Below, one piece after another: positions 1 through 64,000 of a stretch of DNA of 64,000 bases. The position numbers and the translations under genes were made by a program. The first letter of the stretch is position 1; the number at the start of each line of letters is the position of its first letter. The notes below the pieces were generated by a model that saw only the letters and a list, made by a program, of their open reading frames with translations, was not told where the DNA came from and made no database searches. Source of the DNA: Sphaerolaimus hirsutus (Eukaryota > Nematoda > Chromadorea > Monhysterida > Sphaerolaimidae); contig OZ038459.1 in the NCBI GenBank assembly GCA_964036195.1, positions 6,073,206 to 6,137,205 on the forward strand, in the 5' to 3' direction.

Positions 1-237
1 ATATGTGCTTATATACCCATTTTTAGTAATTTTTCACCTACTTTTAGCGATTTTTCTACCTTTTCTCCTCATTATGAAAAAGCCTATACAATGAACCCCC
101 ACGAACCCCAAAAATTTTTTTCTAGCTATCTATCCCTCCAGAGGAGCGATTAGCCATCTATCCAACCCCCTGGAGGGTCAAAGTCTTGAATACTCCTGAC
201 ATGCACAGCGGGTAAACATGCACAGAGGCACAGGCCC
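1..237. repeat. Dispersed repeat, family N copy, cut by window start
   Basis: This stretch reappears in reverse orientation at about 23636-24030. Shared text includes the GGATAGATGGCTC-type segment around a CCCTCCAGAGG motif and the TGCACAGCGGGTAAACATG segment. A weaker relative is seen near 18680-18790. No ends or target duplication can be defined because the left end lies outside the window. No coding potential is visible. Confidence 0.6.
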
Positions 238-465
238 GCTGACATGTCCTATGATAAAATTAAAAGTTTATTATTATTTTATGTATAGGGTCTGTTTGAT
301 TTATGCACGTGTTTTCAACATTGATAAGGTGTTCCACTTTAAATCGGCTTTGGTGTGCCTTTGTTATATTCATTTTTTCCTGCATTTTGCAATGGATATC
401 GGTTATAGAGTTTTGCTCGCTGAGATGTCATACTTGAGTGAGTAACGTTAGTTGACGATTCCGTG

Positions 466-747
466 TGGTGATGTAAAAGCTCCGTGGCGTTGGCGCTAGC
501 GCCGAAGCACAAATCGCCATGGCGCTTTTTGCACGTGGCGCCATTTTCCTGTTGTGCTATTGGCGCTTGGCGTCATGCCCGAGAAAAGCGCCAAGGCGCT
601 TGGCGCTAATTTTTTGGTGGCGCCAGGAACTAAAGCGCCTGGTGCTAGCGCCAACGTAAAAAGCGACATGAGGATTTTTGTGCTTGGCGCCATTGCCGCT
701 TGTCACTGAGGTTTGAGAAAAGCGCCATGGCGCTTTTTGGATCACTA
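466..747. mobile_element. Non-autonomous hAT-like element, family B copy 1
   Basis: The left end reads TGGTGATGTAAAAGC and the right end GCGCTTTTTGGATCACTA, an imperfect inverted repeat. The 8-bp sequence ATTCCGTG flanks both sides (458-465 and 748-755), as expected for hAT transposition. The interior is a dense field of GGCGCC/AGCGCCA palindromic words and holds no gene. Open frames read through it only because the repeat lacks stops. Confidence 0.85.
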
Positions 748-755
748 ATTCCGTG

Positions 756-1100
756 ACATTTTTTAAGTTTGGCGTAAAATTGCAATGAACTAATTGATCC
801 GTACGATTAATTGTGGCTACTCACACTGGTTAATCTATAGTAAAAAAAACCGAAGGTCAACTCACCAAGTGAAAAAGTCAAGTTGAAAGGGAATGTTGAG
901 TGACCAATTTTTCATTAATATTTTTGATGCGGCGCTCGAGCGACCGTTTTAACGACTATTGTAACGTTCTGTCACTTGCGATATCCTTGCGTTCTGTCAA
1001 TTAGTCGATCGTCCAAATTGGCTGGATATCCATAATCGTACTTTGTTTGCATAATGTTTTCTGCCCCTGAAGTTTTCAGGCTCAAGGGCTCCAATAAGGC
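756..1100. other. Unassigned intergenic sequence
   Basis: AT-rich single-copy-looking sequence between a family B element and the target duplication of the family A element. I see no gene, RNA gene or repeat in it. Confidence 0.5.
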
Positions 1101-1108
1101 ATTGTGTT

Positions 1109-1618
1109 TAGGGTGTCAAAAAATTTATTTACGGAAAACGGAAAGGTAAAAAAAATTCAGTCAGCGGAAAACGGAAAATGGAAAGGTAAAAAACTATCGG
1201 CTGGAAAACGGAGAGCGAAATTTTCACGGAAATGGGAAAATTGGCAGAAGAAAAACCTGCATGCAGGTTTGCCTGTTTGGCTTTGATTGTGGTAGCTGTA
1301 CATTCTGCAACTATGGATCATGCCAGTAACTTCACTTGTAGTTCAAGCTTAACTGAACCAACAAAAAATCAACAAAAGGTATACTCGGCGTACGTGATAC
1401 TCTGCCCTCGTGCTGATTTATGTCTCGTGTTGGAAGCGTGCCAATGATTATTAAATCATGCGATTTCCGTAAAAATATGAAAAAAATTCATCGATGTGAA
1501 TATGTTAATGAATAACATTATAACAACAACCAATTTTGTCATCTTTTTATGAAACTCGGACGCGTTAACCATCGTTGGCACACTTCCAGCGGGAACCACG
1601 CGTGCAGGGTGTAAAGTA
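1109..1618. mobile_element. Family A hAT-like element, left part (split by LTR element)
   Basis: The end TAGGGTGTCAAA starts at 1109, preceded by ATTGTGTT (1101-1108). The matching end TTTGACACCCTA finishes at 15382, followed by the same ATTGTGTT (15383-15390), so the two parts are one element separated by the LTR retroelement. The interior is an imperfect minisatellite of GGAAAACGGAAA and GGAAAGGTAAAAA words. Similarity to the intact copy at 10717-11376 stops near 1283. The 335 bp from 1284 to 1618 match neither that copy nor the right LTR. Confidence 0.8.
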
Positions 1619-2280
1619 ACTTTTCTATGTGAACTGTGACTCAAACCTTTGCAGTCAACCGAGTCCACGACTTTGACCACGACGAACTTCAGGAGGAGGA
1701 CAAAGGAGCCCGGCAGCTTCACAGATGTCATACGATGTTAGTGTATGTTTATTTGTGCGCATGTTTGTGAAGTTAGGGTTCAATGTCTTTGTGCTGAGTT
1801 ACTAAATAGCCAACGCAGCCGATCGTTGCCTGGCACCTGTTTATTGATGGTAAAATACTTCAATGTTTCACAAAATACTCACGAAATACTCGGATCACAC
1901 GGCACTGAATCCTACAGCACCAGCTCGGTATTCAGGTTCACGAAGCACTGTCACACAGACTTTCAGCTACTGTTTTCAGCTGTAGCTTGGCTTAGCTAGC
2001 TTTCAGATATCTTTTGCATCACGGTTCTGAACCCTGAATACCTCACCGGAGCTCTCTTTTATACTCATCCACCCGCCCACATAGGCTTAGCTCACACAAC
2101 ATGACAGACACAAACATCATTTTTCTAACAAAACTAATCCCTTTGCCCGATTGTAAATGGGCCAGCCAACCTACGTCATACTTCCTAGTAACCACGGCAA
2201 CAAGCCAAAGTACAATAGATATTCTAGTTCATGGCAAAACGCCAATAATTCAATAAATCTTATGGCAAAAAGCCAACAAT
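1619..2280 (-). repeat. 3' LTR of the retroelement
   Basis: Almost identical to 14452-15115. I count three substitutions and one 2-bp indel over about 662 bp. On the minus strand the 5' edge is near TGTTGGC, or TGTATTGTTGGC if three more bases are included. An AGGGGGTGAT purine run lies just upstream of it and could serve as the polypurine tract. The outer left edge is not a clean terminal dinucleotide. Confidence 0.88.
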
Positions 2281-2922
2281 ACAATAGATCACCCCCTAAT
2301 AGAACTTCTGGTTCCACACAGAACAAAACTTAGCAGAATATCGGTGCCAGGGCCTACTCTACAAAATTTCACACCTGCCTAAAATTTGTTAACACATAGC
2401 CTAAATAAGCCACTGAAAGAAACATACCACCGACTTGGAATGATTATATAGTCATGAGCAAAATGTACATGTCACAATGAGTATCATGAACACAACAGTT
2501 TCAAAACGTGAGCAAAAGTATTGAGATGCAATATTTTTTTGGAGATTTTTAAATGTTTTTGAGACCACAACAGCAATTTAAAACTGTACACTAAAGTCAA
2601 CTTAAGGTCAAGCGCAATAGCAAATTCGACACAAAATCTGTGCTATTCACCAAAGCAAAAGCTATACATTTGAAGACAAACATAGAAAAGGGTAAAATGG
2701 TAAAGTTCATAATTCAATTCAACATAGTATCAAAAATTTTTATATGGTTGTGGGATGGATTACCCCCTAATATAACAAAAGCCTTTCCACAGGCGCAAAA
2801 CGGTGAATTAAAGGTGACACGAAATATACAAAATTTTGCACTGCCCCACTCAATCTACTCCAACCTCCGCCAAATCATTCCTTCCTGTCTGCATCTGTCA
2901 CTTTTCCTGCCAAACACTGCTC
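2281..2922. other. Retroelement 3' non-coding region
   Basis: Lies between the 3' LTR and the possible accessory exon. It includes the purine-rich tract next to the LTR. Open frames here are short and unconvincing. Confidence 0.5.
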
Positions 2923-3126
2923 TTAGCCTTTGCCCTTTGCTGGAGCACTCTGTGCCTTGAAGAAATAGCAGATGGTGGTGGCACAGATTCCGTCATTGGT
3001 ACAGGCAAATATGTCTGCCTGGCAGCGACCAATAAACTGTTGGCCATAGCCAATGAGCTGGGAACTTGGTTGTCTTGCATATAGACTTTGGAGCATCCTC
3101 TGACTGGAATTCTTGACAATGATGTG
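2923..3126 (-). CDS. Possible accessory exon of the retroelement
   Basis: On the minus strand a pyrimidine-rich tract ending in TTCAG precedes an open frame of 67 codons that ends with TAA at 2923-2925. The product is cysteine-rich (segment FACTNDGICATTICYFF) with a basic tail. It has no start codon of its own at the acceptor, so it would need splicing from an upstream donor. An overlapping frame (2898-3173) is also open, so the reading is ambiguous. No family recognised. Read from the sequence; the exon is inferred. Confidence 0.3.
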   Translation of the reverse strand, partial: HIIVKNSSQRMLQSLYARQPSSQLIGYGQQFIGRCQADIFACTNDGICATTICYFFKAQSAPAKGKG

Positions 3127-3183
3127 CTGAACACAGCAGGTTGTGGGACTTCAGGCTTCAGGGTTGTGCACACAGCTGTCTCT

Positions 3184-3958
3184 TCACTGTGACGTTAGAA
3201 AAAAAATATATTGTTCATTTAGGCAGGAATAGTTAATTGTTGGTCGTTGTGATGGTGTAGTAGAGTAGTCAAATTGACATCATTTGGTTGGAGCAATTGG
3301 TTTAATGTGGATTAGTGCCCTACACTTATGTGGTAAAAATGATGGTGTGCGGTAGACGATACATAAGCACAGGATGTTTTCACAACTTTTAAAATTTTCT
3401 ACAATGTTTAAACATTCTATGAAACTTAAATGAAATTGGAACCCAGCAAATAATAGTAAAATATGAAATGTAAATATTTAAATAAAACCACCACACTTTC
3501 CAAAATACTTAGTGCGTTAATGTATGTTTGAAAATTTTATTTAAAAATGATTAATAAAATAATTGTTAAATTATTTTATTTTTGAAGTAAGAATTTTATA
3601 ATTTAGAAAGAAATTTGGTAATGTATTTTATTTTTGTGTTTTTTTTTGTTTTGATTAAATGTAGGAGTAAATAAGTGAAAGAAAAAAAAAACAAAATGAG
3701 AGGACCATATATTCGCTGAACTGAGAAGGGTCTGACCGAAAGGAAAAGGGAAGGTCAGAACTTCTCAGCTCCAGCAGTAACCAAAAGAAACTGTGTCCAC
3801 CTCTACAACACCATCACAACACTAGAACATAATCACAAAGTCACAAACGAACACACATGAAGTCAGTGGTATGTGGCTCCGTAGCAGGGATGATTTGGCA
3901 CCTCGATGTTAAGGCGCGCACGTCCTGTACCTTCCAATTCCCCTGGTCGATCATGAAC
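3184..3958. other. AT-rich spacer inside the retroelement
   Basis: Strongly AT-rich between the Gag-like terminal exon and the accessory exon candidate. I see no gene. It could be untranslated or intronic sequence of the element. Confidence 0.5.
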
Positions 3959-4309
3959 TTATACATTGCCTCTATGTTTTCGGCCTCGCGCTTGCACATT
4001 GCCTCCAAAATTCTGAGAAGATGACTGATTAGATGGTGCTAGTTGAGATATTACAGCAGTCATAACATCAGTCTTAATTTCTTGTGCAAGTTGCTGAATG
4101 GAATTCCTACTGCGCGCATACTGTGACTCTCTATCGTCAGGAGTGCTGAAAATGCAATTTCCTGCCTTATGTGTGTTCACTCGACACTTAGGACAGTACC
4201 TATCATATCGACACTCATGTTGTTTGTGGCCTCGGCGGCCACAACGATGACATGAAAAGGCCCTAGCATACCTGCGCTCAGCATCCATGGGACGCGGCGG
4301 CTTCATCAC
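3959..4309 (-). CDS. Gag-like nucleocapsid exon with two CCHC zinc knuckles
   Basis: The frame opens at an acceptor (TTGCAG just before 4309) and ends with a stop at 3959-3961, giving 116 residues. Two retroviral zinc knuckles of the form C-x2-C-x4-H-x4-C are visible: CHRCGRRGHKQHEC and CPKCRVNTHKAGNC. A basic C-terminus follows (ARGRKHRGNV). Such knuckles bind nucleic acid in Gag nucleocapsid domains. The exon joins in phase 0 with the exon at 4399-4896 across an 89-bp gap with GT and AG ends. Its position downstream of integrase is unusual. Confidence 0.75.
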   Translation of the reverse strand: MMKPPRPMDAERRYARAFSCHRCGRRGHKQHECRYDRYCPKCRVNTHKAGNCIFSTPDDRESQYARSRNSIQQLAQEIKTDVMTAVISQLAPSNQSSSQNFGGNVQARGRKHRGNV

Positions 4310-4398
4310 CTGCAATGTTTAAACATTTTGGCTATCGTGTCAAGTAAGATTGAAAATTTAAATATAGACATTTTAAACAGAAAATAACAAGTACCAAC

Positions 4399-4896
4399 CA
4401 CCGGTGTGACTGTGCCCAGCGGTTGCGCCCTAATGGGCGGCACCTCCCTATCTATTTCATCACAGGCCAAACCCTCAGATGGCCATGGATGCATCAGCAG
4501 CTCCTGCCGGCCGGCACTGGTGCCGGGAGCCGGCGCACCCACGTTCATCACCTGCCCAAATTGTGTGTGCCTCGGGTCCAAGTTCACCGTGGGCATTCTG
4601 AACAACAAGTTGGACGGTTCGAAGACCTCGCTGCTGGCCACCGGCCAGTGGGTGCTGCGGTCGTGCCACTCCGTCAGGAAGGGGCGCACTCCCACTGTGA
4701 AATGCATCACTCCACCTCTCACACGCAGCCACACCCTCTTCAAGTAGGGCACCTCGTACTTGTGGACACAATGATGCATCTCTATCATTCTGTCTGACAA
4801 AGCAGGCCAGCGATGGCATTCCACCATTCCCACCAGGGCTCCATCTTGAGTGACCTGGATCGGCACCGCCTGAGTCACTGCCAGCACGGTGAAGGG
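4399..4896 (-). CDS. Gag-like upstream exon, overlaps the pol tail in another frame
   Basis: A 166-codon frame starts exactly at an acceptor (AAATTTTCAG before 4896) and ends at a GT donor in phase 0 with the zinc-knuckle exon. The segment has no recognised fold, but its junction with the CCHC exon suggests it is the middle or C-terminal part of Gag. The pol frame also stays open here in another frame down to 4475, so one of the two is probably fortuitous. The strong acceptor favours this exon. The upstream partner exon is inferred, not seen. Confidence 0.55.
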
Positions 4897-7800
4897 CTGA
4901 AAATTTAGAAATTTTTTCTTTACTTATCATACAATTCAAAACTTCACTCCTCTTCATTTTCTTAGCTTCAGCATCTCCAACAACTTTACAAATACGTCTA
5001 AAAGGAATAAGTTGCGCAGGGCGATCCGGCTCGCCTATTGCACCCACATACGCAGCACTATTCAAAACTTTGCGAACCACCAATGGTCCCAAAAGTTTTG
5101 GCAAAAACTTACTAGTCTGGCCAACCTTTGGCACAAATACTTGCCTCACATAAACAGCATCACCTACTTGCAACTTATTTTTTTCCAGCTCAACCTGTTT
5201 AGCTGTAGTCTGCTCATATTCTAGTTTATTTTTAATTGCAGTCCTCCATGCCTGATAAATTGACTCTCTAACAAAGCCAATAGCTGATTCACTCGTTCTC
5301 AACGCCAAACTAGGCCGACTCAAGGCATCAGGCAAGAAAAACAGATTTGGCCGATGTCCAAAAACTACTTCAAAAGCGCTCATGCCAATGCTTGCAGAGT
5401 GACTGGTTCTAAGAGCCAGCATGAGCATAGGCAGGGTCTCGTCCCAATTCTCATGACTCCTAGCATACTGCGTAATCATTATACCCAAAGAAGTCTTGAA
5501 ACGGTGCCAATTCTCAACTTTATTTGACTGTGGGTTAGCAAGTAACACATTTCTGTGACCCACATGTAAAAACTTAAAACATTCCCGCAATGCCATCAGA
5601 TTTGCACCATGATCACTGATGCAGACTCTAGGGAACCCCGTAAATGAAAAAACATGAGTCATTAATGCCTGTGCAATAGTAATTGTGCGCATGTCAGACA
5701 GAGGCGCAGCAAAGGGATAACTAGAAAAGGGGCAAATGGTTGTCACCACTGCCTTGTATTGACATGTGGCACTGTAATGCATGACATTTGAAATATCAAA
5801 ATACAAAACATCAAAAGGTTTGTCAGCTTGTGGTAATTGGCCGTGTGGTGAAACCACCTGACCCGTTTGTCCCTTGTGTGCAAAACACTTTGCACACTTC
5901 CTAATATATTCAACTACATCATTATAGGCATTGTGCCAATAAAAACAATGTAGCAGTCGCTGGTAAGTTCTCGATGCGCCCTGATGTGCTCCCCAACCAG
6001 ATGCATGATGCAAAGCCATCACTGCACGACGCATGTCTCTCGGCACATAAAGTAACAAAGCTGGCTCTAAACCAGGCTTTCTCTTGTCAAAAAAATACAA
6101 AAGATCATCCTCCAGTACATATTGCTGGGCCACCAGAACCACCCTCCTTGCTAAGGTTGAGTTTACTGGCAGGTTTCCATGCACCAAAAATTCCTTCATG
6201 GCGGCACAGAACTCATCTGAAACTTGTCCATCACGGAACTTTTGTACAATACCATCTTCCTCTAAAAAATCAGAAAAGTTTTCCTTGTCGTAATCAGATG
6301 CACTAGGAATCTGGCTTCTAGCGATCTGATCTTGCGTCTGATCCATCTTTGGGTCATTTGGGATGACCAGAGAATGACTAACTCCCTGGTCATTTGTCAC
6401 CACAACATTTGGTGTCACTGCTCTTATCGCAGCGGCTGCTGGCGCACTATTTTGCCCATCACTATGAATGTTTGCTGCAGGAACTGCAGTCACACCTGCA
6501 TTTACAACCTTGACCCTACTTCTCGTTTGCATAACTTGCAAGAGATGCTTTTGCACATGATCCTTAACTGTTTGCTGCAATTCACACGAATCACCACAAT
6601 CTTCCCCACAGATCTCCATGCGGTCATCGTTCAAGATTGCCTCGGATGGGTCTGGCACCATTTCTGGTTGACGTGACACATCTTCAGCTGAAAATTCCCT
6701 AGACAACACATCTGCTGGGTTGGTTTTACCAGGGGTGTATTTTATTGTTACCCCCGGAAAGGAGCTAATTGCCACTGACCACCTAGCTACCCTAGGATTT
6801 TGTGCGTGCTTATCTCTCAGTAAATAACATGCAGCCGCACAGTCAGTATGCACTTCAACTTTATAACAGTAAATAATGCTGCGCCAGTGAATTAAGGAAG
6901 ACACAATGGCAAGCATTTCAAAATCATAGCTGGCCATGCGTTGTTCCTGCTTGGACAGCACCCTAGAATAGTACCCAATTACATTGTGTCTATTCTTGTC
7001 AGATTTTTGCGACAAAATGCCAGAAATCCCCCTTTTGGACCCATCAGTTCTCAATTCAAAACCTTTATTGTAGTCTGGTGCTGCCAAAATTGGCGCCTTC
7101 ACCAGCTGATCCTTCAACCACTGCCATTCTTCCTGTGCATTATCGTTCCACACAAAGGGTTGATTATCCTTTCCGGTTAACAACTTATTCAAATGTCTCG
7201 TATGAAGTGCAAAATCCTTAATCCAACTCCGGTGCCAGTTTGCCATTCCAAGGAAACTGCGCACCCCAGTCTTGTCCTTTGGTGGGGGTAATTTACAAAT
7301 TGCCTCCACCTTTTCTTTATCCATCTCCCTACCTTCCCTACTTATATATTGTCCTAACATTTTCACCCGTCTAGCAGCAAAAACAGTTTTTTTGAGCGAA
7401 ATGCGAAATCTGTAGTGGGCAAAACGCTTCAAAGCGTCCTCTACGTCATGCACATGGTCCTCCACCTTGTCAGACACCGTGCAGACGTCATCTACGTAAG
7501 TTAGGGTTTTTCGACTGTTCCAAAAGATCACGGTCATGGCGAGAGAAAATATTGATGTGCTCGATGAGGACCCCTGTGGTAAAGAATTAAATTTTAAAAC
7601 ACCACGCGCAGTTGAAATTGCAAACAGATCTTTACTGTTTTCAGACAATTTTATCATGTCATAGGCGGACAATCCATCAAAGGTGGACCACACCACGCCC
7701 AATAAAAGTTTTTCTAATAACTGTTTCAGGGGTGTCACATTTCCTTGCTCTAAACGGCAAAGCGAATTGATTTTCCTCAAATCAAACACCGTACGCCAAT

Positions 7801-10672
7801 TTTTTATTGACGGTATCTTTTCCGGCTCTGCAGTAGGCTTCCAAACCAGAAACACAGGACTTGAAAAACGGCTTACTCCAAACTCTGCTAACCCCAGAGA
7901 TATTTGCCTTACTAGCCAATGATCGAGGATTTTCTCTTCAAAAAAACTAATAGGGTATGGGCGTGATTGAAAACCAGGATGATTTTCATCTTTCAGCCGA
8001 ATGTCTGCAACAAGGGCACTACAGGAACTCCTGTTTGCCAACTCTAACACGAAAACATCATGATAACGTAGTAACATTTCCATGAACTCCTGTTTTTGTT
8101 GTTCATTCAAAACAGTGTCTTTGAAATTTGCGTCTCGCTTAATTATTGCATGTCTTTCTTCCAAGCTAAGTTGCGGCACCATAGGTTTCGCCAAATTTGG
8201 TAAACTCAATCTATTATCGTCTTCATAATTCTCTTGCACAGTTACTGTAGCCACTGCATTTGGTGAGTCTCTTCTAGCCACTTCTGCTGCCTTTTTCAAC
8301 TCTGTCAATCTTGCTTTTCCGGCGTCATCTGACATCGCCGCTATAGACTCTGGGAACACCTGAGCCATACTCACTTCATTTAATATCATTGAAGACAACT
8401 TGGCTTCTGGGTGTATTGTTTGCAAACAATCTAACCATTCGCCCAAACGTTGCTGGCATTCATCACCAGTCATCCCTAATTTCTTAAATTCACTTCCATA
8501 TTGCGACGTGAGCAACACAGGGACTTGTGTACCCCTTTTGGTCGTGTGACCAGTAATATACACTGGCGTCTCTTGATCCCCTAAACTACTGGGCTTGGTT
8601 GGCGCCGAAATCAAAATTTGCTTTTCCGGCACCATTCCCAGTGCTCTGTGCATGATTCCTCCTAGCTGAGTGACCTTCACCACGGGCCTATCACTGGGCA
8701 CCGTGATGTCACTCCTATTTGGATTGAATACTGGAACCGAGCCAGACAAAACAAAGCTCTTACGTTCCTCATCAAAGTGTCGCCTTAAATCAACCAGCGT
8801 GGGATAGATTTTTATACGATGAACCCTCATCATTTTATCTATCGGAGCACACACATAATTGCGTTCCAGCTTTCTGTCCTTCAAAACCATTGTCAAAAAT
8901 TCCTGAGTAATATCAGGCGCATAAATAGACACAGATGTGACACTAAGTGGTTTTAATTTTACACGCTCCTTAGTGTGCATGACCACAACATGATTCACTC
9001 CCCGGCCCTTAGGCACATTAAAACGTATTTTCTTTCCCGTAATGAATTTTATCTCTCCCATGTCCAAGTTTTTATTGTCATTTCCTCGATAGAAGGTGAC
9101 TTGAAAATCTCCCCACTGTTTCAAAGTTTTGAACCCGATGTACACATCACTAGTAATTCCTTCCAACACTAGAGCATGCACATTGAACAATGTGCCATCT
9201 ATAGCAAGTTGCACATCGCACGTGCCAATCGGCACCATATCAGCGCCATCTGCTACCGTAATGGTGATTTGCGTGCTTTTATAGGGAATCTTCAACTTGT
9301 CAAGCAGTCTTTTATTTAAACATGACATAGATGCCCCTGTATCTATAATACAGTGCACTTCTATGTCCCTAATCATTCCATGGGCACTCAAAACTACCCC
9401 TGTGCCCGCAGCCGCCAGATGGCCAGTCATAGGCAGAGAATTCAGCTGATGCACAGTGGTCGTTGCAAAAATCATGTGCATGCGACCGTGCAACTCATTC
9501 GTACGGCCCTTTTGCTCATGAGCCGCTTTATTCTTAAACCTAGGCGCTTTTGCGCCTCTGCTGTACACACACCTTCTTTGCTTATTTTTCAACAGATCTT
9601 GAATTTGCCTCAATTTCCTTTCCCACGTGTCTCCCTCAAAGCCCTTCCACACAGCCATATTCTTTTCCAACACATCTTTTGCCCTATCCGTAAACAGTAA
9701 AAATCCAGACAAGGACAGCACACTGCTCAACACCCTAGTGTGCAGAGAAAAATTAGGTTCTGTTTCGAACGCCCCGACCCCAAACTTATCGAGCGGCCAT
9801 TTCTCAATCTGAGACAATAGCGCACATTTTGGCGGCAATATGCTTGATGCACTTGAACATCCACTCATTGGCTCACTGCCACTCACCCACACAGACCTCT
9901 GTGTTGTGGGCTTGTTCAACACATTCCACACGCACACGCTAACCAACGCACACACAACCATCATACATTCACACCAATCGACCACACTGACCCAAAAACA
10001 TGTCTCATGCATTACACCCCTCCAGGTAAATACACAATCAGCAGGCGTGACAATCAACGCAAGCGCCAACAACACTAGAAAAGGAACTTGCTGCGGGGCT
10101 CGCACGCGCATGGATGCCACCACTTCAGACTGAATTTGTTCGTCAAAGTCATTTTCTTCTCTGGTTTGCTTTAAGGTGCGCAGCAATTGCGGCCCCAGAC
10201 GCACCCTAGGTATGCGAACCCTATTTCCAGAATAGTCACTTCCACTCACATACCGAACAGGCAGGTCAAGCGTATTTGGCCTGTCCACTTGCGGTCTGTC
10301 ACCAAAAGCATCTGGCTTCTGTTGACCGCTACCTACACCAGAATTTGTCACATGCATTGCATACTGACGTCGCACCCAAGCTATTCCCATTCCTACCATT
10401 TTTACGGGCCATTTACATGCAGTCATCACTGCGCTACGAAAACCCTCATAACGCACACACAAATAAATGAGCCCCATTACTAACAATGTAATGAAAATCA
10501 CCCACAGAATATTCAATACTAATTGAAATGGTCCCCTGATGGCTTTCGGAACGGCACTAGTAGTGATCATATGAACCACATCAAACTCATGGTCAATCAC
10601 GCGACCAGATGCATTCAACAGCAGCTCACCAGCATGAGTCACCATGTGCTCTAGTCCCCGCCCGTGCAACAT
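4475..10672 (-). CDS. pol: Pol: envelope anchor, protease, RT, RNase H, integrase
   Basis: A 2065-codon frame. Residues about 49-73 form a strong membrane segment, best read as the C-terminal anchor of the envelope-like protein upstream; another hydrophobic segment lies near 195-215. The aspartic protease has DTGAS at 444-448. The reverse transcriptase carries SLPQG near 1030 and YVDD at 1059-1062. RNase H begins at LRTDGSKRG (about 1207). Integrase has the HHCC zinc site (ALHHASGWGAHQ to CAKC, about 1553-1596) and a DDE core with D1626, D1687 and E1720. The PR-RT-RH-IN order and motif style place it near Gypsy/Metaviridae. The last 140 or so codons overlap the Gag-like exon in another frame and may not be real coding. 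All catalytic motifs look intact. Confidence 0.9.
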   Translation of the reverse strand: MLHGRGLEHMVTHAGELLLNASGRVIDHEFDVVHMITTSAVPKAIRGPFQLVLNILWVIFITLLVMGLIYLCVRYEGFRSAVMTACKWPVKMVGMGIAWVRRQYAMHVTNSGVGSGQQKPDAFGDRPQVDRPNTLDLPVRYVSGSDYSGNRVRIPRVRLGPQLLRTLKQTREENDFDEQIQSEVVASMRVRAPQQVPFLVLLALALIVTPADCVFTWRGVMHETCFWVSVVDWCECMMVVCALVSVCVWNVLNKPTTQRSVWVSGSEPMSGCSSASSILPPKCALLSQIEKWPLDKFGVGAFETEPNFSLHTRVLSSVLSLSGFLLFTDRAKDVLEKNMAVWKGFEGDTWERKLRQIQDLLKNKQRRCVYSRGAKAPRFKNKAAHEQKGRTNELHGRMHMIFATTTVHQLNSLPMTGHLAAAGTGVVLSAHGMIRDIEVHCIIDTGASMSCLNKRLLDKLKIPYKSTQITITVADGADMVPIGTCDVQLAIDGTLFNVHALVLEGITSDVYIGFKTLKQWGDFQVTFYRGNDNKNLDMGEIKFITGKKIRFNVPKGRGVNHVVVMHTKERVKLKPLSVTSVSIYAPDITQEFLTMVLKDRKLERNYVCAPIDKMMRVHRIKIYPTLVDLRRHFDEERKSFVLSGSVPVFNPNRSDITVPSDRPVVKVTQLGGIMHRALGMVPEKQILISAPTKPSSLGDQETPVYITGHTTKRGTQVPVLLTSQYGSEFKKLGMTGDECQQRLGEWLDCLQTIHPEAKLSSMILNEVSMAQVFPESIAAMSDDAGKARLTELKKAAEVARRDSPNAVATVTVQENYEDDNRLSLPNLAKPMVPQLSLEERHAIIKRDANFKDTVLNEQQKQEFMEMLLRYHDVFVLELANRSSCSALVADIRLKDENHPGFQSRPYPISFFEEKILDHWLVRQISLGLAEFGVSRFSSPVFLVWKPTAEPEKIPSIKNWRTVFDLRKINSLCRLEQGNVTPLKQLLEKLLLGVVWSTFDGLSAYDMIKLSENSKDLFAISTARGVLKFNSLPQGSSSSTSIFSLAMTVIFWNSRKTLTYVDDVCTVSDKVEDHVHDVEDALKRFAHYRFRISLKKTVFAARRVKMLGQYISREGREMDKEKVEAICKLPPPKDKTGVRSFLGMANWHRSWIKDFALHTRHLNKLLTGKDNQPFVWNDNAQEEWQWLKDQLVKAPILAAPDYNKGFELRTDGSKRGISGILSQKSDKNRHNVIGYYSRVLSKQEQRMASYDFEMLAIVSSLIHWRSIIYCYKVEVHTDCAAACYLLRDKHAQNPRVARWSVAISSFPGVTIKYTPGKTNPADVLSREFSAEDVSRQPEMVPDPSEAILNDDRMEICGEDCGDSCELQQTVKDHVQKHLLQVMQTRSRVKVVNAGVTAVPAANIHSDGQNSAPAAAAIRAVTPNVVVTNDQGVSHSLVIPNDPKMDQTQDQIARSQIPSASDYDKENFSDFLEEDGIVQKFRDGQVSDEFCAAMKEFLVHGNLPVNSTLARRVVLVAQQYVLEDDLLYFFDKRKPGLEPALLLYVPRDMRRAVMALHHASGWGAHQGASRTYQRLLHCFYWHNAYNDVVEYIRKCAKCFAHKGQTGQVVSPHGQLPQADKPFDVLYFDISNVMHYSATCQYKAVVTTICPFSSYPFAAPLSDMRTITIAQALMTHVFSFTGFPRVCISDHGANLMALRECFKFLHVGHRNVLLANPQSNKVENWHRFKTSLGIMITQYARSHENWDETLPMLMLALRTSHSASIGMSAFEVVFGHRPNLFFLPDALSRPSLALRTSESAIGFVRESIYQAWRTAIKNKLEYEQTTAKQVELEKNKLQVGDAVYVRQVFVPKVGQTSKFLPKLLGPLVVRKVLNSAAYVGAIGEPDRPAQLIPFRRICKVVGDAEAKKMKRSEVLNCMISKEKISKFSALHRAGSDSGGADPGHSRWSPGGNGGMPSLACFVRQNDRDASLCPQVRGALLEEGVAACERWSDAFHSGSAPLPDGVARPQHPLAGGQQRGLRTVQLVVQNAHGELGPEAHTIWAGDERGCAGSRHQCRPAGAADASMAI

Positions 10673-10716
10673 ACTTGCAGTATGGGCGCTATCAATAGAA
10701 AACAGGCTAGTGTAAT

Positions 10717-11376
10717 TAGGGTGTCAACAAATTTTTTTTACGGAAAACGGAAACGGAAACGGAAAAAAAATTTCAGCGGCCGGAAAACGGAACGGAAAAC
10801 GGAAAAAAATTTGCACTTGGCGGAAAACGGAAACGGAAACGGAAAAAAAAATTCAGTGGCCGGAAAACGGAAAAAGGGGCCGGAAAAACGGAAACGGAAA
10901 AATGAAATTAGCATGGAAATGGAAAAATTTGCTGAAATTTTGCCAGAAAACAGATAAAATTTTCTGAAATTTTGCTGGAAGTCAAAGAAATTTGCAGAAA
11001 TTTTGCTGGAAACATAAAAAATTTACATAATTGACAATCTGCATGAATGTTTACCAGTTCGGCTGGAACAGAAAACAGACATTTGAGCCAGAAAAAGGTC
11101 AAATGTGGCGGAAAGAGAGAAAATTGAGGCGGAAAACGGAAAAAATCCGTAAAAACTGGAAATTGAGCCGGAAAACGGAAAAAAGGCGGAAAAACTGAAA
11201 ATTTAGCCGGAAAACGGAAAATGAGCCGGAAAAACGGAAACGGAAAAAAAGTGGCCGGAAAACGGAACGGAAAACGGAAAAAAAATTTTAGCAGCCGGAA
11301 AACGGAACGGAAAACGGAAAAAATTTGCCTGCGGAAAACGGAAACGGAAAACGGAAAACGGAAATTTGACACCGTA
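10717..11376. mobile_element. Family A hAT-like element inserted in the retroelement
   Basis: The ends are TAGGGTGTCAA and TTGACACCGTA. The 8-bp duplication AGTGTAAT is exact at 10709-10716 and 11377-11384. The 660-bp interior is an imperfect GGAAAACGGAAA minisatellite without coding content, so it depends on a transposase supplied elsewhere. It cuts the envelope-like region just before its membrane anchor. The same family forms the outer element at 1109/15382. Confidence 0.92.
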
Positions 11377-14109
11377 AGTGTAATGAATTAACCTATCCAA
11401 CTTTTCCCGTGCCTCAACCTGGCGCATGTGCAAACTACGAATATTTGCATACATCATGGCATTTTCCATTACCATTCCAGGCCGAATCAAAGTACGATTG
11501 AATTTGATTCCATCTGACAGAAACTTTGGATGTACAAAGGCTGGGGTGTGGTGCATATTCACCTTCACCATATTTCCGTCAGTCAAGGCTAAATAGGTTC
11601 CATTTTTGGATTTGAATACAGGTGATTGCAATTGAGAGCAAGGCACCTGATTGGCATGCTCCACCAGATCCTGAGATCCTGGTATTTTGAATAAGAGCTT
11701 TCCATGCACTCTCACCGGCATCATATCATAACAGATTCCATTTACCTTATGGGACATGTGAAGTCTCTCAGGTTGAACCTTGTGACAAGCTGTGACAGAG
11801 AGCACGTCACCAGCGTATTCAGCATTTATATTTTCATCAGCAAGCAATAATCTTGCTGCGGCCACAGGCGAGATGTGAGCCAATGCCCGCACCATCAATG
11901 CATTGCTGCGCGCTAACACACAAATCTGATGCCTTAAGGTTTCAAAATTTTGATGGGCTTGCTGTGTCAGCACCTGGTACATAAACTGGTGCTGTGTGGC
12001 TGCATTAGGAGTCAAATTTCCACTCCAAAACTCTGCAAAGGTCATTTTGACCGTCGACGCACACTTCTTCTTAAACATAATTTGGCACATGCTTTCAGTT
12101 GAAGAGTTATCTATTTGCAAAATGGACAGCAGCAGGCCCTGATCTGTCAAATACACTGCTGGCTCCAGGCATTGTATGTGCACCGGGCCACCCTTTATAG
12201 TAAAAGCACTTTGTTCGTGAATCAATATCACAGTTTCATTTTGCCTCTTCCCGGGAAAGTTACCCACATGTTCAAAAGGACAGGAAGCCGGTGCCAAAGT
12301 GGTTGGTTCCCAAAATAACACCCCCCTGCTGCTGGTACAGCGCCCAGCAGCTGGGCTACAAGTAGGTGCAGCATCCATATCCGTAATAAGTTGCTGATTA
12401 TCAAATGTAGCTACAGTTCCCTGTGTCAAAATGAAATTATCAACATGCTGCTTAAAACAATCATTCCACGTAGGGAATTGCAAATCAATGCTTTTCATGG
12501 TGGACCAGACCATTGGTTCAATCTGTTTCAGGCCCGACTCACGCGCGTGACCGTCACGCACCGCGTGGAACATTTCTGCACATTTCTCAATCGGCATTGG
12601 TACATAACTATCATGATATTCATAAATGTAATGGGCAAATAAAGCATTTGTGCATGTCGTCACCTCGTGACGTCTAGCTTGGCAAAAGGTTGCATTTGCT
12701 GTCACAGGGCGACGCCTCTGTGCATACACTGACACTGACACGTCATAAACAGGTGACAGTTCAGACTCACCAAATAACGTTGAACTGTACAAGTTACATA
12801 AGGGTATTTCGGGTAAATCTAGATACCAAGCCCCTGTAGGTTTAGAGCAAATTTGAAGCAACATTGGGTCTGCCGTGACCTTCACAAATAACAGGGCCAC
12901 ACTCAATAGCCGGATCGCCCTACTCCTAAATCCACTCAACAGTAAAATCATCAAAAACAAAACCACACCAACCAAATTTTCCTGGCACGGTTTCTGTCTG
13001 TTCTGCCCATCTGGCATGAGTGGGTCCACATACGTCTGCTGCCTCGATTTGAGCATGAATTGGTCCCCCTCGGGCGTGCTGACGACCCTGACGACCTTGT
13101 TCTCCGTGGCCAGCACGCGCAGTTGCTCCACCGTCACTCCAAAAGTCATCTTGCTGATATTGATAGGGTGCTTGTTGTGCACTGCCAGAGACAGCGAGCG
13201 ACTAGCGCGCCAGCGCAGTGCCAACGCCATGTTACAGGCGCATCTCTCCACCCTTTCCCTGGACACCAGCCTCATCACTTCTTTCGGCACTATCTCGCTG
13301 CGTATCACTCCTGTGAAATAAATAGCACTTTTCATTTCACTCAACTTGACAAAACTGCAATTTTTTCCATCTTTCCTAAGACTGGCAAAAATCCAATCAA
13401 CCCCCTCAAAATGCTCAAACTTACGCAGAAGCGTCTCCACCACAGCCATCACCGTGACTGGTGTCATCTTCAACGAGTGGCTCATTGTCAGGTGCTCCAC
13501 ACAATCCAAATACGTGAAACACATCACTCCCGATCCGGGCACCCTGTCCATGATATCCTTGGGCTTGACCAGGAAGAAATACTGGTGTTCAGTACACACC
13601 ATAGGAATGCGGCCCATCACCACCGGCGGCCTCAGTAGCAAGTCTCTGATTAAATGATCATTTCCCAATGCAGAGGCCACCATCAAATTTACGCCCCACC
13701 AGTAGCAATCGACGTTGTCCCCGTTTGGTGGGTCCCCCGTTGGATTATTTGGGTCATTTTCTGTATTATTTCCATTTCCCGAGCCCCCTGGCACCTCGCC
13801 AGGATCGTTACGCAGCGCGTTGGCGCGGCGACGAACTTCTTCTGTAGCAAATGTTCTCTTGACTGCCTTAAGTTGCGCTAGTAACCCATCCAGTCTGGCT
13901 AGGTAACTGCGGCACTGTGCACGCAGCGCACGGTCTTCAAAAGAGTAGTCCTTGCCTTGCAAAATTTGTTGCTGGCGGGTGATATTATCAATCTGCTCGT
14001 CTAGCTCTTCCATGGTTCTAACATCCACCACCTTTTCAGGGAGCTCAGGTAGCACGAGCTTTCCTTCGGCGTCCAACTCAGGTACCAGGGGTGGCAATGG
14101 AAAGACCAT
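11203..14109 (-). CDS. Retroelement 5' frame: coiled-coil N-terminus plus envelope-like region, interrupted
   Basis: The first 911 or so codons are element-encoded; beyond that the frame runs into the hAT insertion. Residues 30-100 look helical and charged (possible coiled coil), followed by a low-complexity Gly/Asn/Pro stretch (100-130) and a globular part to about 370. A hydrophobic segment (379-412) then acts as a possible signal or internal membrane segment. The next 500 residues are cysteine-bearing with several N-x-S/T sequons, as in a glycoprotein ectodomain. Its C-terminal third reminds me of glycoproteins of some negative-strand RNA viruses (chuvirus-like), a weak recollection rather than an alignment. 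The membrane anchor lies beyond the insertion, in the pol frame. The product is truncated here. Confidence 0.75.
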   Translation of the reverse strand: MVFPLPPLVPELDAEGKLVLPELPEKVVDVRTMEELDEQIDNITRQQQILQGKDYSFEDRALRAQCRSYLARLDGLLAQLKAVKRTFATEEVRRRANALRNDPGEVPGGSGNGNNTENDPNNPTGDPPNGDNVDCYWWGVNLMVASALGNDHLIRDLLLRPPVVMGRIPMVCTEHQYFFLVKPKDIMDRVPGSGVMCFTYLDCVEHLTMSHSLKMTPVTVMAVVETLLRKFEHFEGVDWIFASLRKDGKNCSFVKLSEMKSAIYFTGVIRSEIVPKEVMRLVSRERVERCACNMALALRWRASRSLSLAVHNKHPINISKMTFGVTVEQLRVLATENKVVRVVSTPEGDQFMLKSRQQTYVDPLMPDGQNRQKPCQENLVGVVLFLMILLLSGFRSRAIRLLSVALLFVKVTADPMLLQICSKPTGAWYLDLPEIPLCNLYSSTLFGESELSPVYDVSVSVYAQRRRPVTANATFCQARRHEVTTCTNALFAHYIYEYHDSYVPMPIEKCAEMFHAVRDGHARESGLKQIEPMVWSTMKSIDLQFPTWNDCFKQHVDNFILTQGTVATFDNQQLITDMDAAPTCSPAAGRCTSSRGVLFWEPTTLAPASCPFEHVGNFPGKRQNETVILIHEQSAFTIKGGPVHIQCLEPAVYLTDQGLLLSILQIDNSSTESMCQIMFKKKCASTVKMTFAEFWSGNLTPNAATQHQFMYQVLTQQAHQNFETLRHQICVLARSNALMVRALAHISPVAAARLLLADENINAEYAGDVLSVTACHKVQPERLHMSHKVNGICYDMMPVRVHGKLLFKIPGSQDLVEHANQVPCSQLQSPVFKSKNGTYLALTDGNMVKVNMHHTPAFVHPKFLSDGIKFNRTLIRPGMVMENAMMYANIRSLHMRQVEAREKLDRLIHYTYGVKFPFSVFRFRFPQANFFRFPFRFPAAKIFFPFSVPFSGHFFSVSVFPAHFPFSG

Positions 14110-14451
14110 TGTGAGTTGACTGGGGTCTAATTGTTTCGTATACTATGCGTACTCCCGTATTGAATGGGTACTTGGAAACCAGGGGACTTGCAAAGTGAGA
14201 CAGGCGCTTCGCACCTATTTCACCAGCACTGCTGTGTTTTTATAGACACCAGGTGTCTATCTGCTCGCAACCTCCAGGGGTTGCCTGCTGTGTAAAGCAC
14301 AAGGCTTTCTTCTGTGTGCCAAGTATGGCTTCTGTCGCCAAATTGGCTTCCCCCCAACACAAAAAATTTGTCTCAAATTTTATAACTAATTATCAATAAA
14401 ATGTCAAACGTACCAGGTTCGTGTCGTTGCGTGGCGCCACAGATGATCACC
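14110..14451 (-). other. Retroelement 5' leader
   Basis: Untranslated stretch between the 5' LTR and the first frame. On the minus strand TGG begins at 14453 and a TGGCGCC word begins at 14439. Either could start a tRNA primer-binding site, but neither extends into a convincing match to a T-arm, so I do not name the primer. A short GGTGTCTATAAAAACAC-type segment near 14240 is AT-rich; function not assigned. Confidence 0.5.
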
Positions 14452-15115
14452 ACTTTTCTATGTGAACTGTGACTCAAACCTTTGCAGTCAACCGAGTCCA
14501 CGACTTCGACCACGACGAACTTCAGGAGGAGGACAAAGGAGCCCGGCAGCTTCACAGATGTCATACGATGTTAGTGTATGTTTATTTGTGCGCACGTTTG
14601 TGAAGTTAGGGTTCAATGTCTTTGTGCTGAGTTACTAAATAGCCAACGCAGCCGATCGTTGCCTGGCACCTGTTTATTGATGGTAAAATACTTCAATGTT
14701 TCACAAAATACTCACGAAATACTCGGATCACACGGCACTGAATCCTACAGCACCAGCTCGGTATTCAGGTTCACGAAGCACTGTCACACAGACTTTCAGC
14801 TACTGTTTTCAGCTGTAGCTTGGCTTAGCTAGCTTTCAGATATCTTTCGCATCACGGTTCTGAACCCTGAATACCTCACCGGAGCTCTCTTTTATACTCA
14901 TCCACCCGCCCACATAGGCTTAGCTCACACAACATGACAGACACAAACATCATTTTTCTAACAAAACTGTAATCCCTTTGCCCGATTGTAAATGGGCCAG
15001 CCAACCTACGTCATACTTCCTAGTAACCACGGCAACAAGCCAAAGTACAATAGATATTCTAGTTCATGGCAAAACGCCAATAATTCAATAAATCTTATGG
15101 CAAAAAGCCAACAAT
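14452..15115 (-). repeat. 5' LTR of the retroelement
   Basis: Near-identical partner of 1619-2280. It abuts the right part of the split family A element. Two or three terminal bases present beside the left LTR (ACA after CCAACAAT) are absent here, so this end may be slightly trimmed. It contains a TATACTCATCC-like segment on the plus strand, but no promoter can be assigned with confidence. Confidence 0.88.
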
Positions 15116-15382
15116 GAGCCAACACTGAAAATTGAGCCAGAAGACGGAAAAATGGAAATGGAAAGGTAAAAAATTTTCAGCCGGAAAACAGAAAAGTGGG
15201 CCGGAAAAACGGAAATGGAAAGGTAAAAAATTTTCAGCTGCTGGAAAACAGAAAACGGAAAGGTAAAAAAATTTCAGCTGCCGGAAAACGGAAAGGTAAA
15301 AAATTTTCAGCTGCCTGAAAACGGAAAGGTAAAAAATTGTCCTGCAGAAAAGCGGAAACGGAAACTGAAATTTGACACCCTA
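15116..15382. mobile_element. Family A hAT-like element, right part
   Basis: Carries GGAAAGGTAAAAAATTTTCAG repeats like those at 1150-1200 and ends in TTTGACACCCTA. The flanking ATTGTGTT (15383-15390) matches 1101-1108 exactly, proving that it is the other end of the element interrupted by the LTR retroelement. Confidence 0.88.
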
Positions 15383-15390
15383 ATTGTGTT

Positions 15391-15878
15391 GTATTTTATT
15401 TTTTACACACTAAGCAGCCCATTTCTTATTCACTGGAGTTTGAAGCATTTTGATCACAGATTTAAATTTTATGTTAGGACCTATTTAATGGTAAAGAGTT
15501 ATCAATACTTTGGTATCGGTCATCTATCCCCGGGACGCCATTCCGCTCCTTACGTGACAAGTGGTACGACAAATCACACAAACATCCCTGTCTTATTTGC
15601 AACATTTTTTTTGCAACTTATATTGAAATTTTAACTAGATACACAGTATTTTGCAACTTTTCTGATAATTTTTCTTTGTGTGGTTTGCTATAAGGTGTTG
15701 TTGTTGTTGTTGTTGTTTTTTTTTTTTGGGGGGGGGGGGGGTCTTAAACAACAGGACAGAAAAATCTATCTTTTAAAAACCATAAATAGGTATTTTACTC
15801 AATTATCTGCAATAAATATTGCTGCTCACTAAAATCACAGTGAATCGGAATCTAGCTACATAGAGTACTACTTGAAAA
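15391..15878. other. Upstream region of the peroxiredoxin gene
   Basis: AT-rich sequence with a (GTT)n tract running into poly-T and a poly-G run near 15697-15741. The start codon of the peroxiredoxin gene follows at 15879. No TATA box or other promoter element is clear enough to call. Confidence 0.5.
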
Positions 15879-18800
15879 ATGCCTGGCCTTTTATTGGGAG
15901 ATGTGTTTCCCGATTTCAACGCGGAGACGAGTGTGGGCAAAATTGAGAGCTTCCATAAGTGGATTGGAGACAGGTCAGTGCCCATTGTATTTTTAAATGC
16001 GTTATAATGATCACCTGGTGGCAGCCCAAAACCTTGTAAAGTGTAAAATGTCCATCAAAAAAACGAATATTTTTTTACTGAACTATGCATCACAATTGAC
16101 ACCTTTACATTTGTTGTGACATGAATTTTTCATGTCATTTGACACTATACTTGGCACTTTACAGGGCTCGAGACTGCCATCCATGTCATCCAAACACTAC
16201 GCACCCGTGCGCTTATCCGGGTTCCAGCGCCGCACCCTGTAAAGTGAATAAAGTATCAAATGCCATGTAAAATGTCATACAAATTTGTCAATAATTGACA
16301 ATTGTCAATAATTTTTGCCATAAGTCTGACAATTTTTTACAGTGTGCGGGACCAGGTCACTTTCCCTACCCCCATTTCAGTTGGGCCATGTTGTTCTCCC
16401 ACCCGGCCGATTTCACGCCCGTGTGCACCACCGAGTTGGCCCGCGCCGCCGCCATGCAGCCGCAATTCGCGCAGGTTGTAATACTGTTTCTTGGTTGTTG
16501 TTGGAAGTAGTTTGTTCTTGTGATTTTGCGCTTGCCATTTTTTTGGCGCCAGCGCCATTGTCAGGGGGCAGTCCCACCCAGCCCCTTAAAAAATGTCATG
16601 CAAAGTGTCGAAAGTCATGTAAAATGGCGCCAGAGAAAAAAGCGCCATGGCGCTGGCGCCATTAAATGCCGCCAGCGCCATTCCATCACTACGCGCTATC
16701 ACAATGATCCCAAAAAACCCAAACCCAATTTCAGCGCAACGTAAAATTGATAGCGTTATCATGCGACACTGCCGCCAGCCACGTGGCCTGGATCGAAGAC
16801 GTGAAGGCGTTCGGGGGGCTGCCCTCCTTCGACTTTCCCATCATCGCCGACCCCCACAGAGAGCTGGCTGACAGGTGCCAATTCCTATAGTGAATAAGTG
16901 ACAACGAAAGTGGTAATTTGTGTGCAAACACGAAGTAAATTTTCTTCGTCACTTGAATTCGGACTTAAGAGTTACTTATTTACGATTAGAGTTATATAAA
17001 AAGCGCCAGAACTGGCGCCTTGAAACTGGAGGTTGGAAAAGCGCCAAACTCCAGCGCCAAGAGCCCCATGGCGCAAGGCGTCAGCACCATGGGGCTTTTT
17101 GCATTGGACCTGGCGCAAGGCGTCAGCACCATGGCGCCTTTACATTACGACTTAGCACTTTTCTGGTCACTTGTCCACTAGCGGCATTGACCCCAGGCTG
17201 GGCATGATGGACCCCAACGAGAAAGACAGCAAGGGATTGCCGCTGACGTGCCGCGCGGTTGGTTGACAGTGGAATGGCTTTTTGTTATTTGTGCAATGTT
17301 GACGGGTCAGATAATGTAACTGAGGCGTCTACTTCTAGAAGTCGACAAGTCCACAAAATGCGATTTTGAGTAAATCGCATTGTAAGTTTCCGATCCAATT
17401 CCAGGTTCATCCTGCGTGTCCAATTTGGCTCTCTCGCGCCTACCATTAAGTTCCAAATGTTGACAATAAGGTATCAAATTTTCAGCCCCTTCTCTCAATG
17501 TATTTATACGTGAAAAATGGGGTGTCCATAAAATTCCATTTGGACAGAGCAAAACTGTTTTGGGGAGGGAAATGGACTTGTCGACTTCTTGCACTAACAA
17601 ACATTTTTGTTCCTGGCCTGGATGATTCTCCCTTATGGGCAATTTATGGACTTGTCGACTTTTAGAAGTAGCTGTCCATGACGGACATCACATTTCTTGC
17701 TATTTTTCCCGTAAAAAATGATGAAGATGATGGACTTGTCGACTTCTTGCTCTAAAATAAGTGGACTTGTCGACTTCTTGCTGATTTTTTTTTGCATTTT
17801 TCACAAAAATTATGAAAAATGTGCGGCAGTAGCCACAGATGACGTTTCCGGGCCTAACGCAAAATTGTCTTATTTTGGACTTTTAGAAGTAGACGCCTGA
17901 ACTAGAAAGCGCCGTCGAATACTTTGTATTTCACGTAACAAAACAAAGAAAATTACTGGACATCCCGAGGGTCACGAAAACAGTCGCTGCATAAGCATAA
18001 TCTTTCAATCATCACTGGGCAATCAGTAATTCCCAAATTTCGGTGGTGTAGTTTCGTCGGGGGTGTGCCTCAGCGCGAGTAAACTCTCAGCGCAAGTCAG
18101 CTCTCAGCGCAAGTCAGCTCTCAGCGCAAGTAATCTACTCCCAGTCAGGGGATTTTGTGTATTTGGACCCATCCAGAGGTTAATATAGATAGTAAATCAG
18201 TCCCCCAGAGGCAGGGACGTATCCAGGATTTTTGAGCGGGGGGGGGCTGCTTGTTTACGGGGGCCGGCGAACGGGGGGGGGCTCAGCCCCCCCCCTAAAT
18301 TTTTTCCCTATATAGGGACGGAAAGGCGTTTTGGCGCTAGCGCCATACATAGGCGCCACGCCATGGCGCCATTGGCGTTGGCGCCAGCACCAGGAACCGC
18401 TTTATATGTATGCAAATATGCATACATATACAGCGAAACTCGCAAAAAATGTGTTCATTTTCAACGATTTTGGTCTAAAGGGACCGATCCGTTGAAAATA
18501 CCATGCTCGGAGAAGCAATTGCGCGCTAGCGCGCAAAAATTTTCAGAAACATCGAAAGATATATAGGAAAAGTTGGATTTTCCGGGACGTTTTAGGTCTC
18601 ACCCCGGGAAGGGGGGGGGGCTGCAGCCCCCCCCCGCCCCCCCCTGGATACGTCCTTGCCCAGAGGGGTAGATATCTCAAAATCCTTTTTGGGGTGTCAC
18701 GGGGGTTCAATATATAGGCTTTTTCAAGGTGTAGATACAAAAAGCAAGAAATATCGCGAAAATGACTAAAAATAGGTATATAATTATATATATACAGCCA

Positions 18801-20918
18801 AAAATAGTTGAAAATGGGCTATAATTAACATGAACGGTAATGATTTTGAAGTCTGTAAAATCACGATGGTGGTGGTGAAGGTGAAATGCTATAAGAAGGT
18901 ACACCACTTGCGCTGAGCGTTTCCGCCACTTTAAATAGCGACTTAGCTTTTGGGGGTGCACTGATACGCACATCTGCCCGGTACGCACATATTCCCGTTT
19001 TTTTTCGCTTGACACATTTTCAAGTGATTTTCAGATATGAGTGAAGTGAAAAAAGTTCACTAATGTCATTGCGAACTTTTAGTCACTTTGCTCATATCTG
19101 AAAATTACTTGAAAGTGTCAAGTGAAAAAAACGGGCAAATGTGCGTAACGGGCTTATGTGCGTATCAGGCCTGCCCCTTAGCTTTTCAACTCTAGAAGAA
19201 TGCGTTGGAAAGCTATTTGTTATTTTTGACCGAGCAGCTGTAGGCAACAAACACCGCATGGCAACAGCGCTCATAGCGCAACTGCGTGCGCTCAGTAGGC
19301 CACAATCACCGCATGGCAACCGCGGCACACGCACAGTGACCGTACGCGCCCGCCAAGCTGGCGCCATGGCGCTGCCAGCGCATGAGCGGCCACGCGCTCG
19401 CGTCCAACTGGCGCCATTCCTGCCGCACGGCCGAATCCACTCCCACGCTATTTTTTGGTATTATAAAAGGCACGCCGGTAATGAAACTAAGAATATTTTA
19501 TAACCAGAATGAACAACTGACTTGAAAAATCACCGCTGATAGCATTGACAGATACCGCTCATAAAATAGACATATCAAATTACACATAAATATGTTTACA
19601 CTCTCAGCCGACAAATCGGCAAAAACACTACCCACAAAAAACACAACACACAAGCTTTACGTTATATGAAAGATAACGTAATTATGCTTGGTATTGTCGT
19701 CGCATAACAATGCATGTGTGGGCAAATTTGTACATGTGTTGCGATAATCCGATATCCACTGCATGTGTGGCACAATTTATTTCGCAGAATTTTTGCACCC
19801 GCAAAAGACACGCGGCGCGCTGATATACTGCCCCCCCCCCCGCGCCGCAGTACAGCTGGCATCTATTCGTCTACCGCAACTTTGGGCAGCGGCGCCGGCA
19901 GAATGTAGACATGCGCTGCGCCATTGGCGCCGGCTGGGCGGGCGCCCCGCGGCAGCGGCATGCATGCGCGCGTGTCGCGGTTGCCATGTGGTGATTGTTG
20001 CCCAATGAGCACACGCAGTTGCGCTATGAGCGCTGTTGGTTGCCTAGCGGTTATTCGCCGTTATTTTTATTGCCATATCCATCAAAATATATTTTGTCTT
20101 TTAGCGGAGAGGGGCGTCCTCACTTAGTGTCACACTTGACAAACCACTTTTCTCCACCCACAAACTCAGGTGTTCGTGATCGGGCCGGACAAGCGCTTGC
20201 GGCTGAGCATTCTCTACCCAGCCACCACTGGCAGGAATTTCGAGTCAGTTTCTATCATGGCACTTTTAATCAACGGTACCGGTACGATTTCACAGCATCA
20301 TTTCTTGTTGAATGGAATGCAATACTTTTGGCAGTGCGCCAGTTTCAATGGGTGTATTGGCGACATGTTTACATTTCTGCGCAATTTGATACTAAAAAAT
20401 GCACTCAAATACAGATTACCGACTGCACACTTTAGACTGAAATTTACCATATCGCATCTTAACAAATACCAAATGTATTATACGGCATTTCATTTTTCTG
20501 ATCACAGTGTAATCACAGTTCTGATCAAATAGTAGTAATCTAAGTACAAACTATCCAAATAACTATTTGTTGGGAACTTTTATCCCACATCTATCACTTT
20601 CAAAGTATCACTCCTCGCAATCGGTGAATTTCGTGCGCAATTTCCCGTGATTTCACTCACAAAAATACCGCAACTCTTCGCGCAGCGATCAATTCAACCT
20701 GTACCCCCCCCCCAGGCGAGCTTCTACGCTGCGTGGACTCGCTACAACTTACTGAAAAACACAAAGTGGCCACCCCCGTCGACTGGACCCCCGGTGCAAA
20801 GTGCATGGTGCTCCCGAACATTTCCGATGCCGATGCGAAGCGGACATTTCCAAGTGTGCTAGTTACGCCGCTGCCCTCGGGTAGGGAGTATTTGAGGATG
20901 ACCGAAATGCCAATGTGA
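15879..20918 (+). CDS. PRDX6: Peroxiredoxin 6 (1-Cys peroxiredoxin), six exons
   Basis: Exons: 15879-15973, 16381-16474, 16735-16874, 17182-17257, 20170-20247, 20721-20918; phases agree and the stop is TGA at 20916. All introns read as GT-AG. The product has 226 residues, close to the usual 224. It reduces hydroperoxides through one peroxidatic cysteine in the cytosol. Cys47 sits in HPADFTPVCTTELAR with His39, and an arginine lies before VFVIGPDKR. Residues matching the lipase triad of vertebrate PRDX6 are present (His26, Ser32, Asp142), but the GxSxG motif reads GDSWA, so its last glycine is alanine. The C-terminal dimer domain begins at LLRCVDSLQLTEK. Intron 4 (2.9 kb) is filled with transposons. 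The last junction needs donor GAGTCA|GTTTCT and acceptor GGCGAG|CTTC. Confidence 0.93.
16017..16368. mobile_element. Family I inverted-repeat elements in PRDX6 intron 1
   Basis: Two adjacent degenerate units with ends such as GGTGGCAGCCC...CTTGTAAAGTG and GGCACTTTACAGGG, then CCCTGTAAAGTG and TTTTTTACAGTGTGCGGGAC. They share the CTGTAAAGTG terminal word and internal AAATGTCA words with copies near 30340, 44230 and 45340. Confidence 0.5.
16520..17160. mobile_element. Family B fragments in PRDX6 introns 2 and 3
   Basis: GGCGCC-rich material lies at about 16545-16698 (right end CCATCACTA) and about 17000-17140, on either side of exon 3. Target duplications could not be matched, so these are fragments or diverged copies. 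Confidence 0.5.
17321..17900. mobile_element. Family D inverted-repeat element, copy 1
   Basis: Starts TGAGGCGTCTACTTCTAGAA and ends with the complementary GAAGTAGACGCCTGA. The interior repeats the phrase GGACTTGTCGACTTCTTGC several times. Full-length relatives lie at 22973-23610 and 40513-40975. No transposase frame; no certain target duplication. It lies in PRDX6 intron 4. Confidence 0.7.
18212..18658. mobile_element. Non-autonomous hAT-like element, family E copy 1
   Basis: Ends CAGGGACGTATCCAGG and CCTGGATACGTCCTTG with an exact 8-bp duplication CCCAGAGG (18204-18211, 18659-18666). Long G and C tracts lie just inside each end. The interior holds a GGCGCC cluster resembling family B and a GCGCGCTAGCGCGCAAAAAT palindrome. 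Confidence 0.9.
18961..19168. repeat. Short foldback element
   Basis: The arms are inverted copies: CTGATACGCACAT at the left and ATGTGCGTATCAG at the right, with TTTTCAGATATGAG and CTCATATCTGAAAA flanking the centre. No matching target duplication was found. Confidence 0.65.
19229..20046. repeat. CpG-rich foldback repeat in PRDX6 intron 4
   Basis: Left arm words such as GGCAACAGCGCTCATAGCGC return inverted at the right as GCGCTATGAGCGCTGTTG, and GCATGGCAACCGCG returns as CGCGGTTGCCATG. The centre contains AT-rich sequence and a C run. GC-rich frames within it are not coding. Confidence 0.55.
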
Positions 20919-21946
20919 ATTCATTTGGGGTGGTTTTTGGTGGGGATCATTGTGTTATTGTTTGTGGTGAGGGGGGTTGTATTTTGGTTTGTGAATTTTT
21001 AGTTTCAGTAATCGGATGGTTTTTTTATATCGTGTTCACTTTTTCGTGCATAATCCCTACCTTATCATATATTCCAAACCTTTTACCATTGGCAATCATC
21101 ATTTCACTCCTAGTTTCATATTCACTAAAACTGATTTATTTTCGGAAATTGTCATAATTTTCTAAATCAAGATGGATCGAAAATTCTTGAAATGAATTGG
21201 TCAAAAAGTTCAAATTTAAAGCGCTGCATTCACCAAAAAATCACCAAAGATTATGCGGACAATATTTACACTGATCACAGGTAAAAACTACGAAATTCTA
21301 TTTATCAGTCTCGTAAGCCACTTGTCCACAAATCTATACTCCCATACCAGCAATTGATACCAGCTATACTTCCATACCAGCAAAGTTGATCGGACTAAAA
21401 CTGCATGCACTGCACTGCGTGACACTTAGAAAGTGTACATTTACAACCAACACTTAGAAAGTGTACATTTACAACCAAAATTGAAAATTTTTATAATGTT
21501 AAGTGGTGCGGGTGCATAATCGGCAAAGCGGGGAAAGCGGCAGAAGTTCTATGAACAGTTACAAGCTGTGCGATTCACTACGATTAATTTCGCAAGTGGA
21601 CAAGTGATCACAATAGATGTAAGTAAAAGTAAAGTTGAGTGACAATCAGGTAGGCTCACAGATTAAGAGGAAATTTTTTATGTTCAACTACGTGTCACTT
21701 ATCGCCACGTAAATACCTTTACTATTTATTTACTTACTGCTTATTGCCACTTGTCCGCAGTCGGATGTAAATCTAATCTAGCAGAAGAACTGGTGATGGA
21801 AAAAGCGCCATGGCGCTTTTCCATCGCTACACAAAACTTAATTAAGATACATGACTCAGAATCCATTCACCATGCCACTCACTTCACTGCCATTTTACAA
21901 GCTCCCTATGAGCTTGCAAAGTGGCAGTTACACTTGTGAAATGACC
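20919..21946. other. Intergenic region between PRDX6 and FUN14-like copy 1
   Basis: Converging genes end at 20918 (+) and 21947 (-). The gap holds a short direct repeat (CACTTAGAAAGTGTACATTT, near 21423 and 21452) and a very short family B remnant at about 21793-21828. No gene seen. Confidence 0.5.
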
Positions 21947-24442
21947 CTAAAACAGTTTGCTGGTGACCATGGCGGCGAGCAGCACGCAGACGGCGTAGGA
22001 GGTCAGAATGACCACGTTGCGCTCGACGAACATTTTCAGCTGAAACGGGATGGATTGTTTGGCCTGAAAATGGATGGTATTTGTAGGTTTTTATTTTTTT
22101 GCCCATTTTCACCTTGATAATAGTCAATTCTTTCAGTGACTTTTTTCAGCTCAATATTTTTGCCCATATTTATATTAACGTATATTATACCTATTTTAGT
22201 ATTTATATTCAAACTTTCAGCTTTTCTCCCCACAGGTGGGGCGATTTTTCGCCCATTTTGCATTCTATAGCTTGACAAATTTTTTATTTATTTAACTTCT
22301 GCACTTCCTAATTTTTCTCATGCTTTATCTATCTCTACAGAGCCGTAATTTACAATCTAGATACATGTGTAGCAATTGTCAATACCGAGCCATCAGCTGC
22401 GGACATATAACACCCCTGAACATTTAACACCCTGGACACTTGCATGTGGTCAGTTGGCATAAAATACCCCTAGAAATCTGAGTGCACGCAATGCATTCGC
22501 ATGCGCTGAGCCTGTGCCTCTGCATGGACGCCTGCTGTGCATGGCGGCCCGGTGTGCATGTAGGGTGGGCCAACATGCGCACCGGGCCACCATGCACAGC
22601 GGGCACCCGCATGCGCACCGGGTTTACATGCACAGAAGGCATCTGTCCCATGTCCATGTTACCATGCATGCCACAACGCCCACACCCACCTGGGACTTGT
22701 TTGGGTCGTAGAGCTGGTCGAACTGGCGGCGCACCTTGCTGCCCATGTCCTTGACGTCGCTCTTCCACGTGCCGCCGTCCGTTCGGAGGTAGCCCTTCTG
22801 CCGCGCGTACTGAGGGGGTTGGCTCAAAGTTCAAAAAGATTTACCATGGAAAATGATACGATTTCTTCAAGGTTTATTTATTTTAGCTGCAAAAGAATAG
22901 ATTTTCTGTGCACGCGTACTTTTTAAAAGTATACAGTTTACTCAGTACTAGGGTCTGTCAAGTAAATGTAAATGAGGCGTCTAATCCTAAAAGTCGATAA
23001 GTCCACAAAATGCTATTTTGAGTAAATCGCATTTTAAGTTTCAAACCCAAATCCCGTGGTGCGTATCAAATTTGGCTCTCTCATGTTTTCCATTAAGTTC
23101 CATATGTTGACAATAAAGTGTCAAATTTTCAGCCCCTGCTCTCAACGTATATGTGAAAAATGGGGTGTCCATAAAATTCCATTCGGTCAGAGCAAAACTG
23201 TTGGTGGGAGGGAAATGGACTTGTCGACTTCTTGCACGCGAGAACATTTTTGTTCCCGCCCGCGTTGCGCCTCCCTTATGGGAAATTTATGCACTTGTCG
23301 ACTTTTAGAAATCGATGCCAATAGTGGACTTATCACATTTCTTGGGGGTTTTTTTCCATAAAAAAGGATGCGGAGGATGGACTTGTCGACTTTTAGCCCA
23401 AAACTAAGTCGACTTGTCGACTTCTCGCCCAAATTTTGTCATTTTTCCCAAAAAATGTCAAATTTGGCACTATGCCATATGGGCACGTGAGGTCAAAAAA
23501 ATTATGGAAAATGATGAAAAATCTGCGGAAGTAGCCCCAGATGACGTTTCCGGGCCTAACTCGAAATGTTCATAATTTGGACTTGTCGACTTTTAGAATT
23601 GGACGCCTCAATACATTTTAACAACAGCAGTTGAGACGGGCCTGTGCCTCTGTGCATGTTTACCCGCTGTGCATGTCAGGAGTATTCAAGACTTTGAGCC
23701 TCCAGGGGGTTGGATAGATGGCTCATCGCGCCTCTGGAGGGATAGATAGCTAGGAAAAAAAATTTAGGGGGTTTGGGGGTTCGTGGGGGTTCATTGTATA
23801 GGCTTTTCCATAATGAGGAAAAAAGGTAGAAAAATCGTTAAAAGTAGGTGAAAAATTACTAAAAATTGGTATATAAGCACATATACTACAAGAAATAGCT
23901 GAAAATAGACAATAAAACACATGAACTAGTGATTTTGAAGGTGAAAATGTATAAAATGGTATGAAAATGAGCGATTTTGTGTAAAAATTAGGGTCTACAT
24001 GCACAGCGGGTAAACATGCACAGAGAGCCTCAGTCGTTGAGACCACTGCAGTAATGGCGCCAGGACCATTAAACCCTGAAGCTACAGGGAAACACGCGCC
24101 TGCACAGCGATGAGCCCCAAAGCGCCGGCGGCCGCTGCCAACGGCCCGTATGCCGCCGTGACAGTTCCGCACACCCTGCAAAATGTAAATGCGTGCATTT
24201 TTGTAGATTTTTCTATTTTGCACTGGAAAGATTGAAAGTGTTTGTTTTTTTTGCAAGTTTTGCGGGTAGGCGCCAGAAATGTGAAAAACTAGCAGGCCAG
24301 TGGCAGATCCTATAAGGAGTTGTTCCTTATCATCCTTTCTGGTAGAACTGTGAAGTGAATCTTGCGCATTGTGGACGGCATCACCAACCTTATCGGCCGC
24401 ACTATTAACCTTGGCACTCAACTTATCCGCAGTTGACGTCAT
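21947..24442 (-). CDS. FUN14-domain-like membrane protein, copy 1, four exons
   Basis: Exons on the minus strand: 24442-24294, 24175-24100, 22809-22690, 22039-21947 (stop TAG), about 145 residues. FUN14 family proteins are small membrane proteins, best known at the outer mitochondrial membrane where FUNDC1 acts in mitophagy. Resemblance here: QLLIGSATG followed by a glycine/alanine-rich segment ending GALGLIAVQ, then a basic amphipathic stretch (KSDVKDMGSKVRRQFDQ), then a C-terminal membrane segment NVVILTSYAVCVLLAAMV. I see no clear Y-x-x-L LC3 motif at the N-terminus. Introns 1 and 2 appear to use GC donors. A longer upstream start exists at 24529; the Met at 24442 is chosen because the paralogue begins equivalently. 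Exon structure matches copy 2 exactly in phase and length. Confidence 0.7.
22973..23610. mobile_element. Family D inverted-repeat element, copy 2
   Basis: Begins TGAGGCGTCTAATCC and ends GGACGCCTCA; the interior repeats GACTTGTCGACTTC phrases. It sits in intron 2 of FUN14-like copy 1. Confidence 0.75.
23636..24030. repeat. Dispersed repeat, family N copy, inverted relative to window start
   Basis: Matches 1-237 in reverse orientation, including CCTGTGCCTCTGTGCATG and the GGATAGATGGCTCATCGCG segment. It lies in intron 2 of FUN14-like copy 1. Confidence 0.7.
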
Positions 24443-25184
24443 TTTTGACACAAAGGGTGGCTTGGTTACGGTATCTGGGTTACGGTAGACGAGATAATAA
24501 GTATACTCGACGGACCGCACACTATGCATTTTTATGAAGGAAACACTCCATCATGACGTCATGATTGATAAAATTATAATTGTTCCAGCAAAAATGAAAA
24601 AAACGTTTCAGGAAAGTATATTCGTCGCTTGCACATCTCTTCACTCGACTTTTTACTTTTTAAATAATTTTTGTTTTTTTATGAAAGTGCATATTTACAT
24701 AAGTACCCTGCCCCTGACTATAAGTAATTTTGGGCGCATACTACGCGGTTCGCCGAGTATAACCATAAAAATAATCGCGCGTTTCAGGTGATTTGAAAAA
24801 TAAATAGGTATGCAAGCATGCACATTGGATGATAACTTCCAATAAAATGACGGCTTTACAAAATATCGTCTGCAACTGATGCCGAATTTATTGTGCAGGA
24901 CATTTTCGAAAGAAAATACTAGTATTCTTAGAGCACGAAATAAAGCAGAAATAAAGACGAAAATCGCGAAAAAACCAAAAACTACAAAAGAAAAGTTGCG
25001 ATACTTATAATTTTTAATATCTTTTGCCCCCTCAAGCCCCCCCCCCCCAGAAAATGTTTCAGCTATCTATCTTTAAACAGGTACGATGTGCTAACTATCC
25101 AGTCCCGCGGGGGTCAAAATTTTGAAGACCCCACTTGCAAGGCAGGCGCACTGTTACTACTTCTAGAGAGAGTTTACTTGAGAG
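24443..25184. other. Region upstream of FUN14-like copy 1
   Basis: Contains the presumed 5' flank of the minus-strand gene. A 30-bp stretch ending AATAAATAGGTATGCA near 24800 resembles one at about 29040 upstream of copy 2 (GCATATTGGATGATAACTTCC shared), so the duplication includes upstream sequence. No other gene seen. Confidence 0.55.
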
Positions 25185-25970
25185 TAGTGATGGAATGGCG
25201 CCATGGCGCTGGCGCCATTAGAGGGCGCCATTGGCGCCCTTTTTCTGTGGCGCCCTTGGCGCCTGGCGCCCACATTCTGAAAGGCGCCCTTGGCGCTTGG
25301 CGCCCTTTTTCCGTGGCGCCCTGCTTTAGAAGGGCGCCAGCATGGTTTCACGGTGAGTGCTGTGTAAACGAAAAAAAATGAAAAACGCATCCGTGGATGA
25401 TCTAAATTCGCCAGAAAAATGGACGGAGTGGTGTGAGTGGGTGGAAATCTTTCGTCCAACGGTTCATCAGATCTGTCTTACGGATCAGAAGACAAGAATG
25501 ATGGACCGTCTAACTTGCAAAATCATAAAAAAAGGATTTAAATCGTTGCAATTAGGAAACATTGTTTGGAAAGGTCTATTTGTAATGAATGGAATGTTGT
25601 CAAATGACAATTTCCATTGCGTTTGAATTCGTCATGTGGATTTTATTCGAAAAAAATTCGTTGCTAGCCCTGTTTTTGTTCATTACATATCCTGGAGAAC
25701 GCGAATTACGAAGTGAATGCGCGTACAAGGGTGCTGTAAAACATTTTTAGCACACGCATGGTGTTGTAGGCACTTTTTTATCCTGGCGCCCTTGGCGCCT
25801 GGCGCCCTATTTTCCAAATGGCGCCATGGCGCCCTTGGCGCTTGGCGCCCTCTTTCCGTGGCGCCCCTGGCGCCCACTTTCTGAATGGCGCCATGGCGCC
25901 CTTGGCGCCCTTGGCTCTTGGCGCCCACTTTCCGAATGGCGCCATTTTTTCTGGCGCTTTTCCATCACTA
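25185..25970. mobile_element. Family B hAT-like element, long copy
   Basis: Ends TAGTGATGGAATGGCGCC and GGCGCTTTTCCATCACTA. The flanks CTTGAGAG (25177-25184) and CTTGCAAG (25971-25978) agree at six of eight positions, a probable diverged duplication. Two GGCGCC-rich arms enclose about 430 bp of non-repetitive sequence holding a small frame (25378-25626) of no recognised family. Confidence 0.7.
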
Positions 25971-26825
25971 CTTGCAAGGTACAGGGTCAATGTTTCCACT
26001 AAAAATAACCAAGTATTACGCGGAGAATACGTTCATCACAGGTCAAAACACTATGGAATTCTATTTGGTGCCTCGTAAAGCCTGTCCACAAATCTATATG
26101 CGCATACCATCAAATAAATTGAAATATTTTCAAGTTGACTAGCACAGAGACTACAAATACTTCATACATTAACGTGAATGTACACTTACAAAGTGTACAT
26201 TCACAACCAAAAAATTTAACTATTGAGTGACACATGCGTATTACCGTATGCTAATAGAAGGGCGCCCTTCTATATTTTTTTGGAATTGAGCCAATTCCTC
26301 CAATACTCATCTGGAGTGGGTGTAAAAGTCACCAGACGGGTTTCGTGTGTCTGGTTTAGGTTTGGAAGATTTGGTCAAACTTTTACCCGCCCTTGTATTA
26401 TAAGAAATACGGTATACATACGGCGAAAATGGCGGAAAGCGGCTAAAGTTACATAAAAAAGTTGCATGCTGAGCAATTCACATGTTCTTAGGATCAATTT
26501 CACAAATGGACAAGTTGCCACAATATATTGGTAAATAAAAAGTCGAGTGACAGTAACCTCAAAGATTATAAGGACATTTTTAAGTTCAAACGTGTGTCGC
26601 TTAGTTCCACCTATTCTGCTCCAGTATTCAGCTCTTACTATTTACTAACCGCATATTGCCAGTTGTCCACAATCGGAAGTAAACCGAATCTAAATTAGCA
26701 GCACAATGTAAATATGTAATCAAATACAATAAATCACCAACTCAATGCACCCAGCACTCTTAACAGCGCCGGCAAAGTAGCCTTTCACAGGCTTGCAAAG
26801 TGGCGGTGACACTTGCAAGATGATC

Positions 26826-28940
26826 CTAGAGCAGTTTGCTGGTGACTATCGCGCCCAGCAGCACGCAGGCGGCGTAGGAGGTCAGAATGACCACGTTGCG
26901 CTCGACGAACACTTTCAGCTGAAACGGGTTGGACATAGGCTCGCTACTCATCTAAACCCACTACTCATCTAACTGGCACTCATCTAGATCTACCTGGTAC
27001 TTTTCTTTACCCCCTATTCGAGGGGGGTTAAGTTTAGTACAGGCTGGTGTAGCCGGTGTTTATATTGGTTAAAAAATGGTTTTTTGTTTGTTGGTGTTCC
27101 TAAAAAAACTTTGAAAGAACACCGGTCATCCCTACAACTTATAACCTTTTTCAGCTTTATATCTTAGCTATGTTCGAGGCGTACGAGGTGATTTTTGTTG
27201 CTTTTTTGCATCCTATAACTAGACAAAAATTATTAATCGACCTTCTTTGCCCCCAGCGGTTTGCAACCAATATCTTTTTGATATGTACACCCCCGCAACC
27301 CTAAATCTTGGCTGCGTGCCAAAAATCCCGCACACACCTGGGGCTTCTTTGGGTCGTAGAGCTGGTCGAGCTGGCGGCGCACCTTGGAGCCCAGCGCCTT
27401 GGCGTCGCTCCTCCACGAGCCGCCGTCCATGCGGATGTAGCCCTTTTGCCGCGCGTACTGAGGGGCCGAAGTTCAATTGGATTTTCCGTGTTTCTTACAG
27501 CAGAAGGGATACAAGTTTGCTGCCACAGGAAAAATGGCGTCATGCATTTAATCTATTTTAACGATTTTGAGCGAAAATTTGTGCAAAATTTCACAAAACT
27601 CCCTACAGATAGGCAGATAACAGGTAATAACAGCCAAAAAATTTGCCCCCGGGACAGATGAATAGCTGGCGGATTGTGAAAAGCGCCAGAACTTTGGCGC
27701 CAAGCGCCATGGTTCTTTTACATCACTACCCCGGGCCTACTGAAACCCGAGAATGGCGCCAGCGCCATTCCATACTGAAGATCGAAAGGAAACACGCACC
27801 TGCATGGCAATGAGTCCCAAAGCACCGGCAGCTGCAACCCAGGGCCCAGATTTCGCTGTGAAATGGCCGCACAGCCTGCAAAAGGTAATTATGAATTTTT
27901 GTAGTTTTCTATTCTGCGCCTATCCACTTCAAATTTATCCGCAAATTGTGCGCGGACTAGGTTTGGGACGATATATCGTATCGAATATCGACAAGTTTTT
28001 CTTATCAAATATCGATATCGAAAAGTCATATCGTCCCACCTAGGGTTGGAAAAAAAACGTTTTTTTTTAACTCGATGTTTTTTTTTAAAAAAAAACGTTT
28101 TTTTTTAAAAAAAAACGTTTTTTTTTAAAAAAAAACGTTTTTTTTTAAAAGCTCCCAGATATGACCTAGTGTCAACATATATAGGTATATCAGACACTGG
28201 CAATACTCTGTGATGTTAAATATGATCATATAATGGCTGTGGAGCCATGGGATAGCATTATAAGTGGTGATTTGTGTCAAAAATATCCATTTTTCGTCGA
28301 CATATCGTTCGTATATCGCCTTATAGTCGAATGTTCGTGACTTCAGGTAAAGTTTGGCACAGAATGGTGATCAAACAAGGTTATAAAAGGAGGTTGTTAC
28401 TTTGGGAGTGAAGTTACACATTGTGGAGGTACATGGAAGCACATTACCTCAATATTATATATTACAGCAACATATGTCGGCTTATTCACCCATGGTAGCA
28501 CATAGAAATGGATGTTTTGATACTAAAAATGCAACAAAACCAATGAAAACAACCACCAATGTCAATTTGTGTGTGAAATTGCGCGCTTGCGCGCAAAAAT
28601 TTTGCAAAATACCTAGTGCTTAGTACTAAAAATTTCAGCTGATGTTTTTTTTTAAAAAAAAACATTTCGGACGTCATGTTTTTTTTTAAAAAAAAACGTT
28701 TTTTTTTAAAAAAAAACGTTTAAAAAAAAACATCGGCCAACCCTAGTCCCACCACACATCAAAAACAAACAAAAAAGTTTTTATGCGCAAAATGTGAGAA
28801 ACCAACAAGCCAGTGGCAGATCCAATGAGAAGTTGTTCCTTTTCATCCCTGGAACAACTGTCGTATGCACCTTCGACATTGTCGACTGCACTGTCAATCT
28901 TGGCACTCAACTTATCCGCTGTTGACGTCATTGTTGACAT
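26826..28940 (-). CDS. FUN14-domain-like membrane protein, copy 2, four exons
   Basis: Exons: 28940-28807, 27875-27800, 27457-27338, 26918-26826 (stop TAG), about 140 residues. The lengths 76, 120 and 93 bp of exons 2-4 equal those of copy 1, and the proteins are close throughout (exon 3 starts YARQKGYIRMDGGSW, exon 4 FVERNVVILTSYAACVLL). The donor of exon 1 is GGCTT|GTTGG in phase 2, and exon 2 donates at CAG|GTGCGT where copy 1 has CAG|GCGCGT. The same family reasoning applies: two membrane segments and a basic linker. Intron 1 hosts a complete family F hAT element. This is a tandem, same-strand duplicate; divergence is highest in the N-terminal tail. Confidence 0.7.
27676..27730. mobile_element. 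Short family B remnant
   Basis: GTGAAAAGCGCCAGAAC at the left and TCTTTTACATCACTA at the right, with GGCGCC words between. It lies next to exon 2 of FUN14-like copy 2. No clean target duplication. Confidence 0.5.
28041..28745. mobile_element. Non-autonomous hAT-like element, family F copy 1
   Basis: Ends TAGGGTTGG and CCAACCCTA with an exact 8-bp duplication GTCCCACC (28033-28040, 28746-28753). Sub-terminal arrays alternate runs of T and A around ACG. The middle shares blocks with the copy at 36482-37164 in reverse orientation, and carries GCGCGCTTGCGCGCAAAAAT also found in family E. Confidence 0.92.
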
Positions 28941-28945
28941 AAACC

Positions 28946-29667
28946 GTGCAATATGGTGGCTGGGTTACGGTAGCTGGGATAGGGTAGCCAATAAAATCAG
29001 TAATCATGAAACTAATTGCGTTTCAAGTGGTTGGGAAAATAAATTTGTATGCAGGCATGCATATTGGATGATAACTTCCAATAAAATCATGGCTTAATAA
29101 AAATGGCGTCTGCAAGCGATGCACAAATTTATTGTGTACAGCATTTTCAAACGAAGTCACTACTAGAAATCTTTTTTTTTGATGAATGTGAAAACGTGCA
29201 AGCAACATACAACAGAGGGTAGAAATGAAGACGAAAATCACGATAAAAACGAAAAATTACAAAATAAAAACGCGTAGAAGTCATTTACAGTGAATACTTT
29301 TACCGTTGTTGACTAAATGCATACGTATACAAAAAAGTAAGTAAGTATGTGAAGTAATCATGTATGAAAAAGCGGAGGCAACTGCAAATACACATAATAC
29401 CCGGTATTTCCGATATATTGTCGTAACTGTTACGCAAAACATGCAGTGTTGTCAGTAATCAGTGTATATTGTTGTAGTGTCACATATCCGGTAGGTAAGC
29501 TATTTATTATTTCCAATACTGACACATCGAAATGGTGACATCATTGCAGGGCCCAGATTCAATCAGAACGTAAGGCGCCCAACGTAAAGCACCGAGCAAC
29601 ATTTCACGCGCCTTACTCGCGCCTTTGATTCTAACTGAACCGAACCTACCTACCTACCCCCTCCCCA
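28946..29667. other. Intergenic region between FUN14-like copy 2 and the PRDM-like gene
   Basis: AT-rich, with the block shared with the 5' flank of FUN14-like copy 1 near 29040-29090. No gene or complete element recognised. Confidence 0.5.
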
Positions 29668-32600
29668 TCAACCATCAACCTTCCCTAAGGCGCCGTGCAC
29701 CCTACGCATGTGCTTCCTCAAATCAGCCGCGGCAACGTAGCAGCAGGGACACAAGTGGCACCGGTGATTGTAGGCGTTGTCGTGACGTTTCAGGTGCGCG
29801 CGCAGCTCGTGCTGCGACGAGACGCACTTGCCGCACGTGTCGCAGCGGTGGATCGAGGGCTGTGGGGGGGGGGGGTTGTTCATCAACTTTTGTCATTGTG
29901 AAAATCAATAAAAATATTTACCAAATTTTACCACTGAAAAAGTCTGCTGTAATGAAAATATGTAATTTTGTAAAATATCAATATGATATGCTAGAAAAGT
30001 ATGCTTTAGCAGCTTTACAACCCCCCCCCCCCAGTTTGTTCCTACAAAAGATTGGCTACATTACTTTGCCGAAAATAAGTAAAAATTACATGAAATTGCA
30101 TCTTTCATCAAAATATGGTAAATATTTGTTCAATACGGATGGCATGTATCGTTCTTCATCCTGCCCATTCCCCTGAAGTCGCGTTATGCACAATAGTCGA
30201 CAACAGTTTTTGATATCGACTCAGATTTTTGCTGACCAGTCGCAGAACCGTGTTCAAATGTGAACGTTGAATCACGTGCTTTTGAATATGGAGCCCAAAC
30301 AAAATCTGAATTGACGTGGGTCTGAATCAGGTGACAGCTGCGGCAGTCCCAAACCGTGCGTGTAAAATGCGCTGCAAAATGTCAAATGTTATTCAAAGTG
30401 TTACAAGTCATGTAAAAAATTCCCTGTAATATGGCACGTGTAGGCTTGACAAACATTTGACATTTTACTCTGGGTCTGGTATCAACTAGTGCGCGTAGCG
30501 CCCGAACACATAAAAATACACGACAACAAGCGTAGGCACCTTCTGCGTACTCTGCGCGTGCTCCACAGAGTGTTTTTTCCTCTCATGTCTGCTGCGCGCT
30601 TGCGGCTTGCTGTAGCTTATGTCGCAGTAGCGACACCCGAATCTACCCCCCGTTGTGGGCGGAGCTTCGTCTGGGCCCGATGCCAATTGGACGGGTTGAG
30701 TGTCTTGCGAGCTGATTTCGCTCTTGGGTTCTTCCTTTGGGATATCGTTACTGGCTTCGGAAGGCGCGTTGTTGTTGTTGGTGGGCGACGTTTTTTCTGT
30801 GGATTGAAAATTGAACCAGAGTAGATCGACTCTAAATTGAGCCAGAGTAGTACAGTAGATGTATTTTTTTGGGAAACCCGGTTCGTCATAAATTAAAAGG
30901 AATATTACAAAACTTAACTACTATTTGACCAAAAACAGTAAACGATAGGGTTGGGGACTCTTCCCCCACAGCCGGACTCCATTATTTCCATTGGCTGTGC
31001 TTGCCCATTTTGTATATAGAGTAAAGTGCATGTAGGCGGAGCCTCGCGGACCTTTAGCGCTTTGCCGCATGGAAATCGATGTCAAGCCTCAAGCCGATGA
31101 AAGTTTAAAAGGCATAAACTCGGTCGCTCCGGTATGTTGAATGGCAAGTTTGGTGCCAATTCGACGGTAAAAATGGTTTGGCTACCGTCCCTGAACCTCC
31201 TACCCCAAAAACTGAGCCAAGCTATCTAGGTATCTATGTGGCACGATTTTTTTTGCGGGGGGGGGAGGGGTTCGCGGGGGTTTAATGTATCGGCATTCTC
31301 GAGGTATAGTAAGAAGAAAACGGAGAAAAATCGCTCAAAGGTGAAAACGGCTCAAAATCGGTATATGGTACAAGCACATATAGTACAAGAAATAGCTGAA
31401 AATATGCAATAAAACACACGAACTAGCGATTTTGGAAGTGAAAATCTATAAAAGGGTATGGAAAGCAGCTGACTTCGTGTCAATTTCGATTGTCCGTTTG
31501 CTCCATATGTTAAATATCTCAAAAATCGCTCACGATAGATGATATTATATTCGGGCGCGCACTTTAGATTAGGCGTACAATTGGGTGATTTTTTAAATTC
31601 ACTTTGACCAGCGGGTGGAACTCTCAAAAACCACTGCTTCACACCAGTGGGTAAATATTTAGTTCTTGTATCACATCTACTTGCTGTGCGAAACCCAGAA
31701 TGAACATAAATAATAAATAGACAGATAGGTTGGCGATTCGGGGAGGGGGGTTCGGGGGGGAATAGTAGTCAAAAATTTGCACCCGGGATAGATAGCCCCC
31801 CCCCCTCGGGTTACCCCCAACCCCTTCCTATCCCTGATGTGAACCCTGAGAGGGTCGTTAACTACAAAACCCCTCTAATAAAGCACACCTTGTTCCAACT
31901 TCTCAATGGTGCGGCGCTCGCGCATGCGCTCAGCCAGCGAGCGGCGCCAGCGGGAATCGTGCATTCGCACGTGGTGCTGCGTGGGGTGGGAATTTGACTA
32001 ATTTGAGGGTATTCGGGTTTCGGGTCAAAAATGTGCGGATGTAGGGTTCGGGTCGGATAACGACTATAGTAGTGCGGTTCGAACGGGATTGAGTTTATGG
32101 GATCGGGATCAGGATTGTTTTTTCGAGTTTTCAGGATCAGGATAGGGTTTTTGGGATCGGGATAAGTTTTTTGAGATTTCGGGATCGGGATTTAGGACCT
32201 AAGGGTACGACAGAAGTCACGGCAGGAGGAGCCTAACATGTCTATACGAAAACTCACCCACAGCATTTCATACGTGTAAAACTTTTCCGAACACTGTTCA
32301 CATGTGTATTTCCGTTCCATCACGATATTTCCGTGGGCGGTTTCCGAGTGCAGCGCCAGGGAAGATTCACTTCTGCAAGAACAAAATATGCACTATCATT
32401 TAATCTATCGGGAATATGATATATTTTTTAAATATACCGATTATCGGTAAATATAAATTTATTTACACTAGATATTTAGATTTTTGAAATCTTTGTAGAT
32501 CCTGTAGGGCACTACAGAATCACAATTTTGTTAATTTTCGATCTAGTCAAGCCAATAACGGGCATTTTTCTCGGCCGGGTCCAGTTTCGGGTACACCGGG

Positions 32601-35600
32601 TCGAATTCTAGCCCATCACACGAATAAATATGTATATCGCTAGCACACTCCCCACCCACTAACGTGCACATTTTGCCACAAACAGCACACTGGTGCACCC
32701 GGTGCATCGCCTGGTGCCTCTGCCAGTGGTGTTTCCGCTTGAACACTTTCTCGCATTCGGAGCACGTGAAGGCCTTTTGCGACAGCTTATGTTTCACTGT
32801 CAAATGCCTCGTCAGACCCCTTTCGGTGTTCAGAACGTCGTCGCACCGCGTGCACGGGAAACACTCCTGTGGGACGGTTTTTTGCATTATTTTTGACTTT
32901 TGTGGGCACGCACAAAATTATAATTCAGTCCAAAAAATAAATCCAAACAGTTGACAGACTTGAGGTTGGAAAGACCGCTCTACAGTGATTTATTGTTTTC
33001 CCGCAAAAAATGACAGTATATATGATTTTCAAGAAATCAATTTTTCCTAAATATCAATGATGATCAAATCGGGTAGATTAAAGACAGATTTTTGACTAAC
33101 GCGATAAATTTTATCTAATTTTTTTATTTTAACAATTTTTTTTGCGCCAAACAGCACCACCAAGTGAATAACTGAATAATGTGAATAAGTTTTTTCACGT
33201 GACTTTATTCATCCAAATACTGTAGCGTTCTTTGTATTTATAGCGCTCAGAATTTATTTATAGCGACCAGGGACGTATCCAGGATTTTTGAGCGGGGGGG
33301 GCTGCTTGTTTACGGGGGCCGGCGAACGGGGGGGGCTCAGCCCCCCCCCCTAAATTTTTTCCCTATATAGGGACGGAAAGACGTTGTGGCGCTAGCGCCA
33401 TACAAATACGCCACGCCATGGCGCTATTGGCGTTGGCGCCAGCGCCAGGAACCGCTTTATATGTATGTAGAAATGCATACATATACAACGAAATTCGCAA
33501 AAATGTGTTTATTTTCGAGGATATTGGTTTACAGGGGCCGATCCGCTGAAAATACAACGCATGGGGAAGAAATTGCGCGCTTGCGCGCAAAATTTTTAAG
33601 AAACATCGGAAAATATATATGAAACGTTGCATTTTCCGTGACTTTTTGGGTCTCACCCCGGGAAGGGGGGGGGGGGCTGCAGCCCCCCCGCCCCCCCCCC
33701 CCCCTGGATACGTCCTTGATAGCGACCAATCAACTTTACACATTGAAAGGGGGGTGCACCTTCGCAGGGGGTGCCGCCTCATCGGCGCTGCTTTCAGCCA
33801 CGTCGCTGCTGCAGTGCTGCCCCACCGCGCCGGGGCCCTGTTCCAAATGTCTCGAGCCGGCCACGTGGGCCCGTAGGCGTTCGTTCGACCGAAAAATGGC
33901 AGGGCAGTCCGGACATAGGAATTCTACGGGGGGGGGGGGTAATTTGGAGTTGAGTCGATAGATACCTATGTTGATACTTTAATTGTTGGGTTTGAATGTT
34001 GAACGAAAGTAGCATCGAGTATCGAGCACGTTCTACGATATTGATAAGTTACTTACAGACAGGCGGTGAAAAACAAAAGCTTGGGAAAATTTTTTTGCCA
34101 TACGTACCGCATGCCCCCTTTTTGTCACACAGCAACTTGTTAAATGGTATTTCCTTGGTGAGCGGCAGACCTTGTCCACGGCACGCTGCAAAAAAACATA
34201 GAATGTGAGTGAAAAATGAAATACACATTGTTGATACAATTGAATGCCTTTGAGAGTGGGCAATTTGGTTTCTAACAAAAAATGTCATTGGGCTGAACAT
34301 TTTCTGCTTAAGAACATGATGATTTTTACACGATAGATGTTTGGTGGGCCTTTGACCAATTAAACAATCTTTTATTTTCACCGAGAATGATGCAGGGTGG
34401 AGAGAACTTTCTGTACCACTGAGAATGAAAGAAAATTCAGCCAAATGGGACAATTTCTAAATCACTACAAGGATGCAACATCTTCTGCCCTTTATCAATG
34501 ACACCATGACAGCCACAACATCACAATTTCTCCCTTCCAAACCAGCCCCAACCAACCCAACACCTCCCCCTGGACATCCACCTGTTTAATCAACTTATAA
34601 TAGACCTCGCCCTTATACTGCAAGGCAATAGCATTCTGCAATCTGGGCACGGTGGTAAACCTCATGGCAGCGAGCCAATTGTGTCTGAGCCCGGCGGCGG
34701 TGTGCGACTGCAGCAGGTAGAGCGACGTGTTGGCGCCGGTGCCGTACTGGCGCACCTCCCACAGATAGGGCACGTTGCGGATGGACATTGACGCCCGGTT
34801 TGTGAGGGTCACGCACTGAGAAGGGAACGGGTGGGGGCGTTTTGAAGGGTGTAGGCATGTTTTTAATCATACAAGGGGTAGGGACACGTTTTGGAGAAAG
34901 CTTCAAATTTCAGCTATAGACCATTGTGTGAAGGTTGTCTCTAGTATAGTACCATGTAATGTTCCAAGTAAATTTTGTACATTTGAGCTTCAATTTAAAA
35001 AAAAACGTAGTTACTAAAAGTTACTAAAAGTAGTCGTAGAAAAAGTTTTGTCAACTCTCATAGTATGGCGCTTTTTATCACAGAAGCAGCGAGAGATAAC
35101 CCAGATAACAACCCAGAGTGACCCAGCGAGTGACCCACATAACAACCCAACATCCCAACCAGACAAACCTCCAATGGTCCCAGCAAGGTTCCCTTAACCA
35201 CTGGCAATGTGCCATCATTGAACAAGCCCCTGCCATGTGAGCCGTAGCGCCAGCCGGGCGGCAGTGGGGGTCTGCCGTCAGAATCCCGCTGGACATCTTG
35301 TGATGGGTTCGGCACACGCGTGACCGGGTGCGCAGTGCATCCGGGCGCAGCTATCCATTTGCTGCACTCGTCGCAGACTGGGGGGGGGGGTTATGGTGGA
35401 ATTGATTGGATTTGTATTTGATGGTGAATTGATGGAACGTCGGAAAAGCCCTCCAAAACAATTCAAATTGCTCAATAATAACTTCTTCTATGTCAGGGAC
35501 GTACGCAGGATTTTTGAGCGGGGGGGGGCGGATTGTATACGGAGCCCGGCGAACGGGGGGGGGGGCGGCGCCCCCCCCCCCTAAAATTTTGCCCTATAGT

Positions 35601-36340
35601 AAAGGAATAGAGCCATGGCGCTGGCGCCATTTGTAGGCGCCAGCGCCATGGCAGTATTGGCGTTGGCGTTGGCGCCAACGTCTATCATATAGGTATCTAT
35701 TTATACCTATATATGGTACTAGGTCAGCTTTTGGCACTGTTGGACACTTTTCTAGTGCAATTTGACGCTTGAAAAGACATATTAAGGAATGGGGTGGGGA
35801 TTTGCGCGCTTGCGCGCCAAAAAATTTTCAATGTGCCTACAAGTTCGCCTCAGAAAAGTGCCATTTCTGGCAAATTTTTCTGTCCGGCCCGGGAACGGGG
35901 GGGGGGGGGCGGCCGCCCCCCCCGCCCCCCCCCCCTGCGTACGTCCTTGTTCTATGTGGACAACTTATAACGTTTATGTAGACAACAATTTTTTAAGATT
36001 TTAGATGCCAAGTTTTATCGTCATTATTGAAGTTGCCTACGATTTTTTCAGCACTTGCAGAGGAAAGATTGGAAACGTTACAAAATAAATTCCAAACTGT
36101 CAACAAAAAAATCATTTCAAAAATTCAATTTCACTCCATAGTCTCTACATCAAATCAACCCCCCCCCCCCCTAATCCTAATAACAAGGCACCTCACATCA
36201 CTCAATTAAAACAAAACCAATCAAATTCCATTCCAACAAACAAAGATAATCATCAGGATTGTGGGCGGAGTCAGGGCCGGCTGATTGGCGGGCGGCTCGC
36301 TGGACTTCAGACTCGACCAGCGCTGCCATTGCTTCAGATT
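29668..36340 (-). CDS. PRDM7/9-like PR/SET and C2H2 zinc-finger protein, ten exons read
   Basis: Exons: 36340-36242, 35377-35169, 34815-34557, 34185-34108, 33923-33760, 32866-32664, 32372-32258, 31976-31889, 30796-30540, 29859-29668 (stop TGA); all phases agree, giving at least 554 residues, with the N-terminus missing. Vertebrate PRDM9 methylates histone H3 and marks recombination hotspots. Diagnostic here: DDYLFCDECSKW before the domain, then PPLPPGWRYGSHGRGLF...LPVVKGTLLGPLE, and NWLAAMRFTTVPRLQNAIALQ matching the SET core. The usual N-x-x-R-Y-V-N wording is changed, so catalysis is uncertain. Eight C2H2 fingers follow: CPDC, CTRC, CSEC, CAVC, CEQC, CRYC, CDTC and CHLC. Two are split by introns, unlike the single-exon tandem array of vertebrate PRDM9. 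Orthology to PRDM9 rather than PRDM11 or another paralogue is inference. Donor of the third exon is the least certain. Confidence 0.82.
30340..30485. mobile_element. Family I element in the last PRDM-like intron
   Basis: Left GGCAGTCCCAAACCGTG and right CTGGGTCTGG, with TTTTAC/GTAAAA inner ends and AAATGTCAAATGTTA between. Same layout as 45340-45530. Confidence 0.55.
32000..32210. repeat. Degenerate GGGATCGGGAT repeat, family H-like
   Basis: Runs of GGGATCGGGAT and variants, related to the complete element at 37440-37888 but without readable ends. Lies in a PRDM-like intron. Confidence 0.5.
33268..33718. mobile_element. Non-autonomous hAT-like element, family E copy 2
   Basis: Ends CAGGGACGTATCCAGG and CCTGGATACGTCCTTG with exact 8-bp duplication ATAGCGAC (33260-33267, 33719-33726). 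Same internal plan as copy 1. Intronic in the PRDM-like gene, 42 bp from the fifth exon end. Confidence 0.92.
35494..35949. mobile_element. Non-autonomous hAT-like element, family E copy 3
   Basis: Ends CAGGGACGTACGCAGG and CCTGCGTACGTCCTTG with exact 8-bp duplication TTCTATGT (35486-35493, 35950-35957). The end word differs from copies 1 and 2 but remains mutually complementary, so it is a subfamily rather than decay. Intronic in the PRDM-like gene. Confidence 0.92.
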
Positions 36341-36481
36341 CTGTGTGGTGGGTTTTTTAAATTAATTGTGCTAAGGGGACCGTTTGTTTAAATGGGATTG
36401 TTGTTACCGTATTTTGGAGAATAAAGAAAGCTAGAAATAATGCACCAGTTGAAACGGAACGTGACGACGGTGTAATGAGAG

Positions 36482-37164
36482 TAGGGATGGTCGATGTTTT
36501 TTAACCATCCTGTTTTAAAAAATATGTTTTTTTTTGTGTTTCTTTTTTTTAAACAGGCATCGAAACATTTATTTTTAACAAGAACAAAATTTTTTTTACT
36601 ATGCACTACGTGTTATGCAATTTTTTGCGTGCAAGTGCCCAATTTGACCTATACATTACCATTGGTGGTTGTTTTCATTGGTTTTGGGGCATTTTTAGTG
36701 TGAAAGCTTCCATTTGTTCATGCTATTGTGTAATAATAAGCTGCGATATGTCAGTGTAGTATATAATATCCAGCCAATGTGCTCCCACATACTTCTACAG
36801 TGTGAAACATTACGGTCAATGTATTAGCCTTCTCTTATAACATTATTTTAGCACGATTCCATGCAAAACTTGACTTGAAGTCACGAACATTCGACAAAAG
36901 GTCATATACGTAACAAGTCGACAAAAAATGGATATTTTTGACAGAAATCACCACTTGTCATGCTATCCCATGACCCCAAAGCCATTCTATGGCTATATTT
37001 AGCATCAGAAAGTATTGGCAATTGTCTGATATACCTGTATATGTTGACCCATAACCATATTTGGGAGCTTTTAAAAAACCCGTTTTATTTTTTTAAAACA
37101 TGTTTAAAAAAATGTTTTTTTTTACTAAAAAAGGGTCGTTAAAAACATTTGTTGGTAATCCCTA
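36482..37164. mobile_element. Non-autonomous hAT-like element, family F copy 2
   Basis: Ends TAGGGATGG and GGTAATCCCTA with exact 8-bp duplication AATGAGAG (36474-36481, 37165-37172). The middle matches family F copy 1 in reverse (shared theme TATACCTGTATATGTTGAC). Frames across it are non-coding. Confidence 0.88.
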
Positions 37165-37430
37165 AATGAGAGCAGGAAAAATATACTATATTGTGTGATC
37201 AATTACGGTATCTAACCTGTCTATTGATTTTTTGTGTTGCATTTTCTCGTTTTCTAAATGTCTTTCCAAATTTTACGCAGTAGGCCTCAATTGAAATTTA
37301 ATCAAGTTGGGCCGTGGCGAACTTTTTTTTGTTGAAACAATTGCTTTCCAAAAACCGACGTTTATCAAACCGAAACGATAAAGATGAAAACGTGAACCAA
37401 AAACGACTTCAACATTTCTTCAACTATGGG

Positions 37431-37912
37431 TACCGTATTTAGGGTTCAAACGGGATTGACTTTTCGGGATCGGGATCCGGATTGATTTTTTGAGATTTCG
37501 GGATCGGGATCGGCCGGGATTGGAGTCACGGGATCGGGATTGGCATTTTTTCGGGATCGGGATTGGGGTCTTGGGATAGAGATTTTGGCCAATGTTCTGG
37601 CATCCACAGTTGTTCATAAAGGTCTCAAAACACTGTTGGATGCCAGAAAATTGGCATAAAATGGACGCTGGGGGTTTGTGTTCACATTTTTGCATGCAAA
37701 AATGTCATTTTTTCATATTTTATCATTTCCACTAATTTTTCCGGGATCGGGATCCCGGACTTTCTCCGAACTGGACCTGGAGTTTCTCGGGATCGGGATT
37801 TAAAAATTTTCGGGATCGGGATCGGGACTGCTAAATCCCGGAATTTCACGGGATCCGGGATCGGGATCGGGATCCCGTTTGAACCCTAACCGTATTTCCT
37901 CGAAATACCCCC
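37431..37912. mobile_element. Family C end split by family H insertion
   Basis: A family C terminus TACCGTATT / TCCTCGAAATACCCCC is interrupted after its first bases by the family H element at 37440-37888. The rest of this C copy is lost or overwritten by the E-type dimer that begins at 37917. Confidence 0.7.
37440..37888. mobile_element. Non-autonomous hAT-like element, family H
   Basis: Ends TAGGGTTCAAACGGGAT and ATCCCGTTTGAACCCTA, perfect inverted repeats. Exact 8-bp duplication ACCGTATT (37432-37439, 37889-37896). The interior is an imperfect GGGATCGGGAT array at both sides of a unique core. Confidence 0.93.
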
Positions 37913-37916
37913 AGGG

Positions 37917-38677
37917 CAGTGGCGTAGCCAGGGGGGGGGGGCGGGGGGGGGGCGGCCGCACATAAAAAAAATTCCCGGGCCGCACATAAAAATTGCCGAG
38001 AATGGCACTTTTCTATACCGATTTTGTAGGTTGTTATCAAAAATTTTGCGCGCAAGCGCGCATTTCGTCCCTCACAATCTCTCTTGTTGTTATGTACGTC
38101 GCATTAGTATAAATACCGCTTCAAATTACAAAATGCGGTACAAATTTTCAGACATACAGGTATAAAACTTTTCTTATATTGTAGCCATTGGCGCCAACGC
38201 CGACGCCAATCACGCCATGGCGCGGCGCCTACGAATGGCGCCAGCGCCATAACTCCATTCCGCTATCATTGAGCCAAATTTTAGGGGGGGGGGGCGGCGC
38301 CCCCCCCCCCCTAAAATTTTACCCCTGTTGTAGGGGAATGGCACCATGGCGCGGGCGCCATTCGTAGGCGCCACGCCATGGCGCCACTGGCGTTGGCATT
38401 GGCGCCAAAACAGCAGTATACGTCTGTATTTTACAGGCATATACAGCGACATGGACAGAAATTGAGTCCATTTTCACTGGCTTTTAGGCCGCGAAGACTG
38501 GTCAGCCAAAAAGATATGTTGTGAAGGGAGAATGCGCGCTTGCGCGCAAAAATTTTTCAAACTGTCGACAAAATCGTCGTCTGAAAGTGCCATTTCTGGC
38601 ACATTTTTTGGTCCGGCCCGGGAAGGGGGGGGGGGGGGCGGCCGCCCCCCCCGCCCCCCCCCCTGGCTACGCCCTTG
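37917..38677. mobile_element. Inverted dimer of family E
   Basis: Ends CAGTGGCGTAGCCAGG and CCTGGCTACGCCCTTG. The left half is the right half of an E element in reverse; two E copies meet head to head at about 38281-38330 around a GGGG...CCCC tract. Flanking 8-mers (CCCCAGGG, TTTGGAAG) do not match. Confidence 0.65.
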
Positions 38678-39302
38678 TTTGGAAGGGATGGTAGATATCA
38701 CTTTTAGATATCAAACACGCTGGGTACGATACCACAATATTTTGTTGTAAATATTTCGCATAGCTTCAAAATCTTGGCGGTATTCTAAATTCCCTATGCA
38801 GAAATTGGAATAATTGAAATCACACAAACAGTTGACCGGGAATTTTTCATTGAATTTAAGTATAATTTATCACTAGAAACACACTTTACATGGCATGAAA
38901 AGCGCCATAACACGCAAAGCAAACAATTTCTCAGTGTTCGTTTACTAATTGGCTTAGGTCCAAGTGACACTCGTACCTCCTTCCAGATAATGAGCGTGTC
39001 ACCAAAACACTCAGACCTAAGCCTAAGCCTGAGCAGAGCCTAAAATATTGTGAAAATATTACAAATTTGTATGTAAATCATATCCAAACCAAATAAATGC
39101 GAAGTAAAAACCGTATCCAAATCAATAATCCCAATCGAATTTTTGGCACATTATCAAAAAATTCGCAAAAAGAATGACGATGAATTGAATCACACCACGG
39201 GCAATCAATCTTCCAAACACCATAAAAGCATGACCATGGCACAGTGCCAAACAATCGCAACACACACCACCAAGACTTAAACTGACAAGAAAACTGACAG
39301 AC

Positions 39303-39356
39303 CTTATCAAACTGACGATTTTCCCCTCCGGCTGGCAATCCAGTCACATCCGACAC
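39303..39356 (-). CDS. Possible small upstream exon
   Basis: A 54-bp frame bounded by TTTTTCAG and AAG|GTCTGT encodes 18 residues (VSDVTGLPAGGENRQFDK) in phase 0-0. The other two frames contain stops. It could belong to the 5' part of the PRDM-like gene, but the first PRDM exon I can read needs a phase 1 partner, so at least one more exon would be required between them. Confidence 0.4.
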
Positions 39357-40068
39357 CTGAAAAATTTACACTACTACATTAGTCACACGTGAAAAAGAAA
39401 AAAAATTTGGACTGCGGTTTTTACCCATGCGTATTCAGGTTTCACAACACCTATGGAAGGATAGAAAGGGCAGCTGGCACCAAGGGCGAAATTCAGCTCA
39501 CCCGACACGCGTTTTTCGGGTAACCCGATGAATTGTATCTAAAATTATACGCTTTTATTTTCAACGTGATTCCGATAGTGGGTAAATTTCCCACTTATCT
39601 GATCTCCCCATTTCCTCTCCAGTTTAATCTTGTCGCGTACATCCTCGGCACATTAATAAATCAATCGGGTTGCCCGAAAAATGCGGTCGGGTAAATAAAA
39701 TTCCGCCGCAAGCGGCGCCGGCTGAAACTTACGCCGACCGGCAACATTTTGCAAACAGCCTTTGATGACGGTAGCAGCCGATATCAAAGCGGTAAACAGA
39801 AAAACAAAGAAAGATAGAATTGGATACAGGATTGTTGGTTTTACATTGCAATATTTAAGCAGGTTTTTTTCTCGAATGTGATTAGGGATATCCATTTCCT
39901 AGGATGTACATGTTAATTTAGCCTGTATGTGATGGTTTAAAACGTGAGTAAGCTTATCGAAATCTATCAAAAAACTATGTCGCCTTCGAATTCAATTCTA
40001 TCCAAATCTATAGATCAAGAAAAACTGAATTGGATACAACCGCTTTGTTGAGTTTGATCTTGTTAAAT

Positions 40069-40313
40069 TGGCCCTACACACACTAGTTTTCACCGTGACC
40101 TGTGTGAAAACTGAAATGGCCACATGGCGACATTCAGCCTACTCTTATCATATGCTATAGGTGTTTTAGTTTTCAAATTTTCAAATTTTAACTTCCATTA
40201 ATTTATATTCAAATTTGATTTCAATTAAGTCATTCAACCGTGTTCATTAATTCGCATTTGAAAAAATTTCAGTTTTCACACGAAGTCACGGTGAAAACTA
40301 GTGTGTGTAGGCA
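40069..40313. repeat. Inverted-repeat element, family L copy 1
   Basis: Arms CTACACACACTAGTTTTCACC and its complement GGTGAAAACTAGTGTGTGTAG, with GTGAC/GTCAC continuing inward. No coding content. Confidence 0.7.
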
Positions 40314-40512
40314 CATTATAAGGCACATTATAATGTGAATTATATTATGAATTCATATTATGAAAGTATGTTTTTTTTCTCCAAATGTGACATTTTTAAA
40401 ATCTAAATCTGAATCTTAATGTTTATTTAACCTGAATGCGATGATTCAAAATTTATGATAAGCTGATCAGAAATTGATCAGCGGTAGCCATAGATTTTCC
40501 TCAGGATACAAT

Positions 40513-40975
40513 TGAGGCCTCTACTTCTAAAAGTCGACAAGTCCACAAAATGTGATTTTGAGTGAATCGCATTTTAAGTTTCGGATCCAATTCCAGGCCC
40601 GTAGTGCGTGTCCAATTTGGCTCTCTCATGCTTTCCATCGAGTTCCATATGTAGGCACTTGTCGACTTTTAGAAGTAGCTGTCCATAGTGGACATATCAC
40701 ATTTCTTGCTATTTTTTCCCATAAAAAAATAAGCGGAGGGATGGACTTGTCAACTTCTTGCACTAAACTATGTGGACTTGTCGACTTCTTGCCCGAAATT
40801 TTTGCATTTTCCCCCAAAAATGTCAAATTTGGCACTTTGCCATATGGGCATGTGAGGTCAATAATTTTATGGAAAATGATAAAAAATGTGCGGAAGTAGA
40901 CCCAGATGACGTTTCCGGGCCTAACTCGAAATTTTCATATTTTGGACTTGTCGACTTTTAGACCTAGACGCCTCA
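40513..40975. mobile_element. Family D inverted-repeat element, copy 3 (internally shorter)
   Basis: Begins TGAGGCCTCTACTTC and ends CTAGACGCCTCA. The flanks extend the symmetry (GATACAAT left, ATTGTATC right). It lacks a segment present in copies 1 and 2. Confidence 0.75.
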
Positions 40976-41514
40976 ATTGTATCCAAACCAATAAATTAAA
41001 CAACAATTTTTTTATTTGCATCCAGGGTGAAATGAAAAGATGCTTTCTACCAAAAGACATAAACCCCTGTCAAAAAGTTCATGCGCGACGATTTCTATCT
41101 TTTTTTACATCGTCATTCATGATATAAAGGAGTAGGATGACAAGTTATTGGGCTGAAATCTGTATCAAAAATAGCCCATACATTTCTCTACCAAAAACGT
41201 TGTTTCTCAACCGGTTCAAAGCAATATTTATTCTACAATTAGCAGCAATTAAATTTTGAGCAAAATTAATCATTCACTTCATGTTCATCATCTGTTCACA
41301 TCATGTTCAATCAAAAGTCAAAAATATCACAAAAAGTTTATTGACAATACATGCGTGTGTCTTTGGGTAATAGTTTAGAAGCGATAAAGTCAAAGCTGAA
41401 AAACCATGGCATTCTTAGGATTTAGGAACCTCTGGCGCTTGCAGCTATATTTGTCACATCTCCAAAATTACATGACTAGATATTAAATACATGGCTCTTG
41501 ACTAGTGAATGGAA

Positions 41515-41575
41515 AAGCGCAAAAAACTGGCGCTGGGCGCCAGAGAAAATGGCGCCAACGCCATGGCGCCATTGC
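41515..41575. mobile_element. Family B fragment
   Basis: GGAAAAGCGCAAAAAACTGG followed by GGCGCC-rich words. Ends not resolved. Confidence 0.4.
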
Positions 41576-41715
41576 ATAGATATTAGATACTACTGACTTC
41601 AGAAACTTGGCACATTTATCATGATATCATTGCGTTAAAAGAACGTAAATATAAAATACCCATTCTTTATGAGATCAATTTGCTTGATAGCCACGCGTAT
41701 GAGATCAAATCGTTC

Positions 41716-42790
41716 TCACAAATTACAATTAAAATCTTCCGTAATTTGAGGCATAACTGGACTAATATCATTCGACTTTGAATAGTAAACGCAATTTTTT
41801 TGCGATTCAGATTTTAGCTGCAGAGTGTTTCCATCTTCAAGGGATAATTGATTAACGGTGGTTTCCTGGGATGGTTTACACAAATCACCATTGAATGATC
41901 CCCGGTACCTGAAAGAATTTACAGATTGGTAGGTTAATACTTTTATTGCCTAGTTTGGAAACATATTTAATCCTTAAAAATGTGGCATTGAACTTTCATA
42001 GATCGCTTTTCGCGACAGAAAAAGTATTTCTTAGAAATACTCCCATGGGGTAGCTCACTTGGATGGGGGGGGGGGGGGGGTAATTCGACGGCATGATTTT
42101 AGTTGGGTTAGACATTGAGTAGTATGTTTTTAGCGTAAAATTGATATAATACATCGGCATTCAGCAACCGCTGCACCGATTTAGCTACCTTGAACACGAT
42201 GTACGTCTTGAAAAAATACAAATTTATATTCAGCCATTTTTGCACAAGCCATTTTATGATCAATCTTTTTTGACATTTTTCAATTTGCGTTGATTATTTA
42301 TCCACTCACACTCACAAATCCAAAAAAAATCAAAATTAAAATCAGAAATTAAAAAACCTCACCTCCCCAAAATAACCCCTCCAGAATCATCATCACTATT
42401 TTCTTCTTCTATACTTTTGAATTGAGAAACTTCCCGTTCAATTCCCTGCTGCCAGCTGACACAATTCACTTTGCCCAACAATTCGCTTTGTTGAGTTGAA
42501 AGCGTGCACACGTTTTTCGAACTTCTGATGTGATTTGCAGGTACTGAAAGGCGCCGTTTTTGCACCGTGACGAGTTTTCCTCCGGACGGTTTTTTTTGGT
42601 GTAATAATTTGTGGTCGGAATGGGATCTGAAAATTTTTTTATTTTTAAGTTTACTATCTAAGAGACTGAAATACCCATTGTAAATATTTGTGTCTTTGCA
42701 GGAATGAGATGCTGAGGCAGTGCATTTTGACTGAAATGTCGGGTATTTGGCACACTGCCAACGACTACAAATGTGCGTGCAGGGTGTCAC
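41716..42790 (-). CDS. Unrecognised gene, last three exons
   Basis: Exons: 42790-42675, 42626-42363, 41908-41716 (stop TGA). Acceptors and GT donors are clear and the phases agree (2, then 2, then stop). The readable part is about 190 residues. The first exon is cysteine-rich (CTHICSRWQC...KC...SC), the second is basic then acidic (VQKRRLSVPANHI, later EEENSDDDSGG), and the third is polar with two cysteines. No domain recognised. The first coding exon must lie upstream toward 43.2 kb, where the GPCR gene on the same strand ends at 43277, so it is short or the model is partial. It ends in its own stop and is therefore separate from the PRDM-like gene. Confidence 0.5.
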
Positions 42791-42989
42791 CTGTCAAGCC
42801 GATGCAGGGTTTTTAGCCTCTTTGAGTTTGAGTGAAAAGCTTGCGTAGGGAGAGAAACCAATTTGTGGCTGTTGATGTCTACATATTTTTTTGGCCAGGG
42901 GCCAGTCCCGCAAGTTGACAAGTAGTTTACTCTTGACTCTTGACCTGACTTTTGACTTTGCTCTCGACACTTGACTTTACTCGTGACTC

Positions 42990-43140
42990 TGCCACTTGCG
43001 GAACCAACGCCAGAGGGCAGTCCAAAAGTGTTAATTCTGTATCCAAGACTTATGTTTGTGTATCCAAATCTTATGTTGAACATAAGATTTGGATACACAA
43101 CTGACACCGTGGGACTGCCGCCCTGGTGCGGGTTACACAA
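42990..43140. mobile_element. Family I element variant
   Basis: Left CCAGAGGGCAGTCC and right GGACTGCCGCCCTGG are inverted. Inside, an unrelated hairpin pairs ATAAGATTTGGATACACA with its complement. It lies between the GPCR stop and the unrecognised gene. Confidence 0.5.
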
Positions 43141-43276
43141 GTGACAAAGTCAAGAGGGTACTAACTCGAGGATTTACGACAATCGATTCCTATTTACAAA
43201 TTTATTTATCACTCTCGCTTCACTTTTTTACACACAAATCTTGTTATTTTACTCATCCACTTGCGAAATTTTCACC

Positions 43277-46229
43277 TCACCTCTTCACATCCAAAAGTCT
43301 AAAACTGTCCTTTCTGTTCGTCTCACTTTGTTCCCCTTTACTCATTTTCGTTTTTGTCAGCCAGTAGAACAAAAGCGGGTTCCACAAAACTGTGGACATT
43401 GCCATTGCGTTCGTTGTCAACAGTGTGATGTAGGGGATTTTGTGAATGAAATCTGGCAGGGAATCTGAAATTTGATGTTTTTGTGTTTTTTTGCATGAAT
43501 TTGTCAGTGTATTTTACTGTGTGTATTTTACTTGTGCTAATATTTAGGCACAGCTTGCTTTAATTAGCCTACCTATGTAGAAGGATAAAAATAGACCACT
43601 GGAATAATTCCCCCATTTGAGAATTTGTTAGTGAGATAGATTCTGATCACCAGAGATTCCGGTTATTTACTTTTATTACAATTTCTATTCAGAGTGCAAT
43701 TCACAACGAGTACTCGAATAATCCCCCAGCCAAAGAATCTTACATTTCCAACAAAAATGTTTAGGTAAGCAGAAACAGTTTTTAAGCTGTCTAAACATCA
43801 AATGCAAACAGCTAAAACAGCTGGCAGACTCACTGAAATCCCTCAAAACATTGATCAAAGTAATGGGAAGCCAAGAGAAAATGAATGCAGCCACCATTGA
43901 TACCATAATATAATTAACTTTTCTTTTCATTCTGACTGAAGCCTGCATTTGTATTCTGGACAGCACTTGACTGAACTCTTTGTTGTCACAAATGAGATTT
44001 TGTTTCACTGTGGCAAAGATTTTGTAGTAACAATATGACATAATGGCTGTGGGCACCAGGAACTGTGCTGTTAATATGGCTGCACTGTATACTTTTCTGA
44101 GACCATCACTCTGTAAAAAGATAGGGGGTAGTGAGATCAGTTCAAAGTTCTTAAATCAGTTTGTCTAATCGGATTAGGTATCTATATCTACCTATTTATA
44201 TTTGTTATGACAAATACAGTCTAGTTTACACCTGGTGCCAACCCCAGACCCTGTAAAGTGCAAAGTAAAGTGTCAAATCTCATGACAAATGTAAAGTAAA
44301 GTGTCAATTGTCATACAAATTTCGAAAGTAAAATCTTTTTTTGTTGTTTTATTGACTGCTCCCTGTTTTAATTGTGTAGACACTCTGATTGGAAAAAAAA
44401 GTTATACCACACTTACGGTAAATTGGAATTTCAATGTTATTCTGATCATTTTTAGTCCTAAAAGACGATCAGAAAATCTCCAGATATTGAGCTTCAAATT
44501 CGTGAATGTATTGTAGCCACTCACCACTTACATTAGCCCACAAAAATCGAAAATTCAATCACTTGCCTGCCAGTCTTCCTCACAAAAATAGCCACACAAC
44601 CCTCCATTTATCAGATGCCCATAAAATTCTGGTCCGTGTACCAATTTGGTGTGCTTTACATATGGAATGTTGAGCACCGCACTGGTGATCCACATACCCA
44701 AAGTTGTCAGCGTAGCGCACCTGCACTTTTTGTTGGACAAGATTGATAAGTAAGGGACACACTACGGTTGGGAAACCGACCCAACCCGAACCCGATACCC
44801 GCACATTTTTGGAACCGAAACCCGACACCGGATACATGAACACGAAAATTTTGTGATTCCTATCCTAAGGCTAACCCTAGCGCATACACACCTTTAAAAG
44901 TTGAAAAGTCCAAAATTTCGAATATTGTGCTAAGCACAGAAACAGCATATATTTAGAACTGGTCCCACACATTCAAAATATTCTAGTTTTTATCCAACGT
45001 TAAATTCTTCTTTAAGTGTTTGTCACATTTTTACAATTCTGGGACATTTAGGAACAAAAAATGTACGGCAAGAAGCCGATAACTCCACGCTGTATCTAGC
45101 ACAAGTTTTTGCCACGGACAAGAAGACGGAAGTCGATAAACAAGTGCACATGTTCGCGGAAATTGGCGAATACAAATTTCTCTTCAATTTTTTTCATATT
45201 TATTCGTTTTCCGTTCAGTCAGCTGTTATCACTGTACCATAACACATTCGAATAAAAAACCCTACCTCATGCCAGTTGGCGGCGCGGCCGGCTGTATGAT
45301 ATGCACAAATTTGTCCACTGCAATCACAGTCAAACTCCAGGGGGCAGTCCCAGACCCTGTAAAATTATTTGTAACCTGTCAAATGTCATGTAAAGTGTGA
45401 AAAGTCATGGAAAATGCCCTGGAAAATGGCAAACGTTTTTGTAATTGTTTAGGGCATTTGACATGACTTTTGACAGTTTACATAACATTTTACATTTTAC
45501 AGGACATTTACAGGGTCTGGGATTGGCACCAGCTAGTCACCAAAACGCTAGTGCTTTGCAACAAAGGCACGACACTGCACAAAACTGCGCCAAACACCCA
45601 ATTTTTCAGATACAATGTGATCGGCGTCAAAGTGACATTGATGCAGCACAGCAAAATGTCCGCTGCCATCAGATTTGCCAGAAAAATGTTTCTGGCATAC
45701 GATCTCAGATGTTTATTGGTCATTACTTGTGTCAGGACATAACTGCGGACGTGGAGGGATTTGTGCGGACTCCAAAGTTTGGAGTGGATTATTGCAGTGT
45801 TGAATCAAACAGTAAATAACTGGAATTGTATTTTAAACAGTCATTGTATTGTAAATATTAAATGTTTATTATCTTGGTATTAAAAATATTTAAGTATTAT
45901 GTCTAAAATACCAGCTTTTCAATGTTCTCTTGTACACTTGTAATAAAGCCCTTCAATTCAAGTCAAGTTTACGATATTTAAAACTGTAGTGCACCCAATA
46001 CCCACCCATTAAAAATGACACCAATAGCAAATATGGCACCATATAACAGTCCAAAAAGTAAGCGGACACACAAATATTCCGTGTGATCCGGTTTGATAGC
46101 ACCATTCGGCTGAATGCACTCTGCCGCGATTTCCGTAGTTGTCACAGTTTGCAAAACTCTGTATACGCCGATTGAGTCATAATTGTCAACTGTGACGATT
46201 GACGATAAGTTTGAATAGAAATCTTGCAT
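43277..46229 (-). CDS. Neuropeptide-type (NPY/NPF-like) GPCR, six exons, TM3 interrupted
   Basis: Exons: 46229-45985, 45742-45530, 45337-45266, 44720-44567, 44110-43834, 43464-43277; 382 residues if joined in phase. A class A receptor for a peptide ligand in the plasma membrane. Seen: GVIFNGWVL (TM1), LANLMAAD (TM2), W-x-F-G-x-x-x-C (before TM3), IAVDKF in place of the usual DRY, CEEDW in the second extracellular loop, FIFSWLPITLIN (TM6), and NPLLFYW (TM7). An extracellular N-terminus with an NLS sequon precedes TM1. NPY/NPF, RYamide and tachykinin receptors share these traits; I favour the first but cannot exclude the others. Intron 4 uses GC-AG. Between exons 2 and 3 the only intervening sequence is a family I element without a canonical acceptor at the required position. 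Confidence 0.82.
44225..44330. mobile_element. Family I fragment
   Basis: Left end GGTGCCAACCCCAGACCCTG followed by repeated AAAGTAAAGTGTCAA words. No right end is found. Intronic in the GPCR gene. Confidence 0.55.
45340..45530. mobile_element. Family I element separating GPCR exons 2 and 3
   Basis: Plus-strand ends GGGGCAGTCCCAGACCCTG and CAGGGTCTGGGATTGGCACC, an 18-20 bp imperfect inverted repeat. On the coding strand TGG stands on both sides (45531-45529 and 45339-45337). The element accounts for everything between the two halves of TM3. Confidence 0.75.
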
Positions 46230-46303
46230 TGTAGTGGGGCTGGGATGAGTGAATTAATTTCTGAACGTGTAAAAGTGTGAATTTTTTTAAAAGGTGATGG
46301 AAT

Positions 46304-46401
46304 CTGTGATGGAAAAGCGCCGTGGCGCTTTTGGCGTTTGGCGCCATTGGCGCTTGGCGCGCACAATGGGAAAAGCGCCATTGCACTTTTTTTCACCACT
46401 A
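46304..46401. mobile_element. Family B element with family C inserted at its end
   Basis: Starts CTGTGATGGAAAAGCGCC; its right end TTTCACCACTA coincides with the TA target of the family C element. The flanks GATGGAAT (46296-46303) and GTTGGAAT (46539-46546, beyond the C element) agree at seven of eight positions. Confidence 0.75.
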
Positions 46402-46536
46402 CCGTATTACCTCGAAATACCCCCATGGGGGTTTATTATTTCGCCAGCAAAATTTGAGGGGGGTTATTCGAGGGGGGGGTTATTCAAGGGGAGGGGATTC
46501 ATTCAAGGGGGGGGGGGTTAATTCGAGGTAATACGG
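46402..46536. mobile_element. Family C element, copy in family B
   Basis: Ends CCGTATTACCTCGAA and TTCGAGGTAATACGG, flanked by TA on both sides. Interior G tracts separated by TTATTCGAG words. Confidence 0.85.
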
Positions 46537-47198
46537 TAGTTGGAATGAGGCATTGACATTGGCAGATACACATTGATAAGGCACTTTCTAAGTTTCATGT
46601 CTAGCCACAAACTTTCGCGCAAATTTACGTATAATTGCAGCTTAGAAAAATTCACGCGGTGAAGTAAAAATTTTACCTCGAATTAAAAGGTTTGTCTGTA
46701 TTTTAATCACTTCGCGTGATGGCAAAATTTGCAAATTGGCTTGCGAATTTCTTGCACTGTTCGCGGGAAATACTTTCATATTTTTTAACCTACCTATTTC
46801 ACATTTTCGACATTTCCCCGGGGTCAAAGTTGCATTTTTGTCAGACATTTTTCAGTTGACAACATTGCATGAGAATTTTGTCACTCGACAAGCCATTTTG
46901 CATGTGGAATCTTTATAGTTCCGGGCTCAAGCGAAAACAAAAGCATGTTGACGAAAACAGACGATTCTAATCTCGATCCAAGATTTTTTTGCACCGAAAT
47001 CTGGACGGTTCATTTGAAAACAGAATGAGTTGAATTCCCATGTGAATCGAATGACATGGACACAAATATACCAAATAGAAATGGAGTGAGTACACATTTA
47101 CATACAGTAAAATACCGATGGAAGCCTCCCTTAAGTGAAACAACTCCGGGGGCGGAGACACCATCTACGATGTGGTGCAACATGTAAAGCGCCCGTAG

Positions 47199-47534
47199 TA
47201 GTGATGTAAAAGCGGCATGGCGCTGGCGCCAAAGCAAAAAGTGCCACAGCGCTTTTGGCGCTCGGCGCTATCTTGCTGTGGCGCCATTGGCGCTTGGCGC
47301 TTTACCTATGGAAAGAGCCATGGCGCTTGGCGTTATTTTAACCCGGCGCCAGGAATAAAATGCCTGGCGCTGGCGCATGGCACTAGCGCGAATGCAAAAA
47401 GCGCCATCGCGTTTCTGGCGCCTGGCGCCATTGTGCTTTGGCGCTATTGGCGCTTGGCGCTGGTGGATCGGAAAAGCGCCATGGCGCTTTTAGCACTTGG
47501 TGCCAAAGTTCTGGCGCTTTTTACATCATTATTA
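47199..47534. mobile_element. Non-autonomous hAT-like element, family B, intact
   Basis: Starts TAGTGATGTAAAAGC and ends TTTTTACATCATTATTA; exact 8-bp duplication GCCCGTAG (47191-47198, 47535-47542). GGCGCC/AGCGCCA words fill it. The 110-codon frame across it is a repeat artefact. Confidence 0.88.
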
Positions 47535-47542
47535 GCCCGTAG

Positions 47543-48142
47543 TAAGTAAAACCGGAACCAGACTGGCTGTGTCATATTTACGTTTGAATCGCATGTGGAG
47601 ATACTAATTTCATTTAAATGCTAAAACGCTGGTTCCATTCTAATTCCATGGTTCTAGGTTGACACATTATGGTAGGTACTGTGTTGTGCAGAGAAAACTT
47701 TAACAATTCCCAGTGGAAGTAATTTGAAGTACTGGATACTGCTAATAGAAGTCATTAAAAATAGCGTAGCATAAAAAATCTATAAGATGATACATTCGCT
47801 CTTGTTTTGCAGTTTTTGATTAGAAAAAAATGTTTAAAAATATTAGGGACAAATCACGTCACAACAGAAGGTCTTCGACCAAATTCATTTAACTGCTGGA
47901 AAAATTGAAGGGCAGTTTTCTATTAGAAGGAATACGGTAGCACGCTGTTTTCCCATGCAACAAGACATTCCTTCGCATGGCGATTTAATTACCTCACACA
48001 ACTTTGGATTGGAACATGCTTACCTATGTAGATTGACACTGCTTGATCTGTCAACAGATTTAAGTATACACGGCGACCGCGAAGAATGCGTCCAAAATTA
48101 TTTATGTCTAAGTCGACAACGCGCGAGCAGAATACTTAGGTA
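47543..48142. other. Intergenic sequence
   Basis: No gene or complete element recognised. Confidence 0.5.
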
Positions 48143-48572
48143 TAAAGCCGGAATTACAGCTCAGCGGCGTTTGACGTGAAATGATGACGTCGTAAAATTG
48201 ATTACATCAAAATAGACAAAAGTACAGCATTGAAATTGCAGAATAAGATAGTTCTAGTAATTGTGTGTAATGTCCCAAAAAATTTTATCAAATAATCATT
48301 ATTTGAGTAGTTATTAATTTAACGTCAAAATTTTTGATAAGATGTTAAAATGTTTGACGTGAAATCTTGATGTAGAATGTGTAAATTGTGACGTAAAATT
48401 AATAACTTATTAAATAATAATTATTTTCTTAATTTTTTAGGACATTACACACAATTACTAGAACTATCAAATTCTGAAATTTCAACACTGTACCTATGTC
48501 TTTTTTGATGTAATCAATTTTACGACGTGTTCATTTCACGTAAAATGCTGCTGAGCTGTAATTCCGGCTTTA
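48143..48572. mobile_element. Family K long-hairpin element, copy 1
   Basis: Ends TAAAGCCGGAATTACAGCTC and GAGCTGTAATTCCGGCTTTA with TA on both sides. The inverted arms continue for most of each half (ATTGATTACATCAAAA pairs with TTTTGATGTAATCAAT, and TAGTTCTAGTAATTGTGTG with its complement). Confidence 0.85.
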
Positions 48573-49395
48573 TATGTAGGTATGCACTCCAACAAAAAAA
48601 TTATCTTTTAAAATAAAAAGGTGTAGTCACATGGGGAGTTCCATTGCAAAAGTTCACAAACGTCAAATCCAGAAAAATCAAGTTAAGCGTGGATTTGACC
48701 GCCACATATAGTTTTTCACATTTTATAAACAAATCAGCATTATAGTCCATTTTGTTCCCGAGATACAGTGGTACCGATTTTCAAAAAGATCGCAATTTTC
48801 ACATCGAAAGTTCACATCCATGACCAGTCCCCTATGAAAAACAGGACTTTCACATCGAAAATAAATAAATCCATCTCAGACGGCCGGAGTTTCATATCGA
48901 AAATGCACATATCCAAAAAATAGTTTCATTTCCAAAAATGCACGCGTGCTTCGGAGCGGTCGCGAAGAGCTGGCCGGAATTCCCATACAAAATAAAGTTT
49001 CATTTCTAAAAATGTAAATATATGTGAATTTCCAAATCTATTTTGCACTAAAAATCAAATATGCGTGCATATATTGATCTGAAAATTTAGGTAGAGGTAC
49101 TTTTAGACACGGGCTTTGCAGTGATGTGATTCGTTTTTGCCTACAATGCACCGTTAAGAAGTTATTTAACATTTAATTTCAAATGTTCAGATTTGTTCCC
49201 AATTTTGGGTGATTTACAAAATCTCACATAACTCCCTAAATATTTACCGGCCAACAAAATTTGCAGTTACAAAGTTGTAGAGAAATGTCGGATCTATTTG
49301 AAAAGTGCGAGGCAAGCTTTATCGCCCAAAAATTGCGCCGTTGGGCCATTGCCAAACTTTAAAATGCGATTTTGAAAAATTGAAAATTGTGGATA
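48573..49395. other. Intergenic sequence
   Basis: Contains repeated TTTCACATCGAAA-like phrases between 48780 and 48910 that suggest a decayed repeat. No gene seen. Confidence 0.45.
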
Positions 49396-49792
49396 CCGTA
49401 TTTCCTCGAAATACCCCCCCTCGTTTGACCCCCCCCTCTCGAGACCACTATGAAACAATCACCCCCCCCCCCTCGAAATACCCCCCCCCCAGATTGAGTG
49501 TAAAGAGAACGTACATGCCAAATACTGCAGTTTGTGTTCTGCGTAGTGCAGAACACACGTTGAAACAATGTCGGAATCACGTTAGAACAGTGTTTATACC
49601 ATCTGCGTACTAATATTAGTCTACATAACCTTATAAATGGCGGTTTTTGTTGTATTTTTCGACGTCTGCGTACGTTTCAGACGACAATTTCGTACTGGGA
49701 TTTGAAAAATTTTCTTGTGAAATAATAACCCCCCCCCTCTCGGGACCACTATGAAACAATCACCCCCCGGGGGGTATTTCGAGGAAATACGG
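49396..49792. mobile_element. Family C element
   Basis: Ends CCGTATTTCCTCGAAATAC and GTATTTCGAGGAAATACGG, perfect inverted repeats flanked by TA. C and G tracts lie inside each end. The repeated ACCACTATGAAACAATCACC phrase occurs near both ends. Confidence 0.9.
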
Positions 49793-52619
49793 TATATGCA
49801 TTTGTGGAATGAAACTCCCCACATACAAACAATGAATTCCTGAAACGTTTTTTTTGCTGGAATTTTTTATTATAATTGGCGGACAGCACACCTAGCATGA
49901 AAACCTAAATTACCATCATGATGGAGTGTTTCCTGCAGGAATAAGCATAGCATGCGGTCGAGGAGTATGTAAGAAAAAAGTGAAAACCCTACTGATTCGC
50001 ACCAATTCTAACTAGTATGAAAAAACAGATAAATATTTAAATATGTTAACGGTCATCACGGCCAAGATTGTAAATGTTAGATATCATTGCAAAGTGTTTT
50101 AGTCATGTTTTTTTTTGTTTAAGCGCAGAAACATGGAAAGTCGCTAATTGTAAAAATATTCTGTGATTTGATACTAATGAACGGCGCTCTGTAGATCGAA
50201 TGGCTGTTTTGATGATGCTAAAAATATAAAAATGCTCCAGAGAGCGCCGGGATGAATGTGATGTTTACTTTGAGATTTTTAAAAACTTTTTAAATTAGAA
50301 AGGAATTACCTATTCAGGCAAATACGGTACAGTAGTTTATCTAGTTGCCACCTTTATCAACAAATTCTTCCGTGGAAATAAATGTAACAAAAAAGCTTCA
50401 AGAGAACTTGTCCACCCGTTCATAAAAGTAATTATTCCAGTTTACCTAAACCCTATTTTCAAAATCGACTGAGTTAAAATATTAATAAACCCAAATGGTT
50501 CTATCGCAAAACACCTTCATTCCACAGGTCGCAGTTATAAAGCACCTTAGGAATTTTATCGCCGTAAACACTAGATGAGCGAATGACGCGCCCTGGCGCC
50601 ATTTAATAATTTGGCGTTGGAATAATTTCCCAGTAATCTACCTAGTTGACTGAACTTTTGAGTAGTGTTTTTGTCAACTCGAGTGAACACACATAACAAT
50701 GAGACTTACCATATTTCACGTGAACAAGAAAAATAACGAAAAATGATGTTATTTTTCTGATCACATTTGTTCGCACTGAATGAATTTGGTGCATATTTTT
50801 TCAGGTGACTTTATTCATCACATTACGACGACGTTTTTTTGTAAGACGTTCAGTCTGATCAGTGTCAGATCGATTCACATTGGTGCCAATGTCAATGCCC
50901 ATCGACCGTATGGTGTCTTAATCAGAAAAGAATGGCGCCACTTAAAACATTTTGGCGCCTTCGCGTGGCGCCACCGACTTATAGCGAACAATTACCTTGC
51001 AGCGCCTAGAATATTTACGCGACAACTTAGTGACTTGAACTATTAGTATTTTACATAGTTTCAAAAATGGAAACAACTACATAGTTGCAGGGCGCTTTCG
51101 AGAGCCCTAGCGCCATTTAGCAATGGCGCCACGAAGCTTTTACGCCATAAATATAACCTGTAAGATTTCATCGAACTTTGAAATATACCATGTAGTTATT
51201 CATGTGAGACTTAGTGGGATAAATGTGGATCTTGTGGCTTTGACAGATCTGCAACGAGCATGCAAATGCGCATGACTGCCGGTCATGCTTCAATTTTATT
51301 TCGAAGCGGTCAACAAAAATCCGTCGGGAACGCACAGTGAGTTGTTAAGAAATTTTGATTTTAGTTTTACTGTGTAAGAAAGTGCATACCTACTAGGAAG
51401 TTTCATGTTTTTTTTCTTTTTCTTCTTAATAAAACGCTTTTACGCTTTTACGCTTTCCGGAGTAAAAATTCAAACAACACATTTATTTTTACGTTTTTTT
51501 CCGATAAAAACTAGTTACTTTCCTCAATATAGGTAGGTAACATTGCTCTGAACACTTATATTTATTACCTAAAGCGGGTTTTGCAAAGCCGGGTGTTGTG
51601 AGCCCGCGCAGGTAGGTATAAAAAAAATTATATTTACATTGAAGTGAAATGTGTTTGCCCATTGAAATGGGTTTCCCTGAATCCAAGGGGTAGTTTGGGG
51701 CGTAGAATAATTGAAGACGAAAATATCAAGTACAATTTTGTGGCTGTGTATTTCCGGATTATGGTGTATAAAATAGTTTCCGGAAAATGGAAACAGAAAT
51801 TTTTATCCACTTGCCAGAAAACGAGAAGGTTATTTCGAGGAAATATGGTAGTCTTTTTCATGGCATAGAATGGGAAAAGGGATAAAAAGCTAAAATGTCA
51901 AAAGTTTGTTTCAAATAGGATAAAATAGTAGCCAAAATGTTGTAGATAGGCACACATATACAAGAATAGCTGAAAATTGGCATGAAAGCAGATGAACTAC
52001 CTAGTGAATTTGAAAATGCACATGGGCAAAAGGGTATGAAAACTACTGATTTTGAAGGAACATTGGAGCAAAATTTCTCAAAAAAATACTCAGTTTTACG
52101 TTTTAGAGGGAAAAAGTATTTTACTCACATTTACTCATGGGTAAGTGTAAAAAATTACTTCCGTACTTTTAACAACTCTGCACTGTGGAAGTTAATTTGT
52201 ATTCAATTTGAGAGTTTGTGTTTGCTGCTGGCAAATTCTTCAAACTGAATGAAATGTATCTGTGTACATCTACAATGGATATCAAAGATGTATTTACCAT
52301 AGTTTTTCAAATGATGCGCTCTGCGCAGGAATCGAAATCTGATCGGAATGTTAGGTAGTCATATTTATTACATTCAAAAACACATGAGCATTTGCAAATA
52401 CATGTCTCTTATTGTCGGAATTCAGGCTTAATGAATATTTTTATCATGGATTTTCATGCAAATCTCGACGAAAACACAATCCCTTATTTGATTTCCACCC
52501 GTCAAATTTTGTTAATGAAATAAAACAACCCGGAAATTCGAGGAATGCTATATTTGTAACTAATGGGAATTCTATGAATTGTGCTGAAAATACCCTTCGA
52601 AAACATTGCACGACGCATA
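49793..52619. other. Intergenic sequence, repeats only
   Basis: Scattered family B-like GGCGCC words near 50590 and 50935-51140, and a lone family C-like end TTTCGAGGAAATATGG near 51831. No convincing exon. Confidence 0.45.
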
Positions 52620-53036
52620 CCGTATTTCCTCGAGATACCGCCAGGGGGTGTATTTTTCAGAGTAAGAATTTTGAGGGGGGTATTTTGAGGGGGGGGGGGT
52701 ATTCGAGGGGGTGGGGGGGTTATTATTCCGCCAGAAATTTTCGTGACGGATGGTAGTAAAGAATAGGCTATAATGTACCGTAAACTGGTAATAAGTAAGT
52801 ACATCCAAAGAGGTTAAAAAACGGACGTATCAACGTGTATCGCTACACAAACTGGTCTATGTGTAGCAGCGATCTATTAATAATACATCATGTGTACTGC
52901 ATACATGATGTACTTCGTCCCAGACGGGGGGTCATTCGAGGGGGGGGGGGTTATTTTTTCCTCAGCTCGAAAACACCTGGGGGTATTTCGAGGGGGGGGG
53001 GGGTTAATTCAAGAGGGGTATTTCGAGGAAATACGG
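52620..53036. mobile_element. Family C element
   Basis: Ends CCGTATTTCCTCGAGATAC and GTATTTCGAGGAAATACGG, flanked by TA. Contains a unique centre with TGTGTATCGCTACACA-like palindromic sequence between G-tract arms. Confidence 0.88.
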
Positions 53037-53414
53037 TAAAAAATTGGTTCTAAAGTAGTCTGTTTCTGAACGTTTTCTGCGCGTATACTGACCGGCCCAA
53101 TTCTGGAATTGGCACCAGATCAGTATACATTTAGTAAATACGAGATGATTGGAAAAGACAGAAAACTACTTCAATTCAACTGTTGTTGTGGTAGTCACAG
53201 CGCGACCTAAAAAAGAAAAGCAATAAAAATATATCAAACAAAGTGGTGTGCCCGCGCAGACGATTTAAAGTTTTGAGACTTGAAAACAGAGCATTTGAAC
53301 TGTCGTTACAAAAAAGCTACAGTACCGTTTTTCCATTTTTTGTCTACGGCAACTCAATTTATTTTTTTGAAATTGTTACACATTCTCAGATTGTTGGTAG
53401 AAAATGAGTATGTA

Positions 53415-54673
53415 CAGCAGCGTGCAGAATAGTTGGGACTGTGCGTGCTGCAGGATAAACATTGCCAAAATTTCAAAATGTGGAATGTTCACAATGTTTG
53501 AATACCATTTGTGGGTACTGTCGGCTGTTGTCTACATGTGCCCAGGATGACCAGCCCTCAATTTTGAATGTGCATATATTCTTAGTGCAGTAACTAAATT
53601 CACTTAGTTTCTTTGTGTTTCAGAATAGTTGGGACTTTTCTTGTGTTGGCCAGTACCTGCCTAGTATCATATTTTTAGACTGTATCCAATACCTACATTC
53701 ATTTTTAAACAAAAATTTCAATCTGGCAACTGCCTGCCTGTGTTGCTGAGCTCTGTGAGCAGCAAGGAACATTCTAAGCATGAACAGCAAATGGTTATGC
53801 ATGTGGCAATGTGGCATGTATTTATTTCAGCCACAATTTTGCATCCATTGCCACCCACTCAAAAATGGGGGTAATTGGGTATACTAGTCTGTGTGGCTAT
53901 TTGGTGTGTAAATTTGAGATTTTGTCTTTGCTCTATTGATGAGAAAACTTGGCTCAAATCTCACAATGTAATGTGCAAGTATTTTGTAAGGGAAAGAAGA
54001 TGGAAGTTTGAAGTGCTATAACTTTTGATTGGAAAAAGATATTGAAATAATTTTTGTTGCATATGAATTCTGGCTGTCTAAAATATATGATAGCATGCTC
54101 AAACATTCTTTATGTTGGAAACCATATCAGTTATCTCAACACAAGGAATTTAGACACCACTGATAAGTTTGAAATGCTATAACTTTTGATCGGAAAGAGA
54201 TATTTAACTCATTTTTGTTTTATGTTAATTCTTGATGTCCAAAGTATATGATATCATGTTCAAAAAATTATTTTTTGTGTTTATAAATTGGGTCAAATCG
54301 GCATACAGAATTTAGACATCGCCAATCTGACAACAAAAATAGCATCTTCGGGTTTTGCCGATCATTTTAGTGTTGAATGAGCCAAATCGGCCCAGAAATG
54401 GTCGAGTTATCAAGCATCAAATTCAATCATGCAGATTGGCCATTTTTGTATTTTTATTGAATACCTTTTCATAGACCCCCCTTATGTTGGGCATGGGGGA
54501 TTATTTGAGCAAACAAAAATTTTCAGTCATAGCTCCGACCTCAAACCCCAACATACTCGAAGAGCATCAAAATTTGGCAAGGTTCAATGGAGAGGGAAGC
54601 AACAAAAGTTTGATGGATCCACAACCCCCCATTTCTCTATGGTGAAAAGTCCCAACTTTTCTGCACGGTAGTG
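53415..54673. mobile_element. Tc1/mariner-like element remnant
   Basis: Ends CAGCAGCGTGCAGAATAGTT and AACTTTTCTGCACGGTAGTG, followed inward by GGGAC/GTCCC and flanked by TA. The 1259-bp length fits a Tc1-like element, but no transposase frame survives. A second copy of the terminal word (CAGAATAGTTGGGACTTTT) lies at about 53622. Confidence 0.7.
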
Positions 54674-54694
54674 TATATCGCTTTTTTACACAAA

Positions 54695-54802
54695 CCGTAT
54701 TTCCTCGAAATACCGCCTCGAAATAGCCCCCTCGTTTAACCCCCCCTTGAAAATTCTCACTCTGAAAACATAAACCCCCGGGGGTATTTTTAAGAAATAC
54801 GG
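54695..54802. mobile_element. Family C element, short
   Basis: Ends CCGTATTTCCTCGAAATAC and GTATTTTTAAGAAATACGG. Only the right flank is TA. Confidence 0.75.
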
Positions 54803-54937
54803 TAGGTAAAAAATTGTCGAAAAAATGAATTTGGCCGTCCCAATAATGGCAATCAAATTTCATGGCAGCGGAATTATTCTTCTATTTACAAATTTCACAT
54901 GGAAAGTTTCTGCGCATAGGTAATCAGTATAACCTAA

Positions 54938-55544
54938 TGTAGCCACACACCAGTTTACAGCCAAAATGGTCGACATATTGGCGCTGCACGCACTAGTTTA
55001 CTAACAGAAGTAAACTCATTTTGTGTGCTCATAAATCAGCTTTGAACGCATTTGAGTTTACCAAAATGAGGTATCTATAAACTACAGTGGACGAGGATCT
55101 AAAAAACGTATTCTGGTAAACTCAAATACCGTATTTGCTTGAATAATCCCCCTGGGGGATTATTATTTCGTCAGACTTTTTTGAGGGGGGAACTATTCGA
55201 GGTGGGGAATTATTCGAGGGGGGGAATTATTATTTCGTCAAAACTTTCAAGCATGTTTCTATCAACACATTTAATGAAATATGCTTTATTAACACAGGAA
55301 CGTGCCTTTTTAGTTAATATTGGGCAAAGAAATTGATAAAATCTTTTGAGGGGGGAATTATTCGAGGGGGGAATTATTATTTCCTCAGTCATCTTACTGG
55401 GGGGATTATTCGAGGGGGAATTATTCAAGGGGGGGAATTATTCAAGGTGGGGAACTATTCAAGCAAATACGGTACTTTCAAAGCTGATTTATGGGCACCC
55501 AAAATGAGTTTACTTGTGTTAGTAAACTAGTGTGTGCAGCCACA
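54938..55544. mobile_element. Family L element with family C nested inside
   Basis: Arms TGTAGCCACACACCAGTTTAC and GTAAACTAGTGTGTGCAGCCACA are inverted; inner blocks such as ATAAATCAGCTTTGAA pair with TTCAAAGCTGATTTAT. The family C element at 55129-55472 lies in the centre. Confidence 0.75.
55129..55472. mobile_element. Family C element, GCTTG subtype
   Basis: Ends CCGTATTTGCTTGAATAAT and ATTCAAGCAAATACGG, flanked by TA. The end word differs from other copies at complementary positions in both ends, so this is a distinct subfamily. Confidence 0.88.
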
Positions 55545-55702
55545 AATATCTCTCGGTTCTGTGGGATTCAACTCTGTCGCAATTTTGCAAAAAAAATGTT
55601 CAGCTCCGATAATGTGCTACGCCCACATCATTCTTTCTAGTTACTTTAATGACGGAATAAAACTAAAGGAATATAATGGTGGATCGGGACGGATGAGACT
55701 AC

Positions 55703-55908
55703 TAGTGATGGTAAGCGCCTGGCGCTAGCTCAAAAGAAAAAAACGCTATATGGCGCTTTGCGCAATTTTTGCGTGGCGCCAGGAACAAAAGCCAAAGCGA
55801 AATGCGCCATGGCGCTTTTGGCTCTTGGCGCCATTTTGCTCTGGCGCCATTGGCGCTTGGCGCTGGGGTTCGGAAAAGCGCCAAATCTTGCTGCTTTTAC
55901 CATCACTA
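55703..55908. mobile_element. Family B hAT-like element
   Basis: Ends TAGTGATGGTAAGCGCC and GCTTTTACCATCACTA. Flanks GAGACTAC and GGGACTAA match at six of eight positions. Confidence 0.75.
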
Positions 55909-56122
55909 GGGACTAAGAAGGAAAACGTGATAAAATTTTCCAGCAGCGACCTCGCTTTAGTGTTTACTTTCCTCACTATTTGTCTTAAATGTCTGTTTCT
56001 ACTGATTGATAGCCAAATTGCCAGGATGAACTTCGCGTCCTTTTTACTGATATAAAAATAATCACGCTAAGAGAACATATCGATCATATACGGTATGGTA
56101 TTTATTGATACTTCCCTAAATA

Positions 56123-56577
56123 CCGTGTTTCCTCTAAATACCCTCTCGAAATACCCCCCCCCCCCCCGAAATACCCGCCCTCCCAAATGGCCACTATGAA
56201 TTTATTAGCCACCCCCCTCGAAATACCCCCCCCCCCCGAATTGAGTGTAAGGAAAACGTTAATAACAAAAGCTACCATTTGTGATCTGGGCAAGGCACAA
56301 CACACGCTAAAAACAATGACTGTGTTACATTAGAATCAGTTGCATACCATCTACATAGACTTACCTATATAAATCTATAGACTCTTATACGTAGTGATTA
56401 TTGTTGCATTTTTCTGCGTCTGCGTACGTTACAAACAACAAATTAGTACGCGGAGTTCAAAAACTTTCTGGCGAAATAATAAGCCCCCCTCGAAATACCC
56501 GCCTCGTTTAACCCCCTCAAAATTCTCACTCTGCAAAAATCACCCCGGGGGGGGGGGGGTATTTTAAGGAAATACGG
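56123..56577. mobile_element. Family C element
   Basis: Ends CCGTGTTTCCTCTAAATAC and GTATTTTAAGGAAATACGG, flanked by TA; C tracts at the left and a G tract at the right. Confidence 0.85.
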
Positions 56578-58395
56578 TAGGTGCATCTTGATCTGCATGC
56601 AACAGACATAAAAGTTTTACTGCGTCTTCCTACTAAGATAATTTTGCTATTTTACTAAGATATATAGGGGTGTAAAGGCTTGAGTTGATTAAGCTTTACC
56701 AGACTCTTGAAGATGTTTAGACGTGCAAATCCTATGTTTTATTTGACTATAAATTCATTTTTAACCAGTGCAATGAAATATATGGTGTTCGCGAAAGCTC
56801 ACAATGTAAATTTATTATTTCGATAAACTAAAAAGTAGGGTATGAAGTAAAGATACCTAAGTGTTTTGAGTTAATCATGTCACTTTATGAGATTTTGTGT
56901 AATTTCATGTTTAGCTATTGCAGAACGTGGCATTCGTGAAGTGTCATAAGACAAGAGCCCATAAGTCATAAAACTAGTTATACTTGACATCGCAAATTTA
57001 TGTAAACTGAATGCCAACTAATGTCAACTAAACAACACAAAAAAAATTAAAGCAACATAGTTACAAAAAAAGAAACGATTAATATTTAGTGTTGCTCTAT
57101 AGAATTAACCATGCTCTATCACATAGGAAATTTGAAATCACATAATTAGCCAAAATTTAGTTGATATGTATTCAGTTGACATCCGGCTAGTGGGGAGGGG
57201 GCCCAAAATGACTTTATTCAAAAACACTACAAAATGTCTAGTTTCCAGGAAAAAAGCCTGCGCAGGGGCTCACAGGTTGTCATATCAATTTCTAAAGACA
57301 TGAATATTAATCCAAGAATGTTATCGTTAAAGTCAACAGCAATTATTTCAGTGAAATCGGCGCAAGCTAAGGCATTGGTTGTCAAGCGAAAAAAGCTTTT
57401 CACTATTATACTCTCTGGTCATCACAAAATGAAGTAAGCTAAAGTTTCTTTTTTTAAGTCGAAGTGAAGACAAAAGGCACAGCTTCTATGCCCATTAAGC
57501 AGATTTACGGCTCGAATTTCAGTCCAGTTCAGAACAATTGCAAATACAAATATTTTCAAATTTTTCTACAAATATGAACAATACGTATTAATTTCACCGA
57601 GCTTTCCATTCGATTTTTTTGGAACGTCGCATTCAAAATAATTAATATTCATAAAAAAACGTCGAAAAAAACTCGGCCAAAAACTGTCAGTGAACTGTCG
57701 TGCCAGATACTTTGACAGTAAATAGTTTGTAGACCGCATGTTTTCAGAGAATCATACCATATTTCGTGGATTGAGGTCGTGTGACAAAGTCTGCTTACTG
57801 AATATGTCACATAACGGAAGCAATTGTATTGTGAGGAAAAAAAACAAATTGGTTCATCATTCAGATGGGATATGGTAGATTTGAGTGGAACTTGTGCTGT
57901 CATCTCGGGGCAGAGAAAAAGATGTCGTTAATGAGTACGTTTTTACACACCTAAATATGCTGTAGCATTGCAATTTGATGCCAATTTGTCCCTGTCGTAG
58001 TATTTACAATAGTAACAATCGAGTAATAATAAGGGAAAGGGATCGGGGTCGGAATAAGTTCCAACGCAGAACAAAATTGTGTCGCGCAGTTTTTGCGCGA
58101 CACAATTTTGTTCTGCGTTGGAAATTCCCGTGAGCCAAGGGATCGAGGCATAAACAACAGCACCACACGCCATCGGTGTATTATAACGATGAAAAAGCAC
58201 CCTAATTTTTTTAGCAAATACCAATATAGGTAACACAATAAAAACTATGCCGATCTACTAAAATGAACCCTAGTGCGAGCAGATACCTTTGATGGATTGA
58301 ATTTTTGTCAGTTTTGATGTAAAATGATTACACAATTAGGTAAGTTTGTTGAAAACTAATTTTTTTCCCAGATGCGTGGCTCACATATAATGGAG
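56578..58395. other. Intergenic sequence
   Basis: AT-rich; no gene recognised. A perfect short hairpin at 58059-58123 is listed separately. Confidence 0.45.
58059..58123. repeat. Perfect 30-bp stem with 5-base loop
   Basis: The arm starting TTCCAACGCAGAACAAAATT pairs without mismatch with the arm ending AATTTTGTTCTGCGTTGGAA around the loop GTTTT. No flanking duplication, no coding frame. Confidence 0.85.
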
Positions 58396-58879
58396 CGATT
58401 ACAGCTCGGGCGTAAAATTCCAGCGTAAAATTCCATCGCAAAATTGATTACATGAAAGTGGATGATGATACAGGTCTGCAATTTTTCATGGAGAATATGT
58501 TTATCAATACCTTCATTGTGACCAAGGGTCATCGTCCACGGTCACTTCTATTTGATTGTGAAAATTCAAAAATTTCGATTTTACGCTGCAATTTTACGCC
58601 AGCTGAAGAAAAGTCAATTCTACGCCAGGTGATTGCATGCAATGACATAGCGTAGAATGGATTTTTCTTCAACTGGCGTAAAATTCCAACGTAAAATAGA
58701 AATTTTTGAATTTCCACAATCAAATGGCAGTGACTGTGGATGATGACTCTCGGACACAATGAAGGTATTGATAAACATATTCTCCATGAATAATTGCAGA
58801 CCTGTATCATCATCCACTATTATGTAATCAATTTTGCGATGGAATTTTACGCTGGAATTTTACGCCCGAGCTGTAATCG
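58396..58879. mobile_element. Family K long-hairpin element, copy 2
   Basis: Ends CGATTACAGCTCGGGCG and CGCCCGAGCTGTAATCG. The arms are inverted along almost the whole length (for example GGAGAATATGTTTATCAATA pairs with TATTGATAAACATATTCTCC). Shares ATTACAGCTC with copy 1. Confidence 0.8.
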
Positions 58880-58954
58880 TAGCATAAAAAACGAAAATTA
58901 TGCCTAGCCGTGCACTACTTTTTGAAGTACCCATGCGCCGCATGTAAAATATAC

Positions 58955-59629
58955 CAGAGTTGCGAAAGCGTATTTACGCTTACCCGAAATACCCGGGTAA
59001 ATGGGTATTTATACTTACGCTTACGCTTACGCTTTCATAAAATACCCGTACGCTTTATTACGCTTTCCCGGCCAAATTACCCGGGTACTAAAAGCGTAAA
59101 AATTTTTTTCACATGTCCAGTTTTACACTTTTGAAAAAGCGTAAAACTACAAAAAAGAAAATGAACAAGACCGCGTACCAAAAAAACTGTTGAAAACTGT
59201 TGCATGTAAAAATTGTTGCGAAATACGAATGTCTGGCTAAAATTCTGTTGCCTGCAATATCGTGGCTTCAGATTAGGAATTTTTGGTGCGACAACAGATT
59301 CCGATGGCGATGTTTTCGCCGTCGACTGCACTCAAGTCAGAGTTGGAAGATGAAGTTGTTGTGTTGTTATGTGGTGATCTTGTTGATGAAATGATGCAAA
59401 AAATTCATAAAAATACTGTATAAAGTCATCTAAGAGTGAAAAGTAGGGTGTTCTCCAGTGCCCAACAGCAAGAGCACTTTCTAAACAAAAATTACGCTTA
59501 CGCTTTTTTTACGCTTTCCTAGGTATTTTAAAAATACCTTACGCTTACAGTATCCATACTCAAAATTTGGAAAGTGTATTTACGCTTACGCTTACGCTTT
59601 CCAAAAATACCGGTATTTTAACAACTCTG
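58955..59629. mobile_element. Non-autonomous hAT-like element, family G
   Basis: Ends CAGAGTTG and CAACTCTG with exact 8-bp duplication AAATATAC (58947-58954, 59630-59637). TTACGC hexamer arrays lie inside both ends. No transposase. Confidence 0.9.
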
Positions 59630-59645
59630 AAATATACGCCGCATA

Positions 59646-60036
59646 CACAGCAAAAAATGGATCCGTGATGCGTGTGGAAGCGGGCTGGATGCGCGTGAAG
59701 CGGCGCGCTTCCACACGCTTCCACACGCTTCCACCAACATCACGAGATTCTGGGTGAAGTGTCTTCCACACGCTTCACCTATCTTCACCACGCGCTTCAC
59801 GCGCATCCAAACATGTGGAAGACACTTCACGGCGCTGGCGCTTCCACACGCTTCCCCCGCGTATACATTTGCGTGGGAGCGCCATATTAAGAAGCGTGAA
59901 GTGCCTTCACGCAGATTTTCGTGATATGTGTGGAACTGTGGAAGCGCTGGCAGCTTGGTGAAGCGTTCGGGAAGTGTTGGCGTGAAGACACTTCCCGACG
60001 CTTCACCGCGCATCCACACACCCATTTTTTGCTGTG
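59646..60036. mobile_element. Inverted-repeat element, family J
   Basis: Ends CACAGCAAAAAATGG and CCATTTTTTGCTGTG with ATA on both sides (59643-59645, 60037-60039). The interior is rich in GGAAGCG/CGCTTCC words in both orientations. Confidence 0.8.
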
Positions 60037-60129
60037 ATAAATATCTAGGTATGCATACGCAAGTAACAATAGATTTATTTTTATTGCTCACATTTAGAGA
60101 AACGAAAGCGTTCTTTTAATATTGATGTA

Positions 60130-60502
60130 CCGTATTTCCTCGAAATACCCCCAGGGGGTTTATTTTTTCAGAGTGAGAATTGTATGATGATGATGTATAT
60201 TATGTTGTATATTATATTATTAAATGATGTATATTACTGTTAATTTGCATTGCAGCTACACATAGACTAGTTTGTGTCGCTATCTACGTTTTATTGTACA
60301 AATGTATCCTGTTTGACACATTTATTACCTGTTTTGGGTATGCAAATGCCTACTATTTACTACTAAACTTACAAAAATTTCTGGCGAAATAATAAACCCC
60401 CCTCGAATAAACCCCCCTCGAATAAACCCCCCTCGAATAAACCCTCCTCAAATTTTGCTGGCAAAAGAATAAACCCCATGGGGGTATTTCGAGGTAATAC
60501 GG
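60130..60502. mobile_element. Family C element
   Basis: Ends CCGTATTTCCTCGAAATAC and GTATTTCGAGGTAATACGG, flanked by TA; the right half repeats AATAAACCCCCCTCG. Confidence 0.88.
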
Positions 60503-60747
60503 TACATGTTTTTAGTATTTCCAAATATATCCTGTTTGGACACATTTATTATCTGTTTTGGGTATGCAAATGCCTACTATTTACTACAATCCTAAAGAAA
60601 ATTTCTGACGAAATGTGAGCAAAAGTGGGTGTCCAAAAATTGTAAAATTTCAAAAATTTTAAGCGTAAATGTATATATAGTTCACTTAATGAATTTATGT
60701 AGAGGGTTGTTTATACTTCCGAGCTTACAATAATTTAAACATTTCAG

Positions 60748-60935
60748 TTCTACTTCGACGTTGGTTTTGGGCGATTCGGTGGGCGAACGTGGCGTTGACG
60801 TTTTCGGCTACATCGCTGCGCTACGTCGACAACGTGGCAACGTGCATTTCCGTTTTTCCGGTGCCCCATTGTGTTATGTGTGTCTTTTTGGCCAAGGAAA
60901 GGATTGGAGGTATTGAGGATCTGACACAAAGTTGA
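60748..60935 (+). CDS. Possible terminal exon, unknown product
   Basis: An acceptor (AACATTTCAG) opens a 61-residue frame ending with TGA at 60933-60935. The stretch is GC-rich like the confirmed exons in this window, and the frame has a hydrophobic segment (ISVFPVPHCVMCVFLA) followed by a polar tail. Other frames, including one on the minus strand, are also open, so the reading is not secure. No family recognised and no upstream exon identified. Confidence 0.35.
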
Positions 60936-62561
60936 CGCTGTGATGTAAATAGTTGTTTTTATTTGTTTAGAATTTTTTTTAATTAGGCAGTTTTTTTTAA
61001 GAAAGTGAGACAAGTGAATTGGCAACAATTTTAATTGTGACAGTTTAATTTAAAAGTATTTTTTCCATTTCTACTAGCGGTTTAGATTGCATAACAAAGT
61101 TTCAGTTATTTTCTCTAAGTAAAAAGAGTGACGCTGCGGTTACGTGTCGTAGTGCGTGAATGGTCAGTGATAACTGAGGGCACATAGGTTGAATTTTGAC
61201 TAACTTTCGCTGCATTCTTTTGAAGTGAAGGCCGTGGCTATTGATCTAGTATGTACTGTGCATTCCTGCATTTACGGATTGGGAAACCAAAGTTAATTTA
61301 CAAGCGATTTTACAAAGGTACACTGATTATAGAGGTGCGATGATGATTGGTGTTGAAAATGAGAGGTAATTAAAAGAATCGAGTCTAACTCGACAGGCAT
61401 GATCGCATGTCTAAATGCCTACTCCCTTGGCTTGTTGTGAGAACAGCCCAGTCCGCCGATCTCATCGAAACAAGCACCCATACAGTGACAAGTGTACTTA
61501 TTTTTGAGTGAATTGAGCAGTTCGGTATTTTCGGGGTGTGGTTTTTGCACAGTGCGTATGGGATCAGAAAGAAGCCGTGGTTGACTAATTAACATTCTGG
61601 TAGCAGAATGAGTGGTGTAGCAGCGAGAGTGGTCATTTTCGTGATAAGTGCCTTCGGTAGTTAATGGCTGTTGCGTTTCGGCATGTGGCAGTGGATTCAC
61701 TTGAGTTTGTTTTTAGTTTTAAACTTCAAAAAGTCATGCAATCTAAACATGCATTTAAGCTACAAAGATTGAAATTTATAAACTTTCAAGTTGCCAATCA
61801 TTTGCGTTCGTATTTCTATTAAGCGTTATACCGACTTCATATTCATTTTAACTTTAGGTTTGGTAGGGAATAGGTAAAACTCGAGTATGTTAATTTTATT
61901 TGATTTTACGTTTGCAACTTCGCTATTTTTTTATCTACCTAATCCTAGATTGATTTTTTTTGTATTTCCCTTTCCCCTAGAAAACTGATAACTTGACATT
62001 TGGATATTTAGGAATTTATGCAAATTTCGTGGTTGATCTTTATTATACAGAGATGAAATAATAAGCCGCTTGTTTTTCCTGTTTTTTCCCCGAATATTTT
62101 GATAAGGCAGCGTTTACACGGATTTTTGGGTGACGACAAACCACAAAAATCGTACTTTCTAAAGTTCCATAAGTCGAGTGAAAAGTTCCATATTTATGAG
62201 AAAAAGTGGTCAAGGATATATATTAGTTAGGTGCATATATTTGTCAAATTAAAGTCCAATCGGTTTGGTCTCCAAAGAGTTATAAAAGTTTGATTTTTCT
62301 TGCTGTCGGCTATTGTTGTCGGAAGCCGACAACGATCACCGACAAATCGAAAAAAAATTATTTTGACTGTGACGACCAGCAAATTCATGATCGTGATCGT
62401 CACGCTCATATTGCAGTGACACAGAAAAGTGGCTGATAGTCGTCACAAGCTGTGAACATGTTTTTTCAGTGACGACAATGTGTCTTCAATCTAAAACATG
62501 CACAGCACTTCAGCAAAATATTTTGAAAGGTGCAATCTTAGTTTAAACACTAGCTTATATA
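60936..62561. other. Intergenic sequence
   Basis: No gene or complete mobile element recognised. Confidence 0.45.
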
Positions 62562-62640
62562 CCGTTTTTACTCGAATTACCCCCCTCCCCTTGAATTGAC
62601 CCCCCGCCCGAAATAACCCCACCCGAAATCAGTGTAAAGA
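62562..62640. mobile_element. Family C fragment
   Basis: Begins CCGTTTTTACTC after TA, followed by C tracts. No right end found. Confidence 0.55.
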
Positions 62641-62894
62641 TAATATACATAACAAAACTGTAGTTCGGTATCCATGTGGAGCAGCCAACGATGGAAAAAA
62701 CACAGAAATTGAACACAGAAACTCATTGAGTTTTTGTGTTTTTGTTTTACACACAAACACAGAAACTCACAAATTTTCAAAAACTCAAAACTCAAATGAG
62801 TTTTTTTTGGAGGACACAGAAACACGGAAATGCGGAAAAGTTTTTTCAGCTAAGTGGTTGAATGCACATGAATTCAATAAAACATAACAAGATA

Positions 62895-63322
62895 CCGTAA
62901 ATCCTCGAATAAGTCCCCCCCCTCAAATAACTCCCCCCCCCTCGAATAACTCCCCCCTGTAAGCTGACTGAGGACAAAATAACTCCCCCCTCGAATAACT
63001 CCCCCCTCTTTTATGGGTGAAAAAGAAGTCCATGTATAAAAGACGTATTTATGTATACGTTCATTAAAATTATGCATTATTTTGCATTGATGCACACTAA
63101 CGTTGATTTCATTGCATGAATTACGGGATTTCTATACTGGCTTAGACGTTAATGCAACCTACTTAACCCCATTTAGATAATATATTGATCATGCTTTTTA
63201 CTCAATATTCCAACGAAAAAATAACTCCCCCCCTCGAATAACTCCCCCCCTCGAATAAGTCCCCCCTCAAAAAATTCTGAGGAAAAAATAACTCCCCCGG
63301 GGACTTATTCGAGGATTTACGG
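62895..63322. mobile_element. Family C element, AAATCC subtype
   Basis: Ends CCGTAAATCCTCGAATAAG and CTTATTCGAGGATTTACGG, perfect inverted repeats flanked by TA. Arrays of AATAACTCCCCCC lie inside both ends. Confidence 0.9.
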
Positions 63323-64000
63323 TAAGATATGCATGTATAGTATGTAAATATGTATGTACATAAGGTATCCATATTTTATGATGGAACAAAAATAAATAAA
63401 TTAAAGATGACATTCACATCTCCCGGTGGATTTGACAATTTAAGTTTCAACATGTTTAAGTATAGTTGTAGTACAAATCAATTCCGTAAACTTCCATACG
63501 GTGCACATCTATTGAAGAATTTTGGAGTACTGTGTAAACTGTTGTTTCTGGGCAATTTGTTGATGCTGATGTTGTGATGTGGATGTCCTCATTGTAGACA
63601 TTTTTATGGACTTTTTCGACATTTCAATAAGACACAGATGTTATGTGGGGTTAAAAAATGTGAAAAACCAATATTTTATGCATCAAAATGCTGTATATCA
63701 TCATTTTTTGCGGAAAAACTGGAGTTTTTTTAGAGAAAAACTAAAAAAACTTGAGTTTTTACAAATAACACAGAAATGAGAACAGAGTTACTTAAGTTTT
63801 TTTGCGAAAAAAAAACTCAAAACACAGGTATTGATTTTTAAAAAACTTAAAACACATAGTGTTTTTTGGAGAACTTACCCATCATTGGAAGCAGGACATA
63901 TGTTAAAAACAATGAATGAGTTGCATTAGAACACGTATTAAAGCATCAATATAATTACTTATGTGTCTATAAACGCTGATATATCTTTGTTACTACATTT
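63323..64000. other. Sequence to window end
   Basis: AT-rich. AAACTCAAAACACAG-like phrases near 63800 resemble phrases near 62700-62830, hinting at another dispersed repeat whose ends are not resolved. No gene seen. Confidence 0.45.

Follow-up and report, generated by a model that had tools for sequence, protein, structure and literature searches.

The window, the whole stretch of 64,000 nucleotides of Sphaerolaimus hirsutus DNA that was analysed, contains, as judged from its sequence, one copy, now damaged, of a giant Ty3/gypsy-type LTR element. It was concluded with high confidence that a gene distinct from gag, named X, and not gag itself, is spliced around envelope and pol in this element, and that its intact copies run in one giant frame. 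The proposed products would be a Gag-X-Env-Pol polyprotein and an RNA regulator.

Identity and layout of the element

The layout of the giant element was read as gag, X exons, envelope, protease-RT-RNase H-integrase and two further X exons. All coordinates given here are those of the window, and all features lie on the (-) strand. Of the characters of Ty3/gypsy (Metaviridae) elements, LTRs and the PR-RT-RNase H-IN order were found in the window copy, and Retrotrans_gag with CCHC in the sister copy L070, these being deleted from the window copy. The matching part of the 5' LTR (14452..15115, outer and inner ends approximate) was 99.2% identical over 664 nt to the matching part of the 3' LTR (1619..2280), and no target-site duplication was identified at these approximate ends. 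The pol region comprised the aspartic protease (9116..9379; PF13650, 9.6e-11), reverse transcriptase (7346..7807; PF00078, 3.3e-17), RNase H (6758..7150; PF17919, 1.2e-26, and PF17917, 7.6e-25) and integrase domains (H2C2 and core, 5570..6046; PF17921, 4e-14, and PF00665, 0.003, below cut-off). Relatives of the RT beyond this genome, among the 120 of 155 matches listed, were generic gypsy only (25-35%), and an NCBIfam search returned chance matches only.

The envelope (11389..12972) comprised a hydrophobic segment and a class III (gB-like) fusion glycoprotein ectodomain. PF24664 Monjiviricetes_fusion matched at 1.4e-13 with 50.1 bits, above the curated cut-off of 27, and PF00606 at 1.6e-8 with 34.8 bits, under its cut-off of 43; the comparison with a glycoprotein B chain gave an E of 0.0018. 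The envelope is classed as mononegavirus/gB-like. No homolog of it beyond this genome was present among 7,995 candidates. In the window copy the glycoprotein is interrupted by a CGGAAAA minisatellite insert (10717..11387), this region being ~0.67 kb shorter in other copies.

Gene X

The exons on either side of envelope and pol were assigned to X, a gene distinct from gag. Upstream of the envelope, exon B is represented by its 3' part (13425..13713; the 5' part is deleted here), the end of which was placed where F3 matches break and at a junction left by a removed intron in L073, a processed genomic copy from a related family. It is followed by the in-frame, stop-free intron B/C (13311..13424; 114 nt, phase 1, GTAAGT..CACAG), the homologous segment of which is absent from L073, and by exon C (12973..13310). 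The latter ends in TTG at the donor GTTGGT (GT at 12972-12971), and the homologous donor was used in L073. A phase 0 GT donor had been predicted just before the hydrophobic segment; it was placed between 12973 and 12972 (TTG/GTTGGT), at residue 379 counted from ATG 14109, and its GT was kept in 15/15 close copies (GTAGGT in 12, GTTGGT in 3).

Exon 2 (4399..4896, 166 codons), the homolog of which adjoins exon C in L073, overlaps the end of the pol frame and is read in a different frame from it. Exon 3 (3959..4309), which ends in a stop, lies beyond intron 2/3 (4310..4398), outside the giant frame. The acceptors expected before 4896 and 4309 were borne out: the CAG before each, as well as the GT after 4399, was kept in 30/30 aligned genomic copies. 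This alignment covered 30 of 40 matched genomic places, the window's own copy included, with 18 copies at 93-100% identity and 12 at 72-73%. The exon 2 frame was open in 28 of the 30 copies (one stop, one frameshift) and the exon 3 frame in all 30. In comparisons across the two subfamilies (42 pairs from 13 of the 30 loci), dN/dS equalled 0.12 for exon 2 and 0.10 for exon 3, whereas the pol frame, where it runs over exon 2, gave 2.4; by this measure both exons are under purifying selection. Intron 2/3 appeared unconstrained in length and stops: stops in the exon 2 frame occurred in 29/30 copies, and lengths ranged from 64 to 132 nt, mixed modulo three. The sole copy with a stop-free intron 2/3 was 89 nt long there, equal to the window's.

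As predicted, the region past integrase encodes two zinc knuckles (CX2CX4HX4C), located in the frame 4309-3959, although the best Pfam knuckle match was just E 0.39; exon 3 also contains a coiled-coil-like stretch and a basic C-terminus. Sequence profiles of Pfam gave no match up to E 1 in exon 2 or in the exons before the envelope. A search for homologs of exon 2 beyond this genome found none among 53 candidates, and the single-sequence fold prediction of this exon reached a pLDDT of only 29.8, too low to be of use.

The layout, the zinc knuckles and the basic stretch suggest, by analogy, that X acts as an RNA regulator. It was considered unlikely that X, instead of regulating RNA export, is a further protein of structure or packaging, either nucleocapsid-like or associated with the envelope. 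The two knuckles would suit such a protein, as would the position of the upstream X exons in frame with gag and envelope; however, Gag already has a zinc knuckle of its own, and production from a long-spliced message of its own is reminiscent of CERV and Rev (PMC10309623, PMC3315495).

The giant frame, its open introns and the spacer

In intact copies, the X exons, envelope and RT were read in one open frame of 5,000-6,800 codons, which also includes gag in the single family where gag was read. The frame exceeded 5,000 codons at 28 of 121 RT places, drawn from 1,383 first-look candidates, and at 27 of these 28 the pre-envelope exons and the envelope gave the same frame length as the RT. The frame of copy C3 is 5,701 codons long, and the open stretch L069 contains the gag of this copy. 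Among the close copies, only 6/18 have a frame of >5,000 codons at RT.

In almost all copies checked, the putative short introns inside the giant frame had a length divisible by three and contained no stop. This applied to B/C in 15/15 F1 copies, and introns i1, i2 and A/B were open in 4/4 F1 copies each; in the F3b copy C7, one of the two F3b copies read, B/C was 158 nt and not a multiple of three. The neutral-looking open segments could also be fast-evolving polyprotein linkers instead of introns, the long frame then being mostly coding. That the frame is open in several families, that the spacer pN/pS is ~0.74, that weak conservation extends into a second subfamily over a spacer patch of ~125 aa, and that F2 matches continue through B/C and F3 matches through A/B all agree with linkers. 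Nevertheless this was judged unlikely: the segments are bounded by GT..AG in phase 1 in the copies checked, F3 matches break at B/C and F2 matches at or near the A/B, i1, i2 and i3 edges, and L073 lacks exactly B/C.

The long spacer seems to drift almost freely in protein. A 650-codon piece of it was stop-free in 11/15 close copies and had one or two stops in 4/15; stops were found in the preceding piece in 1/15, and none in envelope and RT. In a protein-guided alignment, there were 0 nonsense changes among 562 spacer differences versus 19.8 expected, and the other forward frames of the L071 spacer contained 66 and 97 stops. Short-window dN/dS within the spacer was noisy (0.35 to 6.7). A nucleotide-guided alignment, which contained a 7-nt and a 4-nt gap, gave 5 apparent stops in the L072 spacer; these stops were attributed to a misplaced frame, because L072's own frame and the protein-guided alignment have none.

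A genomic copy records the long splice

L073 is contiguous at two places where the comparison with five related copies opens gaps, one of ~150 nt and the other of ~7.5 kb; what it lacks is precisely intron B/C and the envelope-pol stretch. The gap edges, taken from 2 of the 5 related copies, were AAAG/GTGAGC..TTTCAG/CTGTG for the shorter and TACTTG/GTTAGT..TTTTCAG/CCCTTC for the longer one. Thus the predicted long phase-0 splice, which leads from just before the hydrophobic segment across envelope and pol to the exons with zinc knuckles, is preserved with base precision in a related family.

L073 is one copy, and it keeps one intron for certain, exon 2/3, and apparently a second, upstream. The retained introns would fit an accidental loss of DNA, or an ancestral gene poor in introns, in place of a copy of spliced RNA, but this was considered very improbable, as two independent gaps match GT..AG sites to the base. 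Moreover, the pieces of L073 share 82-94% identity with elements present today, so that it is derived and not ancestral. Taken together, one processed copy of a related family, with the same sites kept here, shows the pre-envelope exons spliced to exon 2 beyond integrase; therefore envelope and pol would lie inside an X intron. The original prediction had put them in an intron of gag: the long intron stands, but it belongs to X, since L073 unites X exons, not gag, with exon 2.

Gag is a separate gene

The comparison of copies showed gag to be a separate, contiguous gene, mostly lost from the window copy through a deletion of ~8.1 kb. The missing ~8.1 kb is present in sister copies and contains an ordinary gag (Retrotrans_gag and CCHC), with Retrotrans_gag at E 1.7e-7 and zf-CCHC at 1e-5 in L070; gag lies in a single open frame in L069, L071 and L072. 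The first gag frame of L070 had no match among solved structures. The long frame of L070 is interrupted in at least three places. Hypermutation as the cause of an apparent lack of frames in the sister copies was rejected: the substitutions are without such bias, and the frames run past the ends of the stretch examined.

The deleted stretch comprised most of gag together with the spacer and the first exons of X. It left a Gag N-terminal remnant of ~128 codons (13726..14109), which matches the gag start in other copies, and a junction at 13714..13726, placed by comparison with other copies. The 5' frame (14142-11203, 979 codons stop to stop) is therefore composite and crosses the deletion at ~13726-13714. 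Its start had been read as a possible N-terminus of Gag, which holds for the first ~128 residues; the remainder are X exons joined to them by the deletion. Splicing was rejected as the origin of this gag-to-X fusion, because the junction has a filler of ~12 nt and no GT/AG. Nor is the spliced product Gag as had been proposed, given the separate gag and the lack of a Pfam capsid match in the pre-envelope exons and exon 2. A gag split between an N-terminus upstream of envelope and a nucleocapsid downstream of integrase could claim the true Gag residues at the start of the 5' frame and the long splice with its conserved sites and DNA record, but, with the Retrotrans_gag and CCHC gag sitting in the stretch missing from the window copy and X exons joined in L073, it was regarded as contradicted, with hardly any chance of being right.

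Comparison with known elements

Other LTR elements also carry chuvirus-derived envelopes, and HIV-1 Rev comes from a spliced message whose intron contains other viral genes. X would be similar to Rev in that it is predicted to come from a spliced message with other genes in the intron, a likeness of layout only. Anakin is a named element with a chuvirus-derived envelope (PMC12440569); the giant element likewise appears to hold a Monjiviricetes/chuvirus-type fusion glycoprotein inside an LTR element, but its envelope lies within the gag-pol frame and the X intron, a layout not found described in the available text of that report.

The planarian giant gypsy-like elements Burro / GYPSM1 have, according to the portion of the report at hand (PMC6431247), one frame of 4,873-5,140 aa that begins with Gag; their env, which gives hits to mononegavirus fusion glycoproteins, is placed after gag and before pol without leaving this frame. 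Compared by layout, the giant frame and the in-frame env are shared. In contrast to Burro, no Pfam match to BIR, ankyrin, BCL2, MATH or dUTPase was found in the L070 and window frames scanned, the L070 scan leaving out ~1.8 kb before the pre-envelope exons, and no spliced gene around env-pol is described for Burro in that portion.

Cer1 of C. elegans is described, in the available text, as a Gypsy/Ty3 element with one long gag-pol frame, the CERV mRNA of which links exons in the polyprotein frame with a 3' exon lying beyond pol; the 3' acceptor is TTTCAG or TTGCAG, and the product is separate from Gag (PMC10309623, PMC3315495). The giant element would similarly join exons of the polyprotein frame past pol, as conserved sites and one DNA copy indicate. 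Unlike in Cer1, the splice removes envelope as well as pol, and there are two 3' exons, of which the first is not in the pol frame and the second carries CCHC knuckles. A far longer frame is a further difference, as is a long intron that shows poor protein conservation while staying mostly open. The primer-binding site candidate of the window copy, TGGCGCCACG (from 14439 downwards), differs from the TGGGGGCCG given for Cer1 (PMC10309623). The layout thus seems to unite that of Cer1, with its spliced CERV, and that of Burro, with its in-frame env.

Proposed model and implications

We proposed that the unspliced RNA serves both as genome and as message for the Gag-X-Env-Pol polyprotein, and that the openness of the frame may shield this RNA from decay, give access to pol, or both. 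The spliced RNA would yield X, an RNA-binding protein, which may act on the export or handling of the unspliced RNA, as do CERV of Cer1 or Rev. It is conceivable, at slightly less than an even chance, that the spliceosomal introns are frame-keeping spacers, in which selection keeps ~1,000 almost freely drifting codons open and in phase for the polyprotein or for escape from decay and splicing switches on X. The unspliced RNA would then be translated end to end into ~5,700 to 6,800 residues, or would at least escape decay, and splicing would be the switch that makes the regulator X by skipping envelope and pol. This was held to be evenly balanced before the spacer stops were checked and was lowered a little afterwards.

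It has long been asked how retroelements manage to export, protect and translate RNA that is unspliced and contains introns. The many copies in several subfamilies form a natural experiment on frame-keeping, in which the in-frame short introns were stop-free in the F1 copies checked, whereas the out-of-frame intron 2/3 had stops in nearly all copies; the DNA fossil L073 reveals the junction used without RNA data. If X is a regulator of the CERV/Rev kind, such layouts would be a recurrent solution, now with a captured envelope.

The element and its copies

The window carries a minus-strand LTR element, and the matching parts of its LTRs (1619-2280 and 14452-15115) were 99.2% identical. Protease, RT, RNase H and integrase domains were detected by a domain search, and the envelope was identified as a Monjiviricetes-type fusion glycoprotein (PF24664 at 1.4e-13). 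A gB-like PF00606 match to the envelope was below the PF00606 cut-off, and solved glycoprotein B chains matched the glycoprotein in a structure chain search at E values of 0.0018 upward. A candidate primer-binding site, TGGCGCCACGCAACG, was located just inside the 5' LTR (14425-14439, minus strand). A CGGAAAA-type minisatellite block interrupted the envelope in the window copy (10717-11387), and similar blocks were observed beyond the right LTR match (15145-15338) and some 0.4 kb past the left one (1131-1226). Elsewhere in the window, a minus-strand frame at 43685-44155 presumably resembles an exon of a neuropeptide-type G-protein-coupled receptor. The host genome comprised 348 Mb, and the family labels are our own: F1 (the family of the window), F2 (RT 93-96%), F3 and F3b (77%), and further distant ones.

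gag and X are separate genes

The original prediction was that a Gag N-terminus may be spliced, from a candidate donor near 12980, over envelope and pol to zinc-knuckle exons beginning at 4896 and 4309. The 5' part of the window element (query 14150-12900) matched other copies as two pieces ~8.1 kb apart, and among 41 rows the whole query was spanned by the window's own row only; therefore, the window copy lacks that ~8.1 kb. The deletion junction contained ~12 nt of filler, and splice signals were absent from it. In L070, another genomic copy, the missing stretch contained matches to Retrotrans_gag (1.7e-7) and to a CCHC knuckle (1e-5), hence a split gag was not borne out. The first ~128 residues of the window 5' frame are thus the start of Gag, and the ~250 residues between it and the donor belong to a different gene, X.

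The predicted exons themselves proved real, with conserved splice sites, open frames and low dN/dS in other copies. Exon 2 (4399-4896, minus strand) is bounded by an acceptor before 4896 and a donor after 4399, and exon 3 (3959-4309, minus strand) is preceded by an acceptor before 4309; all three sites were kept in 30 copies drawn from 40 matched places in the genome. The frame was open in 28 of these copies for exon 2 and in all 30 for exon 3. Between F1 and F2 (42 pairs, 13 of the 30 loci), dN/dS was 0.12 for exon 2, 0.10 for exon 3 and 2.4 for the pol frame overlapping exon 2. The donor between 12973 and 12972, upstream of the hydrophobic segment, was kept in 15/15 F1 copies (GTAGGT in 12, GTTGGT in 3, including the window copy). 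Some exons of X lie upstream of the envelope, inside a giant open frame, and two lie downstream of integrase; the last of these encodes a pair of zinc knuckles, a stretch resembling a coiled coil, and a basic C-terminus.

A distant family in the host genome (envelope 47%; C2:15640235-15648712 and C7:14893851-14902321) still matched exons 2 and 3 at places downstream of RT; on this evidence, the X layout seems old within the Sphaerolaimus hirsutus genome. Three other copies (C4:27117615-27121219, C3:24525345-24528951 and C3:14896867-14900473) had the envelope only ~0.9 kb from exons 2-3, a gap too short for pol, so these are likely derivatives that have lost pol.

A DNA record of the long splice

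Exon 2 matched 70 places; in one of them, L073 (C4:24373183), a processed copy of a related family, it lay together with pre-envelope exons in a single frame of 461 codons. L073 matched five F3b copies as three pieces (query 22-498, 491-833 and 833-1949), separated in those copies by ~150 nt and ~7.5 kb. The gap edges, read in two F3b copies, were AAAG/GTGAGC...TTTCAG/CTGTG and TACTTG/GTTAGT...TTTTCAG/CCCTTC, respectively, and L073 joined both exactly, to the base. Such joining at GT..AG edges indicates that the source RNA was already spliced for the B/C intron and the entire envelope-pol stretch. The long splice proposed for the window is thus recorded in a related family, with a product other than Gag. 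The exon 2/3 intron was retained in L073, its donor (GTG/GTAAGT) positioned as inferred for the window. An intron upstream of exon B was apparently retained as well, and L073 was incomplete at the 5' end.

The giant open frame and its introns

Stretches of 10 kb were read in four copies. In L069, L071 and L072, gag ran on to the stretch end in a single frame at least 2,839 codons long; in the fourth, L070, the frame was broken at three or more places. Genome-wide, 28 of the 121 matched places had an RT frame longer than 5,000 codons; this and the counts that follow are lower bounds because 121 places were scored among 1,383 candidates. Such frames were recorded in 6 of 18 F1 copies (5,695-5,715 codons), at least 8 F2 copies (5,026-5,844) and at least 13 copies of more distant families (5,073-6,806); one relative 32% identical had an RT frame of 5,784 codons. 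The frame length for pre-envelope exons and envelope equaled that for RT in 27 of the 28 places, the 32% relative being the one not among the pre-envelope-exon and envelope matches. Therefore, pre-envelope exons, envelope and RT share one frame, inside which gag was read directly in F1 only. In a large gypsy family that is only distantly related (28% in RT), many copies had single frames of ~3,740 codons, and frames of up to 2,911 codons were seen in another group, whose glycoprotein is related (27-30%).

The conserved exons were interrupted by segments with GT..AG edges: i1 (228 nt), i2 (90 nt) and the A/B intron (111 nt), each with GT..AG in 4/4 copies; i3 (3,021 nt in two of the three open copies, 3,030 nt in the third and 3,026 nt in L070); and the B/C intron (13311-13424, minus strand; 114 nt, once 108, 15/15 copies). 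All were phase 1, as computed for i1, i2 and A/B and by reading the sequence for i3 and B/C. In every F1 copy checked, i1, i2, A/B and B/C were stop-free and a multiple of three in length. As a control, the intron between exons 2 and 3, which does not fall within the giant frame, contained stops in 29/30 copies, and its lengths (64-132 nt) represented all three residues modulo three. F3 matches were interrupted at B/C, yet aligned through A/B, and F2 matches were interrupted at or near the A/B, i1, i2 and i3 edges, yet aligned through B/C. The F3b B/C intron was 159 nt in the C12 copy and 158 nt in the C7 copy, whose frame there is short. A further small exon may be hidden within i3.

Divergence and openness of i3

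The pN/pS profile was obtained from a nucleotide-guided alignment of L070, L071 and L072. The ratio was 0.09 for gag, 0.59 for codons 850-1100, 0.11, 0.24 and 0.42 for the three exons next in order (E1, E2 and E3), and 0.74 for the ~1,000-codon spacer (i3). Exons A and B1, before the envelope, gave 0.09 and 0.01, and the short introns i1, i2 and A/B gave 0.72, 1.08 and 0.97. Over the spacer piece, ten F1 copies shared 61-74% protein identity with L071 and four further F1 copies shared 92-100%, although RT was 98-99% identical between F1 and the window copy. F2 spacer pieces matched partially only (30-41%), and no family beyond F2 was among the matches listed for the L071 piece.

In the L071 spacer, the two remaining forward frames contained 66 and 97 stops, and dinucleotide shuffles of it (n=200) gave a mean of 50 and a minimum of 34. 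Among 562 differences between the L071 and L072 spacers, 0 were nonsense vs 19.8 expected at random. One or two stops were present in the 650-codon spacer piece in 4/15 F1 copies; stops occurred in the preceding 548-codon piece in 1/15, and in none of the F1 rows for envelope and RT. Taken together, these counts indicate that spacer openness is favoured across long divergence, although it seems less strict than that of coding exons.

Parallels and the role of X

E1 to E3 are candidate parts of the X message, and E3 of L071 contained the basic stretch PVRRSKRPQRPSRRR. A literature search covering titles and abstract openings, with subscription papers mostly outside, returned no recognised account of introns held open within a retroelement frame; within the same scope, envelope and pol inside the intron of a third gene were not recognised as described. 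Precedent exists for each single component of the element. Burro, a giant planarian gypsy-like element, parallels the giant frame with env between gag and pol (PMC6431247). Cer1 of C. elegans is a close parallel to the X layout, with a spliced product alongside an unspliced Gag/Pol RNA: the unspliced 8-kb RNA encodes Gag and Pol, and the spliced 2.4-kb RNA yields CERV, which has exons 1-3 and 5 in the polyprotein frame and is needed to export the unspliced RNA (PMC10309623, PMC3315495). A structural role of X is the main alternative. By analogy, we infer that X would act on the unspliced RNA of the element.
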